A stretch of 64,000 nt of DNA from Sphingomonas sp. LM7 (GTDB taxonomy: Bacteria > Pseudomonadota > Alphaproteobacteria > Sphingomonadales > Sphingomonadaceae): NCBI RefSeq assembly GCF_002002925.1, contig NZ_CP019511.1:744001-808000 (forward strand), in the 5' to 3' direction. A program made the position numbers and the translations under genes. A model generated the notes under the pieces. The model was not told the origin of the DNA and searched no databases. It saw only the letters and a program-made list of their open reading frames with translations. Shown piece by piece: positions 1 through 64,000 of the stretch (positions are counted from its first letter, which is position 1; each line of letters starts with the position of its first letter).

Positions 1-660
1 AAGGGCGATATTGTGCTAGATTCATTCGCGGGGTCCGGCACGACGGGCGCGGTGGCCCACAAAATGGGTCGTCGATGGATTATGGTCGAACTTGGGGATC
101 ATTGCTTTACCCATATTGTGCCGCGCCTGAAGAAGGTAATCGATGGCAATGATCCCGGCGGTATTTCGAAGCCGGTAGATTGGAATGGTGGTGGAGGGTT
201 CCGCTATTATGAGCTCGCTCCCTCCTTGCTGGAGAAGGATAAATGGGGTCGCGAGGTTATTTCGAAAGAATACGATGCTGCAATGCTTGCGCAGGCACTG
301 TGTAAACTTGAAGGCTTCACCTACGCGCCCAGCCCTGATATATATTGGCAGCAGGGGCATTCATCTGAAAGCGACTTCCTCTACGTTACCACGCAAAGCC
401 TTGGGCCGGAGGAATTGGCCGCATTGAGTGAGGACGTCGGCGAGGGCCGCTCGCTGTTGATCCTATGCGCCGCATTCCGGGGCAATGCCGAACTTTGGCC
501 CAATCTCACTGTGCGTAAGATTCCGAACCACATTCGCAGCCGCTGCGAATGGGGGCATGATGACTACAGCCTCAACATCGCCAATCTTCCGCAGGCTGAG
601 GTGAAAGCCGCGCCGGTTGCACCGCAGCCCGGTCTATTCGACGACGGAGATGCCGCGTGA
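1..660 (+). CDS. Type III restriction-modification system, Mod methyltransferase subunit, C-terminal part
   Basis: The frame is open from the first base, so the gene begins upstream of the window. It starts inside the S-adenosylmethionine-binding motif (DSFAGSGTT, bases 19-45), which in beta-class N6-adenine/N4-cytosine methyltransferases follows the catalytic D/NPPY motif; that motif is therefore off the window. About 200 residues of C-terminal domain follow. The stop overlaps the GTG start of the Res gene (GTGA), so the two are translationally coupled. In type III systems Mod recognises and methylates the site and forms the restriction complex with Res. Type III assignment rests mostly on the Res partner. 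Confidence is high for a methyltransferase, slightly lower for the type. Confidence 0.85.
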   Translation, partial: KGDIVLDSFAGSGTTGAVAHKMGRRWIMVELGDHCFTHIVPRLKKVIDGNDPGGISKPVDWNGGGGFRYYELAPSLLEKDKWGREVISKEYDAAMLAQALCKLEGFTYAPSPDIYWQQGHSSESDFLYVTTQSLGPEELAALSEDVGEGRSLLILCAAFRGNAELWPNLTVRKIPNHIRSRCEWGHDDYSLNIANLPQAEVKAAPVAPQPGLFDDGDAA

Positions 661-3335
661 GCAACCTTCGTCATGTGAATGCCATTGCCGGTCGTCTGAG
701 CCTGCGTCAGCCACAGCGTCGCAGTCTTGAGATCCTCGACCGTGTGGCGGAGATTGTGCCGCCGACAAAGACCGCTGACCTCGCCGCCGCCCTTGAGATC
801 ATAAGGAGCGAGTATCCGGGCGTCGTGGATTTCGAACGCGATTTCCCGTCACTCTGCTTCGCGCTTGCGACGGGCGTCGGCAAGACCCGCCTGATGGGCG
901 CATTCATCGCCTATTTGAAGCTGGCGCACGACATCAATAACTTTTTCGTGCTGGCCCCGAACCTCACCATCTACAACAAGCTGATCACCGATTTCACGGC
1001 CAACACGCCGAAATATGTCTTCAAGGGCATCTCCGAGTTCGCCATTTCGCCGCCTGTTTTGACGACCGGCGAAACCTACGAACGGCAAATCGCTTCGGGC
1101 GGGCAGCTTTTCCCAACTACCATCAACATTTTCAACATCGCCAAAATCTCGTCCGAGGTCCGCGGCGGCCGCAGCCCGCGCATCCGTTCCTTTCGCGAGG
1201 AAATCGGCGAGAGCTACTTCGACTATCTCGCCAGCTTGCCTGACCTGGTGTTGTTGATGGATGAGTCACACCGGTATCGCGCCACCGCCGGGATGCGGGC
1301 TATCAACGAACTGAAGCCGGTCCTTGGGCTCGAACTCACTGCGACGCCGTTTGTCGAAGGCACGCGCGGCCCGGTGCCGTTCAGCAACGTCATTTTCGAT
1401 TACCCGCTGGCGCGCGCGATGGAGGATGGCTTCGTCAAGGAGCCTGCTGTCGTCACAAGGCGCGACTTCAATCCGGCGGGCAAATCACCTGATGCCATTC
1501 AAATGATGAAGCTCGAGGACGGCGTTCGCCTGCACGAAAGCGTGAAGGTTGATCTTGAGACCTACGCTCGCGAAAATGGCGAACGGATCGTCAAGCCGTT
1601 TGTCCTCGTTATCGCGCGCGACACGACCCACGCCGCCGAATTGATGAGCCTCATTCAGTCCGAAGCGTTCTTTGAGGCGCGCTACGCCGATAAGGTGATT
1701 CAGGTCGATTCTAGCGTGAAGGAAGAGGAGACCGTCGAGAAGTTGTTGACAGTTGAGCAGAATGACAACCCCGTCGAAATCGTCATTCACGTCAACATGC
1801 TGAAAGAAGGTTGGGACGTCACCAACCTTTACACCATCATCCCATTGCGCGCGGCCAATGCCCGAACGCTGATCGAGCAGAGCATCGGACGCGGGCTTCG
1901 TTTGCCCTATGGAAAGCGCACGGGCGTCATTGCCGTGGACCGCCTGAACATTGTTGCGCACGACCGATTCCAGGAGATCGTGGACGAGGCCAACAATCCC
2001 AATTCGCCCATCCGCTTGAAGCAACTGGTGTTGGATGAAGCCGATTTTGCGCGCAAGACTGTGACGGTCGTTTCCGCACCGACCATCCTTGCAAGCCTTG
2101 GCCTTCAAACCACGCAGTCGGCAGACGGTGCAGCTTCGGCTGGTCCTGCGCCGACCCCGGCCTTCACCAACCCCGACGAAATGCGCGTGGCGCGCCTAGC
2201 ATATGATGCGTTCCGTAAGCTCGCGCGCGAGCCTGACAAGGTGCCGAGCGTGTCCTACCTCTCGCGGCCCGAGGTGCAGGAACAGATCTTCCGGGAAGTG
2301 CGCAGCCAGTATCAGCCTGCGCAGATGGAACTGGAGGGGGTAGCGAAGCCCGTACCCGACATGGCGGCAGTGATCGCGGCTACCGCGAAGTTGATGGCCG
2401 AGCGCACGATCGACATTCCCCGCATCACGGTCATGCCGAGAGGCGAAGTGAAGGCAGGCTTCAAACCGTTCAACCTCGACTTGTCGGGGATGCGCTACCC
2501 CGCACCCAGCGAGGAGCTTTGGGCGAAGCATCTGCGGACTGATCGGGTGGACGTGATCGGTTTGTCGCAAGGCAACCTGCTTGAGCGTCGGCTTGAGGAT
2601 TACGTTGTCAGCGGACTGATCGATTTTCCCGACATCGCCTATGACGAACAAGCCGACATGCTCTACGAGCTGGCGGGGCAAGTTGTGCGCCACCTGCTGA
2701 CCTACCTCTCCGAAAAGGACGCCGGCCAGGTTCTAGCGCTACATCAGCGCGATATTGCTCGCGCGGTCCACGCGCAGATGCAGGATCATTTCTGGAAAGA
2801 CGATACGGTCCAGTATCATCACGAGGTGCGCCAAGGCTTCACCGAGTTGAGGGAAAGCGCCTACACCACGTTGCGGGAAGCACCGCTTAATTACCGCGTA
2901 CCGCCCACCGACAAGAGCAACATGGCGCGCTACCTGTTCGGTGGATTCAGCAAATGCCTATCCACTGTTACCAAGTTCCATTCGGATTCCGAACGGAAGC
3001 TGGCGGTCATCCTTGAGCGTGAATCACTTAAATGGATGCGTCCGGCCAAGGGGCAGTTTCAAATGTTCTATCGCAGCGGCAACGACCATCTAGAATATCA
3101 GCCTGACTTCGTCGCCGAGACGGCAGATTGCATCCTCATGCTTGAGCCTAAGATGGCGACGCAGATGCAGGACAAGGACGTGTTGGCAAAGCGGGATGTT
3201 GCGATCCAATGGTGCGGTTGGGCAACCGACCACTCCCGGACCTATGGCGGCAAGCCGTGGAGGTACGCGCTTATTCCTCACGACGCGATTGCGGAGAACA
3301 TGACGCTCGAGTTTCTCTTAAGGCAGTTCCACTAA
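657..3335 (+). CDS. Type III restriction enzyme Res subunit (DEAD-like helicase with PD-(D/E)xK nuclease)
   Basis: The 892-aa protein is the ATP-dependent translocating and cleaving subunit. Visible motifs are Walker A ATGVGKT at residues 71-77, a DESH Walker B/motif II at about 202-205, a helicase motif VI (QSIGRGLRL) at about 407, and near the C-terminus a PD...EPK nuclease signature (P816, D817, E830, K832). Length and order fit the Res family. Translation starts at GTG 657, overlapping the Mod stop by four bases. The gene is followed after three bases by the end of an opposing open frame, so the locus is tightly packed. All core motifs look intact, so the system is probably active if the upstream part of mod is intact. 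Confidence 0.92.
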   Translation: MSNLRHVNAIAGRLSLRQPQRRSLEILDRVAEIVPPTKTADLAAALEIIRSEYPGVVDFERDFPSLCFALATGVGKTRLMGAFIAYLKLAHDINNFFVLAPNLTIYNKLITDFTANTPKYVFKGISEFAISPPVLTTGETYERQIASGGQLFPTTINIFNIAKISSEVRGGRSPRIRSFREEIGESYFDYLASLPDLVLLMDESHRYRATAGMRAINELKPVLGLELTATPFVEGTRGPVPFSNVIFDYPLARAMEDGFVKEPAVVTRRDFNPAGKSPDAIQMMKLEDGVRLHESVKVDLETYARENGERIVKPFVLVIARDTTHAAELMSLIQSEAFFEARYADKVIQVDSSVKEEETVEKLLTVEQNDNPVEIVIHVNMLKEGWDVTNLYTIIPLRAANARTLIEQSIGRGLRLPYGKRTGVIAVDRLNIVAHDRFQEIVDEANNPNSPIRLKQLVLDEADFARKTVTVVSAPTILASLGLQTTQSADGAASAGPAPTPAFTNPDEMRVARLAYDAFRKLAREPDKVPSVSYLSRPEVQEQIFREVRSQYQPAQMELEGVAKPVPDMAAVIAATAKLMAERTIDIPRITVMPRGEVKAGFKPFNLDLSGMRYPAPSEELWAKHLRTDRVDVIGLSQGNLLERRLEDYVVSGLIDFPDIAYDEQADMLYELAGQVVRHLLTYLSEKDAGQVLALHQRDIARAVHAQMQDHFWKDDTVQYHHEVRQGFTELRESAYTTLREAPLNYRVPPTDKSNMARYLFGGFSKCLSTVTKFHSDSERKLAVILERESLKWMRPAKGQFQMFYRSGNDHLEYQPDFVAETADCILMLEPKMATQMQDKDVLAKRDVAIQWCGWATDHSRTYGGKPWRYALIPHDAIAENMTLEFLLRQFH

Positions 3336-3338
3336 GCC

Positions 3339-3506
3339 TTAGTGCCGCAACTCCTCAGCCTCCTGCACCCAGCGAGGCAAACGGTTACCGTACGACACAG
3401 CCCGTTGTCCCATAACGCTTCTTGGAGGCCAGTCGCGAGCTCTTTCGAAATTTTGACACTGACGCGATGTAACAGCATCCCCGACGATCTTAGCGGTTTC
3501 GGCGCT
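3339..3506 (-). pseudogene. Short open frame without a start codon, probable 5'-truncated gene remnant
   Basis: After the exonuclease stop, the minus strand continues in the same frame through one more stop and then stays open for 55 codons to a TAA. The encoded peptide has coding-like composition and ends in RLPRWVQEAEELRH, but no ATG, GTG or TTG occurs before an internal ATG at codon 32. It could be the 3' end of a gene whose start was lost, or a 24-aa peptide from the internal ATG. Its stop lies four bases beyond the stop of the convergent Res gene. No family is recognised; the coding claim is inference. Confidence 0.35.
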
Positions 3507-3527
3507 TCAGCCGGGTGCTGCGTTATC

Positions 3528-4079
3528 TCAAGATTGGCCGTCCTTCTGAAAGAGAGCGACGGCTAGGGAAACAAGGTGCCGCATCGCATCGTCTCCTGCA
3601 CGGTGACGAATTGGTTGGCGGTCTTGCCACAGCGCCATCCGCGAGCGCTGATCCGGCGACAGCAAGCGCACGACCTCGTTCCAGCCGGCCAGTTCGAACG
3701 TTGGTCTAACCTGAGCGGCGTGAGCCAGGTGGCGCAGCCATCTGAGATCGTGCTCCCCGCCATCGCAGTACACGATGTGATCCCTGAGCAAGGCATTCGC
3801 ATGCTCCAGCGCCCATCTCGGGCTGATGCCCTGATCGAGTTCGTCACGTGTAATGCCGTGTATCTTCTCGCTCTCCGGCATCCATATTCGGTGACGAAGC
3901 CAGGCTTTCGTCGGCTTGATCAGGACCGACCAAGAACTGATCGGAGCATCGGGCTCCATCCACCGGGCAATGCCTACCTCGATCGGGTAGGTGAATTCGC
4001 CCAGACCGCTCGCTTCAAAATCCAGAGTGAAGAGTGGCCAAGGGATGATTGCTCCGTCCAGCTGGATGGCTGACGGCAT
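3528..4079 (-). CDS. DEDDh-type 3'-5' exonuclease (RNase T / DNA polymerase III epsilon superfamily)
   Basis: The 183-aa product carries the Exo I motif LDFEASGLG near its N-terminus (D and E of DEDDh), an ELAGWNEVVRLL segment in the middle and HRAGDDAMRHL at the C-terminus, which supplies the final H-x4-D pair. Such stand-alone exonucleases are found in mobile elements; the substrate here is unknown. ATG 4079 is chosen because the protein then begins just before the exonuclease fold. The frame is open further upstream to 4160 and joins the zinc-finger gene in the same frame, interrupted only by one TAG (4161-4163). The gene may therefore be the C-terminal half of a fused protein broken by a nonsense mutation. 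Confidence 0.8.
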   Translation of the reverse strand: MPSAIQLDGAIIPWPLFTLDFEASGLGEFTYPIEVGIARWMEPDAPISSWSVLIKPTKAWLRHRIWMPESEKIHGITRDELDQGISPRWALEHANALLRDHIVYCDGGEHDLRWLRHLAHAAQVRPTFELAGWNEVVRLLSPDQRSRMALWQDRQPIRHRAGDDAMRHLVSLAVALFQKDGQS

Positions 4080-4160
4080 CTCGCTCGCGGGCACTGTCAC
4101 GTTGCGACCGATCCCCGTCGGCCTGAAGCCAACCCCGTGCTCATCGCACAAAGTTCGGTG

Positions 4161-4427
4161 CTAGCCGGTCTGGCTGATCCGCAACTCGCCGGACGCGCCG
4201 CACAGCTCGCACATCGTCCGCGATCGCGTTTCCGCGGCTCGAACCAGCGACTCGGCTTGGGGCTGGGATGTCTGAAGATAGACGCGAAGCCAACCGAGCT
4301 TCTGCTTCGCCTCGCTGACCACGATATCGGGATCGATGTCGGCAAGCGCGGTCATCAGATCGCGGTATAGCGGGTGCCAACCCAGCGGCAGATGCTCCAG
4401 CCAGCGGAGATTTTCCCCAGCCATCAT
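4161..4427 (-). CDS. Small treble-clef zinc-finger protein, cut by an in-frame amber codon
   Basis: The 88-aa product starts at ATG 4427, overlapping the preceding stop by four bases. It ends with MCELCGASGELRISQTG and then TAG. The bases after the TAG continue in frame with HRTLCDEHG, the usual second half of this C-x2-C...C-x2-H finger, in which the position of the stop is commonly a tryptophan (from memory of such sequences). TGG to TAG would be a single change. As it stands the finger is incomplete, and the downstream exonuclease either initiates separately at 4079 or was once fused. Function of the zinc-finger family is not established. Confidence 0.65.
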   Translation of the reverse strand: MMAGENLRWLEHLPLGWHPLYRDLMTALADIDPDIVVSEAKQKLGWLRVYLQTSQPQAESLVRAAETRSRTMCELCGASGELRISQTG

Positions 4428-4738
4428 CGACCCTTCCCGCATTCGTGCGGCCGATCCGCCGCGCTATCCTCGAGAATGACATGAGCCCGCGGTCGCAGCG
4501 CTGATCGGTACCTGATCGAGCAGAGCGCCATGACCGTCGCGAAGACCGCGACGGTCCAGGCTGAAAGCGCGATCGGGGCAGTCACCTTAATCGGCGCGGG
4601 CAGGATGGCGATCGCCACAATCGACATCAGCGCCGTGGCGCCAGCAACGGGCGGCGCGGGGCGCAAGATCGGATCGAGCATCACCAGGGTCTGGAGAGCG
4701 ATCAGGGCGAGGATCAGCGGCGCTGCAAGATCATACAT
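4424..4738 (-). CDS. Small membrane protein of unknown function
   Basis: The 104-aa protein starts MYDLAAPLILALIALQTLVM and has about three hydrophobic stretches (residues roughly 4-20, 30-50 and 55-75) followed by a charged, basic C-terminal tail. The ATG at 4738 overlaps the stop of the upstream gene by eight bases, and its own stop overlaps the next start (ATGA). It therefore belongs to the minus-strand operon of this island. No family is recognised; a small inner-membrane component of a transfer or maintenance function is possible but unproven. Confidence 0.65.
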   Translation of the reverse strand: MYDLAAPLILALIALQTLVMLDPILRPAPPVAGATALMSIVAIAILPAPIKVTAPIALSAWTVAVFATVMALCSIRYRSALRPRAHVILEDSAADRPHECGKGR

Positions 4739-5027
4739 CGGATTTGCCTTCCCCGATCGAGCGCTCATCACGGGCGGCGTTCGGGAGTGCCCCGTCGAGG
4801 ATGGCTCGCACCAGAGCCCAAACGCCATCGGATCGCCGATGGCCATGGATGACGAGACTGGATTGCCAGCCTCCGGCGCCGCTACCAGGGTCGGCGGCCT
4901 GTGACGTCGTGACCGAGTAGCTGCTGACATTGGCAAGATCGCTCTCGTTCGCGATGCGCATCTCGCCGATCACGTGTTTTCGTGACTTGTCGCCACCAGG
5001 CCAGATTTCGGCGGTGATCATTAGCAT
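4731..5027 (-). CDS. Conserved-looking small protein of a mobile-element operon, unknown function
   Basis: The 98-aa product begins MLMITAEIWPGGDKSRKHVI and has a compact alpha/beta look: an initial strand, a KHVIGEMRIANESDLANVSSY segment, then a hydrophobic helix near the C-terminus (ALVRAILDGAL). A purine-rich GAGAGAA lies upstream of ATG 5027, supporting this start over longer frames. The gene overlaps the next one by eight bases. Similar short proteins occur in alphaproteobacterial integrative elements as far as I recall, but no biochemical role is known and none is claimed. Confidence 0.65.
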   Translation of the reverse strand: MLMITAEIWPGGDKSRKHVIGEMRIANESDLANVSSYSVTTSQAADPGSGAGGWQSSLVIHGHRRSDGVWALVRAILDGALPNAARDERSIGEGKSDV

Positions 5028-5125
5028 TGGATATTCTCTCTTTTTGAAACGCCGGCTGAAGCTAGCAATGGAGCCGGGAAGCTGGCGCCGACATGACAAG
5101 GCCAACGCCCGGTGGGCGTCATTCG

Positions 5126-5614
5126 CTAGCGGTAATGGGCGTAGAACCGGGCGAAGTAGCTGAACGTGGGCAAGGCACCGGCGTCCACCTGCTCGAGGAC
5201 GACCTTGAGCTCGGGCGACACAAACACAGTGTTGAATGGTGCCAGATCGGCAGCTCCGGTCCGGATCTCGGCATTGTTGGCGACGTGCGGTCCAACCCGA
5301 AGCGCCAGGTGCCTGCGAAACTCGACTTCGTCACGGGCAAGCCTCGCCATGAACTGGAGCACCGCACCCTCACCGGTCGCGCCGCCATCCACAGCGGCCG
5401 TGAACAGCCGTGGCATCGCGTTCGGCGGATGGGCGGGTTCCCCGAGTTCCCAGAGATAAAGCGGCGATCCCTGCGTCTGGATCGTGCCCGGTTCGCCGCT
5501 GGCGAGAATCTGGCGTGCCCGCTCGAGCGCGCGTTGATAGCGGGGCAGATAGCTCGCTCCATTGGCGGCGATCCTTTGCGCGAGTTCCTCGACGCGCATC
5601 TCCTCGGATGCCAT
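5126..5614 (-). CDS. Hypothetical protein of the island operon
   Basis: The 162-aa product starts at ATG 5614, whose A is the last base of the preceding gene's stop codon (TGATG), indicating translational coupling. The N-terminal half is helical and charged (EELAQRIAANGASYLPRYQR, then ERARQILASG). The centre holds the segment LYLWELGEPAHPPNAMPRLF, and the C-terminus is rich in aromatic residues (TFSYFARFYAHYR). No signal peptide, membrane segment or known catalytic motif is visible. Unknown function; co-transcription with the relaxase-like gene upstream suggests a role in mobilisation or maintenance. Confidence 0.65.
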   Translation of the reverse strand: MASEEMRVEELAQRIAANGASYLPRYQRALERARQILASGEPGTIQTQGSPLYLWELGEPAHPPNAMPRLFTAAVDGGATGEGAVLQFMARLARDEVEFRRHLALRVGPHVANNAEIRTGAADLAPFNTVFVSPELKVVLEQVDAGALPTFSYFARFYAHYR

Positions 5615-6264
5615 CAACGCTCACCCCGCCAATCAGCAAGACGAGGCTGCCAGGCTTCCCAGGCGTCGGCTTGCCCCTTATCGGAGCACATCCGCGTGTT
5701 GGTTTCGCCGAAGCCATTGGGGCCCAACTCACGCGCCAGCACGATCGCATGGATGTGCGGCTTGTTCTCCGAACCAGCCATGCCGGGTAGATGTGCCACG
5801 AGGATGACGGGATGAGCCCGCTCGACAGTGAAATGCTGGCGGGCAAAGGCGCGGACGACCTCGTAACCGACATGATAGGGCTCGTGGAACGGAAGCTCGA
5901 TCTTCACCTGAACCAGCGCATGGCGCTCGTACATGGGCAGCGTCTCGTCGAAGCGGGCGACAAGATGGGCAAGCGTGGCATATTCTCCCGGCGCGAAACG
6001 CGGCAGCAGCACTTCGAAGCGAGCCGCGGTTCCGAAGGCCAGATCGTTCCCGACCCGGATCTTCTTCTCGACCCACGGGCTGATGCCCGCCCGGGGCCCA
6101 TGCCCTTCCCACCATTTGCGTTCGAAGTAGAAGCCGGGCTGGGACCCGGCACCATTCGAGAACTGTTTCAGCTCAGCTGACGCGGGCAGATCGGTCGATG
6201 CCAGGGGTACTGCTGCCGGCTTCGCCTTGGTTGCAGTTTTCCGGGCAGTTGGATTGCGAGCCAT
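5614..6264 (-). CDS. Short MobA/MobL-like protein with a His-x-His relaxase motif
   Basis: The 216-aa protein has a basic, low-complexity N-terminus and then a core ending in NKPHIHAIVLARELGPNGFG (H170 and H172). This resembles motif III of MobA/MobL (MobQ) relaxases, where NPH-x-H is followed by a GFG segment and a W-x-x-W-rich region; here AWEAWQPRLADW follows. The preceding stretch (ELPFHEPYHVGYEVVRAFARQHF) also resembles the region before motif III. The N-terminal tyrosine motif of a full relaxase is not evident, and the protein is far shorter than a complete relaxase. It may be an auxiliary or degenerate nicking protein. The ATG at 6264 is three bases after the upstream stop. Confidence 0.6.
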   Translation of the reverse strand: MARNPTARKTATKAKPAAVPLASTDLPASAELKQFSNGAGSQPGFYFERKWWEGHGPRAGISPWVEKKIRVGNDLAFGTAARFEVLLPRFAPGEYATLAHLVARFDETLPMYERHALVQVKIELPFHEPYHVGYEVVRAFARQHFTVERAHPVILVAHLPGMAGSENKPHIHAIVLARELGPNGFGETNTRMCSDKGQADAWEAWQPRLADWRGER

Positions 6265-6267
6265 GAC

Positions 6268-6771
6268 TTACGCCTCCACCAGACAAGCGGATGCGATCCG
6301 GCGCGACATCCGCGGGGGCATGTCGGATGCGGCGCGGTTATCCAAGATTTCGAGCCCGAAAGCCGTCGCGCGAAGGACAGGACCCGCTCCGATATCCGGC
6401 GCCATCCGCATGCCGTTCTCGACAGGCGTGCCCAGATACCGCCGGTACCAGCGGGGCTCGGACCTGAGCTTGATGTCGAACGTCGTGCCACGCAGCGTGT
6501 CATGCCGGAGGATGATAACGTCGTGGTTGGTCGCGCGCGCGAGGGCATCGTACTCCGCGAACAGCAGCGGGCGAGCACATGCGGTCCCTGCCAGGATGAT
6601 ACCAGCCAAGGGCAGCACCAGGCACCCCTGCAACTTCGGACCGGCGCTACCAGGCGGATGGATCAGCGCTCCCATCGTGTGGACAGTGGCAAGCATGCGG
6701 CGCTGCACCGTCGGACTCGGATGCGGCAGAACGTCGTCCGAACAGGTGCGGTCGTTCAGGTTTAGCTTCAT
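6268..6771 (-). CDS. Hypothetical protein with one hydrophobic segment
   Basis: The 167-aa product starts MKLNLNDRTCSDDVLPHPSP at ATG 6771, preceded by AAGAGAA at suitable distance; a longer frame back to 6849 lacks a good ribosome site. Residues about 47-65 (LQGCLVLPLAGIILAGTACA) form a hydrophobic segment that could be a transmembrane helix. The remainder is a mixed alpha/beta region (HDVIILRHDTLRGTTFDIKL, then SEPRWYRRYLGTP). Followed after three bases by the MobL-like gene. No family is recognised. Confidence 0.6.
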   Translation of the reverse strand: MKLNLNDRTCSDDVLPHPSPTVQRRMLATVHTMGALIHPPGSAGPKLQGCLVLPLAGIILAGTACARPLLFAEYDALARATNHDVIILRHDTLRGTTFDIKLRSEPRWYRRYLGTPVENGMRMAPDIGAGPVLRATAFGLEILDNRAASDMPPRMSRRIASACLVEA

Positions 6772-6829
6772 AGTGGATTCTCTTCGATTAGGCGGCGACA
6801 GCAGAGCGGGGGTCGCAGCAGGCTCTTTT

Positions 6830-7033
6830 TCATCCTCGTGCTTTGCCAACCGGCCTCTTCATTCTCGATTTGGGGAAATGTGCGCTGCGAGCGTCAGCGC
6901 GGGCCGCTTTGGGCCCCAGTTCTTCGGCACGACGCATGTCGGCCCCGAGTGCTGCAGCTTCGGCCGCTTGCCGCAAGTGCTCGTGGCATGAAACATCCGA
7001 AAGATCGCTCGGCCTCGCGGACGGCTGCATCAT
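6830..7033 (-). CDS. Possible small basic protein heading the island operon
   Basis: A 67-aa frame starts at ATG 7033 with AGGCGA six bases upstream. The product (MMQPSARPSDLSDVSCHEHL...) has an alanine-rich helix (LRQAAEAAALGADMRRAEEL) and a very basic C-terminus (KSRMKRPVGKARG). It lies 58 bases before the next gene on the same strand. Support is only start-site quality and position; the surrounding frame is open much further upstream with arginine-rich nonsense, so this may be chance. Confidence 0.35.
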   Translation of the reverse strand: MMQPSARPSDLSDVSCHEHLRQAAEAAALGADMRRAEELGPKAARADARSAHFPKSRMKRPVGKARG

Positions 7034-7513
7034 GGCTCGCCTGCAATTTTCCTCAATCGATGCTGGTCTCAGCTTCACCTCGGCTTCTAGGCGCGAGCCG
7101 CAGGGCGGAGCCTGACAAGCGCAGCTGCGCCTCCTCCGGCCGCGGACGAGCGGCTTTCTCGGGTCCGCCGGATTGTCCAGCGCGATCGGGGAAGGGTATT
7201 CGCCAGAATTGCGGCGCAATCGCGTGCGTCGTCTTAGGCGACGGCGTTTGACATCGGCCCATGCGCGGGGCGCTGGAGCTGATAAGCGCGGGCGGACGAG
7301 AGCCCATCGGGATCGACGTTCAACCGTCGCAGGCATACCTTGCGCGATTGGCGCGGAAGGTCGCGAACCAGAGCCGGTGGCGCGGGCGCGCGAGGGGTCC
7401 AAGGGGATCCCCGGCATGCCTTTTTCTGCGCACGCAGAAAAAGAATAGCATGTTCTTCTTTTCTAGCACCGAGTGGCTCTGGTACTATCAGTACGCTGGG
7501 GCGGAGGCGAGTA
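7034..7513. other. Divergent intergenic region between the two mobilisation transcription units
   Basis: About 480 bp separate the minus-strand operon from the plus-strand Mob/Pre-like gene. I see no convincing gene: the open frames on both strands are arginine- and proline-rich and look like GC-bias artefacts. The right-hand third contains a cluster of palindromes (7420-7494) described separately. The position, immediately before a relaxase-like gene, is where an origin of transfer and divergent promoters would be expected. Confidence 0.5.
7420..7494. promoter_or_regulatory. Palindrome cluster, candidate oriT or operator
   Basis: There is a perfect 11-bp inverted repeat with a 2-bp spacer (CTTTTTCTGCG at 7420-7430, complement at 7433-7443). 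It is followed by an overlapping imperfect GAAAAAGAA/TTCTTCTTTTC repeat to about 7463 and a second perfect repeat GTACT-ATC-AGTAC at 7482-7494, which ends 19 bases before the ATG of the Mob/Pre-like gene. Mob/Pre-type relaxases nick within palindromic sequences just upstream of their own gene. The known nick consensus is not recognisable here, so an operator or terminator is equally possible. Confidence 0.4.
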
Positions 7514-8902
7514 ATGAAGAGCGTTGTTTCGGGCGTAGCAGGTTCGGTTCGCCTCGCGCAGTTGACGCGCGCCGGTCTTACGAGGGCCGAAAAACATGGG
7601 AAGCGGCTCGATGCGGCAGGCCAGGGCCGCGCGATCAATGACAGGTCTGCGCTGACCCGAACCGGTCTCGACCTGAACGCGCTATTCGATGCCCATGTGC
7701 AAGGCGCCTTTATCCCCGAGGCAAAGACGAAGGCGATGCACCTCATCTTCCAGTTCCCGAAGGAATTGGTTGATCCAGAGGATGCAGCCGGCATGCTGCA
7801 TCATGCCCGCGCCTACGCTGAGCGCGTATTCGGCGCAGACGCCGTCTTTGCTGATCGGATCGATAGGGACGAGAAGAACACACAGGTCGTGGATCTCTTT
7901 ATCGCTCCCAAATATGTGAAGCGCACGAAGAGGTCGGAAAAGATCAGTGTGTCGATGACCCGGCACCTGAAGCAGCTCGCCGAGAAGCATGGCCACCCGC
8001 CCATTCCGCCCGGAATCGGTAGAGCGATGCAAGATGAGCTTTTCGAGTACTTTCGCGACGTAATGAAACTCGACGGGGTCGAGCGCGGCGCGCGAAAGGC
8101 GTATCCCGGACCGGACTGGAAATCAGCCGAGCAACAACGGCTCGAGGAGCTGGAAGAGCTGCAACGCGGGTTGGATGAACGGGCTGCGGCTCAAGACGCA
8201 CGAGAAGCCAGGCAGGAAGATCTCGATCGAGATCTCGCCGCTCGCGAGGCGAGATTGAACACGCGAGAAAATAAGTTGGGCGCCGACGAGGCGGCCGTCC
8301 AGGAAAATCGAGCCACCGTCTTGCGTGAGCAAGGCCAAACGAACTTGCTGCTCCGCGCTCTCGAAGACGATGGGAGCCTTGAGCTAGCCATTCAAAAGTC
8401 CGGCAGGCCAAGAATGAACGAGGAGGCGATGAATGACGACGAACGGTTTGCATATCGTTTGATCTGGACTGAGCGGATGATGGAGCTCGCCCGCTTTGTG
8501 GCCGACGTTCTGTGGGCTGTGCGAAAAAAGATTGCCGAGCTGGCGAAGCGAGAAAGCGCAGCGAGGGACCGCGAGAGGGTCATTGACGAGCGCGAGCGCG
8601 TCATTGCCAACAAGGAAACCGAAATTGCCAACAAGCAGACCGCACTGTCCGCGCGCGACGCCATCCTGCGCAATAACGAAGAGCTCTTCGACAATAACGA
8701 AGAGCTCTTCTTTAAAAAGGCCACGTTGCTTCAGCGCACCCTCGACCAGGCTATGCGGTTCAGGAGCGCGTGGGATCCAATTCCCGAAAGCGAGCGTGCG
8801 CCCGCCGTCAACATGGCATTGAAAGCCGCCGAGGGACTAACAGCGGAGGATTTGCCCCCCGGCTTCATCCTGCCCGGACGCGGGGGCGCATCCCGGGGAT
8901 AA
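7514..8902 (+). CDS. Mob/Pre (MobV)-like protein lacking the catalytic histidines
   Basis: The 462-aa product starts at ATG 7514 behind GGAGG. The N-terminal 200 residues follow the layout of Pre/Mob plasmid recombination-mobilisation proteins: an early NDRSALTRTGLDLN segment, a central DRIDRDEKNTQVVDLFIAPKY where relaxases have H-x-DE...PHxH-x-x-x-VP, and a G-PDWKS-x-Q-RLEELEEL junction. The metal-binding HxH is replaced by VVD. The C-terminal half is a long coiled coil with repeated RER/ANKET/NNEELFD units, including an exact NNEELF duplication. By analogy it should bind the element's oriT; without histidines it may be a regulator or a degenerate relaxase. Family assignment is from pattern memory. 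Confidence 0.6.
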   Translation: MKSVVSGVAGSVRLAQLTRAGLTRAEKHGKRLDAAGQGRAINDRSALTRTGLDLNALFDAHVQGAFIPEAKTKAMHLIFQFPKELVDPEDAAGMLHHARAYAERVFGADAVFADRIDRDEKNTQVVDLFIAPKYVKRTKRSEKISVSMTRHLKQLAEKHGHPPIPPGIGRAMQDELFEYFRDVMKLDGVERGARKAYPGPDWKSAEQQRLEELEELQRGLDERAAAQDAREARQEDLDRDLAAREARLNTRENKLGADEAAVQENRATVLREQGQTNLLLRALEDDGSLELAIQKSGRPRMNEEAMNDDERFAYRLIWTERMMELARFVADVLWAVRKKIAELAKRESAARDRERVIDERERVIANKETEIANKQTALSARDAILRNNEELFDNNEELFFKKATLLQRTLDQAMRFRSAWDPIPESERAPAVNMALKAAEGLTAEDLPPGFILPGRGGASRG

Positions 8903-9117
8903 GGACTGCCGCGAGCCCGTATCGACTCAAGCGCCCCATGATTGCAGAATGCCCTCTCGGCTCATCGCCGAGACAGCTTGCGCTTGCACTACCATATTCG
9001 GCACTGCGTCACTTTCGACACGGCATCGCTCGCTGACTGCCTAAACCGACAAGCGATCGCTGGACTTCACGTCGAAATCCACGCTCTTCCCGATCGCCAA
9101 GTACTTGAGGACGTCTC

Positions 9118-10206
9118 ATGCCTATCCGGAATGCCATCTGGACCGTCAGCGGTCAGCCGCAACCACTGTCAGAGGCGCGCCTGCCTAGCGAGCGCGTGCT
9201 AGAAGATATGATTGTCGCCGCGCCGCGCATTCTATCCGACGAATGGATGCTGATCGGTCGACAGGAGCGGACTGGAACCGGCGGCATCATTGACCTGCTG
9301 GCGATCGCCCCGGACGGTGCATTGGTACTGATAGAATTGAAGCGTGACCGCACCCCACGCGAGGTGGTGGCGCAGGCGATCGACTATGCCTGCTGGGTCG
9401 AAAAACTTGAGGCAGACGAAATCGCGGCGATCTATGATCGCTATGCGCCCCGGCGAAATCTAGCCGCCGATTTCCAAGCCCGATTTGGTGAGCCACTGGA
9501 TGAAGACCAGCTCAACTACGAGCACGAGATCGTCATCGTTGCCACGCACCTCGACGAGAGTAGCGAGCGGATCGTCGAGTATCTCAATCAGCGCGGGATC
9601 GCGATCAACGTGTTGTGCTTTCAGATCTTCGTGCATGGCGACGAGCAGCTGCTGAGCCGGGCCTGGCTACTCGATCCCGTTGAAACGCAGGTGAGCGTCG
9701 CGGCCCCAACCAAGCGCGGAGTGCGCGAAAGGGAACCTTGGAATGGGGAATTTTACGCGTGCTTCGGCCATGGCGAGAGCCGGAGCTGGGATGAAGGGCG
9801 CCGCCACGGTTTCATCAGTGCTGGCGGCGGTACTTGGTACAGCAATACGCTGAACCTGCTGAATACTGGTGATCGGGTGTGGGTGAAGGCACCAGGCTAT
9901 GGCTTTGTCGGCGTTGGCGAGGTGACGGGACCCCGCGAGCCAATTACCGAGTTCAGCATCTCGATCGACGGTACGGAGCGTTCGGCCAACGAGTTCCTCG
10001 ACGGTGCCAATTACCACCGCGAATATATCGAGGATCCCGAGCGCATGGAATATTTCGTGCCAGTGCGCTGGATACACACCGTCGCTATTCAGGAAGCGGT
10101 CAATGACATCGGCTTGTTTGGCAATCAAAACACGGTCTGCAAGCCAACGACGCCGAAATGGCGAACGACGGTCGAGAGGCTGAAAGAGCGATGGAGTTTA
10201 GGCTGA
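9118..10206 (+). CDS. NucS-like (DUF91) PD-(D/E)xK nuclease with C-terminal PUA/EVE-like domain
   Basis: The 362-aa protein has a nuclease core: GGIIDLLAI (D59) followed by a strand and IELK (E73, K75), then the helix QAIDYACW, as in the C-terminal nuclease domain of endonuclease NucS. After a linker at about residue 195, residues about 210-345 form a second domain with GDRVWVKAPGYGFVGVGEV, resembling the core of EVE/PUA-like folds that read modified bases. Nuclease plus base-reader would suit a modification-dependent restriction enzyme. It stands alone between the Mob/Pre-like gene and the integrase. The nuclease fold is well supported; the second domain assignment and the defence role are inference. 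Confidence 0.7.
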   Translation: MPIRNAIWTVSGQPQPLSEARLPSERVLEDMIVAAPRILSDEWMLIGRQERTGTGGIIDLLAIAPDGALVLIELKRDRTPREVVAQAIDYACWVEKLEADEIAAIYDRYAPRRNLAADFQARFGEPLDEDQLNYEHEIVIVATHLDESSERIVEYLNQRGIAINVLCFQIFVHGDEQLLSRAWLLDPVETQVSVAAPTKRGVREREPWNGEFYACFGHGESRSWDEGRRHGFISAGGGTWYSNTLNLLNTGDRVWVKAPGYGFVGVGEVTGPREPITEFSISIDGTERSANEFLDGANYHREYIEDPERMEYFVPVRWIHTVAIQEAVNDIGLFGNQNTVCKPTTPKWRTTVERLKERWSLG

Positions 10207-10302
10207 GACGCCAAGCTTCGTAGCATCCCGAGTAGTAGCCGCTTCCTCCCTCCATAGGCAGCAGGGGACGGGATGTGAATGAGGGGCAGTCAGTACGAAC
10301 GT

Positions 10303-12237
10303 TCAGCCTGCAGCCTTCTTCAAACGGTCCCAATCAATGAAATTGAGATTGAGTTTCTGAATTTCGACGAATTGCTTTCGGACTGAAGCGCCCACACCAT
10401 AGCGCCGACCGACCGTCGCCGGTGCGTGCCCCGTGATCCGGTCACTCATTTTCTCCTCGATGCCCGACTCTTCCGCGCGGTCTTTCCACTCGTGGCGCAG
10501 GGAGTGAAACGTATATCGGGGGTCTTCGGTGACAGTGCGATCGATGTAGCGATTGAGGCTACGGCTCAGTTCCTTTGTCCACTTTCCAGCGTCGTCCGCA
10601 GTAAGATCGAAAAGACGGGTGGCGCCAGATTTACGGCGCCCTTCCACATATTTGGAGAACCCGATCTCGATCAAACGCGGGTGTATGACCACCGCTCTCT
10701 CGGAAGCGTCATTCTTGGTGCTCTGATCCTCCCCGGTACCGGTCAGATACGCGACCGTACAAGTGCCGGTCACGTCCAAGCCATATGCCTTCCCGAGATC
10801 GATCTCCTCGATGTCCGTGAGCGCTATCTGCCCTATTTCTTCCACCCGCGGGCCCGAGGCGGCCGCAAAAAGGAAACACCAATACAGCTCATCCTGGAAA
10901 ACATGAGGGCCTGGCTTTGACCTATCCGCGAGCTTTCGTCCGGCACAACCGGTGAAAAGCGGAGATTCAAATAGAGCCTGCATCATGTTTGGCCGGAACG
11001 GGAGGCGCGGATTTTTCTGGCCTTTGCGAGTTTTGGAATATCCTTGCACCCGCACTCCCGCCGCAACGTTCGCGGGTATCCAGCTTTCATCCTCCAGAGT
11101 GCTCAGGATCGCCTGGAGGGCTCCGATATCCTTTTTGAGGGAGCCTGGCGCCAAGGTGCGATATTCGTCCTCTCCCGAGCTTGCGGCCTGTATAATCTTG
11201 CGCAGTGAGGCTCCGTCGCGCTTGATTTTTTCCATGTTGAGATTGGCTGGCATCTCCGCGAGCAGGTCACGATATTCGAGGATGTGGTTCTTGGTGATGC
11301 TGAGCACGGGCAGATCGCCGAAGATGTTGACGAACCGTGCTACTGCCCGCGCAGCTTCATTTACCGATTGAGGCTTGGGAGCGGCGAGCTTGCTCCAAGT
11401 CGAAAGGCCATCGGACAAACGCTTCGCCCCAGATGATGCCGGCGCGCCACCGTTTGTCGAGATTCCGCCAGCCGGCTCGATGTTCGCGTCATTCTCCCTA
11501 GGACGATCAGCGGCAACGAGGGCGAGGCCCTCGCGAACTTCCGTCGACACAGCGGCAAAGCGGTGCTCGCTCAGCCGGCGCAGCAGATGTTCGGCGGCGG
11601 TGTCATATCTGGGCGTCCCAAGCCTGAGTTGGGTGCCAACGCCATCGAGAATGATCATAAGCTCAAGTTGCACCGCGTCCCACTGGCGGCGGATAAGCAA
11701 TCTGTTCACGAACTGCTGAAGCACCAGCATGTACGGTCCGCTCCCAGCAGCGAACGAGTCTTGGACGGCTGCGATAGCGTTGCGTTCGTTCTGCGCTTCA
11801 AAACCGGCTAGCGGCGCCTCCTCATCCGCATCGCTGAAATCATCGATGGTCATAATGGGCGGAGCGCCCAAGTGCTGTGCCGCTCGCCAAGCGTGCTCTT
11901 TGCCCCATGAGTTTCGCACGCGCATCGAGAGCGCCAGCAGCATCGCGTATACGACGTTATCGAGCGAGCCTTTACGCGCGGCGAGAACGCCGAGCCCCTC
12001 GTCGACCAGCTCCGTCGATTCGCGCTGAACTGCGTTTTTCAGAACGCCGTCCAAACGCACGATTTCCGCATGATAGAAGGCCGTCAGTTCGGCGCGCTTG
12101 ATGGCGGCAAAGTAGGGATCAATGGTCCCGAGCGAGCATTTCCAGGATGTTTTTCCTACTAGCGCCCGTAGCCGATGCGGCACGTCCAACCGGAACCACT
12201 CGTTTTTCGACTTTGCATGCCGGTGCGAATAGCTCAT
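10303..12237 (-). CDS. Tyrosine recombinase / island integrase
   Basis: The 644-aa protein carries the tyrosine-recombinase catalytic set in its last 180 residues: SGPRVEEIGQI (first Arg, about residue 464), FHSLRHEWKDR (His and second Arg), ITGHAPATVGRRYGVG (His and the nucleophilic Tyr). The long N-terminal part is helical, of the type seen in large island integrases that start with a YSHRHAKSKNEWFRLDVP-like SAM-fold region. ATG 12237 is preceded by AGG at six bases. It lies 100 bases from the 3' end of tRNA-Glu and points into the island, so it most likely catalyses integration and excision there. Confidence 0.92.
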   Translation of the reverse strand: MSYSHRHAKSKNEWFRLDVPHRLRALVGKTSWKCSLGTIDPYFAAIKRAELTAFYHAEIVRLDGVLKNAVQRESTELVDEGLGVLAARKGSLDNVVYAMLLALSMRVRNSWGKEHAWRAAQHLGAPPIMTIDDFSDADEEAPLAGFEAQNERNAIAAVQDSFAAGSGPYMLVLQQFVNRLLIRRQWDAVQLELMIILDGVGTQLRLGTPRYDTAAEHLLRRLSEHRFAAVSTEVREGLALVAADRPRENDANIEPAGGISTNGGAPASSGAKRLSDGLSTWSKLAAPKPQSVNEAARAVARFVNIFGDLPVLSITKNHILEYRDLLAEMPANLNMEKIKRDGASLRKIIQAASSGEDEYRTLAPGSLKKDIGALQAILSTLEDESWIPANVAAGVRVQGYSKTRKGQKNPRLPFRPNMMQALFESPLFTGCAGRKLADRSKPGPHVFQDELYWCFLFAAASGPRVEEIGQIALTDIEEIDLGKAYGLDVTGTCTVAYLTGTGEDQSTKNDASERAVVIHPRLIEIGFSKYVEGRRKSGATRLFDLTADDAGKWTKELSRSLNRYIDRTVTEDPRYTFHSLRHEWKDRAEESGIEEKMSDRITGHAPATVGRRYGVGASVRKQFVEIQKLNLNFIDWDRLKKAAG

Positions 12238-12249
12238 TCTACGCCTCAC

Positions 12250-12273
12250 TTCGTACCACCCTTTCGTACCACC
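12250..12273. repeat. Tandem direct repeat upstream of the integrase gene
   Basis: TTCGTACCACC occurs at 12250-12260 and again at 12263-12273, between the integrase start and the tRNA. Short direct repeats at this position are typical arm-type binding sites of tyrosine recombinases or sites for their regulators. A similar arrangement precedes the second integrase (42729-42747), with a different sequence. Confidence 0.4.
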
Positions 12274-12336
12274 GGGCAGTCAAGTAAGACTTAATTTTGC
12301 TGGATTTTCTTTCGCATCAGCCACTTCCGCTTGAAG

Positions 12337-12411
12337 TGGTGACCCCTACGGGAATCGAACCCGTGCTTCAGCCGTGAAAGGGCCGCGTCCTAACCGCTAG
12401 ACGAAGGGGCC
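12337..12411 (-). tRNA. tRNA-Glu (anticodon TTC)
   Basis: The minus strand reads a complete cloverleaf: acceptor GGCCCCT pairs with AGGGGTC, the D-arm contains GTCTAGCGGTTAGGAC, the anticodon loop is CCTTTCACG with TTC, and the T-arm is CGGGTTCGATTCCCG. A is the discriminator and CCA is encoded (12339-12337). An inverted repeat (CCACTTC/GAAGTGG, 12321-12339) overlaps the CCA end and could terminate transcription. The gene is the attachment site of the left island and appears intact after integration. Confidence 0.97.
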
Positions 12412-12465
12412 ATGCCGTAGCGTGGAACGGCCGGTTACGGAAGGATGCGGCCCGGGTCAAGCACC

Positions 12466-14232
12466 TCAATCGGCCCAAGCCGCATCTTCCACATGTAATT
12501 CGGCGGCGGGGCGCGAACCCCAGTCGTCGATCCTGGCGCGGCCGGCGAGCCAGAGCTTGCGATGGCGGGGGGCGGACAGGAGCGCAGCGCCCAACTCGGT
12601 CTCGGCATGGCGGAAGGCAACGGCCTTTAGGCTGCGACCGTCCTCGCCCGCGACGATCAGGCGGACATGTCCGCCCGAGCCGACGACATCGGCCTTGAGC
12701 ACGCTGAGCGGTCCTGCGACCACGCGCGGCGCTGGCCAGCCCATGCCATAGGGGCCGCCGGCGTCCATGGCATTGACCAGATCCGGGTTGACCCCGCCCG
12801 GGGCGAGGACGGCGTCGAGCAGGAGCGCCCGCTCGCCCATCGCCACCGTCACGCGTTCGGCGAGACGTTCCTCCAGAAACTCGGCAAAGGCTTCGAGCTG
12901 ATCCTCGGCGATCGTCACGCCGCAGGCCATGGCGTGGCCGCCGCCGGCGTGGAGCAGCCCCGAATCCTTGGCAGCCAGCACCGCGGCGCCAAGATCGACG
13001 CCCGGGATCGAGCGGCCCGAACCCTTGCCGATGCCGTGTTCGTCCAGCGCGATGACGATCGCCGGGCGGCCGAGCTTTTCCTTTAGGCGTCCGGCGACGA
13101 TGCCGATCACGCCGGCATGCCAGCCGCGACTCGCGATCACCACGACGGCGCGATTGCTCTTGGCGATGCACAGCTGCTCGGCGGCAAGCTGGACCTCGGC
13201 CTCGATCGCGCGGCGCTCCTCGTTGAGGATGTTGAGCTCCTCCGCGATCGAGCGCGCCTCGTCCGGATCGCGCGTGGTAAGGAGGCGCACGCCGAGATCG
13301 GAGCATCCGACGCGGCCGCCGGCATTGATTCGCGGGCCCAGCGCGAAGCCGAGATCGGTGCAGGTCGGCGTGCGGGTGAGGCGCGACGCCTCGATCAGCG
13401 CGTTCATGCCGATGTTGCGGCGCTGCGCCATGACCTTGAGGCCCTGCGCGACGAAGGCGCGGTTGAGCCCCTTGAGCGATGCGACGTCGGCGACGGTGCC
13501 GAGTGCGACCAGATCGAGCAAGTCGAGCAGCCGCGGCTCGGCGCGGTCCTTGAACCAGCCGCGGGCGCGAAGTGAACGGATCAGCGCGGCGCCGAGCAGG
13601 AAGGCGACGCCGACTGCGGCGAGATGGCCAAATGCGGCGCCTTCGGCTTCGTCGAGCCGGTTGGGGTTGATCAGGGCATAGGTGACCGGAAGCTCGGCGG
13701 CGCATTTGTGATGATCGCAGACGATCACCTCGGCGCCGGCGCTCCTGGCCATTTCGAGCGCCTCGAAGGCCTGCGCGCCGCAATCGACGGTGACGATCAA
13801 GCTGGCGCCCTGCTGGTGGAGACGGACCAGCGCCTCGCCCGAGGGCCCATAGCCTTCCATCAGCCGGTCGGGAATGTAGGGGCGGGCCTCGAGCCCGAGA
13901 TCGCGCAGCAGCAGGATCAGCAGCGCCGCAGAAGTGGCGCCATCAACGTCATAGTCGCCGAAGATGGCGACCTGCTCGCCTTTCTCGACGGCGTCGGCGA
14001 GCCGCTCGGCGGCCTTGTCCATGTCGCGGAAGATCGAGGGATCCGGCATGAAGGCGCGGATGCTCGGGGCGCGGTGATCGTCGATGCCGTCGCGGGGGCA
14101 TCCGCGGGTCAGCAGCAACTGGGTTACGAGGTCGTCGGGGGCGAAATTGGGATCGCGGGCATCGGCCGCGATCCCACGCCAGCGCCAGGGCTGGCCAAGG
14201 ATCGACCGATGGATGTTGAGAACGGAGGACAT
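12466..14232 (-). CDS. recJ: Single-stranded-DNA-specific exonuclease RecJ
   Basis: The 588-aa protein is a DHH-superfamily 5'-3' single-strand exonuclease used in recombination and mismatch repair. Visible motifs are FGDYDVDGATSAALL (residues 91-105), VTVDCG, the DHH-type VIVCDHHKC, ALGTVADV, and the DHHA1 region with LHAGGGHAMACG. Length is usual for alphaproteobacterial RecJ, and the N-terminus (MSSVLNIHRSILGQPWRWRG) matches the family start. It marks the return to chromosomal backbone to the right of the tRNA gene. Confidence 0.96.
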   Translation of the reverse strand: MSSVLNIHRSILGQPWRWRGIAADARDPNFAPDDLVTQLLLTRGCPRDGIDDHRAPSIRAFMPDPSIFRDMDKAAERLADAVEKGEQVAIFGDYDVDGATSAALLILLLRDLGLEARPYIPDRLMEGYGPSGEALVRLHQQGASLIVTVDCGAQAFEALEMARSAGAEVIVCDHHKCAAELPVTYALINPNRLDEAEGAAFGHLAAVGVAFLLGAALIRSLRARGWFKDRAEPRLLDLLDLVALGTVADVASLKGLNRAFVAQGLKVMAQRRNIGMNALIEASRLTRTPTCTDLGFALGPRINAGGRVGCSDLGVRLLTTRDPDEARSIAEELNILNEERRAIEAEVQLAAEQLCIAKSNRAVVVIASRGWHAGVIGIVAGRLKEKLGRPAIVIALDEHGIGKGSGRSIPGVDLGAAVLAAKDSGLLHAGGGHAMACGVTIAEDQLEAFAEFLEERLAERVTVAMGERALLLDAVLAPGGVNPDLVNAMDAGGPYGMGWPAPRVVAGPLSVLKADVVGSGGHVRLIVAGEDGRSLKAVAFRHAETELGAALLSAPRHRKLWLAGRARIDDWGSRPAAELHVEDAAWAD

Positions 14233-14277
14233 ACGCCGTTCTGGCCGTCGGGCGCGAGCTTGTCGAGCAAAGCCGCC

Positions 14278-15018
14278 TCAGTCCGCCGCGTTCTCGATTC
14301 CGCCGGCGACATAGGTCTGGATGTAATCCTTGATCCAGGCGCCTTCGCGAAACCACTTGGTGACGATGTACTTGGTGCCGTCAAGCACGCGCATGCCCTC
14401 ATGCAGCGTGTCGTAATTGGGGGTGCCGTCGGCGCACATGTTGTTCCAGATCACCAGCATGCCGCGCTTGGGCTTGAAGCGGATGCCGGCGCGGGGGAAC
14501 CAGGTGGCGCCGCCTTCGGCCACGTCGTTGAGATACGCCATCGCGGTCCAGGTGCGCTGGCCGCCGGTCTCCTTCATCTTGGGCCAATAGGCGCTTGCCT
14601 CGTGGAAATAGTCGCAATGCGCGCGGAACTGCTGGTTGACCGCGTAGCGCTGGCCTTGGAGCGTCTCGGCATTCTCCTCGGGAATGCCGAGCAGGCTGGC
14701 GATGCGCTGGTCGATCGCCAGGATCTCCTCGGACCAGCGATACAGGTCGGAGCTGTGGCTGGTGCGGTATTCGGGGTCCTCGCTGGCGGCGAGCAAGGTC
14801 GAGGGGCGCGAATTGGTGTCGATCAAGTCGATCAGCGCATCGCACTCGGCTTCGCTGAGGAAATCGGGGACAGTGAACATCTGCGCCGCGTCGGTCTTGG
14901 CGCGGCGGACCGCGGGATTGGCCTCCAGCCGAGCGACGACGTCGCGGCAGATCTTCGCGCGGACGGGGGAGGGGCCGCCCGAGACCCTGCCGTCATTCTT
15001 GTTGCCGTTCTTGCTCAC
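14278..15018 (-). CDS. Prolyl 4-hydroxylase-type 2-oxoglutarate/Fe(II) dioxygenase
   Basis: The product (about 246 aa) has the double-stranded beta-helix metal site: FRAHCDYF (H-x-D), a distal TLHEG histidine and TKWFRE, whose lysine or arginine would bind 2-oxoglutarate. The N-terminal part contains PDFLSEAECDALIDLID, characteristic of prolyl-4-hydroxylase alpha-subunit homologues. The substrate is unknown. The start is uncertain: GTG 15018 (MSKNG...) gives the common family N-terminus, while the frame is open to GTG 15072 without a ribosome site. Transcribed like recJ and 45 bases before it. Confidence 0.85.
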   Translation of the reverse strand: MSKNGNKNDGRVSGGPSPVRAKICRDVVARLEANPAVRRAKTDAAQMFTVPDFLSEAECDALIDLIDTNSRPSTLLAASEDPEYRTSHSSDLYRWSEEILAIDQRIASLLGIPEENAETLQGQRYAVNQQFRAHCDYFHEASAYWPKMKETGGQRTWTAMAYLNDVAEGGATWFPRAGIRFKPKRGMLVIWNNMCADGTPNYDTLHEGMRVLDGTKYIVTKWFREGAWIKDYIQTYVAGGIENAAD

Positions 15019-15086
15019 GCCTCGCGAAATCGCGCGCTGCGGACGGATTTGCAAGGGGCCCGGTGTCGCCACCGGGCCCGCGAGCG

Positions 15087-16073
15087 TTACCAGAAGATGT
15101 CGTAGATCGTATCGACCACTTCGCCGGTGTAGATGTCGATCAGCATCGCATCATTGTAATAGCGCACCCAGCGGTATGGCCCATCGACCTCGGGCAGGCG
15201 ATAATAGAACGGATCGTTGATCCAGTAGCTCGACGAATAGAGGATCGAATCTAGCATCGAGCCGATGCCGAAGCGACGATAGCCATAGCCCCAGCCGCTG
15301 GGCGCGTAATAGCGCGGCAGGCGATAGAGGCTGCGGTTGCTGGTGCGGTAGCCGCGCCAGTCATAGCGGCGATCGTTGCGCCAATTGTTGTTCCAGCGGC
15401 CGCGATTGCCGTCATTGCCCCAGCCGCGGTTGCGGTTGTCGTTCCAGCCGCGGTTGCCGCGGTCATACTGGCCCCGGTCGCGGTTGTCGTTCCAGTTGCG
15501 GTCACCGCGACCGGCCTGGTTGCGGTTGCGATCGTTCCAGTCGCGGTTGCCGCGATCGACCTGACCGCGATCGCGGTCGCCGTCGTTCCAGCGATTGCGC
15601 GTGGCGTCGCGGACCTGCTGCTGGCGACGCTGATCGAGCTGTGGAAGCTGGCCGGCGTCGGGACGGCGCGTGCCGCCATTCCACTGGCTGTTGCTGCCGT
15701 TCCACTGGCTGCGCTGGCCGCCATTGTTCCACTGGCCGCGGTCGCCGCGGTTGACGTCGCTGCGCTGGGGTCGCGACTGCTGCGGAGCGGCCTGTGGCGC
15801 CTGCTGCTGGGCCTGTCCGCGGTTCCAGTTGCCGCGCTGGCGTTCGCCGCCATTGTTCGACTGGCGCTGCGGCTGAGCCTGTGCCTGCGGCGCGGGCTGG
15901 CTCTGCTGCTGCTGGCGCCATTCGCTGCGGCCCTGGCGCGCCTGGGACTGGCCGCTTCCCGACGAACTCTCGGCACGTTCGCGGCCACCCCAACGGCCGC
16001 GGTCCTGCGCAAGCGCCGCCGGCGGGACCAGAGCCGTTGCGGCGACGAGCACCGCGAGCAAGGTCTTCTTCAT
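15087..16073 (-). CDS. Secreted Arg/Asn/Trp/Gly-rich protein with RcnB-like C-terminal domain
   Basis: The 328-aa product has a signal peptide (MKKTLLAVLVAATALVPPAALAQ). A long low-complexity region follows, made of repeated W-N-D-x-N-R, RGDRNW and Q-rich units, with a folded C-terminus ending YRWVRYYNDAMLIDIYTGEVVDTIYDIFW. That end is the hallmark of RcnB-type periplasmic proteins, named for nickel/cobalt homeostasis in Escherichia coli. Many homologues in sphingomonads have unknown ligands. ATG 16073 follows GTTGAG. The degenerate repeats explain why other frames of this stretch are also open. Confidence 0.85.
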   Translation of the reverse strand: MKKTLLAVLVAATALVPPAALAQDRGRWGGRERAESSSGSGQSQARQGRSEWRQQQQSQPAPQAQAQPQRQSNNGGERQRGNWNRGQAQQQAPQAAPQQSRPQRSDVNRGDRGQWNNGGQRSQWNGSNSQWNGGTRRPDAGQLPQLDQRRQQQVRDATRNRWNDGDRDRGQVDRGNRDWNDRNRNQAGRGDRNWNDNRDRGQYDRGNRGWNDNRNRGWGNDGNRGRWNNNWRNDRRYDWRGYRTSNRSLYRLPRYYAPSGWGYGYRRFGIGSMLDSILYSSSYWINDPFYYRLPEVDGPYRWVRYYNDAMLIDIYTGEVVDTIYDIFW

Positions 16074-16193
16074 CTCAACTGTCTCCGTCGAGGCCGGCAT
16101 GAGGCCGGGCACCATCGTGGGATTGGAAATAGAGTTCGCCGGATGAGCGGTTGCTGAATTGCGGCGAAAGGTGATTGAAAGAATTGGGAAAGC

Positions 16194-16697
16194 TCATTCG
16201 GGCGCCGGCGTCTCGGGTTCCGGATCGGGGGGCAATGGCGCTTCGCCGCGCGCCGATCGCGCCGCTTCGGTGATCGCCCCGATCAGCCGGGGATAGATGC
16301 CGCAGCGACAGATATTGGGGATGCCGACCTTGATGTCGTCCTCGCTGGGATTGCGATTGTTTCGAAGCAATACCGACGCGGCCATGACGATTCCCGGGAT
16401 GCAATAGCCGCACTGGACGATGTTGGTCGCGAGCAAGGCCTGCTGGACGGGATGCGTGCGCTCCTTCGAAAGCCCTTCGATCGTCGTGACGAAGGTCCCC
16501 TCGAGCGCGCCGATCGTCTCCTGGCAGGCGAGCCGCAGCCCGCCATCGACGTCCACGGCACAGGCACCGCAATCGCCGGTGCCGCAGCCATATTTGGTGC
16601 CGGTCAGGTTGGAAGCATCGCGCAGCGCCCAGAGCAACGGCGTACGCGGGTCCATCTTGTACTCGACCGGCTGGTTGTTGACGGTGAAGCGAGTCAT
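16194..16697 (-). CDS. [2Fe-2S] small subunit of a xanthine dehydrogenase-family oxidoreductase (IorA-like)
   Basis: The 167-aa protein has both cluster sites: YGCGTGDCGACAV...C in the plant-ferredoxin-like domain (about residues 37-59) and QCGYCIPG...NICRCG in the helical domain (about 95-132). In isoquinoline/aldehyde oxidoreductases this subunit passes electrons between the molybdopterin subunit and a partner. No large molybdenum subunit is encoded beside it; the neighbours are an RcnB-like gene and a divergent dioxygenase. Its partner must be elsewhere or lost. Confidence 0.92.
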   Translation of the reverse strand: MTRFTVNNQPVEYKMDPRTPLLWALRDASNLTGTKYGCGTGDCGACAVDVDGGLRLACQETIGALEGTFVTTIEGLSKERTHPVQQALLATNIVQCGYCIPGIVMAASVLLRNNRNPSEDDIKVGIPNICRCGIYPRLIGAITEAARSARGEAPLPPDPEPETPAPE

Positions 16698-16711
16698 GCC
16701 GCGGGTGTAGC

Positions 16712-16730
16712 CGGAAACAGGGTGTTTCCG
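16712..16730. promoter_or_regulatory. Inverted repeat in the divergent promoter region
   Basis: CGGAAACA (16712-16719), spacer GGG, TGTTTCCG (16723-16730) form a perfect 8-bp inverted repeat, 15 bases upstream of the [2Fe-2S] subunit start and about 200 bases before the divergent dioxygenase. It may be an operator; the binding protein is unknown. Confidence 0.4.
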
Positions 16731-16926
16731 AAACCGGCATTGTCGCGCTGCCCTGTCCCGCCGATGTTGGATTCGCTGCCCGGAATTTTACGGTTTTCAC
16801 GGTGGACGTGGAATCTAGTTGCGTGGCGGTGGAATTTTGTTTCGCAGATTGTTTTCCAAATCGTGCAACTTCCTCGATCGCCATGGTGGAACAATAGCGG
16901 AACATCGGTTTGTAGGACAGATTTTT

Positions 16927-17730
16927 ATGACGACCCTGCCCAGCCTGTTCATCCCGCATGGCGGGGGCCCATGTTTCTTCATGGACCCCAATGGCGGTCC
17001 GGCCGATCCGATGTGGCAGAAGATGCAGGCGTATCTTGCGGGGCTGATCGACAGCCTGCCCGAACGGCCCAGGGCGATCCTGATGGTCTCCGGACATTGG
17101 GAAGAGGAGCAGGTGACGGTCCATGCCGGGAACGGCCAGCCGCTGCTGTTCGACTATCACGGCTTTCCCGAGCACACGTACAAGCTGCGCTGGGACGCGC
17201 CCGGCGCGCCCGAGGTGGCGGCGCGGGCCAAGCAATTGCTTGAGCTAGCGGGCTTCCCGACCGGCGTCGAGCGCGCGCGGGGCTGGGATCACGGCGTGTT
17301 CATTCCGATGATGGTCACAGTGCCCGAGGCGGACATCCCGCTTGTCCAACTGTCGCTGCGCAAGGATTTCGATCCCGCAGCGCATATCGCGATCGGCAGG
17401 GCGCTGGCACCGCTGCGCGACGAAGGCGTGCTGATCGTCGGATCGGGGATGAGCTTCCACAACCTCCGCGCGCGGGGGCCGCAGGTGACGCCGGTCGCCG
17501 ACGAATGGGATGCCGCGCTAGTCGATGCCGTCACCGATGGCGATCCGCTGCGCCGGGCGGCGCGCGTGGCGGCATGGGATCAGCTTCCCCACGCCCATTT
17601 CGCCCATCCGCGCGAGGAGCATCTGCTGCCGCTGATGGTGGCGCTCGGCGCGGGCGGGGAGGGGCCGGCGGCGTGCGACTATCGCGACCATGTGATGGGG
17701 TGGGCGGTGAGCGGGTTCCGGTTTGGGTGA
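16927..17730 (+). CDS. Extradiol ring-cleavage dioxygenase, LigB/DODA (YgiD) family
   Basis: The 267-aa protein contains the class III extradiol signatures: IPHGGGP near the N-terminus (metal His), SGHWEE at about residue 56, WDHGVFIPM at about 120 and HAHFAHPREEHLLPL near the C-terminus. These supply the zinc/iron-binding histidines seen in 4,5-DOPA dioxygenase and YgiD. The ATG at 16927 is preceded by AT-rich sequence with no clear ribosome site; upstream frame is open but starts inside the promoter region. The aromatic substrate cannot be told from sequence. Confidence 0.92.
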   Translation: MTTLPSLFIPHGGGPCFFMDPNGGPADPMWQKMQAYLAGLIDSLPERPRAILMVSGHWEEEQVTVHAGNGQPLLFDYHGFPEHTYKLRWDAPGAPEVAARAKQLLELAGFPTGVERARGWDHGVFIPMMVTVPEADIPLVQLSLRKDFDPAAHIAIGRALAPLRDEGVLIVGSGMSFHNLRARGPQVTPVADEWDAALVDAVTDGDPLRRAARVAAWDQLPHAHFAHPREEHLLPLMVALGAGGEGPAACDYRDHVMGWAVSGFRFG

Positions 17731-17747
17731 GAGGGTCAACCCCCTAA

Positions 17748-17769
17748 CCTCTCCCTAGGAAGGGAGGGG
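17748..17769. terminator. Hairpin between convergent genes, possible bidirectional terminator
   Basis: CCTCTCCCT and AGGGAGGGG (with one G-T pair) form a 9-bp stem with a 4-base loop in the 48-bp gap between the dioxygenase and the convergent spore-coat-U-like gene. No T-tract follows, so Rho-independent action is uncertain. Confidence 0.45.
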
Positions 17770-17778
17770 ATCGAATGA

Positions 17779-18807
17779 CTAATAGACCAGATACGGCAGC
17801 GTGACGGTGAACGACGAGCCGGGGGCAAGCTTGCCGCGGGGCTTGAGGCGGACCTTCTTGACCAGCCGCTGCGACACGGCGTCGCCGGGGGTGGGGACAT
17901 AGGCCCAGCCGGTGCCGTCGGCGAAGAAATCGACATCGTCTGCGCCGTCGCCGGCGTTGGTGTAGCTGAACGCCAGCGTCGAGCTCGGCGTGCCGTCAGT
18001 GAATTTGATCGGCGCGCCGATGCTGGCGCCGTCGCCTTCGAGCGCGAGCGCGGTACCTGCCTGGCTCGGGATTTCGACGCGCACCGAATTGAGATCGGTC
18101 GGGACAATGTCCGGGTTCGAGACCACGACGGTGACGCGCTTCTTGGCGCCGACGATTGCCTTGGGGAAGGTGGTGCCCGCGATCGGATCCCAGGTGGTCA
18201 CGCCGCTCATCGTCACGGTCACGGGTTTGGGCGCTACTGTGACGGTAAATGCGATGTCCGATGCGGCGGTGCCCTGATCGACCGTGCCGAGCGTGCATGT
18301 GCTGCCGACCCATACGCCCGAGCAGAATTTCCACGTCCAAGTGACGCGGAACGCGCCGTTATAGGTCCCCGGCGTGAGCAGGCCCGCGCTCGACAGCTTA
18401 ATGAACAACGGAATGTTGCCCGCGCTGCCGCCAAGCAATGCTGCCAGATCGACTACGCTTGGATTGAGGAAGTTTACCGCGACGCCCGAGGCCATCGCGG
18501 AACTGCTCGTCTTGCTGGGGAAGACTTCGAAGGCGCCGTCCGGATGCCCAACCGAGGTCAGCTTGAAACTGTTGGCATTGCTGATCGTCGCGGTTAGGAC
18601 GTTGCCACCCAGCAACGAGACCGCGCAGTAGAATCCGCCGAAGCGCTCAACTACAGGGACGGCAGCGGCCTTGATCGCATTGGGCGAGTGGCTGCCGAAA
18701 TCACTCGCGGCTGGCGAGGTCACAGTGCAGGCGGCGGCCGGCGCAGACCAGAGGACGAGCGCGAGTGACGCCAGAGCGAGGCGGTGAAGAAGGGCGATCA
18801 CAGGCAT
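17779..18807 (-). CDS. Secreted spore-coat-U (SCPU)-like protein
   Basis: The 342-aa protein begins with a clear signal peptide (HRLALASLALVLWSAPAAA) and continues CTVTSPAASDFGSHSP, the start pattern of spore coat U/CsuAB-like domains whose beta-sandwich subunits build surface pili. It then has a second beta-rich region (VTVTMSGVTTWDPIAGTTFP, then RVTVVVSNPDIVPTDLNSVRVEIP) similar to DUF11-type repeats. No chaperone or usher gene is adjacent, so assembly into a fibre is not implied. Convergent to the dioxygenase; the MarR gene lies just upstream on the same strand. Confidence 0.7.
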   Translation of the reverse strand: MPVIALLHRLALASLALVLWSAPAAACTVTSPAASDFGSHSPNAIKAAAVPVVERFGGFYCAVSLLGGNVLTATISNANSFKLTSVGHPDGAFEVFPSKTSSSAMASGVAVNFLNPSVVDLAALLGGSAGNIPLFIKLSSAGLLTPGTYNGAFRVTWTWKFCSGVWVGSTCTLGTVDQGTAASDIAFTVTVAPKPVTVTMSGVTTWDPIAGTTFPKAIVGAKKRVTVVVSNPDIVPTDLNSVRVEIPSQAGTALALEGDGASIGAPIKFTDGTPSSTLAFSYTNAGDGADDVDFFADGTGWAYVPTPGDAVSQRLVKKVRLKPRGKLAPGSSFTVTLPYLVY

Positions 18808-18844
18808 TGCTCCGCAAACGGGCGCGCGGCCCGGCGCCGGGAAA

Positions 18845-19279
18845 TCAGCAGATCTTGCGCATCTGCTCGAAACATTCGCGCATCTGTTCGGCGCCCTCTT
18901 CCGAAAGCGTGATGAAGACGCGGCGCTGATCGCGCTCGTCGCGACGACGATGGATCCAGCCGCGTGCCGTCAGCACGTCGAGCCAGCGAATTGTGGTCGC
19001 CGGCGAGGTGCTCGCAAAGCTGCCCAGATCGCCCACCGTGCGTTCGAGCCCGTCGAGATAGGCCTGGTAGAGCCGCAGCAAGATGTCCCACGCCGGATCC
19101 GAGAACCAGTTCTCGGGCATGAACTTGCCGCGTGCTTCGCGGACGCGAATGATGCTCTCCACACTTGCGCGATGGTCTGCCTCCGCGCGAGCGCACATCA
19201 ATTCCTCGATGCTCCCCGGCGCGGCAATGGGGTCGCCGGGCTGCTCCGTATCGGCGGGGTCCTGCTTCTTCCGACTCAT
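18845..19279 (-). CDS. MarR-family transcriptional regulator
   Basis: The 144-aa product has a winged helix-turn-helix in its second half: WDILLRLYQAYLDG, then STSPATTIRWLDVLTARGWIHRRRDERDQRRVFITLSEEG, the DNA-reading helix and the D-x-R-D-x-R wing of MarR proteins. ATG 19279 is chosen because AGG lies eight bases upstream. It precedes the SCPU-like gene by 37 bases and may be co-transcribed with it. An inverted repeat at 19344-19359 is a candidate autoregulatory site. Ligand unknown. Confidence 0.88.
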   Translation of the reverse strand: MSRKKQDPADTEQPGDPIAAPGSIEELMCARAEADHRASVESIIRVREARGKFMPENWFSDPAWDILLRLYQAYLDGLERTVGDLGSFASTSPATTIRWLDVLTARGWIHRRRDERDQRRVFITLSEEGAEQMRECFEQMRKIC

Positions 19280-19343
19280 CGAATACCTGGACCCTTTCCA
19301 GACGACTCGATTGCATCGTAGCGACTCGGACCGCCTCCACAAG

Positions 19344-19359
19344 TATAACATGGGTTATA
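19344..19359. promoter_or_regulatory. Inverted repeat upstream of the MarR gene, candidate operator
   Basis: TATAAC-ATGG-GTTATA is a perfect 6-bp inverted repeat 65 bases upstream of the MarR start, in an AT-rich patch that could also contain its promoter. MarR dimers usually bind such palindromes. The upstream neighbour (end of the large DUF11 barrel gene) reads the same way. Confidence 0.5.
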
Positions 19360-19444
19360 GTTTTAAGTAGGATAAGGAGCCTTCTGCGGACATTCGCATG
19401 CCTTCGACGGAAAAACAAAGTCCACAATGGAGGAGTCGAGCGCA

Positions 19445-22400
19445 TCATTGCCTCCCGCCGAATAGATTACGCGCACGATCCATGAGCGACTGGTCGAACT
19501 TGGCACGCAGCGTGACATAGGGTCCCTGGCGCGTGTAGCGCTCGTCTTCGAAGTCGCGGTCGCGATAGCCTGCGATATTGTAGCCGGCGCTGAACCACAG
19601 GCCCTTGCTCGGCGAGACGCCGACGCTGGGGCCAACCGAGAAGCTTGCGGTGCCTTCGGTCCAGCTGTGCTGGACGCTGCCCTGCACGCCGATGTCGAGA
19701 TTGCGGCGGACGTCCTTGCGGATCTCCGCGCCGATCACGTCGATGAAGCCGTCGAGCTTCTCGTCGGCATAGCGGCCGCGAACGTACTTGGCGCCGTAAT
19801 AGACGCTCGCCTCGAAACCGTGCGACGCGCCCTCCTCGCCCGAGCGATAGCCGATCGCGAGGCTGTTGACCGCGCGCAGTGTGGCGAGGCCGCCCTGCGC
19901 AAAGGTCGGAACGTCGAGCACGTTGTTGCTGGTGACGCCCTGATCGGCCTGCTCGTGGCGCAGCGTGAAGCGTTCGAGCAGCGACCAGGGGCTGTCCGCC
20001 GGGCGGAGCGCCAGCGCGAGATCGCCGGTGGCCGAGACGACCGAGCGGCCCTTGCTGTCGGTAGTGCGATAGGCGCGGAGCGACGACGCCAGCGTCTTGC
20101 CCTCGCCGAGCGTGCGCAGCAGGTTGCTGGTGACGCCAAGGCGGCGCGATTCCTGCGAGGTGCGGAATTCGGCGCGGCCGTTCCACGACCACAGCTCGCT
20201 GCGATAGCCGGCGCCCGCGGTGATCGCGACGAAATCGCCTTCGCGGACATTCTGGCCGAGGATCGAACTGCCGATCACCGGACGCGACAGGCTGGTCTCG
20301 GGGACTTCGCCCGAGACGGTGGTGCTGGCATCGACCGTGGCGTCGACCGTCCAGTGCTTGCCGAGCGGCAGCGACTGGCTGAGGCCATATTGGGCGAAGG
20401 CGCGACGGCCGTTCTCGCCATCGGTCTGGCCCAGCGCCTGCTGGTTGATCGTCGACATCAGTCGCGCGCCGGTCCAGGGGGCAACCTCGAAACCGATACG
20501 AGCATTGTGCGCTAAATAGTCGTCACCCTTGGCGATTTCGTAGCCGCCGATCAGACGGACGCCGTTGCGCACCTTCCAGCTCAAGCCGATCTGCTGGCGG
20601 GCGGGGAAATCGGTGCTGTCGTCGGCGCCGCCGATCGCGACCTGCGCCTGGGTGGTCAGTTCGAGCTTGTTGCCGAGCAGCGACTGGGTGCCGCCCACGG
20701 TGAGCAAGGTCGAGTTGCGGGCCTGGCCATCGGCACCGTGGTCGGCGGCCAGCTGTGCGCCGGCGAAGATCAGGCTCGAATCCTTGCGATATTCGACGCG
20801 CGCTTCGCCCGCGGTGCGGCTCGCGTCGCTGGTCAGGTCTTCCTGGCGCCAGCCGGCGAGCGTGGCCGAGAAGCCGCCGCCCAGCTGGAGGCGCGCATCG
20901 GCGCCGGCCTTGGTGGTGCCCGCTTCGCCGGCATTCTGCTGGCCGACGCCGAAGCCGGCCTCCTGGTGGCGCAGATAGGCGAGGACATCGACGCCGCCGC
21001 CATGATGCTCGACTTCGGCGGTGAGCGCCTGTGCCGAGTGCAGCCCCTCGCGGCCGCCGGTGGCGACTTCGGCGCGCAGCTCGATGCCCTCGACCGGCCT
21101 GGCGCGCAGGTCGAGGCCCGCGACGGTGGCGTCGGACTGGGCCTGGTCGTGAAGCACGGTGGCGCCGAGCTCGACCTTGCCCTTGGCGAGCTTGACCGCG
21201 CCGCGGCCGCCCGCGGCGATCTTGCGACCGCGGCCATAGGTCTCGTAATCGGCGACGATGTAGACCGGGTTGAGATCGGCATCGCGGCTGAGGATCGGCT
21301 CGCGGAAGCGCAGCGTGCCGCCGATCGCGTCGATGTCGTAATCGATGTGGCGGGTGAGCAGCTTGCTGTCGAGGATGCGGTCCGAACGGAGGCGGTCGCG
21401 GGTCTCGAGGGTGATCTTGTCGCTGTTCGGCACGATGTCGCGCGCCGAGAGGCGATAGGGGCCCGACAGGCCGTTGCCCTGGATCTCGTCGCGGCCATAG
21501 CGATCCTCGTCGCGGGCGGCGAAGGCACTGAAGGTGACGGTGTCGCCTGAAGCCTCGGCCTTCACGCCATTGAGCGTGCGGCTGTAGCGGGCCAGGCGCG
21601 TGTCGACGAAGCCGGTCTCGAAATCGCCGAACAGCGCGTAGAATGCCTTGCGCTCGAGGCGGAGGTAGAGATTGCCGCGGGTCGGCGCGTCATAGGCCTG
21701 CTGGCTGGCATCGCCATAGACGGTGTAATAGCGGTTGGGATCGATCGTGCCCAGCAGGCCGCGATCGGGATCGTAGGCGCGGTCGCTGTCGTAGGCGAGG
21801 GTGAGCAGCCACGAACCCTTGATCCGGCCCTTGGCATAGAGCGCGACCTGGCCGTCGGTGGTGACGTCACTGCGGTCGCGGCGCGGCAAGGTCTTGCTCT
21901 TCGAGCGGAGCATGTCGAAGCCGGCGGTGCCGCGGGCGAAGCCGACGACCATCCAGTCGCGCGCCGGGGCGGCGAGGAACGCCTTGATCTCGCTGGTCTG
22001 GGTCAGGCCCTGGTCGGCGAGCTTGATCGTGATGTGCGCGCTGCCGGCCTGGGTGGTCGGCTGGAGCGCGACGAAGGCGACGCCGTCGTCACCGATCACG
22101 CGCGCGGTCGCTTCGGTGCGATCGAGACCGGCGAGCTGGCGGCCCTGTTGCGCTTCGGTCTCCTGCGCGGCGCCATAGGGCTGGTCGACGCGGAAGGGGA
22201 CGATCGTGCCGGCGCGGACCGGGCGGCCGTCGCGGTCGGTGACGCGGATTGCGACGAGCGGCTTGGTGAGGCCGTCGGCGATCAGGCGCGACTTTCCGGC
22301 GACCAGCTCGGCGCGGAGCGGGACGTTGGCGTAATGGACAGTGCGAGTCAGCGTGGTGACCAGATTGCCGTCCTTGTCGAGGACGCGCGCCTCAAGCTTG

Positions 22401-24454
22401 TTGTCGCGGTCGGCCAGCGGGATGCCGGTCCAGCGCGAGATTGCGACGTCGCGTTCCGCATCGGCATCGGTGCCGTCGAAGCTCAGCGCCTCAACCTGCT
22501 TGCCGTTGACGCTCAGCGCGATGCGCTGGCCGGGCTGGTGGCGGATGACGACGCGCAGCGCGGGCGAACGCGGATTGTGGTCCATCTCCGGGAACAGCCA
22601 GTCGACGCCCGGGGTGGCATTATCGAGCCAGTCGGTGCGGTTGCCCGCGGCGAGGGCGTCGTCGCCCTGAACCACCGGCAGCGCGGTGTCGGCAACGGCC
22701 GCCTTGCCGGTGAGGACGAGCTGGAAGTCGGCGCGCTGGAGGCTGCCGCCCTGACCCTCGACGAAGCGGGAGATGTCGCTGCCCGCGCTGCGGGTGTCGC
22801 GGTCGCAGGTGGCGGGGGCATGGGTGACGGGCAGGCTGGCGGTGTCGAGCTGGACGACATGGGTGCCCGGGCGGACGCCCTCGAAATGATAGAAGCCGTT
22901 GGCGTCGGTGACAGTGAAGCTGCCGTCCTCGATCACTACCCGGATGCCGGCCACGCCCTTGCGATGGCGCAGCGGATCGCCGCAGCCGCCTTCGGTCACG
23001 CGGCCGAGCAGCGTCATGGCGTCGGTCATCAGCAGCGGGCGGATGCGCACTAAGGCGCTCGCCTCGTTGCTGCGCCCGGCGACGGTCCAGGCGATAGCGC
23101 GGTTGACTGCATCGCCCTGCCTGGCGCCGGGGGCGACCGAAAGGATGTAGCTGATCGCGGCGCTGCCTTCGCCCATCATGCGCGGCAGCGTGAAGGAGAG
23201 CTTGCGGCCGTCGGCCGATACCGTCGGCTCGGGCGCGCCGCGGGTGGTGCCCGGGCGGTAGCGCAGCCCGGTGGGCAGCGTATCGTCGATGACGACTTCG
23301 CTGACCGTAGGCGACAGGCCGACATAGCGCAGATCGAGGCGATACTGGACGAACTCGCCGGGCGATGCCTCGCGCACCGATGCGGTCTTCTCCAGCACAA
23401 GCTGCGGCGCCAGCAGGGTGCGGGCGATGATCGGATCGATGGGAATATCGATATGGACCGGCTCGGGATCGAACAGCTCGAACTTGCCGCCATAGGAGGC
23501 ATCGGTGATGCGAAAGGCGCCGGGAGGGCCGGTGAGGTGCGCGAGCGCGTCGGGTGTGACGCGCGACGGCGCGGTGTAGGCGCCCGGCGGGGTTACCTGG
23601 AGCCGGTAAAAGCCCTTGGGCGCCAGTGGAAAGCGGAAATTGCCCGGCGAGAAATTGTAGACCTGGCCGCTGGCATCGGTCGCGCTCCCACCGCTGATGA
23701 CGGTGTTGGGATAGGCGCTTGTCCCGTCATCGCCATAGACCCGCTCGGCCGGCCGGCCGGTAGCGTTGTCGATCAACGTGACGGTCGCGCCGTCGATCAA
23801 TGCGCCGGTGAGCGAATCGAAGACATAACCTTCGGGATCGACCAGCACGTCGGCTTCGGACGAGAAGCTGTCTTCGCTGCCTACGAACGAGACGCGGATC
23901 TTGGATCCCGACGCACGCTTGGCGATGTCGCACGCGGCGAATTCGGGGTGGGTGCCCGATGCCGAGACGCCGCCGGCGAAGACGCCGGTATTCTCGGATG
24001 TCTCGGTGATCGGCAGCTTGACCGACAAGTCGCCGGCGGACACGTCGATCCACGCGACTTCGCGCTTGAGTGGATCGCGGTTCTCGGCCTGTGCGTCGAG
24101 TTCGATGATCAGTGCCTGGCCGCGCTGGATCGTCGCCAGCGGGGGCGCCTTGGCGAGTTCGCGCGGCGAGACCTGGCTAGGCGTGAATTGGAGAACGGGG
24201 TCGGTCTGGCAGGCGAGGCCGGTATATTCATACCCCGCCGGAATTTCGTGGAACCGCATCTGGGTCGGGCGTTTGGCGAGATCTAGCGTCACGGTGTTGG
24301 ACGCGATCGTCTGCGGGCCAGCCTCGGCGGTCGCAAAGGTCATTGCCGCGGTGTTGCGAATCGTCTGCGCCCCCGCAGTCGGTATCGACAGCGTGGCGAT
24401 GGCGAGAGCCATGGCGCGGCCAAAGGCGCGCAAGGGAGGGCGATTTCGCAGCAT
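19445..24454 (-). CDS. Very large exported DUF11/carboxypeptidase-regulatory-like repeat protein with C-terminal outer-membrane barrel
   Basis: The 1669-aa product has a signal peptide (LAIATLSIPTAGAQ) and then IRNTAAMTFATAEAGPQTIASNTVTLDL, the same N-terminal motif as its two larger upstream neighbours. Around residues 365-465 a DUF11 domain appears (LVLEKTASVREASPGEFVQYRLDL, then VSEVVIDDTLPTGLRY). Next comes an SdrD/CNA-B-like domain (VAGIRVVIEDGSFTVTDANG) and further Ig-like stretches. The last about 600 residues are alternating amphipathic strands, as in outer-membrane barrels. I infer a surface-anchored export or adhesin-like component; the molecular function is unknown. ATG 24454 gives a proper signal peptide. 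Confidence 0.85.
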   Translation of the reverse strand: MLRNRPPLRAFGRAMALAIATLSIPTAGAQTIRNTAAMTFATAEAGPQTIASNTVTLDLAKRPTQMRFHEIPAGYEYTGLACQTDPVLQFTPSQVSPRELAKAPPLATIQRGQALIIELDAQAENRDPLKREVAWIDVSAGDLSVKLPITETSENTGVFAGGVSASGTHPEFAACDIAKRASGSKIRVSFVGSEDSFSSEADVLVDPEGYVFDSLTGALIDGATVTLIDNATGRPAERVYGDDGTSAYPNTVISGGSATDASGQVYNFSPGNFRFPLAPKGFYRLQVTPPGAYTAPSRVTPDALAHLTGPPGAFRITDASYGGKFELFDPEPVHIDIPIDPIIARTLLAPQLVLEKTASVREASPGEFVQYRLDLRYVGLSPTVSEVVIDDTLPTGLRYRPGTTRGAPEPTVSADGRKLSFTLPRMMGEGSAAISYILSVAPGARQGDAVNRAIAWTVAGRSNEASALVRIRPLLMTDAMTLLGRVTEGGCGDPLRHRKGVAGIRVVIEDGSFTVTDANGFYHFEGVRPGTHVVQLDTASLPVTHAPATCDRDTRSAGSDISRFVEGQGGSLQRADFQLVLTGKAAVADTALPVVQGDDALAAGNRTDWLDNATPGVDWLFPEMDHNPRSPALRVVIRHQPGQRIALSVNGKQVEALSFDGTDADAERDVAISRWTGIPLADRDNKLEARVLDKDGNLVTTLTRTVHYANVPLRAELVAGKSRLIADGLTKPLVAIRVTDRDGRPVRAGTIVPFRVDQPYGAAQETEAQQGRQLAGLDRTEATARVIGDDGVAFVALQPTTQAGSAHITIKLADQGLTQTSEIKAFLAAPARDWMVVGFARGTAGFDMLRSKSKTLPRRDRSDVTTDGQVALYAKGRIKGSWLLTLAYDSDRAYDPDRGLLGTIDPNRYYTVYGDASQQAYDAPTRGNLYLRLERKAFYALFGDFETGFVDTRLARYSRTLNGVKAEASGDTVTFSAFAARDEDRYGRDEIQGNGLSGPYRLSARDIVPNSDKITLETRDRLRSDRILDSKLLTRHIDYDIDAIGGTLRFREPILSRDADLNPVYIVADYETYGRGRKIAAGGRGAVKLAKGKVELGATVLHDQAQSDATVAGLDLRARPVEGIELRAEVATGGREGLHSAQALTAEVEHHGGGVDVLAYLRHQEAGFGVGQQNAGEAGTTKAGADARLQLGGGFSATLAGWRQEDLTSDASRTAGEARVEYRKDSSLIFAGAQLAADHGADGQARNSTLLTVGGTQSLLGNKLELTTQAQVAIGGADDSTDFPARQQIGLSWKVRNGVRLIGGYEIAKGDDYLAHNARIGFEVAPWTGARLMSTINQQALGQTDGENGRRAFAQYGLSQSLPLGKHWTVDATVDASTTVSGEVPETSLSRPVIGSSILGQNVREGDFVAITAGAGYRSELWSWNGRAEFRTSQESRRLGVTSNLLRTLGEGKTLASSLRAYRTTDSKGRSVVSATGDLALALRPADSPWSLLERFTLRHEQADQGVTSNNVLDVPTFAQGGLATLRAVNSLAIGYRSGEEGASHGFEASVYYGAKYVRGRYADEKLDGFIDVIGAEIRKDVRRNLDIGVQGSVQHSWTEGTASFSVGPSVGVSPSKGLWFSAGYNIAGYRDRDFEDERYTRQGPYVTLRAKFDQSLMDRARNLFGGRQ

Positions 24455-24467
24455 GCAGCTTCCCGTT

Positions 24468-24495
24468 CCGGCGCGCGGGGGTGCCCGCGCGCCGG
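24468..24495. terminator. Strong intercistronic GC hairpin inside the DUF11 operon
   Basis: A perfect 12-bp stem (CCGGCGCGCGGG and its complement) with a GGTG loop lies in the 74-bp gap between two minus-strand DUF11 genes. No T-run follows in the direction of transcription. It may attenuate expression of the 1669-aa barrel gene or protect the upstream transcript. Confidence 0.55.
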
Positions 24496-24528
24496 TTGAG
24501 AGAGGTCTCGAAAAGGGAGACGGGGCGG

Positions 24529-25629
24529 TTAGTTGACGGTCACGCGGAACGCGATCGACATCGACGTCAATGCCGACACAGTGGGCAGGGTCGCGCGCAC
24601 CGTGGTGCCGTCGAACGAACCACCATACAGGTCGGTCTCGTCGCCGCCGGTGTTGTTGTCGTCCTCCGACGTGCCGAGCAGGATGCAGGCGCCGAGGATG
24701 CCCGACGTACCGACCGCGATCGAGCCCGGAACGAACGTGCTGTTCGCCGGAACCGCGTCGGTCAGCACGATGTTGCTGGCGGTGCCGGGACCGGCATTGG
24801 CCACGCGCATGCAATATTCGACGACCGCGCCGGGGATCGGATGCGGGTTGAGCAGCAGGTTGATCGGATCGCTGATCACCGTCGCGCTCTTGGTCATCGT
24901 CACCACCGCAGTGGAGATGTGATAGGCGTCGAACGCACGGCTCTGGCCGTTGCGCAGCCCGTCGAGCAGGCCGCCGTCGTCGGCGAAGACCGTTTCGACC
25001 GTGGTCGGCGAGTCCGCCACCAGGATCGAGCTGGCGACGAGGTCGGCGCCGAGCGCACCGCCGCTGCCGCCGGTGGCGACGACGGCGTTGAGCGAGACGA
25101 TCGCCGTCTCGGCACCCGGGGTGCTTGGCGTGTTGCCGACGATGAACACCGTGACGGTCGCGTCGGGCGCGAGCTCATCGATATAGGTCGCGACGTCGAC
25201 GCCGGCGTCGTAGGTGCCGTTGCCGTTGCTATCCACGAACACGCGCAAGTTGTTCATGTTGAAATTGTCGGTGCCGAGCAGCGGGATCGAGACCAGCTGC
25301 TGATCGGCCTCGAGCCGGAAATCCTGCACCGAGTTGGTGAGGTTGGTGACGGTGAAGGTCGTCACCTGATCGGTGGCGCTGAGCGCAGTCTGGGTCGGCG
25401 CGCCGCCGACTTCGGCCACGGCCAGATTGACCTTCTTGTCGACCACGAAGGTGGCGACATTCGACGACGCCGAGGCCGGGTTGCCGCCGACTTCATAGTT
25501 AACGGTTGCCTGGTTGTTGACGCTAGTGCCGGCAGGGGTCTGCTGGGCCTGTGCGGCGCCCGCGCCGGTCACGCCGACGGCGATCGCGGCACTGCCGAGC
25601 AGCGCATTATGCAACTTCATTCTGTACAT
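24529..25629 (-). CDS. Exported DUF11 repeat protein
   Basis: The 366-aa protein has a signal peptide (LLGSAAIAVGVTGAGAAQAQ) and the shared N-terminal motif VNNQATVNYEVGGNPASASSN. Acidic DxNxDGxYD-like loops (DSNGNGTYDAGVD at about residue 133) could bind calcium. The C-terminal DUF11 domain reads VVTMTKSATVISDP...VEYCMRVANAGPGTASNIVLTDAVP, ending in a beta strand AFRVTVN. It is the third exported gene of the operon, 29 bases after the preceding one. A structural, fibre-like surface role is inferred from DUF11 architecture only. Confidence 0.82.
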   Translation of the reverse strand: MYRMKLHNALLGSAAIAVGVTGAGAAQAQQTPAGTSVNNQATVNYEVGGNPASASSNVATFVVDKKVNLAVAEVGGAPTQTALSATDQVTTFTVTNLTNSVQDFRLEADQQLVSIPLLGTDNFNMNNLRVFVDSNGNGTYDAGVDVATYIDELAPDATVTVFIVGNTPSTPGAETAIVSLNAVVATGGSGGALGADLVASSILVADSPTTVETVFADDGGLLDGLRNGQSRAFDAYHISTAVVTMTKSATVISDPINLLLNPHPIPGAVVEYCMRVANAGPGTASNIVLTDAVPANSTFVPGSIAVGTSGILGACILLGTSEDDNNTGGDETDLYGGSFDGTTVRATLPTVSALTSMSIAFRVTVN

Positions 25630-25658
25630 GACGAACTAACCTTATTCTGGGCAGGGGA

Positions 25659-26114
25659 TCACTTGAGGACCGCGCGAAAGGCCACTTGGCCTTTGGCGCC
25701 GGCGGCGACGGGCTGGGCGAGACGCCAGCGGACTACGCGCACATCGGCGGCGACAGCGGAGCGCATCGTGGCGCCGCTGCGTACCTTGAGCGCGGAGAGC
25801 GGACCGAAGGTCTGGCCGTCGACCGAAAGTTCGGGCGCGGGGGAGCCATCGGCAGGGCCGGCATAGTGCATGGCGGCGGGAACCGGATTGGCGATGACCA
25901 ACCCGCTCGCGGCCTGCTTGCCGTTGTTGCGATATTCGATGCGATAGACGACGCGGTCGCCCGGCGTGACGCGTGCGGCATGGACGAGCTCGACCTTGGT
26001 CGTGCCGTCGGCCGCGGGCGCACGCTTCTCGGCGAGGACGCTCGAAACGATCTCGATCGGCGACGCCGCGGCCGGGGCGGCAGTGAGCGCGGCGAGCAAC
26101 AGGGTAATCGACAT
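25659..26114 (-). CDS. Small exported DUF11-like protein
   Basis: The 151-aa product (MSITLLLAALTAAPAAASP...) consists of a signal peptide and a single beta-sandwich: TKVELVHAARVTPGDRVVYRIEYRNNGKQAASGLVIANPVP, typical of DUF11 repeats, ending QVAFRAVLK. The ATG at 26114 is preferred over ATG 26120 because GAGGAG lies seven bases before it. It begins 12 bases after the upstream DUF11 gene and is the smallest member of the operon, perhaps a cap or subunit that polymerises; this is speculation. Confidence 0.8.
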   Translation of the reverse strand: MSITLLLAALTAAPAAASPIEIVSSVLAEKRAPAADGTTKVELVHAARVTPGDRVVYRIEYRNNGKQAASGLVIANPVPAAMHYAGPADGSPAPELSVDGQTFGPLSALKVRSGATMRSAVAADVRVVRWRLAQPVAAGAKGQVAFRAVLK

Positions 26115-26125
26115 GGGCATACTCC

Positions 26126-27103
26126 TCACAGGATCTTGACCTTGAACTGGACGGTTCGGGTGGCGGCGCCGGGGATGTCGCCGAGCGTGACCGCGATGCG
26201 GCCGGCGGCGAAGCTTCCGGAATCAGCGTCGGCGCCGTCGGTGAGCGCGACGCCATCAAGCGTCAGGCTGCCGCGGACATAGCTGGTGCCCGAGGGGATC
26301 GGATCGGCGATCTGGACTCCCCAGGCGGTGCTGCTGCCCGCGAAGCGCGCGACCAGCGAATAGGTGATGACCGAGCCGCGCACGGTCATGCCGCTGCCAT
26401 CGGGCGCGAGGATGCTCTGGCTCTTTTCGAGGCTGGCGGCCGGGGCCGTGCCGCCGGGAAGCAGCGTGAAGCGCATCGTCGCCTCGGCATTGGTGGGGCC
26501 GACGATGGCGTCGGTGCCCTGGTCGCCGCGGCCGGGATAGCGCGTGCCGGGCGCGCCCGAGCCGGTGGCGGCGCGGGCGAAGACCTCCAGCGCGGCGCCA
26601 TTGGACACCATGCCGGGATCGACGACGGCAAGCAGCGCCAGCGCCTGGCCAGGTGACAGGATGGGAGTGGGGCCGTCGAGCAGCGTATCGCCGGCGTCGA
26701 AGATGCCGTTGGCGTTGCTGTCGAGCGCGAAGCCGCGGACCTGCCCGGCGACGCCCTGGAGCGTGCCGGCGAGGATGAAGCGTTCATTGCCGTTGCCGCC
26801 GTTGACCAGCGTGAACGGAACCGCGCTCCCGGCGCCGTCGATCGTGACGCCGCTGCCGGTCGCAGCGAGGCCGATATCGAGGCGCTCGGCGACCCGCAGC
26901 GTCGCGGCGTTCGAGGCGATGCGCGCGGGCGCACCCTCGACCAGCAACTCGGCGCTTGCGATATTGCGCACTTCGCTACCTGCGCGCTGCGCCATTGCCG
27001 GCGCAGCGCATGCCAGCATCGCGCACGCTGCGCCCGCGCAAAGCGCGCGGCGGCGAAGCCGCGCGGCCGGGCTGGGGTGCGGAAAGGGCGAGCGGGGGGT
27101 CAT
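26126..27103 (-). CDS. Exported DUF11 repeat protein, first of the operon's surface genes
   Basis: The 325-aa product has an Arg-rich signal peptide (RLRRRALCAGAACAMLACAAPAMA) and the shared motif VRNIASAELLVEGAPARIASNAATLRV. A DSNANGIFDAGD loop at about residue 143 resembles the acidic loop of the 366-aa neighbour. The C-terminal DUF11 unit (VITYSLVARFAGSSTAWGVQIADPIPSGTSYVRGSLTLDG) ends in VQFKVKIL. GAGG lies five bases before ATG 27103, and the start is only 19 bases after the chemoreceptor stop, so the two are likely co-transcribed. Confidence 0.82.
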   Translation of the reverse strand: MTPRSPFPHPSPAARLRRRALCAGAACAMLACAAPAMAQRAGSEVRNIASAELLVEGAPARIASNAATLRVAERLDIGLAATGSGVTIDGAGSAVPFTLVNGGNGNERFILAGTLQGVAGQVRGFALDSNANGIFDAGDTLLDGPTPILSPGQALALLAVVDPGMVSNGAALEVFARAATGSGAPGTRYPGRGDQGTDAIVGPTNAEATMRFTLLPGGTAPAASLEKSQSILAPDGSGMTVRGSVITYSLVARFAGSSTAWGVQIADPIPSGTSYVRGSLTLDGVALTDGADADSGSFAAGRIAVTLGDIPGAATRTVQFKVKIL

Positions 27104-27122
27104 GACGTCCTCGAGCCCGAAC

Positions 27123-28484
27123 TCAGTGGAGCGCGAGGGCGCGGTGCGCCGTGCGGGCCGGAGCCTGGTTCGTCGGGGCGGTGTTGCCGGTGCGGAAGCG
27201 CGTGGCCTGTTCGGCGAGCGCATTGACTTCGGCATCGAGGTTGCGCGCGGCGGCCGAGGTTTCCTCGACCATCGCGGCGTTCTGCTGCGTGGCCGAATCC
27301 ATCGTGCCGACGGCTTCGGTGATCTGCGAGATCGCGATCGCCTGTGCCTGGTTGTCGCTCGCCATGTTGCTGAGCAGCGCATGGACTTCATCGACATCGC
27401 CCGAGATCGCGGCGAGGGCGCCATCGACGCGCTGGACCATCTCGACGGCGGTCAGCACTTCGCTCTGGGTGACGGTGAGTTGCTCGCGGGCGCGCTTGGC
27501 TTCTTCCTCGGCGCGCATGGCGAGCGCGGAGACGAGATCGGCGACCACGGCAAAGCCGCGGCCCGCCTCGCCGGCGCGGCCGGCCTCGACGGCGGCATTC
27601 ATCGCGAGGACGCGGGTCTGGAAGGCAATCTTGTCGAGACCCTCGATGACGTCGTCGATGCCCTTGGCGCTCTCCGAGACGCGGCTCATTGCCTGCACGG
27701 CTTCGCCGGTCACGGTGCGGCCCTTGCCGACGGTGGAGATGGCGCCGTCGGCACGCGCGACGGTGCGCGTCGCGGCAACGGCGTTGGACTTGAGGCGACC
27801 GTCGATCTGGGCGATCGCAGCCGAAGTCTGCTCGAGGCTGGCGGCATTGGCTTCGGTGCGGCGCGCGAGCGATTCCGACGCGCCGGCGATCTCGCTGGAG
27901 CCCGCGCGGATCATCGTGGTGCTCTGCGTGACCGAACCGATCAAGTCGCGCAGGCTGGCCAGCGCATCGTTGAAGTTGGCCTTCAGTTCCGCATAGTCGG
28001 CGGGATAGTCCTCGATAATATCGGCAGTGAGATCACCATTGGCGAGGCGCTTGAAGTTGGCGGTCATCCCGTTCACTAGGCGGGCATGCTTTTCGGCCTG
28101 GGCGTTAAGCGTAATCTGCGCCTGGGCGGAATCGCGGAAGCGGAACATCGCCTTGGTCATCCGGCCGACGCAGTCGCGATAGTCAGTGAAGACGATCGGG
28201 CTCGTCAGGTCACCCTCTGCCAGCGCCTCCATGCGGAGCACGGTGGTGACGTAAGGCGTTGCGATCGCAGTACGAAAGACGATCCCGAGCACGGCGGCAA
28301 GCGCGGTGGCGCCCAGCCCGACGACAAGGCCCGCCGAGGGGCCGGCGATCACGGTGGCGATAGGCTGGACGGCGACCAATGCGGCCATTGCACCAAAGGC
28401 GATCAGCAGCTTGAGCCGGATCGGAGCGTGCGCGGTAAACCAGTTCAAGGCTGAACCCCTCAGTAAAGCACGATGCCACTCCAC
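27123..28484 (-). CDS. Methyl-accepting chemotaxis protein
   Basis: The 453-aa protein has two hydrophobic segments close together near the N-terminus (about residues 24-50 and 50-70) and no sizeable periplasmic domain. HAMP-like linkers (GDLTSPIVFTDYRDCVGRMTKAM and GDLTADIIEDYPADYAELK) follow, then a signalling domain. Its hairpin tip reads IDDVIEGLDKIAFQTRVLAMNAAVEAGRAGEAGRGFAVVA, which binds CheA/CheW. It probably senses an internal or membrane signal. The start could also be TTG 28448, which has AGGGG at a better distance. It heads the DUF11 operon. Confidence 0.93.
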   Translation of the reverse strand: MEWHRALLRGSALNWFTAHAPIRLKLLIAFGAMAALVAVQPIATVIAGPSAGLVVGLGATALAAVLGIVFRTAIATPYVTTVLRMEALAEGDLTSPIVFTDYRDCVGRMTKAMFRFRDSAQAQITLNAQAEKHARLVNGMTANFKRLANGDLTADIIEDYPADYAELKANFNDALASLRDLIGSVTQSTTMIRAGSSEIAGASESLARRTEANAASLEQTSAAIAQIDGRLKSNAVAATRTVARADGAISTVGKGRTVTGEAVQAMSRVSESAKGIDDVIEGLDKIAFQTRVLAMNAAVEAGRAGEAGRGFAVVADLVSALAMRAEEEAKRAREQLTVTQSEVLTAVEMVQRVDGALAAISGDVDEVHALLSNMASDNQAQAIAISQITEAVGTMDSATQQNAAMVEETSAAARNLDAEVNALAEQATRFRTGNTAPTNQAPARTAHRALALH

Positions 28485-28776
28485 CGCCTGCTGCGACCAC
28501 AGCGGGCGAGGGGGATCATCTTGATTTGTAGAGGCTTAGCGTTGGGTGCCCTGGATTTGAGGGGCCGCAACAATGCCCATTTTGAGAGGTATTGGCAGCT
28601 TTTCTAAGGGGCGGCGGCATTAACCTTAAGTGTATTTACGAGAGCTTCGATTGTGCTCCGACAGTGAGGATCCGGGGCAGAACAACTTGGCCGGCATCGG
28701 CGGGGGCGACCTAATTGCCCTGCCTTGGCCCTTCCGGCATAGCGGTGGCTTCGGGCAGGGGTGCGGGGGAAGGGTC

Positions 28777-30321
28777 ATGTCGCAGCGTGTTACACGGCGT
28801 CAGCTGATCGGCGGGGCCGTGGCGGCGGGCGGGCTGGCGAACTGGCCGGCGCGCGCGGCATCGGCCGAGGCTTCGACCCTGTTCCGCGAAGTGCTGCTGG
28901 TCGACGGCACCGGCGCGCCGCCGCGGCTTGCCGACGTGCTGGTTGCCGGCGAGCGGATCGCGCGGATCGGAGCGCCTGCCGCGCGCACGCGGGTCTCGGC
29001 CACGCGCGTCGTCGCGGGGGAAGGACGCGTTCTCGCGCCGGGCTTCATCGACACGCACAGTCATGGCGATCCGCTGGAGGACTCGTACGAGAGTTTCCTC
29101 GCGATGGGCGTCACCACGATCGTCCTCGGCCAGGATGGCGACGGGCCGCGGATCGGCAAGGATCTCGACCTGCGAAGCTGGATGGCCGCAGTCGATCGCG
29201 CGCATATCGACGTCAACGTCGCGGCACTGTCGAGCCACGGCACGCTGCGGCGCGCAGTCAGGGTGCCCGACGCTGTCCGGCGTCCCGACGAGGCCGGGCT
29301 GGCGCGGATGGCGGCGCAGCTCGAAGCCGAATTGCGCGCGGGCGCCTTTGGCCTGTCCTATGGCCTCGAATACGTCCCCGGCATCTATTCGCAGACGCCC
29401 GAGCTGGCCAATCTCGGCCGCGTCGTCAGCCGCCACGACGGCGTGGTGATGAGCCATATGCGCTCGGAGAATGACGAGGAGATCGAAGCGTCGATCGACG
29501 AGCTGATCGCTTCGTCGCTCCCCGCGCGGCCGCATATCTCGCACCTGAAGGTCGTGTTCGGCAAAGGCGAGGCGCGGGCGCGGGCACTGCTCGACTTCCT
29601 CGCCGCCAAGCGCCGCCAGGGCATCGCACTCACATCAGACGAATATCCCTATACCGCCGGCTATACCGGTATTGCGCTGCTTTTCCCCGAATGGGCGTTG
29701 CCGCCGACCGACTATGCCGCGGTCGTCGCGGCACGCCGGCCGGCGTTGCGCGAACATCTCGAGAAGCGGATGACGCGCCGCGGCGGCCCCGAGGCGCTGC
29801 TGCTCGGCACGGCGCCCTGGGCAGGCAAGACCCTCGCCCAGGCGGCGGCAGAGGCCGGACTCGCCTATCCCGATTTCCTGATCAAGCTGGGCCCCGTGGC
29901 GGCGTCTGGCGCCCACTTCACGATGGACAAGGCGCTGCAGGACCTGATGATCCTGGATCCGCACGTCGCGATCTCGACCGATGGCGGCCCCGGCATGCGG
30001 CATCCGCGCGCGACCGGCACCTATGCCAAGTGGATCGAGGAATATGTCGTGCGCGACAGGAAGCTGCCGATCGAGGAGGCGGTCCGGAAGGCCACCGGCT
30101 TCCCCGCGGGCATCCTGCGCCTTGCCGACCGAGGCGTGATCCGGGTCGGTGCAAAGGCCGATTGCATCCTCTTCGACCCTGCAAGGGTCAAGGCGCGCTC
30201 GACCTATGTCGATCCGTTCGCGAAAGCCGAGGGATTCGACCTGGTGATGGTGAACGGCCGGCTCGCCTTCGAAAGCGGCGCGCGGGCCGGTGGCGCCGGT
30301 CGTCTGCTCCGCGCCCGGTAG
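28777..30321 (+). CDS. N-acyl-D-amino-acid deacylase-like amidohydrolase with Tat signal
   Basis: The 514-aa enzyme starts with a twin-arginine signal (TRRQLIGGAVAAGGLANWPARA), so it is probably exported folded. It has the amidohydrolase motif GFIDTHSHGDP (metal HxH), MSHMRSEND in the middle, HISHLKV, SDEYPYTAG and the late ISTDGGPGMRHPRATGTY, the pattern of D-aminoacylases. These cleave N-acyl groups or related amides; the substrate is not determined. ATG 28777 follows GGGGGAAGGG. No peptidase or transport partner is adjacent. Confidence 0.87.
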   Translation: MSQRVTRRQLIGGAVAAGGLANWPARAASAEASTLFREVLLVDGTGAPPRLADVLVAGERIARIGAPAARTRVSATRVVAGEGRVLAPGFIDTHSHGDPLEDSYESFLAMGVTTIVLGQDGDGPRIGKDLDLRSWMAAVDRAHIDVNVAALSSHGTLRRAVRVPDAVRRPDEAGLARMAAQLEAELRAGAFGLSYGLEYVPGIYSQTPELANLGRVVSRHDGVVMSHMRSENDEEIEASIDELIASSLPARPHISHLKVVFGKGEARARALLDFLAAKRRQGIALTSDEYPYTAGYTGIALLFPEWALPPTDYAAVVAARRPALREHLEKRMTRRGGPEALLLGTAPWAGKTLAQAAAEAGLAYPDFLIKLGPVAASGAHFTMDKALQDLMILDPHVAISTDGGPGMRHPRATGTYAKWIEEYVVRDRKLPIEEAVRKATGFPAGILRLADRGVIRVGAKADCILFDPARVKARSTYVDPFAKAEGFDLVMVNGRLAFESGARAGGAGRLLRAR

Positions 30322-30789
30322 ATTTCCTCGTACGAAAGGAGCGCGCTGACGCCATCGCACGCCCGACGAAAATCCTTTCGAACGTGAAATAATCGAGAAA
30401 CATGTTTGTCTTATTTCATATATTCGAAGATACTCGTTGGAATGCGAGGCGTGCCATGCCCCGTAGGTCCGACGCGGTTTGGGTTCGCTTCTGGTTCGAA
30501 TGGCCAGCGCAGGTCGTATCTATAATAATAATAAAGATCGCTGCGCGTGAATTCCACGGACACCAAATAAAGGTTGACCATTAGTTGGCTTGGCCGGCCT
30601 GGAAGGTATTTCGATCTTGTTAGGTCGAGACACGAAAGGCATGCGCGTCTTCGGAATGTCTTTCAGGCATCGGGCCTGACGTCATTGTTCGCGACGGTGT
30701 TTGGCCGTCTGTCTTGTAGAAGTGCAACTGCATCAATGGTGCGGTTGCGCAGCCCTCCCGTGCATTGAGGGCATGCGTGGAGTTCGGCG
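30322..30789. other. AT-rich intergenic region upstream of the RTX protein
   Basis: This 468-bp stretch is clearly less GC-rich than its neighbours, with ATATTCGAAGATA and a run of ATAATAATAATAA (about 30521-30535). I find no gene or RNA. It probably holds the promoter and regulatory sites of the RTX gene. The base composition suggests acquired DNA. Confidence 0.5.
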
Positions 30790-33258
30790 TTGACCACTAT
30801 CTACATCGAAGCGGATCCGTCGGGTACGGACGACAGCGCGCGGATCAACGCGGCGCTCGCAGATCCGGATGTGACCAGTGTCGTTCTGGGGCCGGGCACG
30901 TTCTACGCGGCTTCTTCGATCCTCGTCCCATCGAACAAGACGCTGACGGGTGAGGGCGCGAGCGCCACCATGATCCAGGCGCTGCCCGAATTCGCCCGCG
31001 ACGCGGGATCGTTCGGCGTGGTCGCGTCGGAGACCGGCGCGGTCGGAGTCACCGTTTCCAATCTCAGCATCGATGCCAACAAGCTGCTGGTCGATGGCGC
31101 GCGCCTCAACGCATGCTACATGGATCAGGCCACCGGATTTACCGTCTCCGGCGTCAATACCTATAATGCGACCGGATATGGCCAGTTCGCGCAAGGCGAT
31201 GTCGGCGCATTCCAGTTCGGCAATCCCGATGCCGTCTACGCCAGCGGCACCTATACGGATTGCTGGAGCTTCAACGCCAATGTCGCCTTCGAACAGATGA
31301 TGGGCGACGGCATCACCCTTACCAATTGCCATGCCCGCGATGGCGATGGCGACATCTGGGTCGAGTACAGCTTCCACCCGCTGGCCGGATCGAAGAACAT
31401 CCTTTTCCAGGATTGTAGCTCGATCGGTGCGGCGAGCGGTGGCTTCGGGCTCGTCACCAGTCTCGCCGCGCTCGAGAACATATCGATCATCGATTGTACG
31501 GTGGAGGTGGGGACCTCCCCGGGGATTACCGCGGCCGGGTTCAACCCGGTGATCGGTCTGGTGATCTCCGGATCCAGTTTCGTTTCGGCTTCGAATGCGG
31601 GCGCCAGGCTGGGTGGCGTCAGCGGTACGATCGACGATTCCTATTTCCAAGGTGCCGTCATCGGCGCCGAGTTCGGCTATTCCTCCGACGGCACCGCCAG
31701 CGAAATCGTCATTTCCCACAGCGATGCACTCGGCATCTCGAGCCCGTGGTCGCTCGCCGCTTCCTACGGCATCAACGTCTTCGGCGATGGCATCGTCTGG
31801 GACGGCGGCAGGATCGAAGCCTGGGGGCCGCCGGGACTAGTATATGCGGTTTCCGGATCGCCCGAGGTCAGCGCCGACACCTTGCTGGTCGCGGACGGTT
31901 ATTTCGGGTCGCCCCCGCTTCTAGGGGAAGGCATTCTCGACCAATTCATTCTCGGTTCCGATGCGAGCGAAAAGCTTGTCGGGGGTGCCGGCAACGACGT
32001 CCTTGTCGGGCTGGCCGGCAATGATATCCTCGACGGCGGCACCGGACGGGACGTGCTGCAGGGCGGCGCGGGCGATGATGTCTATTATGTCGGCAGCGAC
32101 GAACTGGTCTTCGAGCGGGCGGGCGACGGCTTCGATACGATATATGCGCGTTCCAGCTTCGCCCTGGACGCGGGCTCGCATATCGAGGTGCTCGGAACGA
32201 TCGATTGGCGGCTGACCGACCCGCTGCGGCTGGACGGCAACGAGCTCAACAACAAGCTGGTCGGCAACAGCGGCGCCAACCAGCTCTATGGCGGCGCCGG
32301 CAATGACAGCCTGATCGGCATGGCCGGCGACGATATCCTGGATGGCGGTGCGGGCGGGGACGTGATGCTGGGCGGCGAGGGCGACGACAGCTATTATGTC
32401 GACGATATTCTCGACGTGGCGCGCGAGCGCGAAGGCGAGGGCTTCGACACGGTCTATGTGCGTTCCAGCTTCTCGCTGGAGGCGGGGTCGCATGTCGAGG
32501 TGATCGCGACGGCAGACTGGCGGCTGACCGACGCGCTGCGCCTGGTCGGCAACGAACTCAACAACCGGGTGATCGGCAATAGCGGCGCAAACCAGCTCTA
32601 TGGCGGCGCCGGCGACGACACGCTGCTCGGCCTGGCCGGCAACGACATCCTCGACGGCGGTGCCGGACGCGACCTGATGCAGGGCGGCGAGGGCGACGAC
32701 AGCTATTACGTCACCGGCGGCGATCAGGTCATCGAACTGGATGGCGAGGGGTTCGATTCGGTCTATGCGTGGGAATCATTCGCGCTTGCGGCCGACGCTT
32801 CGATCGAAGTGCTCGGAACGGCCAACGCGGCGTTGCGCGATGCGATCGACCTGACCGGCAACAATCTCAACAACAAGCTGATCGGCAATGCCGGCGCGAA
32901 CAGCCTCGACGGCGGCGCGGGCAGCGACACGCTGCGTGGCATGGGCGGCCCGGACACCTTCGTGTTCAGCACCGCGCTCGGGCCCGACAATATCGATCTG
33001 GTGGTGGATTTCGTGGCCGGCGAAGACAGGATCGCGCTGGACCGCAAGATATTCGCCGCGCTGGCCGATGCCGATCTGGCGCCGAGCGCCTTCGGCCTGG
33101 GAGCCGTCGCCACCCACGCAGACCAACGCATTCTCTACGATCCGAAGTCGGGCGGGCTGTTCTACGATGCCGACGGCAACGGCGCGAGCGCCGCGATCCA
33201 GTTCGCCACCCTGAGCGCCGGATTGTCGCTGACCCACACCGACTTCTTCCTTATCTAG
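30790..33258 (+). CDS. Right-handed beta-helix/RTX calcium-binding protein, probable type I secretion substrate
   Basis: The 822-aa protein has a right-handed beta-helix in its first about 380 residues (a pectate-lyase-like start with DDSARINAALADPDV and SNLSIDANKLL). Glycine-rich RTX nonapeptides (GGAGNDVLVGLAGNDILDGG) then alternate with 104-aa modules. The architecture resembles mannuronan C5-epimerases and other secreted polysaccharide-acting enzymes. No N-terminal signal peptide is present; the C-terminus ends LTHTDFFLI, as in type I secretion substrates. Start TTG 30790 has GGAG eight bases upstream. No type I secretion genes lie nearby. The enzymatic activity cannot be read. Confidence 0.8.
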   Translation: MTTIYIEADPSGTDDSARINAALADPDVTSVVLGPGTFYAASSILVPSNKTLTGEGASATMIQALPEFARDAGSFGVVASETGAVGVTVSNLSIDANKLLVDGARLNACYMDQATGFTVSGVNTYNATGYGQFAQGDVGAFQFGNPDAVYASGTYTDCWSFNANVAFEQMMGDGITLTNCHARDGDGDIWVEYSFHPLAGSKNILFQDCSSIGAASGGFGLVTSLAALENISIIDCTVEVGTSPGITAAGFNPVIGLVISGSSFVSASNAGARLGGVSGTIDDSYFQGAVIGAEFGYSSDGTASEIVISHSDALGISSPWSLAASYGINVFGDGIVWDGGRIEAWGPPGLVYAVSGSPEVSADTLLVADGYFGSPPLLGEGILDQFILGSDASEKLVGGAGNDVLVGLAGNDILDGGTGRDVLQGGAGDDVYYVGSDELVFERAGDGFDTIYARSSFALDAGSHIEVLGTIDWRLTDPLRLDGNELNNKLVGNSGANQLYGGAGNDSLIGMAGDDILDGGAGGDVMLGGEGDDSYYVDDILDVAREREGEGFDTVYVRSSFSLEAGSHVEVIATADWRLTDALRLVGNELNNRVIGNSGANQLYGGAGDDTLLGLAGNDILDGGAGRDLMQGGEGDDSYYVTGGDQVIELDGEGFDSVYAWESFALAADASIEVLGTANAALRDAIDLTGNNLNNKLIGNAGANSLDGGAGSDTLRGMGGPDTFVFSTALGPDNIDLVVDFVAGEDRIALDRKIFAALADADLAPSAFGLGAVATHADQRILYDPKSGGLFYDADGNGASAAIQFATLSAGLSLTHTDFFLI
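32128..32973 (+). repeat. Three tandem about 104-residue RTX modules
   Basis: Modules start at 32128, 32440 and 32749 (periods 312 and 309 bp). Each begins GFDT/SVY...SSF and continues through LTD-x-LRL-x-GNELNN, GNSGANQLYGGAG and two RTX nonapeptide runs. The third is the most divergent and leads into the C-terminal domain (DTFVFSTALG). Such internal repeats are prone to copy-number change. Confidence 0.85.
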
Positions 33259-33267
33259 TCCGCGTTG

Positions 33268-34476
33268 TCAGCCCGTTGACGGGGCCAGCGCCTTGCATAG
33301 CCCGTCGGTGGCGAGCGCGATGCGCGATTCCGCTGTCGTCCGGTTGGACGGATCGTTCGCCACGCCGCGCGTCTCGGTGTTGAACGCGAGCAGCGTACCG
33401 AGATGCTGGTCGGGGCACAGGCTCAGATAGGCGCGAAAACCGTTCTGGTCGCCATTGTGGCCGATGATGCGGATCCCGTCGCTGCGGTCGACGAAGAAGG
33501 AGAGGCCGCTCCACGTCGTCGGCGCCATCCGGCCCTGAGTGAAATCCTCGCCCGCCGCGATCTGCGGCACCCACATTTCTTCGAGCGAGGCGCGCTTTAG
33601 GACGACGTCGTATTCCGCCCGGCGCTTCGCATCGCCGAGCAGGAAGGCCGCATATCGCGCCATGTCGGGCAGCGGTGCATTAAGCCCGCCATTGGATACG
33701 GTCACGCCGGTATCGACGTCGAACGGGGCCGCGACGCGCTTGCCATCGCGGATGTAATAGCTGTGCGACCGGTGCCGCAGCAGGTGCGGCGGGGTGCGGT
33801 CGAAATAGCTGGCGTGCATGCCGAGCGGCTTGAGGATGTTCTTGTCGATATAGACTTCGAAATCCTCGCCAGTGAGGCGCTCGATCACCTGGCCGAGATA
33901 GACGATGCCCGGATTGGAATAGCTGAAGCGGCTGCCGGGGCGGAACTGCACGTCGGTATAGGGCAGCATCGCGGCGAGCTGTGCCCAGCTCCGGGGTTCG
34001 AAGGGTTGCCAGTCGCGGTCGCGCCAGCGCCACGTTCCGCCGCCGAAGCCGGCGCTGTGGCTCATCAGCTGGCGCAGCGTGATCGCGCCGGTGTCGCCGA
34101 AGGGATTATGCACCGCCGCAAGCTCGGGCACTAAGCGGACGATCGGATCGTCGAGCGTTAGCAGGCCGCGATCGCGCAGCTGGAGGATGGCGATCCCGGT
34201 CATCGTCTTGGTGATCGACGCCCAATGATAGATGGTCTGCGCATCCACAGGGACGCCCGAATCCGCGTCCTGCAGCCCGTGATGGTCTGCCGCGGCGACG
34301 CGGCCGTCGCGAACGACGTAGAAGCTGCTGCCGACGATGCCGGCCCGTTCGGTTTCGGCGCGGTGAAGCGAGCGAAAATCGGTCAGCGACTTGTCGAACG
34401 CGCGTTCACCGGCTGCGGCGGGACTGGCGATCTGCAATGCCGCCAGCAGGAGCCAGGCAGCGAGCCGACGGGACAT
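33268..34476 (-). CDS. Exported serine beta-lactamase-family hydrolase (class C/esterase-like)
   Basis: The 402-aa protein has a signal peptide (LAAWLLLAALQIASPAAAG) and the penicillin-binding fold motifs: SITK (S-x-x-K, about residue 88), YSN (Y-x-N, about 186) and a late GHNGDQNG (HxG). Proteins of this family are D-aminopeptidases, esterases or beta-lactamases; class C enzymes are similar but usually have KTG rather than HxG, so antibiotic hydrolysis is unlikely. It converges on the RTX gene with only nine bases between stops. Confidence 0.88.
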   Translation of the reverse strand: MSRRLAAWLLLAALQIASPAAAGERAFDKSLTDFRSLHRAETERAGIVGSSFYVVRDGRVAAADHHGLQDADSGVPVDAQTIYHWASITKTMTGIAILQLRDRGLLTLDDPIVRLVPELAAVHNPFGDTGAITLRQLMSHSAGFGGGTWRWRDRDWQPFEPRSWAQLAAMLPYTDVQFRPGSRFSYSNPGIVYLGQVIERLTGEDFEVYIDKNILKPLGMHASYFDRTPPHLLRHRSHSYYIRDGKRVAAPFDVDTGVTVSNGGLNAPLPDMARYAAFLLGDAKRRAEYDVVLKRASLEEMWVPQIAAGEDFTQGRMAPTTWSGLSFFVDRSDGIRIIGHNGDQNGFRAYLSLCPDQHLGTLLAFNTETRGVANDPSNRTTAESRIALATDGLCKALAPSTG

Positions 34477-34683
34477 GGCAACCTCGTTCTTGAGGAATCA
34501 GGTGCCGATCTTGGGGGAGGCGCATCGTCTGCGCAACCGGATTGGGGCGAACGCGGGGTGCGTAAAAGCCGCCTGCATTAGAGGCGTTCGCAATGCCATT
34601 CGGGAAAATTACAGCGTCCGGAACGCCAAACCCGGACTATCCCCTATAATGGTGAATAAGATGCTAACGCGGAGGCGAGCCCG

Positions 34684-34869
34684 GTGATTTACGCAAACGT
34701 ACAAGACCCCATGAGCGTCAGCCGGAAGCGAGAAGCGGCAGCGTCGCGCAAGTCCGAGCTGGCCCATTTCGAACTGTGCCCGATGTGTGGCCAGGCCGTG
34801 GACCGGCGCGACATATATGCAGTGATGCATCACTTGCCGGTCGGTCACCAGCCGTCGCCCGTCCATTGA
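34684..34869 (+). CDS. Small CxxC protein, unknown function
   Basis: The 61-aa product (MIYANVQDPMSVSRKREAAA...) has a basic helix followed by LCPMCGQAVDRRDIYAVMHH and GHQ, i.e. a CxxC plus histidines that could bind zinc. Similar short CPMCG proteins are common in sphingomonads, by recollection. The start is GTG 34684 because GGAGG lies eight bases upstream, whereas ATG 34711 has no ribosome site. Tail-to-tail with a TetR gene. Confidence 0.65.
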   Translation: MIYANVQDPMSVSRKREAAASRKSELAHFELCPMCGQAVDRRDIYAVMHHLPVGHQPSPVH

Positions 34870-34886
34870 GCCGGGCCGTCTGACCT

Positions 34887-35507
34887 TTACGCTGGCGTCC
34901 CCGGCCACAACGCCAGACTGCCGGCGACCAACGATTCGAGTTCCTGATACGAGGCGCCTGCTCCGGCCTGAAGCGCCGTGCCCTGCAGGATCGCGATCAG
35001 GAACGCCGTGAGGGCGACCGGATTGGTGTCCAGGGGCAAGTCACCTTCCTCGCGCGCTTGCTCGAAACGGGCGATCAGCGCGTTCCGGATTACCAGCGCC
35101 CGCGCCAGCACGTCCGCCCGGATCGTCTCGGCCTCGGCTCCGCACGCGACCGAATTGATGACGCCCATGCACCCCTTGGGATCGCTGTCGCTCGCCTGCA
35201 TGGCGAGCATCCCGTGGAGCAGGGCTTTCGCCACACCCCGTGCCGTCGGCGCCTCGATCGCACGGTCGATGAAGTCGAGCTTCTCGCGCACATAGCGATC
35301 GAGCGCCATCTTGAAGAGCGCTTCCTTGTTGCCGAACGCCGAATAGAGGCTGGGCCGCGACACGCCGGTGGCGTCGGTCAGGTCGGTGAGCGTCGTGCCT
35401 TCATAGCCCTTGGTCCAGAACACCCGCATCGCCGCTTCGAGCGCGCGATCGGTGTCGAACGCGCGCGGGCGACCCATCCGGGCGGGACAAAGGACGATCT
35501 TCTTCAC
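34887..35507 (-). CDS. TetR/AcrR-family transcriptional regulator
   Basis: The 206-aa protein has an N-terminal helix-turn-helix (ALEAAMRVFWTKGYEGTTLTDLTDATGVSRPSLYSAFGNKEALFKMAL), typical of the YxAFGxKexLF class. GTG 35507 follows GAGAAAG. The all-helical ligand domain includes GCMGVINSVACG. It is transcribed in the same direction as, and just after, the second TetR gene, and could be a regulator of the adjacent efflux operon or of a distant target; the ligand is unknown. Confidence 0.9.
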   Translation of the reverse strand: MKKIVLCPARMGRPRAFDTDRALEAAMRVFWTKGYEGTTLTDLTDATGVSRPSLYSAFGNKEALFKMALDRYVREKLDFIDRAIEAPTARGVAKALLHGMLAMQASDSDPKGCMGVINSVACGAEAETIRADVLARALVIRNALIARFEQAREEGDLPLDTNPVALTAFLIAILQGTALQAGAGASYQELESLVAGSLALWPGTPA

Positions 35508-35548
35508 GGTCTTTCTCTGATTTGTGAGTGAAGCCCTGTGCGCATCGG

Positions 35549-36154
35549 CTAGGCCGAAAGCGCCTCGATGCGCCGATCAACGATGGCGGAGACATAGGCG
35601 AACAGCGGCTCGGTCCTCAGATTGGGATCGAAGGTGCGCCGCATCATGATCCCCAGCCCAAGCGCGAGGATGAAATCAACGAGCGCGGTCCGCTCACCCG
35701 AATCTTCGGCGCGCGGCGATATGGCAGTGAGCGCGGCGGACAGGCTGTCGCGGACCTTGCGGTCGACCGTGCGGTTGAGCTCGGCGATCCGCGCGCTGCG
35801 GCCCGATTCGGCGACGATCTCGCTCATCAGCCGGCCATCCTCGACCGGCTCGTCGCTGCGCAGGAAGCGATCGAGCCATTCGCGCACCGCTGGAATATCC
35901 CCCGTCCTGACTGCGGCAGCGAGCACGTCCTCTTCGAGCCAGTCGGCGACGTCGCGCTCGCAGATCGAGGCGATGATGTCCTCCTTGCTCTGGAAGTCGC
36001 GATAGATCTGGCCGACCTTGATGCCCGACGCGGTAGCGATCTGGGCGACGCCGGTCTGGTGAAATCCCTGCTCGATGAACAGCGTGCGCGCGGTTTCGAG
36101 AAGATGTTCGCGGCGCATTTCTGCGCGGTTCGGCCGCGGTGGTTCGTCATTCAT
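35549..36154 (-). CDS. TetR-family repressor divergent from the RND efflux operon
   Basis: The 201-aa product starts MNDEPPRPNRAEMRREHLLE, with helix-turn-helix ARTLFIEQGFHQTGVAQIATASGIKVGQIYRDFQSKEDIIASI. ATG 36154 has GGGAG upstream; the frame is open to TTG 36181 without support. It is divergent from the efflux operon, with a 20-bp imperfect palindrome between them (36218-36237), so it most likely represses that operon and itself, as AcrR-type proteins do. Confidence 0.92.
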   Translation of the reverse strand: MNDEPPRPNRAEMRREHLLETARTLFIEQGFHQTGVAQIATASGIKVGQIYRDFQSKEDIIASICERDVADWLEEDVLAAAVRTGDIPAVREWLDRFLRSDEPVEDGRLMSEIVAESGRSARIAELNRTVDRKVRDSLSAALTAISPRAEDSGERTALVDFILALGLGIMMRRTFDPNLRTEPLFAYVSAIVDRRIEALSA

Positions 36155-36217
36155 CTGCGGTACTTCTCCCGGGGTTGCCAAGCTGAGATCGCCTTCATAT
36201 AAGCCCGCCCTCCATAT

Positions 36218-36237
36218 GTGTGTGAACGCTCACTCAC
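36218..36237. promoter_or_regulatory. Imperfect palindrome, candidate TetR operator
   Basis: GTGTGTGAACGCTCACTCAC matches its own reverse complement at 16 of 20 positions. It lies between the divergent TetR (36154) and efflux (36262) starts, 25 bases before the efflux ATG, in the place and of the length expected for a TetR-family operator. Confidence 0.6.
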
Positions 36238-36261
36238 AGTCAATATTTCCCCGGTGATTTC

Positions 36262-37443
36262 ATGAAAAAACTGCTGTCGGCGCTTGGTGTAGCACTGATT
36301 CTCTCGGGCTGCGGCAGTGGTGGCGGGGATGCCGCGCAGCAGGCGGCGGCAGCGGGGCCGGCGACGGTCGGCTACATCACCGTGCGCGAGGAGCCGGTGA
36401 CGCTGAGTACCGAGCTTCCGGGCCGCACTAGCGCCTATGAGACGTCGGACGTGCGCCCGCAGGTCAATGGCATCATCCAGGCACGGCTGTTCGAGGAAGG
36501 CGACATGGTCCGCGCCGGCCAGCCGCTCTATCGAGTCGATCCTGGGCCGTATCAGGCGCAGGTTGCCAGCGCCCGCGCGGCGCTGGCGCGTGCCCGCGCC
36601 ACGATCGGCTCGACGGCGTCGCTGGCGCGCCGCTACGACGAACTCGTCCGTATCAACGCGATCTCGCGCCAGGATGCCGAGAACGCCACCGCGGGCGCAC
36701 AACAGGCCCGCGCCGACGTCGCGGCGCAGGAAGCCGCGCTGCGCGCCGCGCAGATCGATCTCGACCGCACCACGGTCCGCGCGCCGATCTCGGGCCGGAT
36801 CGGGCGTTCGACCTTCACCACCGGCGCGCTGGTCTCGGCGTCGCAGTCCGATCCGCTGGCGACGATCCAGCGGCTCGACCCGATCTATGTCGATATCCAG
36901 CAGTCGAGCGCCGAAGTGCTCAACCTGCGCCAGCAGATGATGCAGGGCGACGTGACGCGCGGCAGCGGCGCTGCGCGGGTGCGGCTAAAGCTCGAGAACG
37001 GCTCGACCTACCCGCAGGAGGGTACGCTCAAGTTCACCGATGTGACGGTCGATCCGGCGACCGGCAGCCAGGTGATCCGCGCGGTCTTCGCCAATCCCAA
37101 CGGTTTGCTGCTGCCCGGCATGTTCGCGCGTGCCGAGATGATCCAGGGGACGCAGGCGCGTGGCATGCTGGTGCCGCAGCGCGCGGTCTCGCGCAACGAG
37201 AAGGGTGAGGCAACGGCGCTGGTCATCGGCGCGGATGGCAAGCTCCAGCCGCGGGTGATCGCCGCGCCGCGGACGATCGGCACCAACTGGCTGGTCACCA
37301 GCGGGCTCAAGCCCGGCGACAAGGTCGTGATCGAAGGTGCGCAGAACCTCCAGCCGGGCACCCCGGTGAAGGGCGAGCCCTATCAGGCGGACAAGCCCGC
37401 GGCCCCTGCCCAGCAGGCCGTCGCCGCACCGAAGGCGCAGTAA
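36262..37443 (+). CDS. RND efflux periplasmic adaptor (membrane fusion protein, AcrA-like)
   Basis: The 393-aa lipoprotein starts with a signal and lipobox (LILSGCGSG). It contains the membrane-proximal and lipoyl halves (VRPQVNGIIQARLFEEGDMVRAGQPLYRVDP, then DRTTVRAPISGRIGR) around a helical hairpin. The beta-barrel domain follows, ending with GLKPGDKVVIEGAQNLQPGTPVKGEP. It links the inner-membrane pump to the outer-membrane channel in drug or solvent efflux. First gene of a three-gene operon; the pump gene follows after six bases. Confidence 0.95.
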   Translation: MKKLLSALGVALILSGCGSGGGDAAQQAAAAGPATVGYITVREEPVTLSTELPGRTSAYETSDVRPQVNGIIQARLFEEGDMVRAGQPLYRVDPGPYQAQVASARAALARARATIGSTASLARRYDELVRINAISRQDAENATAGAQQARADVAAQEAALRAAQIDLDRTTVRAPISGRIGRSTFTTGALVSASQSDPLATIQRLDPIYVDIQQSSAEVLNLRQQMMQGDVTRGSGAARVRLKLENGSTYPQEGTLKFTDVTVDPATGSQVIRAVFANPNGLLLPGMFARAEMIQGTQARGMLVPQRAVSRNEKGEATALVIGADGKLQPRVIAAPRTIGTNWLVTSGLKPGDKVVIEGAQNLQPGTPVKGEPYQADKPAAPAQQAVAAPKAQ

Positions 37444-37449
37444 CCCGTC

Positions 37450-40400
37450 ATGGCCCGCTATTTCATCGACCGGCCCATCTTCGCATGGGTCATCGCCATC
37501 ATCCTGATGCTCGCGGGGCTGCTCGCGATCCGCTCGCTGCCGATCGCGCAGTTTCCGGAGATCGCTCCGCCGACCGTCACGGTGAGCGCAAATTATCCCG
37601 GCGCCGATGCCGAGACGCTCGAACGCACCACCACGCAGATCATCGAGCAGCAGCTCAAGGGCATCGACAACCTTCGCTATTTCTCGTCCTCGTCCTCGTC
37701 GGCGGGCACGGTAGGCATCACGCTCACGTTCGAGCAGGGCACCGATCCGGACATCGCCCAGGTCCAGGTGCAGAACAAGCTGGCGGCGGCGACCTCGCTG
37801 CTGCCGCAGGAAGTCCAGCGCCAGGGCGTACAGGTCGCCAAGTCCGCAGCCAGCTTCCTGGTGATCGTCGGCCTCTATTCGGAGGACGGCTCGCACTCGA
37901 ACGTCGATCTGTCCGACATGGTCGTGTCGCGGCTTCAGGACCCGGTCAGCCGCGTCAACGGCGTCGGCGAGCTGATGGTGTTCGGCGGCCAATATGCGAT
38001 GCGCATCTGGCTCGATCCGATCAAGCTGCAGAATTACGGCCTCGCGATCTCGGACGTCACCACTGCGGTGCAGGCACAGAACGCCCAGGTCTCCGCCGGC
38101 CAGATCGGCGCGCTGCCCGCGTCCAAGGAGCAGGAACTCAACGCCACCGTCTCGGTCCAGTCGCGGCTGCAGACGCCCGAGCAGTTCGGCAATATCCGCC
38201 TGAAGACCGCCGCCAGCGGCGCGATCGTGCGGCTGCGCGATGTCGCTCGGGTCGAGCTCGGCGCGGAGACCTATGGCTTCGACGTCAAGTATAACGGCAA
38301 GCCGGCCTCGGGCTTCGGCGTGCGCCTCGCAGCCGGCGCAAACGCGCTCGACACCGTCGATGCGGTCAAGGCACGGGTGAGCGAGATCGCGAAGACGCTG
38401 CCCGCCGACGTCAAGGTCATCTACCCGTACGATTCGACGCCGTTCGTCCGCCTGTCGGTCGAGCAGGTGATCCACACGCTGATCGAGGCGGTGGTGCTCG
38501 TCTTCCTCGTCATGTTCCTGTTCCTGCAGAACTGGCGCGCGACGCTGATCCCGACGATCGCGGTGCCGGTGGTGCTCCTCGGCACCTTCGCGGTGATGGC
38601 GGTGGCAGGCTATTCGATCAACACGCTCACCTTGTTCGGCATGGTGCTGGCGATCGGCCTGCTCGTCGACGACGCGATCGTCGTCGTCGAGAATGTCGAA
38701 CGCCTGATCCAGACCGAGGGACTGAGCCCCAAGGAAGCGGCGCGCAAATCGATGGACGAGATCAGCGGCGCGCTGATCGGCATCGGGCTGGTGCTCTCGG
38801 CGGTGTTCCTGCCGATGGCGTTCTTCGGCGGATCGACCGGCGTGATCTATCGCCAGTTCTCGATCACGATCGTCTCGGCGATGGTGCTCTCGGTGCTGGT
38901 CGCTTTGATCCTGACGCCCGCACTCTGCGCGACGATCCTCAAGCCGCACGATCCTACCAAGCACGAAGGCACCCGGCCGCTCGCGCGCTTCTTCCGCTGG
39001 TTCAACGACAAGTTCGACCGCGGCACCGACAAATATCAGGGCGGGGTCAAGCGCGTCTCGCGCAGCTGGAAGCGCTCGGGCCTGGTTTATCTGCTGATCG
39101 TCGCCGTGATGGCGATCGTGTTCGTCCGGCTGCCCGCGGGATTCCTGCCCGAAGAAGACCAGGGCACGGTGATCGCGCTGACCCAGGGTCCGGCAGGTGC
39201 CGCATTGCCGCGCACCGAGAAGGCACTGGCAGTGGTCCGCGATCACTTCCTCCAGGCCGAGAAGGACAGCGTCGCCGGCGTGTTCACGATCAGCGGCTTC
39301 TCGTTCGCCGGTCAGGGCCAGAATGCCGGCCTCGCCTTCATCAATCTCAAGCCGTGGGGCGACCGCGGCGACGCCGAGCAGAAGGCACAGGCGATCGCCG
39401 CGCGCGCGATGGGGCCATTCAGCCAATATAAGGATGCGATGATCTTCGCGCTGGTGCCGCCGGCGGTGCAGGAACTCGGCAACGCCACCGGCTTCGACCT
39501 GTGGCTGGTCGATAGCGCCAATGCGGGGCCGGAAAAGCTGCTCCAGACGCGCAACATGATGCTCGGCATGGCGATGCAGGAAAAGCGCGTTGCGCAGGTG
39601 CGGCCGCTCAGCCTTGAGGACGCGCCGCAGCTCAAGATCGATATCGATCAGGACAAGGCCGCCGCATTGGGGCTCGACATCGCGACGATCAACAATGCGA
39701 TCTCGAGCGCCTGGGGCAGTGCGTACGTCAACGACTTCATCGATCGCGGCCGCGTCAAGCGCGTCTATCTCCAGGCCGACGAAGGCTATCGCAGCTCGCC
39801 TGACGACCTCGCCAACTTCTACGTCCGCGGCGCCAATGGCGCGATGGCGCCGTTCTCGGCCTTTTCGACGATCAGCTGGGTCAAGGCGCCGGTGCAGCTC
39901 ACGCGCTACAACGGCCAGTCGGCGATGCAGCTCCAGGGCGCGCCGGCACCCGGCGTGAGCACCGGCGACGCGATGGCGGCGATGGCGGAGATCCACGCCA
40001 AGCTGCCGCCGGGCACGTCACTCGAATGGACCGGCCTCTCCTACGAGGAACGGCTGTCGGGTGGTCAGGCGCCTTCGCTCTATGCGCTGTCGCTGCTGAT
40101 CGTGTTCCTCTGCCTCGCCGCGCTCTACGAAAGCTGGTCGGTGCCGATCGCGGTGCTGCTGGTGGTGCCGCTCGGCGTGCTTGGCGCGCTGCTCGCCGCC
40201 CGCTTCACCGGGCTCAACAACGACATCTACTTGCAGGTGGGCCTGATCACCACGATCGGCGTCGCGGCCAAGAACGCGATCCTGATCGTCGAGTTCGCCG
40301 AGGAGCGCGTGCGCGAGGGGATGCACGCCTTCGACGCGGCGGTCGAAGCGGCACGGCTACGCCTCCGTCCGATCCTGATGACGAGCCTCGCGTTCATCTT

Positions 40401-40632
40401 CGGCGTAATGCCGCTGGCGATCTCCACCGGCGCGGGTGCCGGCGGCCAGAACGCGATCGGCCGCGCGGTGGTGGGGGGCATGTTCTCGGCCACCGTGCTC
40501 GCGATCTTCTTCGTGCCGATGTTCTTCGTCGTCGTGAGCCGATTGTTCGGCCACGGCCAGGGCACCAAGCCGGTCGCCCCTGCCGACGAAACCCACTTCC
40601 CGGATGGCGGCCCCACGCCGCACGGAGCCTGA
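37450..40632 (+). CDS. RND multidrug efflux pump, HAE1 family (AcrB-like)
   Basis: The 1060-aa protein is full length for hydrophobe/amphiphile efflux pumps. It starts [20 protein letters not shown] and shows the porter-domain start ([19 protein letters not shown]). TM4 has [17 protein letters not shown] with the proton-relay aspartate pair, [11 protein letters not shown] opens the second half, and [13 protein letters not shown] lies in TM10 with its conserved lysine. It works as a trimer with the adaptor and channel encoded either side. The C-terminus is short and polar. Confidence 0.97.
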
Positions 40633-40636
40633 TATC

Positions 40637-42076
40637 ATGACCAAGCCGTTTCTCGTGCTCCTGGCGAGCGCGACCATTCTCAGCGGGTGCAACTTGGCGC
40701 CCAGCTATGTCCGGCCAGAAGGCGCGGTGCCGGCGGCGCTGCCCGAAGGCGGCGTTTATCCGCGCGCGGCGACCGACGCGGCCGATGTCAGCGCGATCGG
40801 CTGGCGGGACTTCTTTCTCGATCCGCGGCTGCGCCAGGTGATCGAGGCCGGGCTCGCCAATAATCGCGACTTGCGCATCGCGGCGGGCAACGTGCTCCAG
40901 GCACGCGCGCAATTGCGCACCCAGCGATCGGACCTGTTCCCGACCGCGACGGTTACCGGCAGCGGCACCTATACCAACAACATCGCCGGGGCAGGGGGCG
41001 CTGCGGGTGCTGCAGGCTCCGCCGATATCGAGGCCTATTCGCTCAACGCCGGCTTCTCCGCCTATGAACTCGACCTGTTCGGCCGCGTCCGCAATCTGAC
41101 GCGTGCGGCACAGGAACAATTGTTCGCGAGCGAGGAGGCCCAGCGCTCGGCACGGATCAGCCTGATCGCCGAGATCGCCACCAGCTGGCTGACGATGGCG
41201 TCCGATCAGGAACAGCTGCGGCTGTCACGCGAGACGCTCAAGGCGTTCGAGCAAACGCTGCGCCTTACCCGCGAGCAGTTCCGCATCGGGGTCGGCTCCG
41301 AACTCGAAGTGCGCCAGGCGGAGACCAATTATCAGGGCGCGCGCAACGACATCGCGACGCTGGAAACCCGCATCGCGCAGGACCAGAATGCGCTCAACCT
41401 GCTCGCCGGCGCGACCGTGCCGACCGAGCATCTGCCGACCGGCCTCGGCGCCGAGCCGATGACTCGCGACGCGCTTCCCGCCAGCCTTTCGTCCGAAGTG
41501 CTGCTGCACCGGCCCGACGTCCTGCAGGCCGAGCATCAGCTGATCGCGCAGAATGCCAATATCGGCGCGGCGCGCGCGGCGTTCTTCCCGACGATCTCGC
41601 TGACCGGGCTGGTCGGCACGGTCAGCACGGCGCTCTCGGGCCTGTTCGGCGCCGGCAGCTTCACCTATTCGGCGACGCCTTCGGTGGGCTTGCCGATCTT
41701 CGATGGCGGCCGGCGTTCGGGCAATCTGGCCTATGCGCGCGCGTCGCAGCAAGTCGCTGTCGCTACCTACGAAAAGGCGATCCAGACGGCGTTTCGCGAA
41801 GTCGCCGACGCGCTCGCCCAGCGCGGCAGGATCGGTGAGCAGATCGGCGCGCAATCGGCGCGTGCGAACGCGGCGCAAGTCGCGGCGCGGCTTTCGGACG
41901 CGCGTTTCCGCGCGGGCGTGGATTCCTTCCTGACGACGCTCGATGCGCAACGCACCGCCTATGCAGCGCAGCAGCAGCTGGTGACTGCGCGTCTCACCCA
42001 GGCAAGCAATCTCATCGAACTCTATCGTTCGCTGGGCGGTGGCTTGAACGAACCGGCTGAACGCGCGCCACAGTAG
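40637..42076 (+). CDS. NodT/OprM-type outer-membrane efflux lipoprotein
   Basis: The 479-aa product has a lipoprotein signal (ATILSGCNLAPSY) and two repeated helix-hairpin/barrel halves, recognisable by GLANNRDLRIAAGNVLQARAQ and RPDVLQAEHQLIAQNANIGAARAAFFPTI. This is the TolC-like trimeric channel of the operon. ATG 40637 lies four bases after the pump stop. The frame before it runs from 40604 in the pump gene and is not used. Confidence 0.94.
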   Translation: MTKPFLVLLASATILSGCNLAPSYVRPEGAVPAALPEGGVYPRAATDAADVSAIGWRDFFLDPRLRQVIEAGLANNRDLRIAAGNVLQARAQLRTQRSDLFPTATVTGSGTYTNNIAGAGGAAGAAGSADIEAYSLNAGFSAYELDLFGRVRNLTRAAQEQLFASEEAQRSARISLIAEIATSWLTMASDQEQLRLSRETLKAFEQTLRLTREQFRIGVGSELEVRQAETNYQGARNDIATLETRIAQDQNALNLLAGATVPTEHLPTGLGAEPMTRDALPASLSSEVLLHRPDVLQAEHQLIAQNANIGAARAAFFPTISLTGLVGTVSTALSGLFGAGSFTYSATPSVGLPIFDGGRRSGNLAYARASQQVAVATYEKAIQTAFREVADALAQRGRIGEQIGAQSARANAAQVAARLSDARFRAGVDSFLTTLDAQRTAYAAQQQLVTARLTQASNLIELYRSLGGGLNEPAERAPQ

Positions 42077-42574
42077 GCGCAAGCGCCAGAAAGCTTGGCC
42101 TGGCTGGCTGACTTCCGTCGGGTTTATCGCGATTGGCGAGCCGGCCAGCCGGGCAGGGTTGCGGTCTGGCGCGACGCTTCGCCGAGCGCGAGCCGCTGAC
42201 GTGGCGAGGTTCGTCGAGCGTAACTGTGGCCGCATCGGGATGCGTTGGTTTGCCTCGTTGCTGCCCCGCGCAGGTTGCTGCCTCCGACTAGCGGGTTGCC
42301 ACACCCGGGGATCACGCGCCAATTCCAGAACGCCGCTTCCTTGGTCCGCAGCGGAAGGGCCAACCAGTACGGAGCGCTCGGTGGCGCGAGAACGGAAACG
42401 GAATGGATGTCGGTTCCGGATACCGCCAGGGGCTCAGCTCACAGCGTTGCATTGGCGCGCTCGTTGGTTTGCCGTTTCCAGCAACATCCGGGATCGGCCG
42501 GGAGCCTTACAGAAAGCGATTTGAGGGAAGCAGCTGATGATGGGCGCGGCAGTCCGCCAACCCATGGAAATCGC
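42077..42574. other. Intergenic DNA between the efflux operon and the tRNA fragment
   Basis: About 500 bp without a gene I can support. Open frames on both strands (for example 42159-42524) are arginine- and proline-rich and lack ribosome sites. The sequence could be a decayed chromosomal spacer next to the second integration site. Confidence 0.4.
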
Positions 42575-42618
42575 TGGTGACCCCTACGAGAATCGAACTC
42601 GTGTTTTCGCCGTGAGAG
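42575..42618 (-). other. 3' fragment of a tRNA-Glu(CTC), probable attachment site of the second island
   Basis: The minus strand reads the 3' 44 bases of a tRNA-Glu from the anticodon (CTC) through the T-arm to an encoded CCA. It matches the intact tRNA-Glu at 12337-12380 at all but six positions. One pair of differences is compensatory in the T-stem, and the anticodon base differs (CTC versus TTC), so the fragment derives from a different glutamate tRNA. The 5' half is missing. It is followed on the right by an integrase gene, so it is best read as the att remnant of an integrated element. Confidence 0.75.
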
Positions 42619-42677
42619 AGTTAGTAAAGAGACAGTATAGGACGTAATGAGTACTACATAACGTCTTCAGTTATCTT

Positions 42678-42747
42678 GGAATGTCGCACAAAGCGTCCTT
42701 GAACATTCCGCCGCGTCTAGCTATGCTTATTACCGATCTATTACCGA
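42678..42747. promoter_or_regulatory. Repeats in front of the second integrase gene
   Basis: In the AT-richer 145 bp between the tRNA fragment and the integrase are an inverted repeat GGAATGT/ACATTCC (42678-42684, 42703-42709) and a direct repeat ATTACCGA (42729-42736, 42740-42747). They sit where recombinase arm sites or a promoter with operator would be. Confidence 0.35.
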
Positions 42748-42762
42748 ACTTTTGGTGACGTT

Positions 42763-44052
42763 ATGGGACGTGCGGTTCGCGATGCAAAAATAGACAAGCG
42801 TGAAGCGCGGCTTCGACTTGCCGTAAGCAAGGAGCCCTATTGGCGCCTGATCACCGAGGGTGCCCATCTCGGCTACTTTCGCGGCGGCCGGGTTGGGAAG
42901 TGGGTCGCACGTTATCGCAAGCCCGGCAGCGGATCGGGGTATGTGAAGACCACGCTGGCCGAAGCGGACGACATCCGTGACGCCGATGGTGCGGACATCC
43001 TGAGCTTCGCGCAGGCCGACCAAGCCGCCAGAGCTTGGTTCGAGGCGCAGGTATCCGGCCGAACCGTTCCAGCCGAACCTTTCTCCGTCAGCGACGCTCT
43101 CGATGAGTATATGGAGAACTACCGAGGAAAAGCGCTCTCCGACATGCGCTCGCGGACGAACCGCATAAAGCCGACGCTCGGTCACTATCAGGTGATGGAT
43201 CTCACCGCGAAGATATTGTCAGACTGGCATATGCAGCGGTCGAGGTGTCAGCCGCACATCCGGACGAAGAACCTCACCCGCAAGCCTATCTTGGCGAAGG
43301 CTATGGACCCGGAGTCCGTGCGCCGGCGAAGGTCTTCTGCCAATCGCGAACTTACCGTCCTCAAAGCTGCGCTCAACCGGGCGGTGCTTTATCGCGAACG
43401 GCTCCCGGTAAGCGCGTGGTCGAGGGTAAAGGCCTTCGCCAAAGTCGACGTGGCGAAGCGTCGCTACTTGAGCGACGAAGAGGCGCGGTTGCTGGTTAAC
43501 GCTTGCGAGGAAGAATTCCGACCGATGGTGAAGGCCGCTTTGCTCACCGGCGCGCGCTACGGCGAACTATGTCACGCGCGCGTTCGCGACTACGATCCAC
43601 AGTCGAAGACGCTCTGGATTGCCGAGACCAAGAGTGGGAACCCGCGCGCTGCCTATCTCGATCCGGAGGGGGTAGCGCTGATGGAGAAATCAACATTGGG
43701 CCGCGGTCAGAACGACCATCTGTTCGTAAGGACGGACGGTGAACCTTGGAAGCCTAGCCAGCAGCTACGCCGGATGGCCGAGGCTCACAGTGCGGCAAAG
43801 ATCGCCAAAACTGGGTTCCACGATCTTCGCAGAACCTTCGGAGCCCGCATGGCGCTTCGAGGTGTTCCGATGGCCGTGATTGCGGAAGCACTGGGACACG
43901 CCGACGAACGCATCACCCGCAAACACTACGCGCATCTTGCTCCGTCCTATGTGGCGGAGACGGTGAGGGCGGCGATCGCCGGCCTAGGGATAGTCGAAGC
44001 CTCCAACGTGGCCGTATTATCCACACGTCCGCCTGGGATCAAAGCTGCTTAG
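42763..44052 (+). CDS. Tyrosine recombinase / integrase of the second island
   Basis: The 429-aa protein has the catalytic residues: TGARYGEL (Arg, about residue 265), FHDLRRTF (His 353, Arg 356), LGHADERITRKHYAHL (His 379, Tyr 389). N-terminal half includes a SAM-like core-binding region starting at about residue 112. It is unlike the 644-aa integrase of the first island in length and sequence. It starts at ATG 42763 just inside the tRNA fragment and reads into the island. Confidence 0.94.
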   Translation: MGRAVRDAKIDKREARLRLAVSKEPYWRLITEGAHLGYFRGGRVGKWVARYRKPGSGSGYVKTTLAEADDIRDADGADILSFAQADQAARAWFEAQVSGRTVPAEPFSVSDALDEYMENYRGKALSDMRSRTNRIKPTLGHYQVMDLTAKILSDWHMQRSRCQPHIRTKNLTRKPILAKAMDPESVRRRRSSANRELTVLKAALNRAVLYRERLPVSAWSRVKAFAKVDVAKRRYLSDEEARLLVNACEEEFRPMVKAALLTGARYGELCHARVRDYDPQSKTLWIAETKSGNPRAAYLDPEGVALMEKSTLGRGQNDHLFVRTDGEPWKPSQQLRRMAEAHSAAKIAKTGFHDLRRTFGARMALRGVPMAVIAEALGHADERITRKHYAHLAPSYVAETVRAAIAGLGIVEASNVAVLSTRPPGIKAA

Positions 44053-44101
44053 GTTCTTGCCGGCGAACCCGGGATCAGCGCTGCCGGTAGTTATCGTCCG
44101 A

Positions 44102-44494
44102 TCAGTTCAAGATGATATCGTCGGTTCCGTTCTTGGTCATCATTCTGCCCATCGCGCTCAGCAGGGCACCCATGGCTACCGGCTTCATGATGACGTCGTC
44201 GGCTCCTGCCGCGAGGCACTGATCACGCAGGTCGGGTGCTGTGTCGGCGGTGACGACGATGACTGGAAGCAGCGCCCGGTCCCCGCTGGCAGCACGCAGG
44301 TGCCGTATGGCGGCAAGACCATCCATACCGGGCATCCGCAGGTCCATCAGCACGATGTTGTAGTCGCCATCAGCGATCATACGCAGCCCCGATTCCGCGT
44401 CCGGTGCTTCTTCCATGTCCGCACCGACTACGCGCAACATGTCCTTCACGACACGGCGATTCATGGGATCATCTTCTACGAACAGGACTTGCAT
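44102..44494 (-). CDS. Single-domain response regulator (CheY-like)
   Basis: The 130-aa receiver domain starts MQVLFVEDDPMNRR (acidic pair), has the phospho-acceptor Asp in IVLMDLRMPGMDG and the conserved lysine in DVIMKPV. There is no output domain. It lies 61 bases after the hybrid kinase gene on the same strand and is the likely phosphorylation target. Start ATG 44494 follows GGAG at eight bases. Confidence 0.93.
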   Translation of the reverse strand: MQVLFVEDDPMNRRVVKDMLRVVGADMEEAPDAESGLRMIADGDYNIVLMDLRMPGMDGLAAIRHLRAASGDRALLPVIVVTADTAPDLRDQCLAAGADDVIMKPVAMGALLSAMGRMMTKNGTDDIILN

Positions 44495-44555
44495 CGACCA
44501 CGCTCCGGCTTCGCGCACCCTAATGCGAGAGGCGTAAAGGATTGATTATAGGCGA

Positions 44556-47030
44556 TCAGGCGGCCTCGACCCGCAATGTCGCCTCATTCGGTATGTCGTA
44601 GACCGACTGCAATGCTCCGAGGAGTTGCTTGGCCCCGACCGGCTTCAACACGATGTTCGTCGCGTCTACCGTAGCGACATCCTGCAGCGGGTGGTCATCC
44701 GAAGGAGCGACCAGAACAGTCATGGGTACGTTCACGGCCTTGCAGGCCTCCGAGATGGCGCGAAGCGCCGCAATACCAGACAGCCCCTCGATGGCGCCCG
44801 ATCTGGCTTCGACCAGGACGTGATCGCTCGTCCTCATTTGGATTGCATCGATCGCCGCCGCACCGTCGGGCGCGCAATCCACTCCCGCCGTTGCGGGTTC
44901 CAAGATGCTGCGCATTACGCCCTCGGTCATGGGGTTTGATTCGACGAGGAGAAGGCGCGCTTGCGCAAGCGAGAGCGGCCGGACGTATTCGCCGGAAGCT
45001 TGGGTCAGACGATCCGCTACGATGAGCAGCGGGATCCGGAGAGTAACGATTGAACCTTGGCCCAGGATACTCCGCAGCGTTAGTTCCCCTCCAAGGGCAT
45101 TCGCGAGATTACGGCATATAGCGAGGCCGAGACCTGTTCCGCTGAACTGGCGACTTGTTCCGCCATCGACCTGATGGAAAGCCTCGAACACGCGTTCGAG
45201 TTGATCTTCGGGGATGCCGATCCCGGTGTCGGAGACCTCCACGACAAGGGTGCTGCGTTCCTCCTCGGCGTAGGCGCGCAACGCCACCGTACCGGCGTTC
45301 GTGAATTTGACGGCGTTGGACACAAGGTTGCCGACGATCTGGCGCAGACGGGCCTCATCCGAACGGATCGCCGCAGGCGCACCCTCTATGTCGAGATCGA
45401 GCGCGATACCCTTCGCTGCCGCATGTCCGCTCCACAAGCGCGCCGCGTCCTCGAGCAGCCGCCTGAACCGCACCTCCTCGTCGGTGACCGCGGTCTCGTC
45501 GGTCTGCATCTTTGCGACGTCGAGAATGTCGTCGACCAGCGCGCGCATGGCTTCGCCTGCGCCGTGCACGACCTGAACCTGTTCCCGCGTCTCGCTGTCG
45601 AGCGTCCGCTTGGTCAACAATATCTGCGTCATGCCAAGGATGCCGTTCAGCGGTGTCCGGATTTCATGGCTGGTCATGGCGAGGAATTCGGTCTTGGCCT
45701 GCAGGGCCTTTTCAAGCGCCGTGTTGGTCTCGTTGAGCACCACGTTCGCCGCACGAACCTGATTCCGGCTCTTGCGGATTCGCAATGCGCTGATCAGCAC
45801 GAGGATAAGGACGATCGCCACTGCGCCGGTCAATGCGAGCAGGAACCTTGTACGAAACTGCGCCTGTTGTTCCTTGATACGCGCGTCGCGCTCGAGGATC
45901 TTCTGCTTCTGGTTTTGGAAGTCGAACCGCGCCGCCACAAGCTGCGATGCCGCAGATGCCGTGAGTTTGCTGGACTCGCTTTCCAGACGCTGGAACGCGC
46001 GCAAGTGCCGCAGGGCGCTGGCCTCGTCGCCGGTCCGCTCGAACACGCGCGCGGCAAGCTCGTGGAACTCCCTGTACGAGGCGTCCGTCGTATCGAAATC
46101 CACGTTGGCGAAAGCCTGACGAAGCAAGGAGGCGGCTGCCCGCCAGTCGCCATTGGCAGCCCTGAGTTTCGCTACCGATCCGAGAACGATTGGTCTCCAG
46201 CCTGCTGCCTCGCCGGAACGGGACAGGCGAAGCGCCTCGTCGAGTGACCTTTGGGCGTCATTGAAGCGTCCGTGCTCAACCTGTGCTCCGGCCAGATTAC
46301 TCAGGATGCGTGCTTCGAGGAGCGGACTTCCGAGCGTACGGGCGCTTTTCAGTGCCTCCGTGAAATCCTGCTCGGCTTCTTCGTAGCGCTTCAGCTCCCG
46401 CAGCACCTCGGCGCGATTGTTGAAGGAGCTCAGGCGGAAACCCGGGTCGGCGCTGTAAAGCTCGGTAGCCTGCGAATAATAGTCGAGCGTCCGCGAGAAA
46501 TCGCCCGCGTTCGAGTAAATCTGACCGATGTCCTGGAGAGCGATCGCCTGGCTTCGCACTTCCTTGGCGGCGCGAAAGATCTCATAGGCGCGCTGGAAAT
46601 CGCGCAGCGCCTCGACGGCGTTGTCGGTCGCGGCGATCGCACCGCGTGAACGCATCAGGTCGCCGAGGAGTTTGCTGTTTGGCGAGTGGCGCTCGGCGCG
46701 GGCGATTGCCGCCTCGACGATCGGACGCGCTTTGTCGAGCTGGTTGAGAAACATGAGCGATTCGCCCTTCAGCCATCCGGCTGTCGCGAGCGCACGCTCG
46801 GCCTGGGGCGAGGCGGGCAACTCGCGCGCGCGTTGCTCGGCGACATCCGCAGCCGCCAAAGCCTGTTCGGGATTGGCCATCATCGCCGCCTTCGCCTCGG
46901 CGACCGCGGCCTCAAACCGCGCACTGCGCGCGTCGCTGACAGGCGCGCGCAAGGGCGAAGACGATTGCGCCGCGGCGGTGGCTGGGCTCGCGATCACGAA
47001 TACTATTGCGAGCAGCGCGATGACTCGCAT
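44556..47030 (-). CDS. Exported-sensor hybrid histidine kinase with TPR-like repeats and a degenerate receiver
   Basis: The 824-aa protein has a signal peptide (MRVIALLAIVFVIASPATAAA), about 350 residues of tetratricopeptide-like helices (FSRTLDYYSQATELY, RYEEAEQDFTEALKSAR), a transmembrane helix (FLLALTGAVAIVLILVLISAL) and a kinase core. The core has MTSHEIRTPLNGILGM (phospho-His), NLVSNAVKFTNAGTV, DTGIGIPEDQ and GTGLGLAI. A C-terminal receiver has HVLVEARSG where LMD is expected, with Glu replacing the Asp, and VESNP for the acidic pair; its lysine is kept. It should signal to the downstream CheY-like protein. ATG 47030 is chosen over ATG 47045 by its ribosome site. Confidence 0.92.
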   Translation of the reverse strand: MRVIALLAIVFVIASPATAAAQSSSPLRAPVSDARSARFEAAVAEAKAAMMANPEQALAAADVAEQRARELPASPQAERALATAGWLKGESLMFLNQLDKARPIVEAAIARAERHSPNSKLLGDLMRSRGAIAATDNAVEALRDFQRAYEIFRAAKEVRSQAIALQDIGQIYSNAGDFSRTLDYYSQATELYSADPGFRLSSFNNRAEVLRELKRYEEAEQDFTEALKSARTLGSPLLEARILSNLAGAQVEHGRFNDAQRSLDEALRLSRSGEAAGWRPIVLGSVAKLRAANGDWRAAASLLRQAFANVDFDTTDASYREFHELAARVFERTGDEASALRHLRAFQRLESESSKLTASAASQLVAARFDFQNQKQKILERDARIKEQQAQFRTRFLLALTGAVAIVLILVLISALRIRKSRNQVRAANVVLNETNTALEKALQAKTEFLAMTSHEIRTPLNGILGMTQILLTKRTLDSETREQVQVVHGAGEAMRALVDDILDVAKMQTDETAVTDEEVRFRRLLEDAARLWSGHAAAKGIALDLDIEGAPAAIRSDEARLRQIVGNLVSNAVKFTNAGTVALRAYAEEERSTLVVEVSDTGIGIPEDQLERVFEAFHQVDGGTSRQFSGTGLGLAICRNLANALGGELTLRSILGQGSIVTLRIPLLIVADRLTQASGEYVRPLSLAQARLLLVESNPMTEGVMRSILEPATAGVDCAPDGAAAIDAIQMRTSDHVLVEARSGAIEGLSGIAALRAISEACKAVNVPMTVLVAPSDDHPLQDVATVDATNIVLKPVGAKQLLGALQSVYDIPNEATLRVEAA

Positions 47031-47092
47031 CGGCCTTGTCTCCATAATTGGATCAAAGGCTTACAGTAGCGGATATTCGTTAAGCGCCGCTC

Positions 47093-47127
47093 AATGGCAC
47101 CGCCAGCGAGAAGCTGGCGGTGCCATT
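47093..47127. terminator. Perfect 15-bp hairpin after the autotransporter gene
   Basis: AATGGCACCGCCAGC and its exact complement form a stem with loop GAGAA, four bases after the autotransporter stop and 62 bases before the kinase start. No T-tract follows on the minus strand, but stability and position suggest a terminator or transcript-end stabiliser. Confidence 0.6.
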
Positions 47128-47131
47128 GCGT

Positions 47132-50062
47132 TCAGTACGACAAGCGGAGGGCGGCACCCGCGGTGAAGCGCGGCAGCATCTCCGTCTGCCTTCCGTTGAG
47201 CGTCGCACGCCCGAAGAGGCTGAACTGGGCAGTGCCGTCGAGAGCGCTCACGCCGTACATCAGCTCACCCACATATTGCCGCTCAGGTACGCCGAGATTG
47301 AACCGCTCCGTCACCGGGCCGAGTTCCCCGGTCTGCCGGTTGATCACGCGCACAGTCTGCAGGTCGACGCTGCTGCTCTCGAGATGCATCGGTTGCGCCA
47401 TGGTGAACCGGACGGCGTCATTGCGCCCGAACAGTTTGCTCTTGGTGACCCCGACCTGGAAGGAAGTGCTGACAAGGCCGCCATCCGATGGGGTAATGTT
47501 GGCGCCGTTACCGGTTCGGGACCGGTTAAGCGTACCGGTCGCCGCGACGGACAGGGTGGGGGACAGATTGAGCTCGGCCGCGAGGCTGGCGCCCTCGGTG
47601 GTGCTGCCATCCCCAAAGTCGTTAGGGTCGAGCGACTGGATCCCGAGCAGGGCCTCATTTTCACGCAAGCGAGTGTAGCTGGCGGAGACCGAAGCTTCCG
47701 GCGCTTCGTAACGCACCGAGACGTTCTGGGCACCGGAGCTGTAAGGATCGATTGCGCCCATTGCCATCTGGGACAGAAGGTCCAGCTGGTTCAGATCGCG
47801 CCGCAGATGACGCTGGGTTAGACCCGTCGAGATGCTCCAGTTCTTTCCGAAACGGACGCTGGTGCCGATATAACCACCGCCGGAAGCGAAGCCCATCAGC
47901 GGATTGGCGCCGCCACTTACAGGGTCGAAATCGGACGGCATCCCGAAACCGCCGCCGCCGAGCTGGACTGCGCCGTCGCCTTCACCAAAGGTAAACGAGA
48001 CCCGTTCATTGGCGGTGTCGAGGCGAACGGCCGTCTGGTACGGAACATTGCCCTGACGGAATCCGACCGTTCGGGTGCGCGGGGCGACAGCCATGCTGAG
48101 TCGCATTCCGGACGCATTGGGGATCGGGGCCGAGCTGGCGAACCCGGTGAAGCCCTTGCCCGGGCCGCCGGCTTTGGCAGCGGTCGCCCACGCCATGAAG
48201 CGGCTATAGATGTAGCTCTGCAGGAACTCGGTCGATCCGGTCAGCGAAATGGCTGTGCCGTCGACGAGCTTGGACGAGACGGGGATGGCAAAATCGCGGA
48301 ACGTGGCGCCGACATCCTCATAGGCATAGAAGAACATGCCCGCGGCTTCCCACTTGGCCTGCTCCTTCGGGTCCCGGATCTTGTTGGCCTGGGTCGACTT
48401 GATCCGACCCTTGTCGTCGTACTCGTACCATTTCAGGTTGCTGAAATTGAGCGGCGACAGGGCAGCGGTAACATCGAGAATGCCGACTCCGTAGACGGGA
48501 TCGACGCCGGGGGCTCCCGCGTCGCGCGCCGACTTCAGAATGATCTCGACCGACTCCTTGGGGTATTCTGCCAGCCATGGCCAACGATCGTGGAGCAGCG
48601 CGATCGTGCCAGACACTAAAGGCGCGGCGAAGGAAGTACCCGACACGCGCGTGACTCCACCCTGGCCGTCGGAGACGAGGATCATCTCGCCGGGCGCAGT
48701 GATGAAGCGGTTCATCAGCGCACCATCGGGTGCGCACTTGTTGTCCTTCAGCAGGCACGCCGTTCCGGGCTGGTTCGAGAAGGGCGAGATGGTCCCGTCC
48801 GCTCCGACCGAGCCGACCACGATGAAATAGGGGTTGGCCTTGTCCCAGGCGATGTTCTTCGTCTGGACTATCCCGTCATTGCCGGCCGCGATGACGAAGA
48901 TCGACTTCTTTGCGACCTCTGCGACGGCGGCGTCGCCGAAAACCTCGTTCCAGCCTGCCGGCAGCGTCCAGCCGGGTTCCCCCAGCGACATGTTGATGAT
49001 GCTCGCCTTGTTCTGCGCCAGCATCATCACGCCATTGCGAACGTCGCTCCAGTTGGCAGTGCCCGAGCTGTCGAACGGATTGTAGGAGACAACCGACGCC
49101 ATCGGCGCGATGCCCATCGCACCTCGGCCATCATGCGCGGCAATCATCAGGCTCGCGACAGCCGCGCCATGCCCGTTCGAGAAGTTCGAGATGCCGTCGT
49201 ACTTGGTGATGTTCTGCGTGCCGTCACCCGTGACCGTAAAGTCCAGCAGGCCGATCACCGACCGTTTGCCTTCGCCGATCGTCTTCGTGACCGACGGCGA
49301 CCAGTTGATCGTGCTCATCCAGTGATCGACGTGATCATAGCCGGAATATTCCAGCAGCTGGTCGTACCAGTCGAGGAAGAACATCTGGCGGCTGTAGGGA
49401 TCGAGCCTGGCGAGCGAAGCCGGGTCGGAAAGATCGACACCATGCTTCGACAGCATCGGCCCCACAAAGGCCTGCTCGAAAGTCTGGCCAGTGCGGGCGG
49501 TGACCTGCGCACCCCAGGCGGTTTTGGATTCCGCGATGACCGTGCCGATCTTGGTCGCGATCGCGGCATAGTCGCCGGGTGTCGCCGCGGCGCCCAGATC
49601 GAGCCAGCTGCCCAGCGTATCCTTGCTGGAGACGGCGAAGCTTTCCGAAAAGGTGCGGATGTTGCGGATCATTGGGTCGAGCGAGCCGCTGTTCGGCGCC
49701 AGGTCACCCCAGAACGTGCGGATATTGCCGATATAGGGATTCACATCGCCACTAAACGTGCGGATGTTCCGGATATAGGGACTGAGGTCGCCGGAGAAGG
49801 TGCGGATGTTGCCGATCGACGGGTCGATGTCGCCACTAAACGTGCGGATATTGCCGATATAGGGCGTCAGTGTTCCACTCAGCGTACGCACCGGCTTTGG
49901 TGCTTCTGCCGAACCTCCCGAGGCTGCCGGCGCAGCAGTGGGCGTCGGCGACGCCACCGGAACCGGCGCGGTTTGTGCGTGCGCCGTGGGTGCGGCCGCT
50001 GTGAATGCGGCGAGGGCGGTCGAGAGATGCAGGCAAAGACGATTTACGGATCGCGGATCCAT
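47132..50062 (-). CDS. S8 (subtilisin-like) serine protease autotransporter
   Basis: The 976-aa protein has a signal peptide (STALAAFTAAAPTAHAQ), a Pro/Ala linker and repeats of a 14-residue unit (residues 57-140). The subtilase domain follows, with catalytic Asp in VIGLLDFTVTGDG, His in FSNGHGAAVASLM and Ser in VSGTSFAAPLVSGTIALL. The last about 280 residues are barrel-like strands ending ALRLSY, with a terminal aromatic residue as in autotransporters. The protease would be displayed on or released from the outer membrane; substrates unknown. It lies directly upstream of the sensor kinase on the same strand. Confidence 0.9.
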   Translation of the reverse strand: MDPRSVNRLCLHLSTALAAFTAAAPTAHAQTAPVPVASPTPTAAPAASGGSAEAPKPVRTLSGTLTPYIGNIRTFSGDIDPSIGNIRTFSGDLSPYIRNIRTFSGDVNPYIGNIRTFWGDLAPNSGSLDPMIRNIRTFSESFAVSSKDTLGSWLDLGAAATPGDYAAIATKIGTVIAESKTAWGAQVTARTGQTFEQAFVGPMLSKHGVDLSDPASLARLDPYSRQMFFLDWYDQLLEYSGYDHVDHWMSTINWSPSVTKTIGEGKRSVIGLLDFTVTGDGTQNITKYDGISNFSNGHGAAVASLMIAAHDGRGAMGIAPMASVVSYNPFDSSGTANWSDVRNGVMMLAQNKASIINMSLGEPGWTLPAGWNEVFGDAAVAEVAKKSIFVIAAGNDGIVQTKNIAWDKANPYFIVVGSVGADGTISPFSNQPGTACLLKDNKCAPDGALMNRFITAPGEMILVSDGQGGVTRVSGTSFAAPLVSGTIALLHDRWPWLAEYPKESVEIILKSARDAGAPGVDPVYGVGILDVTAALSPLNFSNLKWYEYDDKGRIKSTQANKIRDPKEQAKWEAAGMFFYAYEDVGATFRDFAIPVSSKLVDGTAISLTGSTEFLQSYIYSRFMAWATAAKAGGPGKGFTGFASSAPIPNASGMRLSMAVAPRTRTVGFRQGNVPYQTAVRLDTANERVSFTFGEGDGAVQLGGGGFGMPSDFDPVSGGANPLMGFASGGGYIGTSVRFGKNWSISTGLTQRHLRRDLNQLDLLSQMAMGAIDPYSSGAQNVSVRYEAPEASVSASYTRLRENEALLGIQSLDPNDFGDGSTTEGASLAAELNLSPTLSVAATGTLNRSRTGNGANITPSDGGLVSTSFQVGVTKSKLFGRNDAVRFTMAQPMHLESSSVDLQTVRVINRQTGELGPVTERFNLGVPERQYVGELMYGVSALDGTAQFSLFGRATLNGRQTEMLPRFTAGAALRLSY
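49643..49894 (-). repeat. Tandem 42-bp (14-residue) repeats in the autotransporter
   Basis: Residues 57-140 repeat NIRTFSGDxxPxIx at 14-residue spacing: one degenerate unit (57-70), three good units (71-112), one with a 6-residue insertion (113-132) and a partial last one. The same pentad NIRTF occurs five times. DNA-level conservation is high enough for copy-number variation. Confidence 0.88.
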
Positions 50063-50196
50063 GGCTGAGGCCCCTGTCGACGTGGCGCCCTGTCGCCTCG
50101 TCTGGAATGTGAACCTGCCTTATCGCAAACTTGCGTAAGCCAAGTTCAAACAGAGACCGTTAAATCGGCGTTCAGCACAAAATTATCGCTTGCGGA

Positions 50197-51738
50197 TCAA
50201 ACGTTTCCCGAACGCAACCATTCACCGGGTTGCGGTGATCGCGCGATGCGCTGGAGCTGCTCGTCGTCTCCGAGAAAATGGATGAACTCGGCAAGCGGCA
50301 AAGGAGGCGAGATGTAATAGCCCTGCAGCAGGTCGCAGCCCATGATCCGCAGCAACGAGAGCGACATGGCGTCGTGAACGCCTTCCGCGGTGACTTCCAT
50401 CTCGAGCGCGTGCGCTAGGTCGATGGAGGACCGGACGAGCAACGGGTCGCGATGGCTCTCAGTGAGGCCGCTGACGAACATACGGTCAATCTTTAGCTCG
50501 TTGGCCGGCAGCTGCTTGAGATAGGCGAGCGACGAGAGACCCGATCCGTAATCGTCGATAGCGAGGCGGATCCCGGCGCTGGTGAAGTCCCGCAGATTGG
50601 CGAGCGCGGCTTCGGGGTCCTCGATAACCGCGGTTTCGGTGATCTCGAAGCCGATCTTGCCGGCGGCGCCTCGAACGAGTTCAAGCGCTTCCTGCGCAAA
50701 GCTGCGATCATGCAGTAGCTGACCTGAGATGTTCACATAGATATCAAGGTTAAACCCTTCTCTTATCATGCGTTTCTGGTCATCTATCGCACGCGATATC
50801 ACCCATTTTGTGAGGTTGCGGATTGCGCCGCTTTCCTCAGCCACCTGAATGAACCGTTCGGTGGGAACCAGCCCGGTGTCGGGCCGAATCCATCGGATCA
50901 AGGCCTCGGCCGATTTGAACGTGTCGGTCCGCGCTTCGAGCTTGGGTTGATAGTAAAGTTGCACCTCGCCTGCGGCGAGGGCCTTGGGCAGAGCCCGCAT
51001 TAGATCGAGATCTGTCCGGCTATGTTGCTCGAGTTCGACCGGATCTGCGAAGCCGACCTTGACGCGCTTGCCTTGCGCCGCCGCAAGCGCTGCCGCTGCC
51101 CTGTCGATCAGCTCTTCCCGAATCGAACTGCTCGCAGCGTCCGCGAAGCCGATCGTCACCGACAGATCGAAGGCATAACCATCGATCTCGATTTCGCGTT
51201 CGATCATGCCCACAGCCTCCAGCAGGCGGAGCTGCGCTTCGCCGATCGAGTTCGCGCGGAACGCGAACTCGACGTTCGTCCTGCCCATGCGACCGATCTC
51301 CGCACCGAACAGGGCACCGGCGATCCTTTGCCCGATCTGGCCAAGCAGCCCGTTGGCAAGCTCGAAGCCGATGCTCTGCCGCAGAAAGGTGAAGCGCTCG
51401 ACCTCTGCGATGGCGACGAAGGTCAGGGGGTTATCACGGACTGCTGCGGCGCTTCGCAGGCTGTCAAACAGCGCGCGCTCCTGGCGGTCTGCGTCCGTCC
51501 AGTCGAGCGCGCCCGCATCGATCCGGGTGACGAGGTCGTTGAAACGGCTTGCCAACCGCGCCTGACGGCCACAGCGCAAGGGCTCGATGCGTACATTGGT
51601 ATCGCCGCGGGCGACGCGCGCCAACGCCTCCGCGATCTCGGGATGCTCCGGCATGATCTCCCGCAGACGCCGGCCGCGCCAGAACAGCGCCAGAAGCAGC
51701 GCTGCTGCCACCGCAGCCGAGAATACAAGCCACATCAT
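50197..51738 (-). CDS. Membrane-anchored EAL-domain protein with degenerate GGDEF
   Basis: The 513-aa protein has one N-terminal transmembrane helix (MMWLVFSAAVAAALLLALFW), a GGDEF-fold region without the GGDEF signature (RTNVEFAF at the expected site), and a complete EAL domain. The latter has SAEALIRW, VNISGQLL, GFEITETAVIED, LAIDDYGSG, LKIDRMFV and TAEGVHD. These residues predict c-di-GMP phosphodiesterase activity. Upstream of the autotransporter and sensor genes on the same strand; c-di-GMP usually links surface adhesion and motility. Confidence 0.92.
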   Translation of the reverse strand: MMWLVFSAAVAAALLLALFWRGRRLREIMPEHPEIAEALARVARGDTNVRIEPLRCGRQARLASRFNDLVTRIDAGALDWTDADRQERALFDSLRSAAAVRDNPLTFVAIAEVERFTFLRQSIGFELANGLLGQIGQRIAGALFGAEIGRMGRTNVEFAFRANSIGEAQLRLLEAVGMIEREIEIDGYAFDLSVTIGFADAASSSIREELIDRAAAALAAAQGKRVKVGFADPVELEQHSRTDLDLMRALPKALAAGEVQLYYQPKLEARTDTFKSAEALIRWIRPDTGLVPTERFIQVAEESGAIRNLTKWVISRAIDDQKRMIREGFNLDIYVNISGQLLHDRSFAQEALELVRGAAGKIGFEITETAVIEDPEAALANLRDFTSAGIRLAIDDYGSGLSSLAYLKQLPANELKIDRMFVSGLTESHRDPLLVRSSIDLAHALEMEVTAEGVHDAMSLSLLRIMGCDLLQGYYISPPLPLAEFIHFLGDDEQLQRIARSPQPGEWLRSGNV

Positions 51739-51862
51739 CTTCTACAGAATAATCGAGCGGCATTAAGCAAGGGTAACCCGACGGGACCAAATGCCTGATC
51801 TGGATCCGTTTCTTCGGGGGCCAAGCGCCGGGAATCGCGGAGCGTGATATCCGCTTCTGACA

Positions 51863-53662
51863 TCAGGCGACGGACCACTGCCGGGCCTGATTGGCGAGTA
51901 GTGTGGTCGCGGCCGCGACGTCCAGCGGTGGGGCAAGCAAATAGCCCTGCGCCAGTCTGCATCCGGCCGCCTGCAACAGGCTGGCCTGCTCGGCGGTCTC
52001 CACGCCGTCGGCGATCACCTCGATCTTCAACTCTCTTGCCAAGTGGAGGAGCCCCTCGACGATCGCGCGGCTGACGCTGTCGTCGGCCAGTTTGTGAACG
52101 AACGCCCTGTCGATCTTGAGCACGTCCAGGGGAAGCTTGACGAGGTGAACAAGCGACGCGAACTCGCTGCCGAAGCCGTCGAGCGCGATCCGCACGCCCT
52201 GCTCGCGGAGCATCGCGGCTTGCGCGAGTATGATCGGCCTCGACGATCCCATCGCCACAGCCTCTGTCACTTCGAGCATCAGCCTGGCCGGCGATACGCC
52301 TTCCGCGGTCAAGATTGCTGACAGGCGCTGCGCCAGTTTCCCGCCCTGGAAATCGGCGGAGCACAGGTTAATTGCGACGTGGCCGACCGCCAACCCGAGC
52401 TCGTCCCAGGCGCGCATGTCTGCTGCCACCCGTCGCAGCATCCGCTCCGTCAGCGCAGTTGCGACGGCCAGATCGGTCATCGCCTCCCTGAATTCTTGCG
52501 TCGGAAGCAAGACGTCACCTTCGCGAATTCGGCAGAGTGCCTCGAAACCGACGATCTCGCGCGTGTCGAGCCGGTAGACGGGTTGATAATGCGCCAACAG
52601 CCGGTCGTCGCACAGCGCGGCATCCACGCGCCGGATCGCCTCGAGACGCTTTGTTATCTTTGAGCCGATCTCGTCCCAGTATAGAACGAAGCCGCCGCGG
52701 GAGGTCTCCTTGGCGTGGTAGAGCGCGAAATCGGCGTTCTGACGCACGCGTTCGGGACCGTGGCCCTTGGTCGCGAGAAGGGCGCCTCCGATCGTCGCCC
52801 GCGGCACCACCAGATGTCCGCCGCAATCGGCCGGTATGTGCAGCGAACTCAGGATAGCGTCCGCCGCGCTTTTCAGATCTGCGAGCGCGGCTGGCGCCTG
52901 GACCAGTGCGACGAATTCGTCGCCGCCGACCCGGTACGTCTTGTCAGGCGCAACTGCGCCCGCGATCCGCTTCGCCGCTGTCTCGATGAGGTGGTCACCC
53001 GCCTGGTGGCCGAAGGTGTCGTTGACGATTTTCAGATTGTCGAGATCTACCACCAGCAGGGCCCAGGAGCCGGGCACGTCGCAGGGCAGGGAAGCGAGCG
53101 CCGCGCCGAATGCGGAACGGTTCGGCAGACCTGTCTGGTCGTCCTGCAATGCCCGACGCTTTTGCTCGCTTTTCCAGCGATGGTGCGAGATCGCGATCGA
53201 GCACAGGTGGACGCAGGTGCGCACCAGCAGGCGCTCGTTTGCGGTGGGGCCACGTCGGTCGCGATAATAGAAGGCGAAGGTCCCGACGACCGTGCCGGTG
53301 CCGTCGATGATCGGGCTCGACCAACAAGCGCGCAGGCCGAGCGGTAACGCAAGCGAGGCAAATTCGGCCCAGCGTGGATCATGCTCGATGTCGAGCACGG
53401 CAACCGGAGTAGCGAGATATGCCGCGCTACCGCACGATCCGACCAGAGGGCCGATCATGAGGCCGTCGAGTGCCTCGGAATAATGCGCAGGGAGGCTTGG
53501 GCTCGCTATCGGGTGGAGAATGCCTGCTGCGTCAACTTCGAGGACGGAGCATAGGGCATCGGGAGCCAGCGCCTCGACTCTCCGGCACAGCTGATCCGCC
53601 ACGACGGGAAGTGTTTCACCGCGTGCCACCATCTCGAGAATCGCATTCTGCAGCTCTAGCAA
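51863..53662 (-). CDS. GAF-GGDEF-EAL protein, c-di-GMP metabolism
   Basis: The 599-aa product has a GAF domain (about residues 10-165), an intact GGDEF domain (VVDLDNLKIVNDTFGHQAGD and VGGDEFVAL) and an EAL domain with GFEALCRI, LKIDRAFV and ADGVETAEQ. In the EAL metal motif the usual DDFG is LDGFG, i.e. the second Asp is Gly, which may impair hydrolysis. Diguanylate cyclase activity is therefore the more certain half. TTG 53662 is the preferred start, as GGAGG lies eight bases before it; the frame is open to 53710. Same strand as the EAL gene, 124 bases upstream of it. Confidence 0.9.
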   Translation of the reverse strand: MLELQNAILEMVARGETLPVVADQLCRRVEALAPDALCSVLEVDAAGILHPIASPSLPAHYSEALDGLMIGPLVGSCGSAAYLATPVAVLDIEHDPRWAEFASLALPLGLRACWSSPIIDGTGTVVGTFAFYYRDRRGPTANERLLVRTCVHLCSIAISHHRWKSEQKRRALQDDQTGLPNRSAFGAALASLPCDVPGSWALLVVDLDNLKIVNDTFGHQAGDHLIETAAKRIAGAVAPDKTYRVGGDEFVALVQAPAALADLKSAADAILSSLHIPADCGGHLVVPRATIGGALLATKGHGPERVRQNADFALYHAKETSRGGFVLYWDEIGSKITKRLEAIRRVDAALCDDRLLAHYQPVYRLDTREIVGFEALCRIREGDVLLPTQEFREAMTDLAVATALTERMLRRVAADMRAWDELGLAVGHVAINLCSADFQGGKLAQRLSAILTAEGVSPARLMLEVTEAVAMGSSRPIILAQAAMLREQGVRIALDGFGSEFASLVHLVKLPLDVLKIDRAFVHKLADDSVSRAIVEGLLHLARELKIEVIADGVETAEQASLLQAAGCRLAQGYLLAPPLDVAAATTLLANQARQWSVA

Positions 53663-53713
53663 CGTGGCGGCCTCCGGGAGTCTCCATCTAACCGCGAGCC
53701 GGTTTCGCAAAAT

Positions 53714-53962
53714 TTAATAGTGCCGTTCCGGATATTTACGTAGCGGCGTCGTTCTGAGCGCTGCAGCGGAGATCGGCCGTCTACCTGGGCCGGGCGCTCC
53801 GGAATTCTGATCGCTGCGGTCCAACACCGGATGGGTTGCCGTCTTGATTTGAGTTGTTCCGGGTTGGTCTGAGGGTTTCTGTAGCGATTGACCCGGATGC
53901 TCGACATGCCCCTTTGCCCGCTGCTCTTCAAGCAGCCGCGCCAGCCTTTTTATTGAACCCAC
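53714..53962 (-). CDS. Doubtful small open frame upstream of the GGDEF-EAL gene
   Basis: An 82-aa frame (GTG start, MGSIKRLARLLEEQRAKGHVEHPG...) has a plausible amphipathic N-terminal helix but a proline- and threonine-rich remainder. It could equally be the promoter region of the GGDEF-EAL gene. No family recognised. Confidence 0.25.
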   Translation of the reverse strand: MGSIKRLARLLEEQRAKGHVEHPGQSLQKPSDQPGTTQIKTATHPVLDRSDQNSGAPGPGRRPISAAALRTTPLRKYPERHY

Positions 53963-54116
53963 GAGCGACCCTTTTCTTGCTTATCGGCCACTTAATCCTT
54001 CGAAGTCGTGAAGGTCCCGCCTGATCGAGGTTAACGGGCTGAGCGGTGCTGCAGGCTGGATGAATGTCCGTCGGCCCGGCGCGGGTCAGCCAAGGCCGAA
54101 GGGGATAGCTTGCCGA

Positions 54117-54470
54117 TTACACCGGGGTTGCATCGACGCATCGGCTGCGCGCGAGAATGGCTGAAAGGCGCTCGCAGATCGCGGGCGAACCACCACAGCA
54201 ATCCTGCATCAGGAACTCCAGTAACGTGCTCATATGTTCGTAGCGCGCCGTGTAGATGATCGAGCGCCCCTCACGTCTGCTGTCGACAAGATCGGCGTTG
54301 AACAGAATGTTGAGATTGGCCGACAGCGTGTTCGGTGGAGTGTCGAGACGACGCGCGATCTCGCCTGCGGACAAGCCTTCGGGGCCGGCCGGGACCAGCA
54401 TGCGGAAAACAGCGAGCCTGCCCTCATGGGCGAGGGCGGACAGGCTGGCTACGGCTTTCCTTGGTTCCAT
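54117..54470 (-). CDS. arsR: ArsR-family arsenic-responsive repressor
   Basis: The 117-aa protein has a winged helix-turn-helix (LSALAHEGRLAVFRMLV, GLSAGEIARRLDTPPNTLSANLNILFNADLV, REGRSIIYTARYE) and a cysteine-containing C-terminus (LMQDCCGGSPAICERL), the arrangement of ArsR proteins that bind As(III) through C-terminal cysteines. It is the last gene of the arsenic cluster, 50 bases after arsH, and probably represses the operon through the palindrome in front of arsC. Confidence 0.9.
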   Translation of the reverse strand: MEPRKAVASLSALAHEGRLAVFRMLVPAGPEGLSAGEIARRLDTPPNTLSANLNILFNADLVDSRREGRSIIYTARYEHMSTLLEFLMQDCCGGSPAICERLSAILARSRCVDATPV

Positions 54471-54520
54471 ACTACTACTCTACCGGAAATGCGAGTTGCG
54501 ACAACGCGACTGGCGGCGCG

Positions 54521-55273
54521 CTAGGCGGTCGCTCGACCGATGGCGACCGCCGAAAGGTCGCTGGCCGGGTCGACTTCGACGCCGGCAGATTTGCGCTCCG
54601 AATAACGGTCGACGAGCTGGTCGGCGTGCGGCCGCAGCAGCACCGTGAACCGCACCAGCTCCTCCATCACGTCGACGATCCGGTCGTAATAGCTCGACGG
54701 CTTCATTCGCCCGGCTTCGTCGAACTCCTTGTACGCCATTGCCACGCTGGACTGATTGGGGATCGTGAACATCCGCATCCACCGGCCGAGCAGACGCAGC
54801 GTGTTGACCACGTTGAACGACTGCGATCCGCCCGACACCTGCATCACCGCCAGCGTGCGGCCCTGTGTTGGCCGCATTCCTTTCATCTCCAGCGGCAGAT
54901 GATCGATCTGCGCCTTCATGATGCCGGTGATCTGGCCGTGGCGCTCGGGGCTGCACCAGACCATGGCTTCCGACCAGAACGCATGCTCGCGCAGCTCATG
55001 GACCGCCGGGTGGTCGTCACCCTGGACCTGATCGGGGAGGGGGAGGTCCGAAGGATCGAATATCCGCACTTCCGCTCCGAACAGGCGCAGCAGCCGCGCG
55101 GCCTCCTCTGTGGCCAGGCGCGAGAAGGAGCGCTCGCGAAGCGACCCGTAAAGCAGCAGGATGCGGGGCGGCGGCTGGTCCGCTCCAAGTCCGATCGCCG
55201 GGCGCGTGCGGACGAACCGCGGATCCAGCGCCGGCAGATGGTCGGGATCCGCGATCTGGCGCAGGCGGCTCAT
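54521..55273 (-). CDS. arsH: ArsH, NADPH-dependent FMN reductase / organoarsenical oxidase
   Basis: The 250-aa flavoprotein has the flavodoxin-like phosphate loop [20 protein letters not shown], and [20 protein letters not shown] typical of ArsH. ArsH oxidises trivalent methyl or aromatic arsenicals to less toxic forms. ATG 55273 overlaps the acr3 stop by four bases (ATGA). Longer upstream frames belong to the shadow of acr3. Confidence 0.93.
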
Positions 55274-56241
55274 GCGATCGCCCCCCGCTCGTACCAGGGC
55301 CGCGTGCGTTTCACGATCGCGACTACTGACAGCATAACCGGCACTTCGACGAGCACGCCGACAACGGTTGCGAGCGCCGCCCCCGAATTCAGGCCGAACA
55401 GGCTGATCGCCGCTGCGACCGCCAACTCGAAGAAATTGGAAGCGCCGATCAGTGCCGCGGGCGCGGCAACGCACCAGGCCACGCCGAGCCGTTTCGACAG
55501 CCAATAGGCGAGCCCGGCATTAAAGTAGACCTGGATGAGGATCGGCACCGCGAGGAGTCCGATCAAAAGCGCGCAAAGCGAGAGCGGTCCCAGCGCCCGC
55601 AACACCCGGTCGAGCGCCGCTTGCCCGCCGCCCGCAAGCAGCGCCCGGCGAAGGACGTGCGCTGCGATCACCGGCAGCACGATGTAGAGCACGACCGAGA
55701 TCAGCAGCGTGTCCCACGGCACGGTGATCGAGGCCACGCCAAGCAGCAATCCAACCAGCGGCGCGAAAGCGAAGACCATGATCAGGTCGTTGAGCGCGAC
55801 CTGCGAGAGCGTGTAGTTAGGCTCGCCTCCGCAGAGGTTCGACCAGACGAACACCATCGCGGTGCATGGCGCGGCTGCGAGCAGGATCAGCCCGGCGATG
55901 TAGGAGGATATCTCGCCTGACGGGAGCAGCGGCGCGAACAGCCAGCCGATGAAGACGGTGCCGAGCAGCGCCATCGAGAACGGCTTGACCGCCCAGTTGA
56001 TGAACAGGGTGACGCCGACGCCTTTCCAGTGCTGCTTGACCGAGCCCAGCGCGCCGAAGTCGATCTTGAGCAGCATCGGCACGATCATCAGCCAGATCAG
56101 AACCGCCACCACGAGGTTCACGCGTGCGATTTCCGCCCCGGCAATCGCCGCGAAGACATCGGGCAGCCATGAGCCGAGCGCGATGCCCGCGACGATGCAA
56201 AGCGCCACCCACAGCGTCAGATAACGTTCGAACAGCGTCAC
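55270..56241 (-). CDS. acr3: ACR3-type arsenite efflux permease
   Basis: The 323-aa membrane protein has ten hydrophobic helices and the ACR3 signature around the essential cysteine ([26 protein letters not shown]). It exports As(III) using the proton gradient. Initiation is at GTG 56241, whose last three bases form the stop of the upstream acetyltransferase gene (GTGA), giving [15 protein letters not shown] as N-terminus. Confidence 0.94.
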
Positions 56242-56783
56242 GCGCGATCCTCTCGTACGCGTGCGGACGGGGGCGTCGCGATGCCGCCGCCGAGCGCAAT
56301 CTGCATATAGACGCTCTCCAGCCACCGATTGGCCTTCCACCCCATGCCCGGCATGCGTCCAACCTCGCCGAAGCCGCAGGCGCGATGCAGGGCGATCGAG
56401 GCAGGCTCGGCGCCTCCGATCACGGCCACCATTTGTCGGAAGCCATAGTCCTCCGCCGCGGCGAGGAGAGCCGTGAGCAGCAGGCGGCCGACGCCCAGCC
56501 CGCGCCGGTCGTGCGCGACATAGATGCCGTTCTCGCAGGCGTAGGCGTAGGCCGGGCGGTCGCGAAACTGGGTTGCATAGGCATAGCCGGCGACGTCCTG
56601 ACCCTCGCACGCCACGAGGAACGGCCATCCCCGTTCGGTTATGGCCCCGATCCTGGTTTCGAAATCGACTTCGCTCGGAGGCACCAGCTCGTAGGTGGCG
56701 GTCCCATACAGTACGTGATGGGCGTATATCCCGGCGACGGCAGCGGCGTCCTTCGGCACCGCCGATCGGATGGCGATCGTCAT
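56238..56783 (-). CDS. GNAT acetyltransferase, ArsN-like (arsinothricin/phosphinothricin N-acetyltransferase type)
   Basis: The 181-aa protein starts MTIAIRSAVPKDAAAVAGIYAHHVLYGTATYEL and has the acetyl-CoA loop RRGLGVGRLLLTALL plus IGGAEPASIALHRACGF. This is the layout of phosphinothricin acetyltransferase-like enzymes; members in arsenic operons acetylate arsinothricin and confer resistance. The ATG overlaps the arsC stop (ATGA). Position inside the operon favours ArsN; exact substrate is inferred. Confidence 0.85.
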   Translation of the reverse strand: MTIAIRSAVPKDAAAVAGIYAHHVLYGTATYELVPPSEVDFETRIGAITERGWPFLVACEGQDVAGYAYATQFRDRPAYAYACENGIYVAHDRRGLGVGRLLLTALLAAAEDYGFRQMVAVIGGAEPASIALHRACGFGEVGRMPGMGWKANRWLESVYMQIALGGGIATPPSARVREDRA

Positions 56784-57196
56784 CGACCGCTGCCCCCGAC
56801 GACCTCGCCGTCCTCTTTCACGAAACGAACGCTCATTCCTTCCGGAAGCAGGGCGAGGACCTCTTCCGAGGGGCGGCACAACCGTACACCGAGCGGGCTC
56901 ACCACCAGGGGGCGGTTGATCAGGACCGGGTGCGCCATCATCGCATCGATCAACGCCTCGTCGGGCAGGCCCTCGTCCGAAAGACCAAGCTCCGTATAGG
57001 GTGTGCCTTTCTCGCGCAGCAGCGTGCGAGGGGTGAGCCCGGCGCGCTCGATCAACTGTACCAGCAGCGCGCGCGACGGGGGCGTCTTGAGATATTCGAT
57101 GACGTGCGGCTCGATACCGGCGTTCCGGATCATCGCCAGCGCGTTGCGCGACGTTCCACATTCGGGATTGTGGTAGATGATGATGTCGGTTGGCAT
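56780..57196 (-). CDS. arsC: Glutaredoxin-coupled arsenate reductase
   Basis: The 138-aa protein starts MPTDIIIYHNPECGTSRNAL with the catalytic Cys 13 of the HNPxCGTS class, followed by arginines of the arsenate site (TPRTLLREKG, NRPLVVSPLGVRLCRP). It reduces As(V) to As(III) using glutathione and glutaredoxin, feeding the ACR3 pump encoded two genes later. It is the first gene of the operon, with a strong palindrome about 85 bases upstream. Confidence 0.95.
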   Translation of the reverse strand: MPTDIIIYHNPECGTSRNALAMIRNAGIEPHVIEYLKTPPSRALLVQLIERAGLTPRTLLREKGTPYTELGLSDEGLPDEALIDAMMAHPVLINRPLVVSPLGVRLCRPSEEVLALLPEGMSVRFVKEDGEVVGGSGR

Positions 57197-57279
57197 CTGC
57201 TCGCCTTGCTGGTTGCGCCCTCACTGCCGATGATCGCGCGCAGCTTGCTGGCCAAAGCCAACTTCCCTGCTCGATCACC

Positions 57280-57315
57280 GACTCCATATTTCCACTATCA
57301 TGGAAATATGGAGTC
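57280..57315. promoter_or_regulatory. Perfect 15-bp inverted repeat, candidate ArsR operator of the ars operon
   Basis: GACTCCATATTTCCA (57280-57294) and its exact complement (57301-57315) are separated by CTATCA. The site is AT-rich within GC-rich DNA and begins 84 bases upstream of the arsC start, where the operon promoter should be. ArsR dimers bind such A/T-rich dyads. It also lies 79 bases from the AlpA stop. Confidence 0.7.
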
Positions 57316-57393
57316 TTGAAGCCTGCTCTTTGGCGTGGCTGCTTCGCGGTCGCGCTGGAGAAACTCCGACCGCGAGCCGCGAAGCTGGGACGG

Positions 57394-57606
57394 TCAGCGC
57401 GCGGCGTCGTCGGTGCTGTAGAACATCGGGTTCTTCAGCCATTCCGCGACGGCAGATTCTCGCCAACCGGCGCAGCGCATGCTGATTTTGATGTTCCTGG
57501 GGAAGGTGCCGTTGTCCATTTTCCGGTACAGCGTCGAGCGGCAAAGGCCGGTGCGCTCGAGTACGGTTTTGAGGCGGAGGATCCGTTCGGAGGTTTGAGA
57601 TTGCAT
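57394..57606 (-). CDS. AlpA-family helix-turn-helix regulator, copy 1
   Basis: The 70-aa protein (MQSQTSERILRLKTVLERTG...) carries the MerR-like AlpA helix-turn-helix LCRSTLYRKMDNGTFPRNIKI followed by RCAGWRESAVAEWL. AlpA proteins control excision or conjugation genes of prophages and integrative elements. ATG 57606 lies five bases after AAGGTG, as at the second copy. About two thirds of its residues match the other copy at 59581-59796. Confidence 0.9.
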   Translation of the reverse strand: MQSQTSERILRLKTVLERTGLCRSTLYRKMDNGTFPRNIKISMRCAGWRESAVAEWLKNPMFYSTDDAAR

Positions 57607-57778
57607 GCTATCACCTTGCATCCTGTGCTTCGGAGTGGGGGCTCCTAAGGCAAGGTTGAACAGGAATTTCCGGGGAGAAAAGAGCCTCTCTGGTGCACCT
57701 GGAGGAACCTCGGGCCATCGGCTGCAAAAAGAAGCGCTGGCGTAGAATAGCGTCGCAAGGCTGACTCTCGTGAGTTCG

Positions 57779-58033
57779 TGTCAGGGCGTCTCACGCTGCG
57801 CGTGACCGTGCTCTACGCCGCGAATCGCGGCCCCGAGTCGCCTTGCGTCTCGGCCCGTTCGGGTTGCGATCGCTGACGTTGGGCGGCCGGCCGGTTTCGC
57901 AGAGAGCAGCTCTGGCGCAGCTCCGTTGGAGCTGGGCAGAGCTGCGCGCGGCGTGGCTGCGGTCGCCCCCGGCACTCGATCTAGCCGGGGGGTGAGCGTC
58001 GCCACCCACTAGGCCCGCCGCGGCGTGCCGCAA
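57779..58033. repeat. Structured non-coding module, copy A (shared with 59957-60402)
   Basis: This copy starts GTGTCAGGGCGTCTCACG and ends GCCGCGGCGTGCCGCAA, both shared with copy B. Stems kept in both copies are TCACG/CGTGA, CCGAG/CTCGG and a 7-bp hairpin CAGCTCC-GTT-GGAGCTG (57918-57934), which is GAGCTTC-GGT-GAAGCTC in copy B. The two differing base pairs are compensatory. No coding frame explains the conservation. Copy A is shorter by about 190 bp and no ParB-like gene follows. The rest of 57622-58358 holds no gene I can support. Confidence 0.6.
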
Positions 58034-58358
58034 GCTGCGCTGCGCGCAACTCCTCCTTTCCGTTTCGTCCTGCGGGTCCCACGGTCCGGCACCCGCTCGC
58101 AAGGGTTTGATGGCGGCTCCCGAGCTCCCGAAGGATCTTTTGTGGAGATGCCAGTCGCCCGCCTGTGGCGGGGGGAATGGATGCCACCCGGCACTGAAGG
58201 TCTGCTTATCGGCACCTACCGCCGAAAGCGGAACGGCAGGAGACGCCCCAATAGCGGGCGTTTAGGTCCGCGCTCCCATCGCCCGAAAGCGGACGCCCGT
58301 TCGCAACGAGGGGAAACGCACCAGTTGCCGGCTTCAGGCTAGCTGCTATCCTCGATAG

Positions 58359-58772
58359 ATGATGCGGCTCCTTGCATTCCTGCTGCCTATCGGCGGCTGC
58401 AGCACAGTCTCCCCTTGTTCGTCGGAGATTATTCAAGTTTCTCGTGATCCCGGCAGCAGACTCTACGCCACGACGGAAGTTAGAGATTGCGGCGCGACGG
58501 CAGATGTCGCCACGATTGTGCGGGTCGGGCGCACCGGTGAGAAGCGCGCGACTATCATGGAAGTCTTTGTTGCAGACTCCAATCACCAAACGGCGACAAA
58601 GGGCTCAGGTGGAGGAATCTGGACCAGCGTTACGTGGGTGGCGCCGCGCCAACTATCCATTGCGCATGCGACAAGAGCCAGAGTCTTCAAGCAGCTTGCG
58701 ACAGCAAGCGATGCTGCAATATCATATCGGCGAAGCGACCCGTACGAGCCTCCGCACGTGCCTCTCCAATGA
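58359..58772 (+). CDS. Small lipoprotein-like protein, unknown function
   Basis: The 137-aa product begins MMRLLAFLLPIGGCSTVSP, a lipoprotein signal with lipobox IGGC. The body has a beta-rich pattern (LYATTEVRDCGATADVATIVRVG and IWTSVTWVAPRQLSI) like the small lipoproteins with a conserved DCGAT segment seen widely in proteobacteria, by recollection. No partner genes are obvious; it lies between the two AlpA modules. Confidence 0.65.
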   Translation: MMRLLAFLLPIGGCSTVSPCSSEIIQVSRDPGSRLYATTEVRDCGATADVATIVRVGRTGEKRATIMEVFVADSNHQTATKGSGGGIWTSVTWVAPRQLSIAHATRARVFKQLATASDAAISYRRSDPYEPPHVPLQ

Positions 58773-58820
58773 GCGGATGTTCGTTATCATCCATTCTCTG
58801 CCATGGCAGCTAACGCCCCA

Positions 58821-59050
58821 CTAGCGGACCTTGAGTATGTCCCCGTCGCGTTCGATCAAGCTCGCTTCGCCGTTGTAGCGGATATGGTTCAACGCCATCC
58901 GCCGACATTGCTTACGTTGTTGATCTGCCGCTCGACCCAACGACGCCACGCGGGATCTCCCACCGCAAGGCGCTCTGCACCGAGTATGCTCGTATCGTGC
59001 TCGACCCGAAGATCTTTGATGAGGAGTATCCATCGGTTGCGGTCTTCCAT
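58821..59050 (-). pseudogene. Small gene broken by a frameshift
   Basis: From ATG 59050 the minus strand encodes MEDRNRWILLIKDLRVEHDT and onward to ERQIN, coding-like through about codon 44, then runs into a stop at 58889. In another frame the sequence continues coding-like as CRRMALNHIRYNGEASLIER to a stop at 58821. A one-base loss at about 58910-58920 would join them into a protein of about 76 aa. I do not recognise the family. The two halves read as one protein, so this is a decayed gene or a sequencing error. Confidence 0.6.
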
Positions 59051-59193
59051 AAGGCTCAGGCTAGAACAGCGGGCGGCCGCTTTCCACCCAATCTAGGACA
59101 ATCGCGGGGGCGAAGCGGCCGCCCAAAGCTGCCGGACCGCTAACGCCCCGGCTACTGAGCGGTATGAACAGTCCGTCCATTGAGCATTTGTGG

Positions 59194-59476
59194 TCAAGCC
59201 TTTGGGTAGGCGTGGAGGGCGCTGACGCATTCCGCATAGCGTGTGCTGAGCAGCGGATGCGCGAGATAGGCGCGCGCCTCGTCGACCGATCGGATCGCAT
59301 AGCGCTGCGCGGTGGGGCTGGAGCCGAGGCCGGCGATTCCGGGGGAGATGTACCACGTCCAACGCGTTCGCTTAGCGCCGCAGCCTATTTCGCCCAGCGC
59401 CCGTTCGTAGCTGGTGTGCTCGGCTTGCACGAAGCGGTCCCAAGTCGAACGGGTCGGCCGCGTCGGCGCTGCCCAT
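59194..59476 (-). pseudogene. DUF1810-family gene, frameshifted and 3'-truncated
   Basis: From ATG 59476 the frame begins MGSADAADPFDLG. The typical continuation D-RFVQAEHTSYERAL is found in the next frame, so one extra G in the TTGGGACC stretch breaks the gene. The second frame then reads GAKRTRWTWYISPGIAGLGS and AQRYAIRSVDEARAYLAHPLL, characteristic of DUF1810, but ends about 60 residues early at HAYPKA. Both the frameshift and the lost C-terminus mark it as a remnant. DUF1810 has no established function. Confidence 0.7.
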
Positions 59477-59580
59477 TACATCGACATGCCCACGATCGGC
59501 CGCCATAGCCAAGCACGCTCGGACGTCATCAACATTTGGGTGTCGGTCCAAGACGGCCTGTCCCAGAACGCCGCCGCGGG

Positions 59581-59796
59581 TCACCGTCCGGAACGCTCGT
59601 CCGCCCTGTAGAACATCGGATTGTTCACCCAGTCCTGTATGGCTGACTCGCGCCAGCCGGCGCAGCGCGTGCTGATCTTAAGCTGGCTGGGAAAGCTACC
59701 CTGCTGGATCTTGCGGTACAGGGTCGCCCGGCTGAGACCCGTGCGGTCGAGCACGGCCTTGATCCGGAGTATGCGGTCAGTTGTCTCGGTCTGCAT
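59581..59796 (-). CDS. AlpA-family helix-turn-helix regulator, copy 2
   Basis: The 71-aa protein (MQTETTDRILRIKAVLDRTG...) has the helix-turn-helix LSRATLYRKIQQGSFPSQLKI and RCAGWRESAIQDWVNNPMFY. It is a paralogue of copy 1. ATG 59796 is used because AAGGTG is six bases before it, matching copy 1. Divergent from the ParB-like gene across a 740-bp region holding copy B of the structured module, so it may control that promoter. Confidence 0.9.
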   Translation of the reverse strand: MQTETTDRILRIKAVLDRTGLSRATLYRKIQQGSFPSQLKISTRCAGWRESAIQDWVNNPMFYRADERSGR

Positions 59797-59956
59797 TGCC
59801 ATCACCTTGCATCTGGTGCGTCGCCGGGATGCGGCCTTGGCAAGAGTGAGATGGAATCGACTGCGACGGAACGGCCCTGAAGCGCCAGGATTGTCGTTCT
59901 TTGGCCATCTATGACTATCGGACGCGGATGGTCGGGCCGGCGGATCAAGCTATCTA

Positions 59957-60402
59957 GTGTCAGGGCGTCTCACGTTCGCGACGTGACCGCGCTCTACGCC
60001 GCTGACGCGCCGCCGAGTCGCTCTGCGGCGTCTCGGTCCGTTCGGATCACGATCGGCTGACGCGTGTGCCGGCGGTGCCGGCGAGTGGAACGCAGGGATT
60101 AGCTGAGCGCGCACTGGGGCTTCTTGCGAAGCCGCCAGGGGTCGCGGCGCTTTTGGTTTCCGCGTGGCGCACTCGATCCGGCCGGAAGGCGCGGCGGTGG
60201 CTGGCCCACAGGCCCGCGCGCACGCCGCCACGACGGCCGGCCGGCTTCGAGAGCGCTGCTTTGTGGGAGCTTCGGTGAAGCTCGGGCAGCGCTGCGCGCT
60301 GAAACGCTGCGGACGCCGCGCAGGCGCGGCGGCGTTGGCCTCCGGCACTCGATCTGGCGGGGTGGGCGTCGCTACCCTCTAGTCCCGCCGCGGCGTGCCG
60401 CA
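59957..60402. repeat. Structured non-coding module, copy B, leading to the ParB-like gene
   Basis: Same start and end motifs as copy A. Conserved hairpins are TCACGT-TCGCG-ACGTGA (59970-59986), CCGAG/CTCGG (60013-60036) and GAGCTTC-GGT-GAAGCTC (60267-60283). The shared tail (60342-60402) is followed by 138 bp to the ParB-like ATG. Reading frames across it are only artefacts of high GC content. It could be a leader RNA, a replication or partition site (ParB binds inverted repeats), or a promoter array. The remainder of 59806-60540 shows no gene. Confidence 0.6.
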
Positions 60403-60540
60403 ACCTGGGCTTCGCCCAAGTCCTTCTCTGCGTTGCGGCCCTGCGGGTGCAGCCCGCCTCTGTCGGCGGGACTGCCGGTGCGCTCCTGCCGCCCACCCCG
60501 CCATTCCGGCGCCGGTTGCGGTAGTTTGAGGAGAAGGACA

Positions 60541-62286
60541 ATGGAACTCAGGCATATCGCACTCGCCGATCTCTCCGTCTCGGCTGCCAACATGCGGGCG
60601 AGGGGGAGCAAGCCGGACATCGCCAACATCCTGCCATCGGTGCGGGCACGCGGCGTGCTGGTGCCGCTGATCGTGCGTCATGCGCAGGAAGAGGGGGAGT
60701 TCGAGATCGTGGCGGGCAAGCGGCGCTACCATGCGGCGCTGGTGGTTGCCGAGGAGAGCGGGGAAGGGGAGGCCTTGCCGTGCGCGGTGATCGCGGCGGG
60801 AGACGATGCAGCGGCACTCGAAGCCTCGTTGATCGAGAACATTGCGCGGCTCGACCCGGATGAGGTGACCCGCTGGGAGAGCTTTACCCGGCTGGTGCGC
60901 GAGGGCCGCTCGCCCGAGGATATCGCGCTCACGTTCGGGCTGACCGAGCTGCAGGTGAAGCGGACGCTGGCGTTGGGCAATTTGCTGCCGCGCATCCGGG
61001 GGCTCTACCGCAAGGGCGACATCGACGTCGCGACGGTGCGGCATCTCACCCTTGCGCCTAGGGCGCGGCAGCGCGACTGGCTGGCGTTGCTCGACGACCC
61101 CGACGCCTATTGCCCCACCGGGCATCAGCTCAAGGCGTGGCTGTTCGGCGGCGCGTCGATACCGCTCGGCGCGGCGCTGTTCGACATCGCCGACTATGCG
61201 GGCGAGATCGTCTCGGACCTGTTCGGGGATGAGCGCTTCTTTGCCGATGCCGCCTCCTTCTGGACCGCGCAGACCGCCGCCATCGAGGCCAGGGCGGAGA
61301 ACTATCGCGAGGCGGGGTGGCGCGAGGTCGTCGTGCTCCCGACCGGCGAGGCGTTCCACGGCTGGGAGCATGAGCGCTGCCCCAAGCGCAAGGGCGGCAA
61401 GGTGTTCCTCGTGGTCGGCGCGCGCGGCGATGTCACGGTCCATGAGGGCTATGTGTCGTGCAAGGAGGCGCGCAAGCGCGAGAAGGGCGAGGCGTCCGGG
61501 ACGGGCGAGAAGCCGGTGCGCCCGGAGGTCAACGCGCCGATCCAGAATTATATCGATCTTCACCGGCATGCCGCGGTGCGCGCGGACCTTGTCGGCCAGC
61601 CTTCGGTCGCGCTGCGGCTGATGGTGGCGCATGCCCTCGTCGGATCATCGCTCTGGAGTGTCCGTATCGAGGAGCAGCGCGCGCACGGCGACGCGATTGC
61701 CGAGAGCGTCGCGGGCTGCGCATCCGAAGCGGTATTTGACGAGAAGCGCCGCGCGGTGCTGGCGCTGCTCGGCTTCGATCCCGAGACCCCGACCGTGCGC
61801 GGTGGCTATGATGGCGAGCATGGGCTTGCCGGGCTCTTCGTGCGGCTGCTCCAGCTTCCCGATCCTGCGGTGTTCGATGTGGCGGCGGTGGTGATGGGCG
61901 AGACGCTCGAATCTGGCAGCGCGCTCATTGAAGTTCTTGGGCCATTGCTTGGCACCGACATGGCCAAGGTCTGGAGGGCCGACGACGCCTTGCTCGATCT
62001 CATCCGTGATCGCGCGGTGCTTGGCCACGTCCTCGCCGAGGTGGCGGGGGAGGCAGTGGCCAACGCCAACGAGGACGCGACCGGCAAGGTTAAGCGCACC
62101 ATCGTCCGCGATTGCCTCAACGGCACCAATGGCCGCGCCAAGGTCGAGGGCTGGGTACCCCGCTGGATGGCGTATCCGCCTTCCACGTACACCCAGCGCG
62201 GCGGGGTGGGGTCCGTTGCGCGCGCTGCGACGGTGGCGGGCCTTGCCGCCGCTCCCGAGCCGCTGCCGCTGCGCCGCGCGGCGTAA
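60541..62286 (+). CDS. ParB/RepB/Spo0J-like protein with long C-terminal extension
   Basis: The 581-aa protein has the ParB N-terminal fold (LADLSVSAANMRA, LVPLIVRHAQE, IVAGKRRYHAA, LIENIARLDPDE) and a KorB-type helix-turn-helix (RSPEDIALTFGLTELQVKRTLALGNLLPRI), but over 300 further residues of unknown function. ParB proteins bind centromere-like sites; such large versions occur in plasmids and integrative elements without a neighbouring ParA, as here. ATG 60541 follows GAGGAGAAGG. First gene of a plus-strand group with the next small gene. Confidence 0.88.
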   Translation: MELRHIALADLSVSAANMRARGSKPDIANILPSVRARGVLVPLIVRHAQEEGEFEIVAGKRRYHAALVVAEESGEGEALPCAVIAAGDDAAALEASLIENIARLDPDEVTRWESFTRLVREGRSPEDIALTFGLTELQVKRTLALGNLLPRIRGLYRKGDIDVATVRHLTLAPRARQRDWLALLDDPDAYCPTGHQLKAWLFGGASIPLGAALFDIADYAGEIVSDLFGDERFFADAASFWTAQTAAIEARAENYREAGWREVVVLPTGEAFHGWEHERCPKRKGGKVFLVVGARGDVTVHEGYVSCKEARKREKGEASGTGEKPVRPEVNAPIQNYIDLHRHAAVRADLVGQPSVALRLMVAHALVGSSLWSVRIEEQRAHGDAIAESVAGCASEAVFDEKRRAVLALLGFDPETPTVRGGYDGEHGLAGLFVRLLQLPDPAVFDVAAVVMGETLESGSALIEVLGPLLGTDMAKVWRADDALLDLIRDRAVLGHVLAEVAGEAVANANEDATGKVKRTIVRDCLNGTNGRAKVEGWVPRWMAYPPSTYTQRGGVGSVARAATVAGLAAAPEPLPLRRAA

Positions 62287-62292
62287 TCCGTT

Positions 62293-62320
62293 GGCTGGCG
62301 GCTTCGGTCGCCAGCCTCTC
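62293..62320 (+). terminator. Hairpin after the ParB-like gene
   Basis: GGCTGGCG and CGCCAGCC form an 8-bp stem with an 8-base loop, followed by TCTCTTTC, seven bases after the ParB-like stop. Probable Rho-independent terminator, possibly leaky into the next gene. Confidence 0.6.
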
Positions 62321-62340
62321 TTTCGCTTGGGAGACAGGCC

Positions 62341-62580
62341 ATGTCCGAACCCACCGATCCCCCCCGTGCCCGGCATATCCGGCGTGCGATCCGCAAGCTG
62401 CCTCGCGCCGAGCGCGAGATATTTCTCGCACTGCGCTCCGACGATGCGCTGACCTATGCCGAGCTTGGCGTGCGGCTCGGGGTCAGCGCCGCGATGGTCG
62501 AGCGCCTGTTCGCACGAGCGCTCGGCAACTTCATGTCCAACCTCGACCGTCGGCCCCGGCGCTGGTGGCGCTTCTGGTAG
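62341..62580 (+). CDS. Small sigma-factor region-4-like helix-turn-helix protein
   Basis: The 79-aa product (MSEPTDPPRARHIRRAIRKL...) consists almost only of a sigma70 region 4-like fold: LPRAEREIFLALRSDDALTYAELGVRLGVSAAMVERLFARAL, followed by a Trp/Arg-rich tail RRPRRWWRFW. Without region 2 it cannot be a complete sigma factor; it may be an anti-activator, a coactivator or a DNA-binding accessory of the element. Confidence 0.8.
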   Translation: MSEPTDPPRARHIRRAIRKLPRAEREIFLALRSDDALTYAELGVRLGVSAAMVERLFARALGNFMSNLDRRPRRWWRFW

Positions 62581-62587
62581 CCGGAGC

Positions 62588-62624
62588 GCGAAGCCTCGCG
62601 GACAAGTCCGTGAGGCTTCGCTTT
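62588..62624 (+). terminator. Strong hairpin after the sigma-like gene
   Basis: GCGAAGCCTCGCGGA and TCCGTGAGGCTTCGC pair over 15 positions (one G-T) with a 4-base loop and are followed by TTTG. It lies in the 73-bp gap before the nucleotidyltransferase-HEPN gene, making that gene a separate transcription unit. Confidence 0.7.
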
Positions 62625-62653
62625 GTCGATTGGCTCGGATAGGATCGCCGCAC

Positions 62654-63583
62654 ATGCGTACCGACCTCGATCATCTGCCCGAACAGCAACAGCGCGAACT
62701 TGCGCGTGCCTGCGAGGTACTGCTCGAGGAATTCCACAAGGCAATTTCGCGCGCGACCCAGCCGCACAGGCGCAATGGCAAGGTCTACAAGATCATCTTG
62801 TTTGGATCGTATGCGCGGGATGATTGGGTCGATGAGCCCGAGAACGGCTATCAGTCCGACTTCGATCTGCTGATCGTCGTCAGCCATGGCGACCTGACGG
62901 ACATTGCCGATTATTGGTATGTCGCCGAGGACCGGATCGCGCGCGATCCGCTGATCGACCGGCCCGTGAACATCATCGTGCATTCGCTTGATGAGGTGAA
63001 TCAGGCGCTCACGCGCGGGGAGTATTTCTGGACCGACATCGCGCGCGATGGTGTCGCGCTTTACGAATTGCCCTGTCATGCTCTCGCTGCTCCCAAGCCT
63101 CTTACCGCAACCGATGCATATCGAATGGCGAAAGAATATTATGATCAGTGGTCACACTCGCTGGATGTTTGGATCGAGCGTGCCCAAATCGCTGCGACCA
63201 AATCAGAAGATCCGGAGTGGCGAAAGGCAGCCGCATTCGATCTCCACCAGTCAGCTGAGCGTGCGTACATCTGTTTCCTACTCGTCGAGACGCTCTACTT
63301 TCCGCGTTCGCACAACATCAAATTCTTGCGGTCGCTTTCCGAGGACAAAGACGATCGTCTTGTTGCTGCTTGGCCTCGTGAAACCAAGCAGGATCGTGCC
63401 CGGTTTGAGCGGCTGAAGCGCGCCTACGTCGAGGCGCGTTATTCCGCGAGCTACGCTATCACGGGTGATGACTTGAAGGCGTTGGTTGAGCCCATCCTGT
63501 CGCTGCGTGAGATCGTCTCGCGCCTCTGTGAAGAGCGGTTGCGGGATTTGATGCAGAGAGTCGTCGATGCCAGCCCGTCTTAG
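62654..63583 (+). CDS. Fused nucleotidyltransferase (MNT) - HEPN protein
   Basis: The 310-aa protein has a minimal nucleotidyltransferase domain: ILFGSYARDDW (GS at 51-52) and SDFDLLIVV (D69, D71), then a strand with NIIVHSLDEV. A helical HEPN-like domain follows (SAERAYICFLLVETLYFPRSHNIKFLRSL, about residues 208-236). In HEPN/MNT toxin-antitoxin systems these are usually separate genes, the nucleotidyltransferase inactivating the HEPN RNase by adding AMP; here they are one polypeptide. The typical R-x4-6-H active site of HEPN RNases is only partly visible (R-S-H). Function as toxin, antitoxin or resistance enzyme is inferred. Confidence 0.85.
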   Translation: MRTDLDHLPEQQQRELARACEVLLEEFHKAISRATQPHRRNGKVYKIILFGSYARDDWVDEPENGYQSDFDLLIVVSHGDLTDIADYWYVAEDRIARDPLIDRPVNIIVHSLDEVNQALTRGEYFWTDIARDGVALYELPCHALAAPKPLTATDAYRMAKEYYDQWSHSLDVWIERAQIAATKSEDPEWRKAAAFDLHQSAERAYICFLLVETLYFPRSHNIKFLRSLSEDKDDRLVAAWPRETKQDRARFERLKRAYVEARYSASYAITGDDLKALVEPILSLREIVSRLCEERLRDLMQRVVDASPS

Positions 63584-63801
63584 TGAGGCAAAATCTACGG
63601 GGTATTAGTCCCCTGAGTAGAGCGATTCACGATAAAGCCGGGCGATGAGAACGGCGTTGGAAGACGACGCGCCGATGTCTTTAGCCTAAAAGACTTGGAC
63701 ATACACATCGGCCACCCGGCCCTTATGCAGCACGATAGCACGCAGCTGCTTGACACCATATCGGCGAACCTGGCTCCAGCATGTCACACAGAGACATTGC
63801 T

Positions 63802-63999
63802 CTACGATTTTGCGCGGAGTCCAGATCCGCCGCTCCCGGGGGAGACAGGCATATCCGGGTAAGGCTCGAAGTCGCAGCCGCTTTTCCACATGCTGAGCAT
63901 CGCAACCGCAATTTTTCTCGCGACCGCCATGCGGGCGTTTCTATAGCCCTTGCGCTCGGCGAGCGCCTTACCCCAGTCGCAGATCGCGGATTGACCGGC
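63802..63999 (-). CDS. IS110-family-like transposase, C-terminal end (cut by window edge)
   Basis: The minus strand is open from the right edge for 65 codons to TAG 63804-63802. The product contains CDWGKALAERKGYRNARMAV and ARKIAVAMLSMWKSGCDFEP, resembling the last part of IS110-type (DEDD) transposases, which end in a helix rich in Arg and aromatic residues. The gene starts beyond the window. IS110 elements lack long terminal inverted repeats, so the left end cannot be placed; 63584-63801 shows no gene, only a GGGG/CCCC hairpin at about 63599-63614. Confidence 0.6.
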   Translation of the reverse strand, partial: AGQSAICDWGKALAERKGYRNARMAVARKIAVAMLSMWKSGCDFEPYPDMPVSPGSGGSGLRAKS

Positions 64000-64000
64000 T

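Follow-up and report, generated by a model that had tools for sequence, protein, structure and literature searches.

In a window of 64,000 nucleotides from Sphingomonas sp. LM7 (the whole stretch of DNA analysed; contig NZ_CP019511.1, positions 744,001 to 808,000), we identified a core element at positions 60342-60515 that we read, with a probability of about 0.58, as a leading-region single-stranded DNA element acting like Frpo; it would serve the ParB or ArdC gene behind it as a promoter or as a priming site. The element, which defines covariance model R1, is a rod-like multi-branched hairpin of 174 bases assigned to the minus strand, the predicted transferred strand. The family precedes genes that mobile elements probably deliver first into a new cell, and the evidence suggests that the element helps to switch on these genes during arrival.

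The earlier note on this DNA had proposed a duplicated non-coding module, and its duplication was borne out when copy B was searched against the window, since both copies were recovered. Repeat analysis placed copy B from 59957 up to the ParB gene and copy A from 57778 to approximately 58116; the two matched at 83% over 107 bases (57778-57878) and at 73% over 219 bases (57884-58077). The presence of a divergent AlpA-like regulator beside each copy (Phage_AlpA, Pfam PF05930; 57394-57621 for copy A and 59581-59805 for copy B, both on the minus strand) was likewise found as described, and so was the restriction of the ParB gene to copy B (ParB_N, 60541-62286). In the hairpin that had been singled out, CAGCTCC-GTT-GGAGCTG at 57918-57934 and GAGCTTC-GGT-GAAGCTC at 60267-60283, we confirmed the two compensated pairs; the supposedly fixed three-base loop keeps its length, but its letters differ (GTT and GGT). 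The copy B hairpin falls outside the core, in an upstream stretch of the module (59957-60341, no strand assigned) that is conserved less widely; this stretch begins with GTGTCAGGGCGTCTCACG and occurs in a subset of relatives. All 25 of the related sequences that could be anchored (of 28) carried a hairpin of at least five pairs within that 62-base stretch, a count made without a shuffle control and to be read with care, as such hairpins come easily in GC-rich DNA and the best hairpin of several rows lies at a different position. Wobble pairs were not depleted in the predicted fold of this upstream part. The module is real, but its proposed limits need revision: the best-conserved part is 60342-60515, and only 61 of these 174 bases lie within the interval claimed. 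Copy A (57778-58116, no strand assigned) is a truncated relic in which the core part (57970-58116) has lost its 3' arm, and it scores 52 bits compared to 164 for copy B; no gene follows it, and neither of its strands is favoured, in contrast to copy B. A piece of a DUF1810 gene lies between the copies at 59194-59430.

The core ends 25 bases 5' of the ParB start codon, and the probable ribosome-binding site of that gene, GAGGAG, lies at 60528-60533 on the plus strand. An alignment of the window with 13 ParB relatives (the relatives came from 55 places in named genomes) revealed two layers of conservation in the 750 bases 5' of the ParB start. The better-conserved layer comprises the last ~190 bases before ParB, and the layer starting with GTGTCAGGGCGTCTCACG is present in a subset, while in others an AlpA gene starts there. 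Conservation as coding sequence was rejected: the upstream reading frame that continues into ParB is broken in relatives by length differences, both insertions and deletions, ahead of a conserved ATGGAACTC. A MAFFT alignment of 26 sequences, three of them taken from 5' of plasmid ArdC genes, yielded a branched rod of 41 pairs, 20 of which showed a two-sided change in one or more sequences. This alignment served to build R1. When 100 matches (98 distinct) were aligned to R1, 96.2% of cells were paired over the 41 pairs; the 98 distinct sequences held 395 two-sided cells compared to 93 ± 7 in shuffled and at most 88 in slid controls, and 30 of the 41 pairs showed two-sided change. The R1 alignment is fitted to the structure, and therefore the result from the unfitted 26-sequence alignment matters as well. 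These results bear out the proposed selection on structure. A search of the whole window against Rfam release 15 matched tRNA only; at E values up to 10, the region 57300-60700 gave three weak chance-level matches, of which one covered the minus strand of the core (E 9.6). The int-alpA RNA motif was rejected as a candidate, as Rfam gave no such match.

R1 recognizes four places in its own genome: copy B (164 bits), a copy before an ArdC gene (104 bits), copy A (52 bits) and a remnant (48 bits). At the further copy before ArdC (G000:C1:2494444-2497915), the ParB relative that follows has an internal stop. Among 61 relatives, some close and some more remote, 14 had matches. The large genome searches, which were run with stricter filters, gave matches in 137 of the 295 genomes searched within the genus, with up to 8 places per genome, and in 9 of 385 sampled across the class (own genome included). 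With three DNA queries, 11, 15 and 17 plasmid records contained the element, mostly from sphingomonads and once from Mesorhizobium, and phage records gave no DNA match to the element. The covariance-model search in other sphingomonads returned many homologues with covarying stems, which the earlier note had named as support for its proposal, but not the fixed AlpA-ParB context named along with them.

To describe this context, we scored 101 R1 matches and kept the 91 with at least 60 bits, which dropped 10 weaker ones including copy A. ParB or ArdC was found within 3 kb of the element at 86 of the 91, on the same strand in 86/86; the nearest neighbour was ParB in 44, ArdC in 39 and a second kind of ParB in 3, and five of the 91 had none. 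ArdC identity was confirmed by Pfam (ArdcN and MPTase-PolyVal). The match to ParB or ArdC starts after the core in 83 loci and before the end of the core in three (by ~22 bases in two, and ~3 kb before in one); it starts within 150 bases in 75 loci. About half of the matches (46/91) had been found via ParB relatives or by similarity of DNA, which means that their neighbours were in part preselected; among the 44 matches from model-only genome scans, ParB or ArdC was present beside 39. No AlpA gene lay within 1.5 kb of the core in 52 of 88 loci; where present, AlpA was divergent (39/39 loci). In the window, the ParB_N protein (581 aa, 60541-62286, plus strand, Pfam PF02195), the gene that the element would control, is followed on the same strand by a 79-aa protein with a sigma-70 region 4 fold (62341-62580), which in many relatives likewise comes after ParB or ArdC, and by a nucleotidyltransferase-HEPN protein (62651-63583, start codon not certain). 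The sigma-region-4 protein was downstream on the same strand in 23/24 loci, and the nucleotidyltransferase-HEPN protein in 48 of the 49 loci having both. The position beside parB would suit a centromere-like site or an operator, to which ParB or some other protein would bind in double-stranded or cruciform DNA. However, the 39 of 86 loci in which ArdC takes the place of ParB, with no ParB directly after the element, and the variation of arm sequence while pairing is kept, both argue against it.

The two strands of the core were compared by folding energy against dinucleotide shuffles. With DNA energies the minus strand had the better fold in 45 of the 48 representatives, and with RNA energies in 43 of 48, while the same shuffle-controlled test favoured the minus strand in only 1/15 RNase P RNAs and 4/15 tmRNAs. 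Structured RNAs commonly contain G.U pairs and rarely A.C pairs. In the element, G.U and A.C each made up 1.4% of cells, compared to 9.1% and 0.3% in RNase P RNA of the same genus and 14.6% and 0.5% in tmRNA (30 sequences of each control, folded by a route identical to that of the element); the share of G-C pairs was similar in RNase P and the element. The cell counts depend partly on the structure chosen: the model structure, which leans to the plus strand, gave 31 G.U and 55 A.C cells, the minus-strand DNA structure gave 11 and 67 (92 representatives), and in the plus-strand RNA structure G.U and A.C were equal. When covarying pairs were chosen symmetrically for both strands, the counts no longer told the strands apart (G.U/A.C 8.6/4.4% in RNase P, 5.8/10.3% in tmRNA and 1.7/2.2% in the element); the folding-energy comparison, an independent test, does distinguish them. 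Together, the folding energies and pair counts bear on the earlier idea of a leader RNA, here a structured 5' leader of the ParB and ArdC mRNAs that would control translation or transcription. The fixed short distance between the end of the element and the ribosome-binding site, and the long-range paired helices with branches of variable length, do look like structured RNA; but wobble pairs are nearly absent, with G.U no more frequent than A.C, the better fold lies on the minus strand and Rfam gave no match, and we therefore consider this reading rather unlikely. A leader RNA of AlpA, which the core precedes on the minus strand, was rejected: AlpA is often missing, and the minus preference persists without it (48/52 loci) as with it (33/36). 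The rarity of wobble pairs in either orientation is what a cruciform would give, but a cruciform would show no strand preference, and the double-stranded binding site is, of the explanations weighed here, one that we hold to be very improbable. The fold of the element rather looks to have been selected on the transferred DNA strand. Two stretches upstream of the ssb gene of the F plasmid also lean to the minus strand; PMC9849209 places Frpo2 upstream of F ssb.

The relation of the element to transfer was explored through relaxase genes. A MobA/MobL-helicase relaxase adjoins the window at L192:3121-6027, on the same strand as ParB, and corresponds to Ti-type TraA according to the annotations of plasmids that share its upstream sequence. 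Among the 91 loci, TraA (20/20) and RlxS, a different relaxase taken from an annotated plasmid (12/12), were always downstream of the core on the same strand, and neither was present in the stretches examined elsewhere. The sequence GAGGGCGCGCTTATACGTCGTGCC lies 56 bases 5' of TraA in 18/18 aligned loci, and its reverse complement contains TAAGCGCGCCCT, which matches the nic site of RSF1010 at 11 of 12 letters; that site is given in PMC4814116 as TAAGTGCG/CCCT, the piece after the slash staying bound to the relaxase. Since TAAGCGCGCCCT is in the reverse complement, the candidate nic would be on the minus strand with its leading end toward ParB/ArdC, and the strand led by that 5' end would run into ParB/ArdC and be their template. 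This putative nic position before TraA, deduced by comparison of motifs, applies to TraA-type elements only. A nic-like site was found downstream of the core in the expected orientation in 22 of 101 matches and in 12 of 20 newly fetched regions, and it was reversed in none. These counts include some places twice, under two names: one pair within the 22, and at least two of the 12. No such site was found in the stretches examined of the other 79 matches and 8 later regions, and no nic was located in RlxS elements. Plasmid pHSL3 is an exception, as its map shows a fragment of the relaxase upstream of the element and not downstream; there, the element sits in an ArdC piece next to an integrase trio.

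Because the element lies upstream of the genes predicted to enter first and its fold is on the entering strand, which would be their template, we read it as a single-stranded promoter or priming site. In the proposed sequence of events, a nick would be made at oriT, which lies a little beyond the end of the window at ~6.5 kb downstream of the core, and the minus strand would enter the recipient; the core would then fold into a long branched hairpin, and the folded strand would serve as a promoter, or as a priming site that also gives a promoter, as Frpo of the F plasmid does; ParB (here) or ArdC (elsewhere) would thus be transcribed before or during second-strand synthesis. PMC9849209 and PMC11541004 describe Frpo as adopting its fold in the incoming strand and driving the transcription of leading genes up to the completion of the second strand, and PMC7213743 describes ArdC of R388 as required in the recipient and not in the donor. 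This role of ArdC, together with the presence of a ParB-like gene in the leading region of F, is the basis for reading the element as serving both ParB and ArdC, and for these genes it would presumably act in the recipient. The weak point of this reading is that a relaxed pattern found sigma-70 boxes in 0 of 91 matches, and no -35/-10 boxes lie near the element; therefore, we infer the promoter step, the start of RNA synthesis at the element. The absence of boxes might reflect either another type of box, a sigma-like partner, second-strand priming or a barrier like EGeRS1, and it is conceivable that the sigma-region-4 protein encoded a short way downstream helps to read the element.

Like Frpo/ssi of F and ColIb-P9, the element lies upstream of leading-region genes (on F, one operon of these genes holds ssb, a ParB-like gene and psiB), is predicted to form a hairpin in the entering strand, and precedes genes that run toward oriT with the tra genes beyond; the entering strand would also be the template of the leading genes, in this case by way of the putative nic of TraA-type elements. 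The ParB protein of the window shares 29% identity over 148 aa with the ParB-like protein of the F leading region. However, Frpo2 is said in PMC9849209 to carry sigma-70 boxes, while our element has no -35/-10 boxes, bears a branched head on a stem and is alphaproteobacterial, and transcription of the single strand is in its case a prediction. A comparison with the F leading region yielded no sequence match to the element (best model score 12 bits, E 5.9). We regard it as possible, though doubtful, that the family forms a class of single-stranded promoter or priming sites unrelated to Frpo, lacking sigma-70 boxes and used by two lineages (TraA and RlxS) for a ParB and ArdC establishment regulon in Alphaproteobacteria.

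EGeRS1 of the pLS20 family, likened here by its published description, is a second point of comparison; it shares with our element the richness in inverted repeats and the place in front of ardC and other establishment operons. PMC8708921 describes it as conserved, rich in inverted repeats or hairpins, present in several copies per element and located directly 5' of the ribosome-binding sites of ardC and other establishment genes, with no strong promoter and an ability to block read-through; it is 400-600 bases long compared to ~170 here. By analogy, the element could be a read-through barrier that silences the genes in the donor, their expression being set otherwise, and the absence of promoter boxes fits this. 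However, such a barrier leaves unexplained both the minus-strand preference and the inferred template role of the transferred strand, which in pLS20 is the non-template strand according to the same paper, and we judge it improbable. The single-stranded promoter or priming site agrees with the earlier suggestion of a control element of a mobile-element family.

A literature search of titles and the beginnings of abstracts, covering sources other than subscription journals and preprints, found the element described nowhere among the matches listed. Structured regulatory elements of establishment genes are known as a kind; this family and its strand evidence appear to be new. How antirestriction genes are expressed before the double-stranded state is largely open for conjugative elements outside enterobacteria, the literature that we found covering F, ColIb and Bacillus plasmids. 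Because this family has a strand signature, its sequence and the predictions for its fold and strand are all directly testable, and the combined comparison of wobble pairs and of fold strength on two strands may help to separate structured single-stranded DNA from structured RNA elsewhere.

Several further features were observed at these loci. Beside the relaxase, a 2070-aa open frame (L192:9232-15444) has domain matches to the PIN-TPR-GreABC group of predicted conflict proteins. A number of loci (L041, L043, L045-L049, L052-L054 and others) have a ParB that starts with ATGAAACTC and no core in the ~260 bases before its start; another repeated pattern, CCGGTCCGCC ... GGCGGACCGG, precedes the start there, possibly a second hairpin type, and in most of them the core lies in front of an ArdC gene further upstream. 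On several plasmids (L082, L083, L084, L198 and L199), a trio of integrase-type genes is found inside or beside the ArdC gene that follows the element, with ArdC in pieces. Finally, a perfect 15-base inverted repeat with a 6-base spacer, possibly an operator, is located at 57280-57315 near an arsenate reductase gene.
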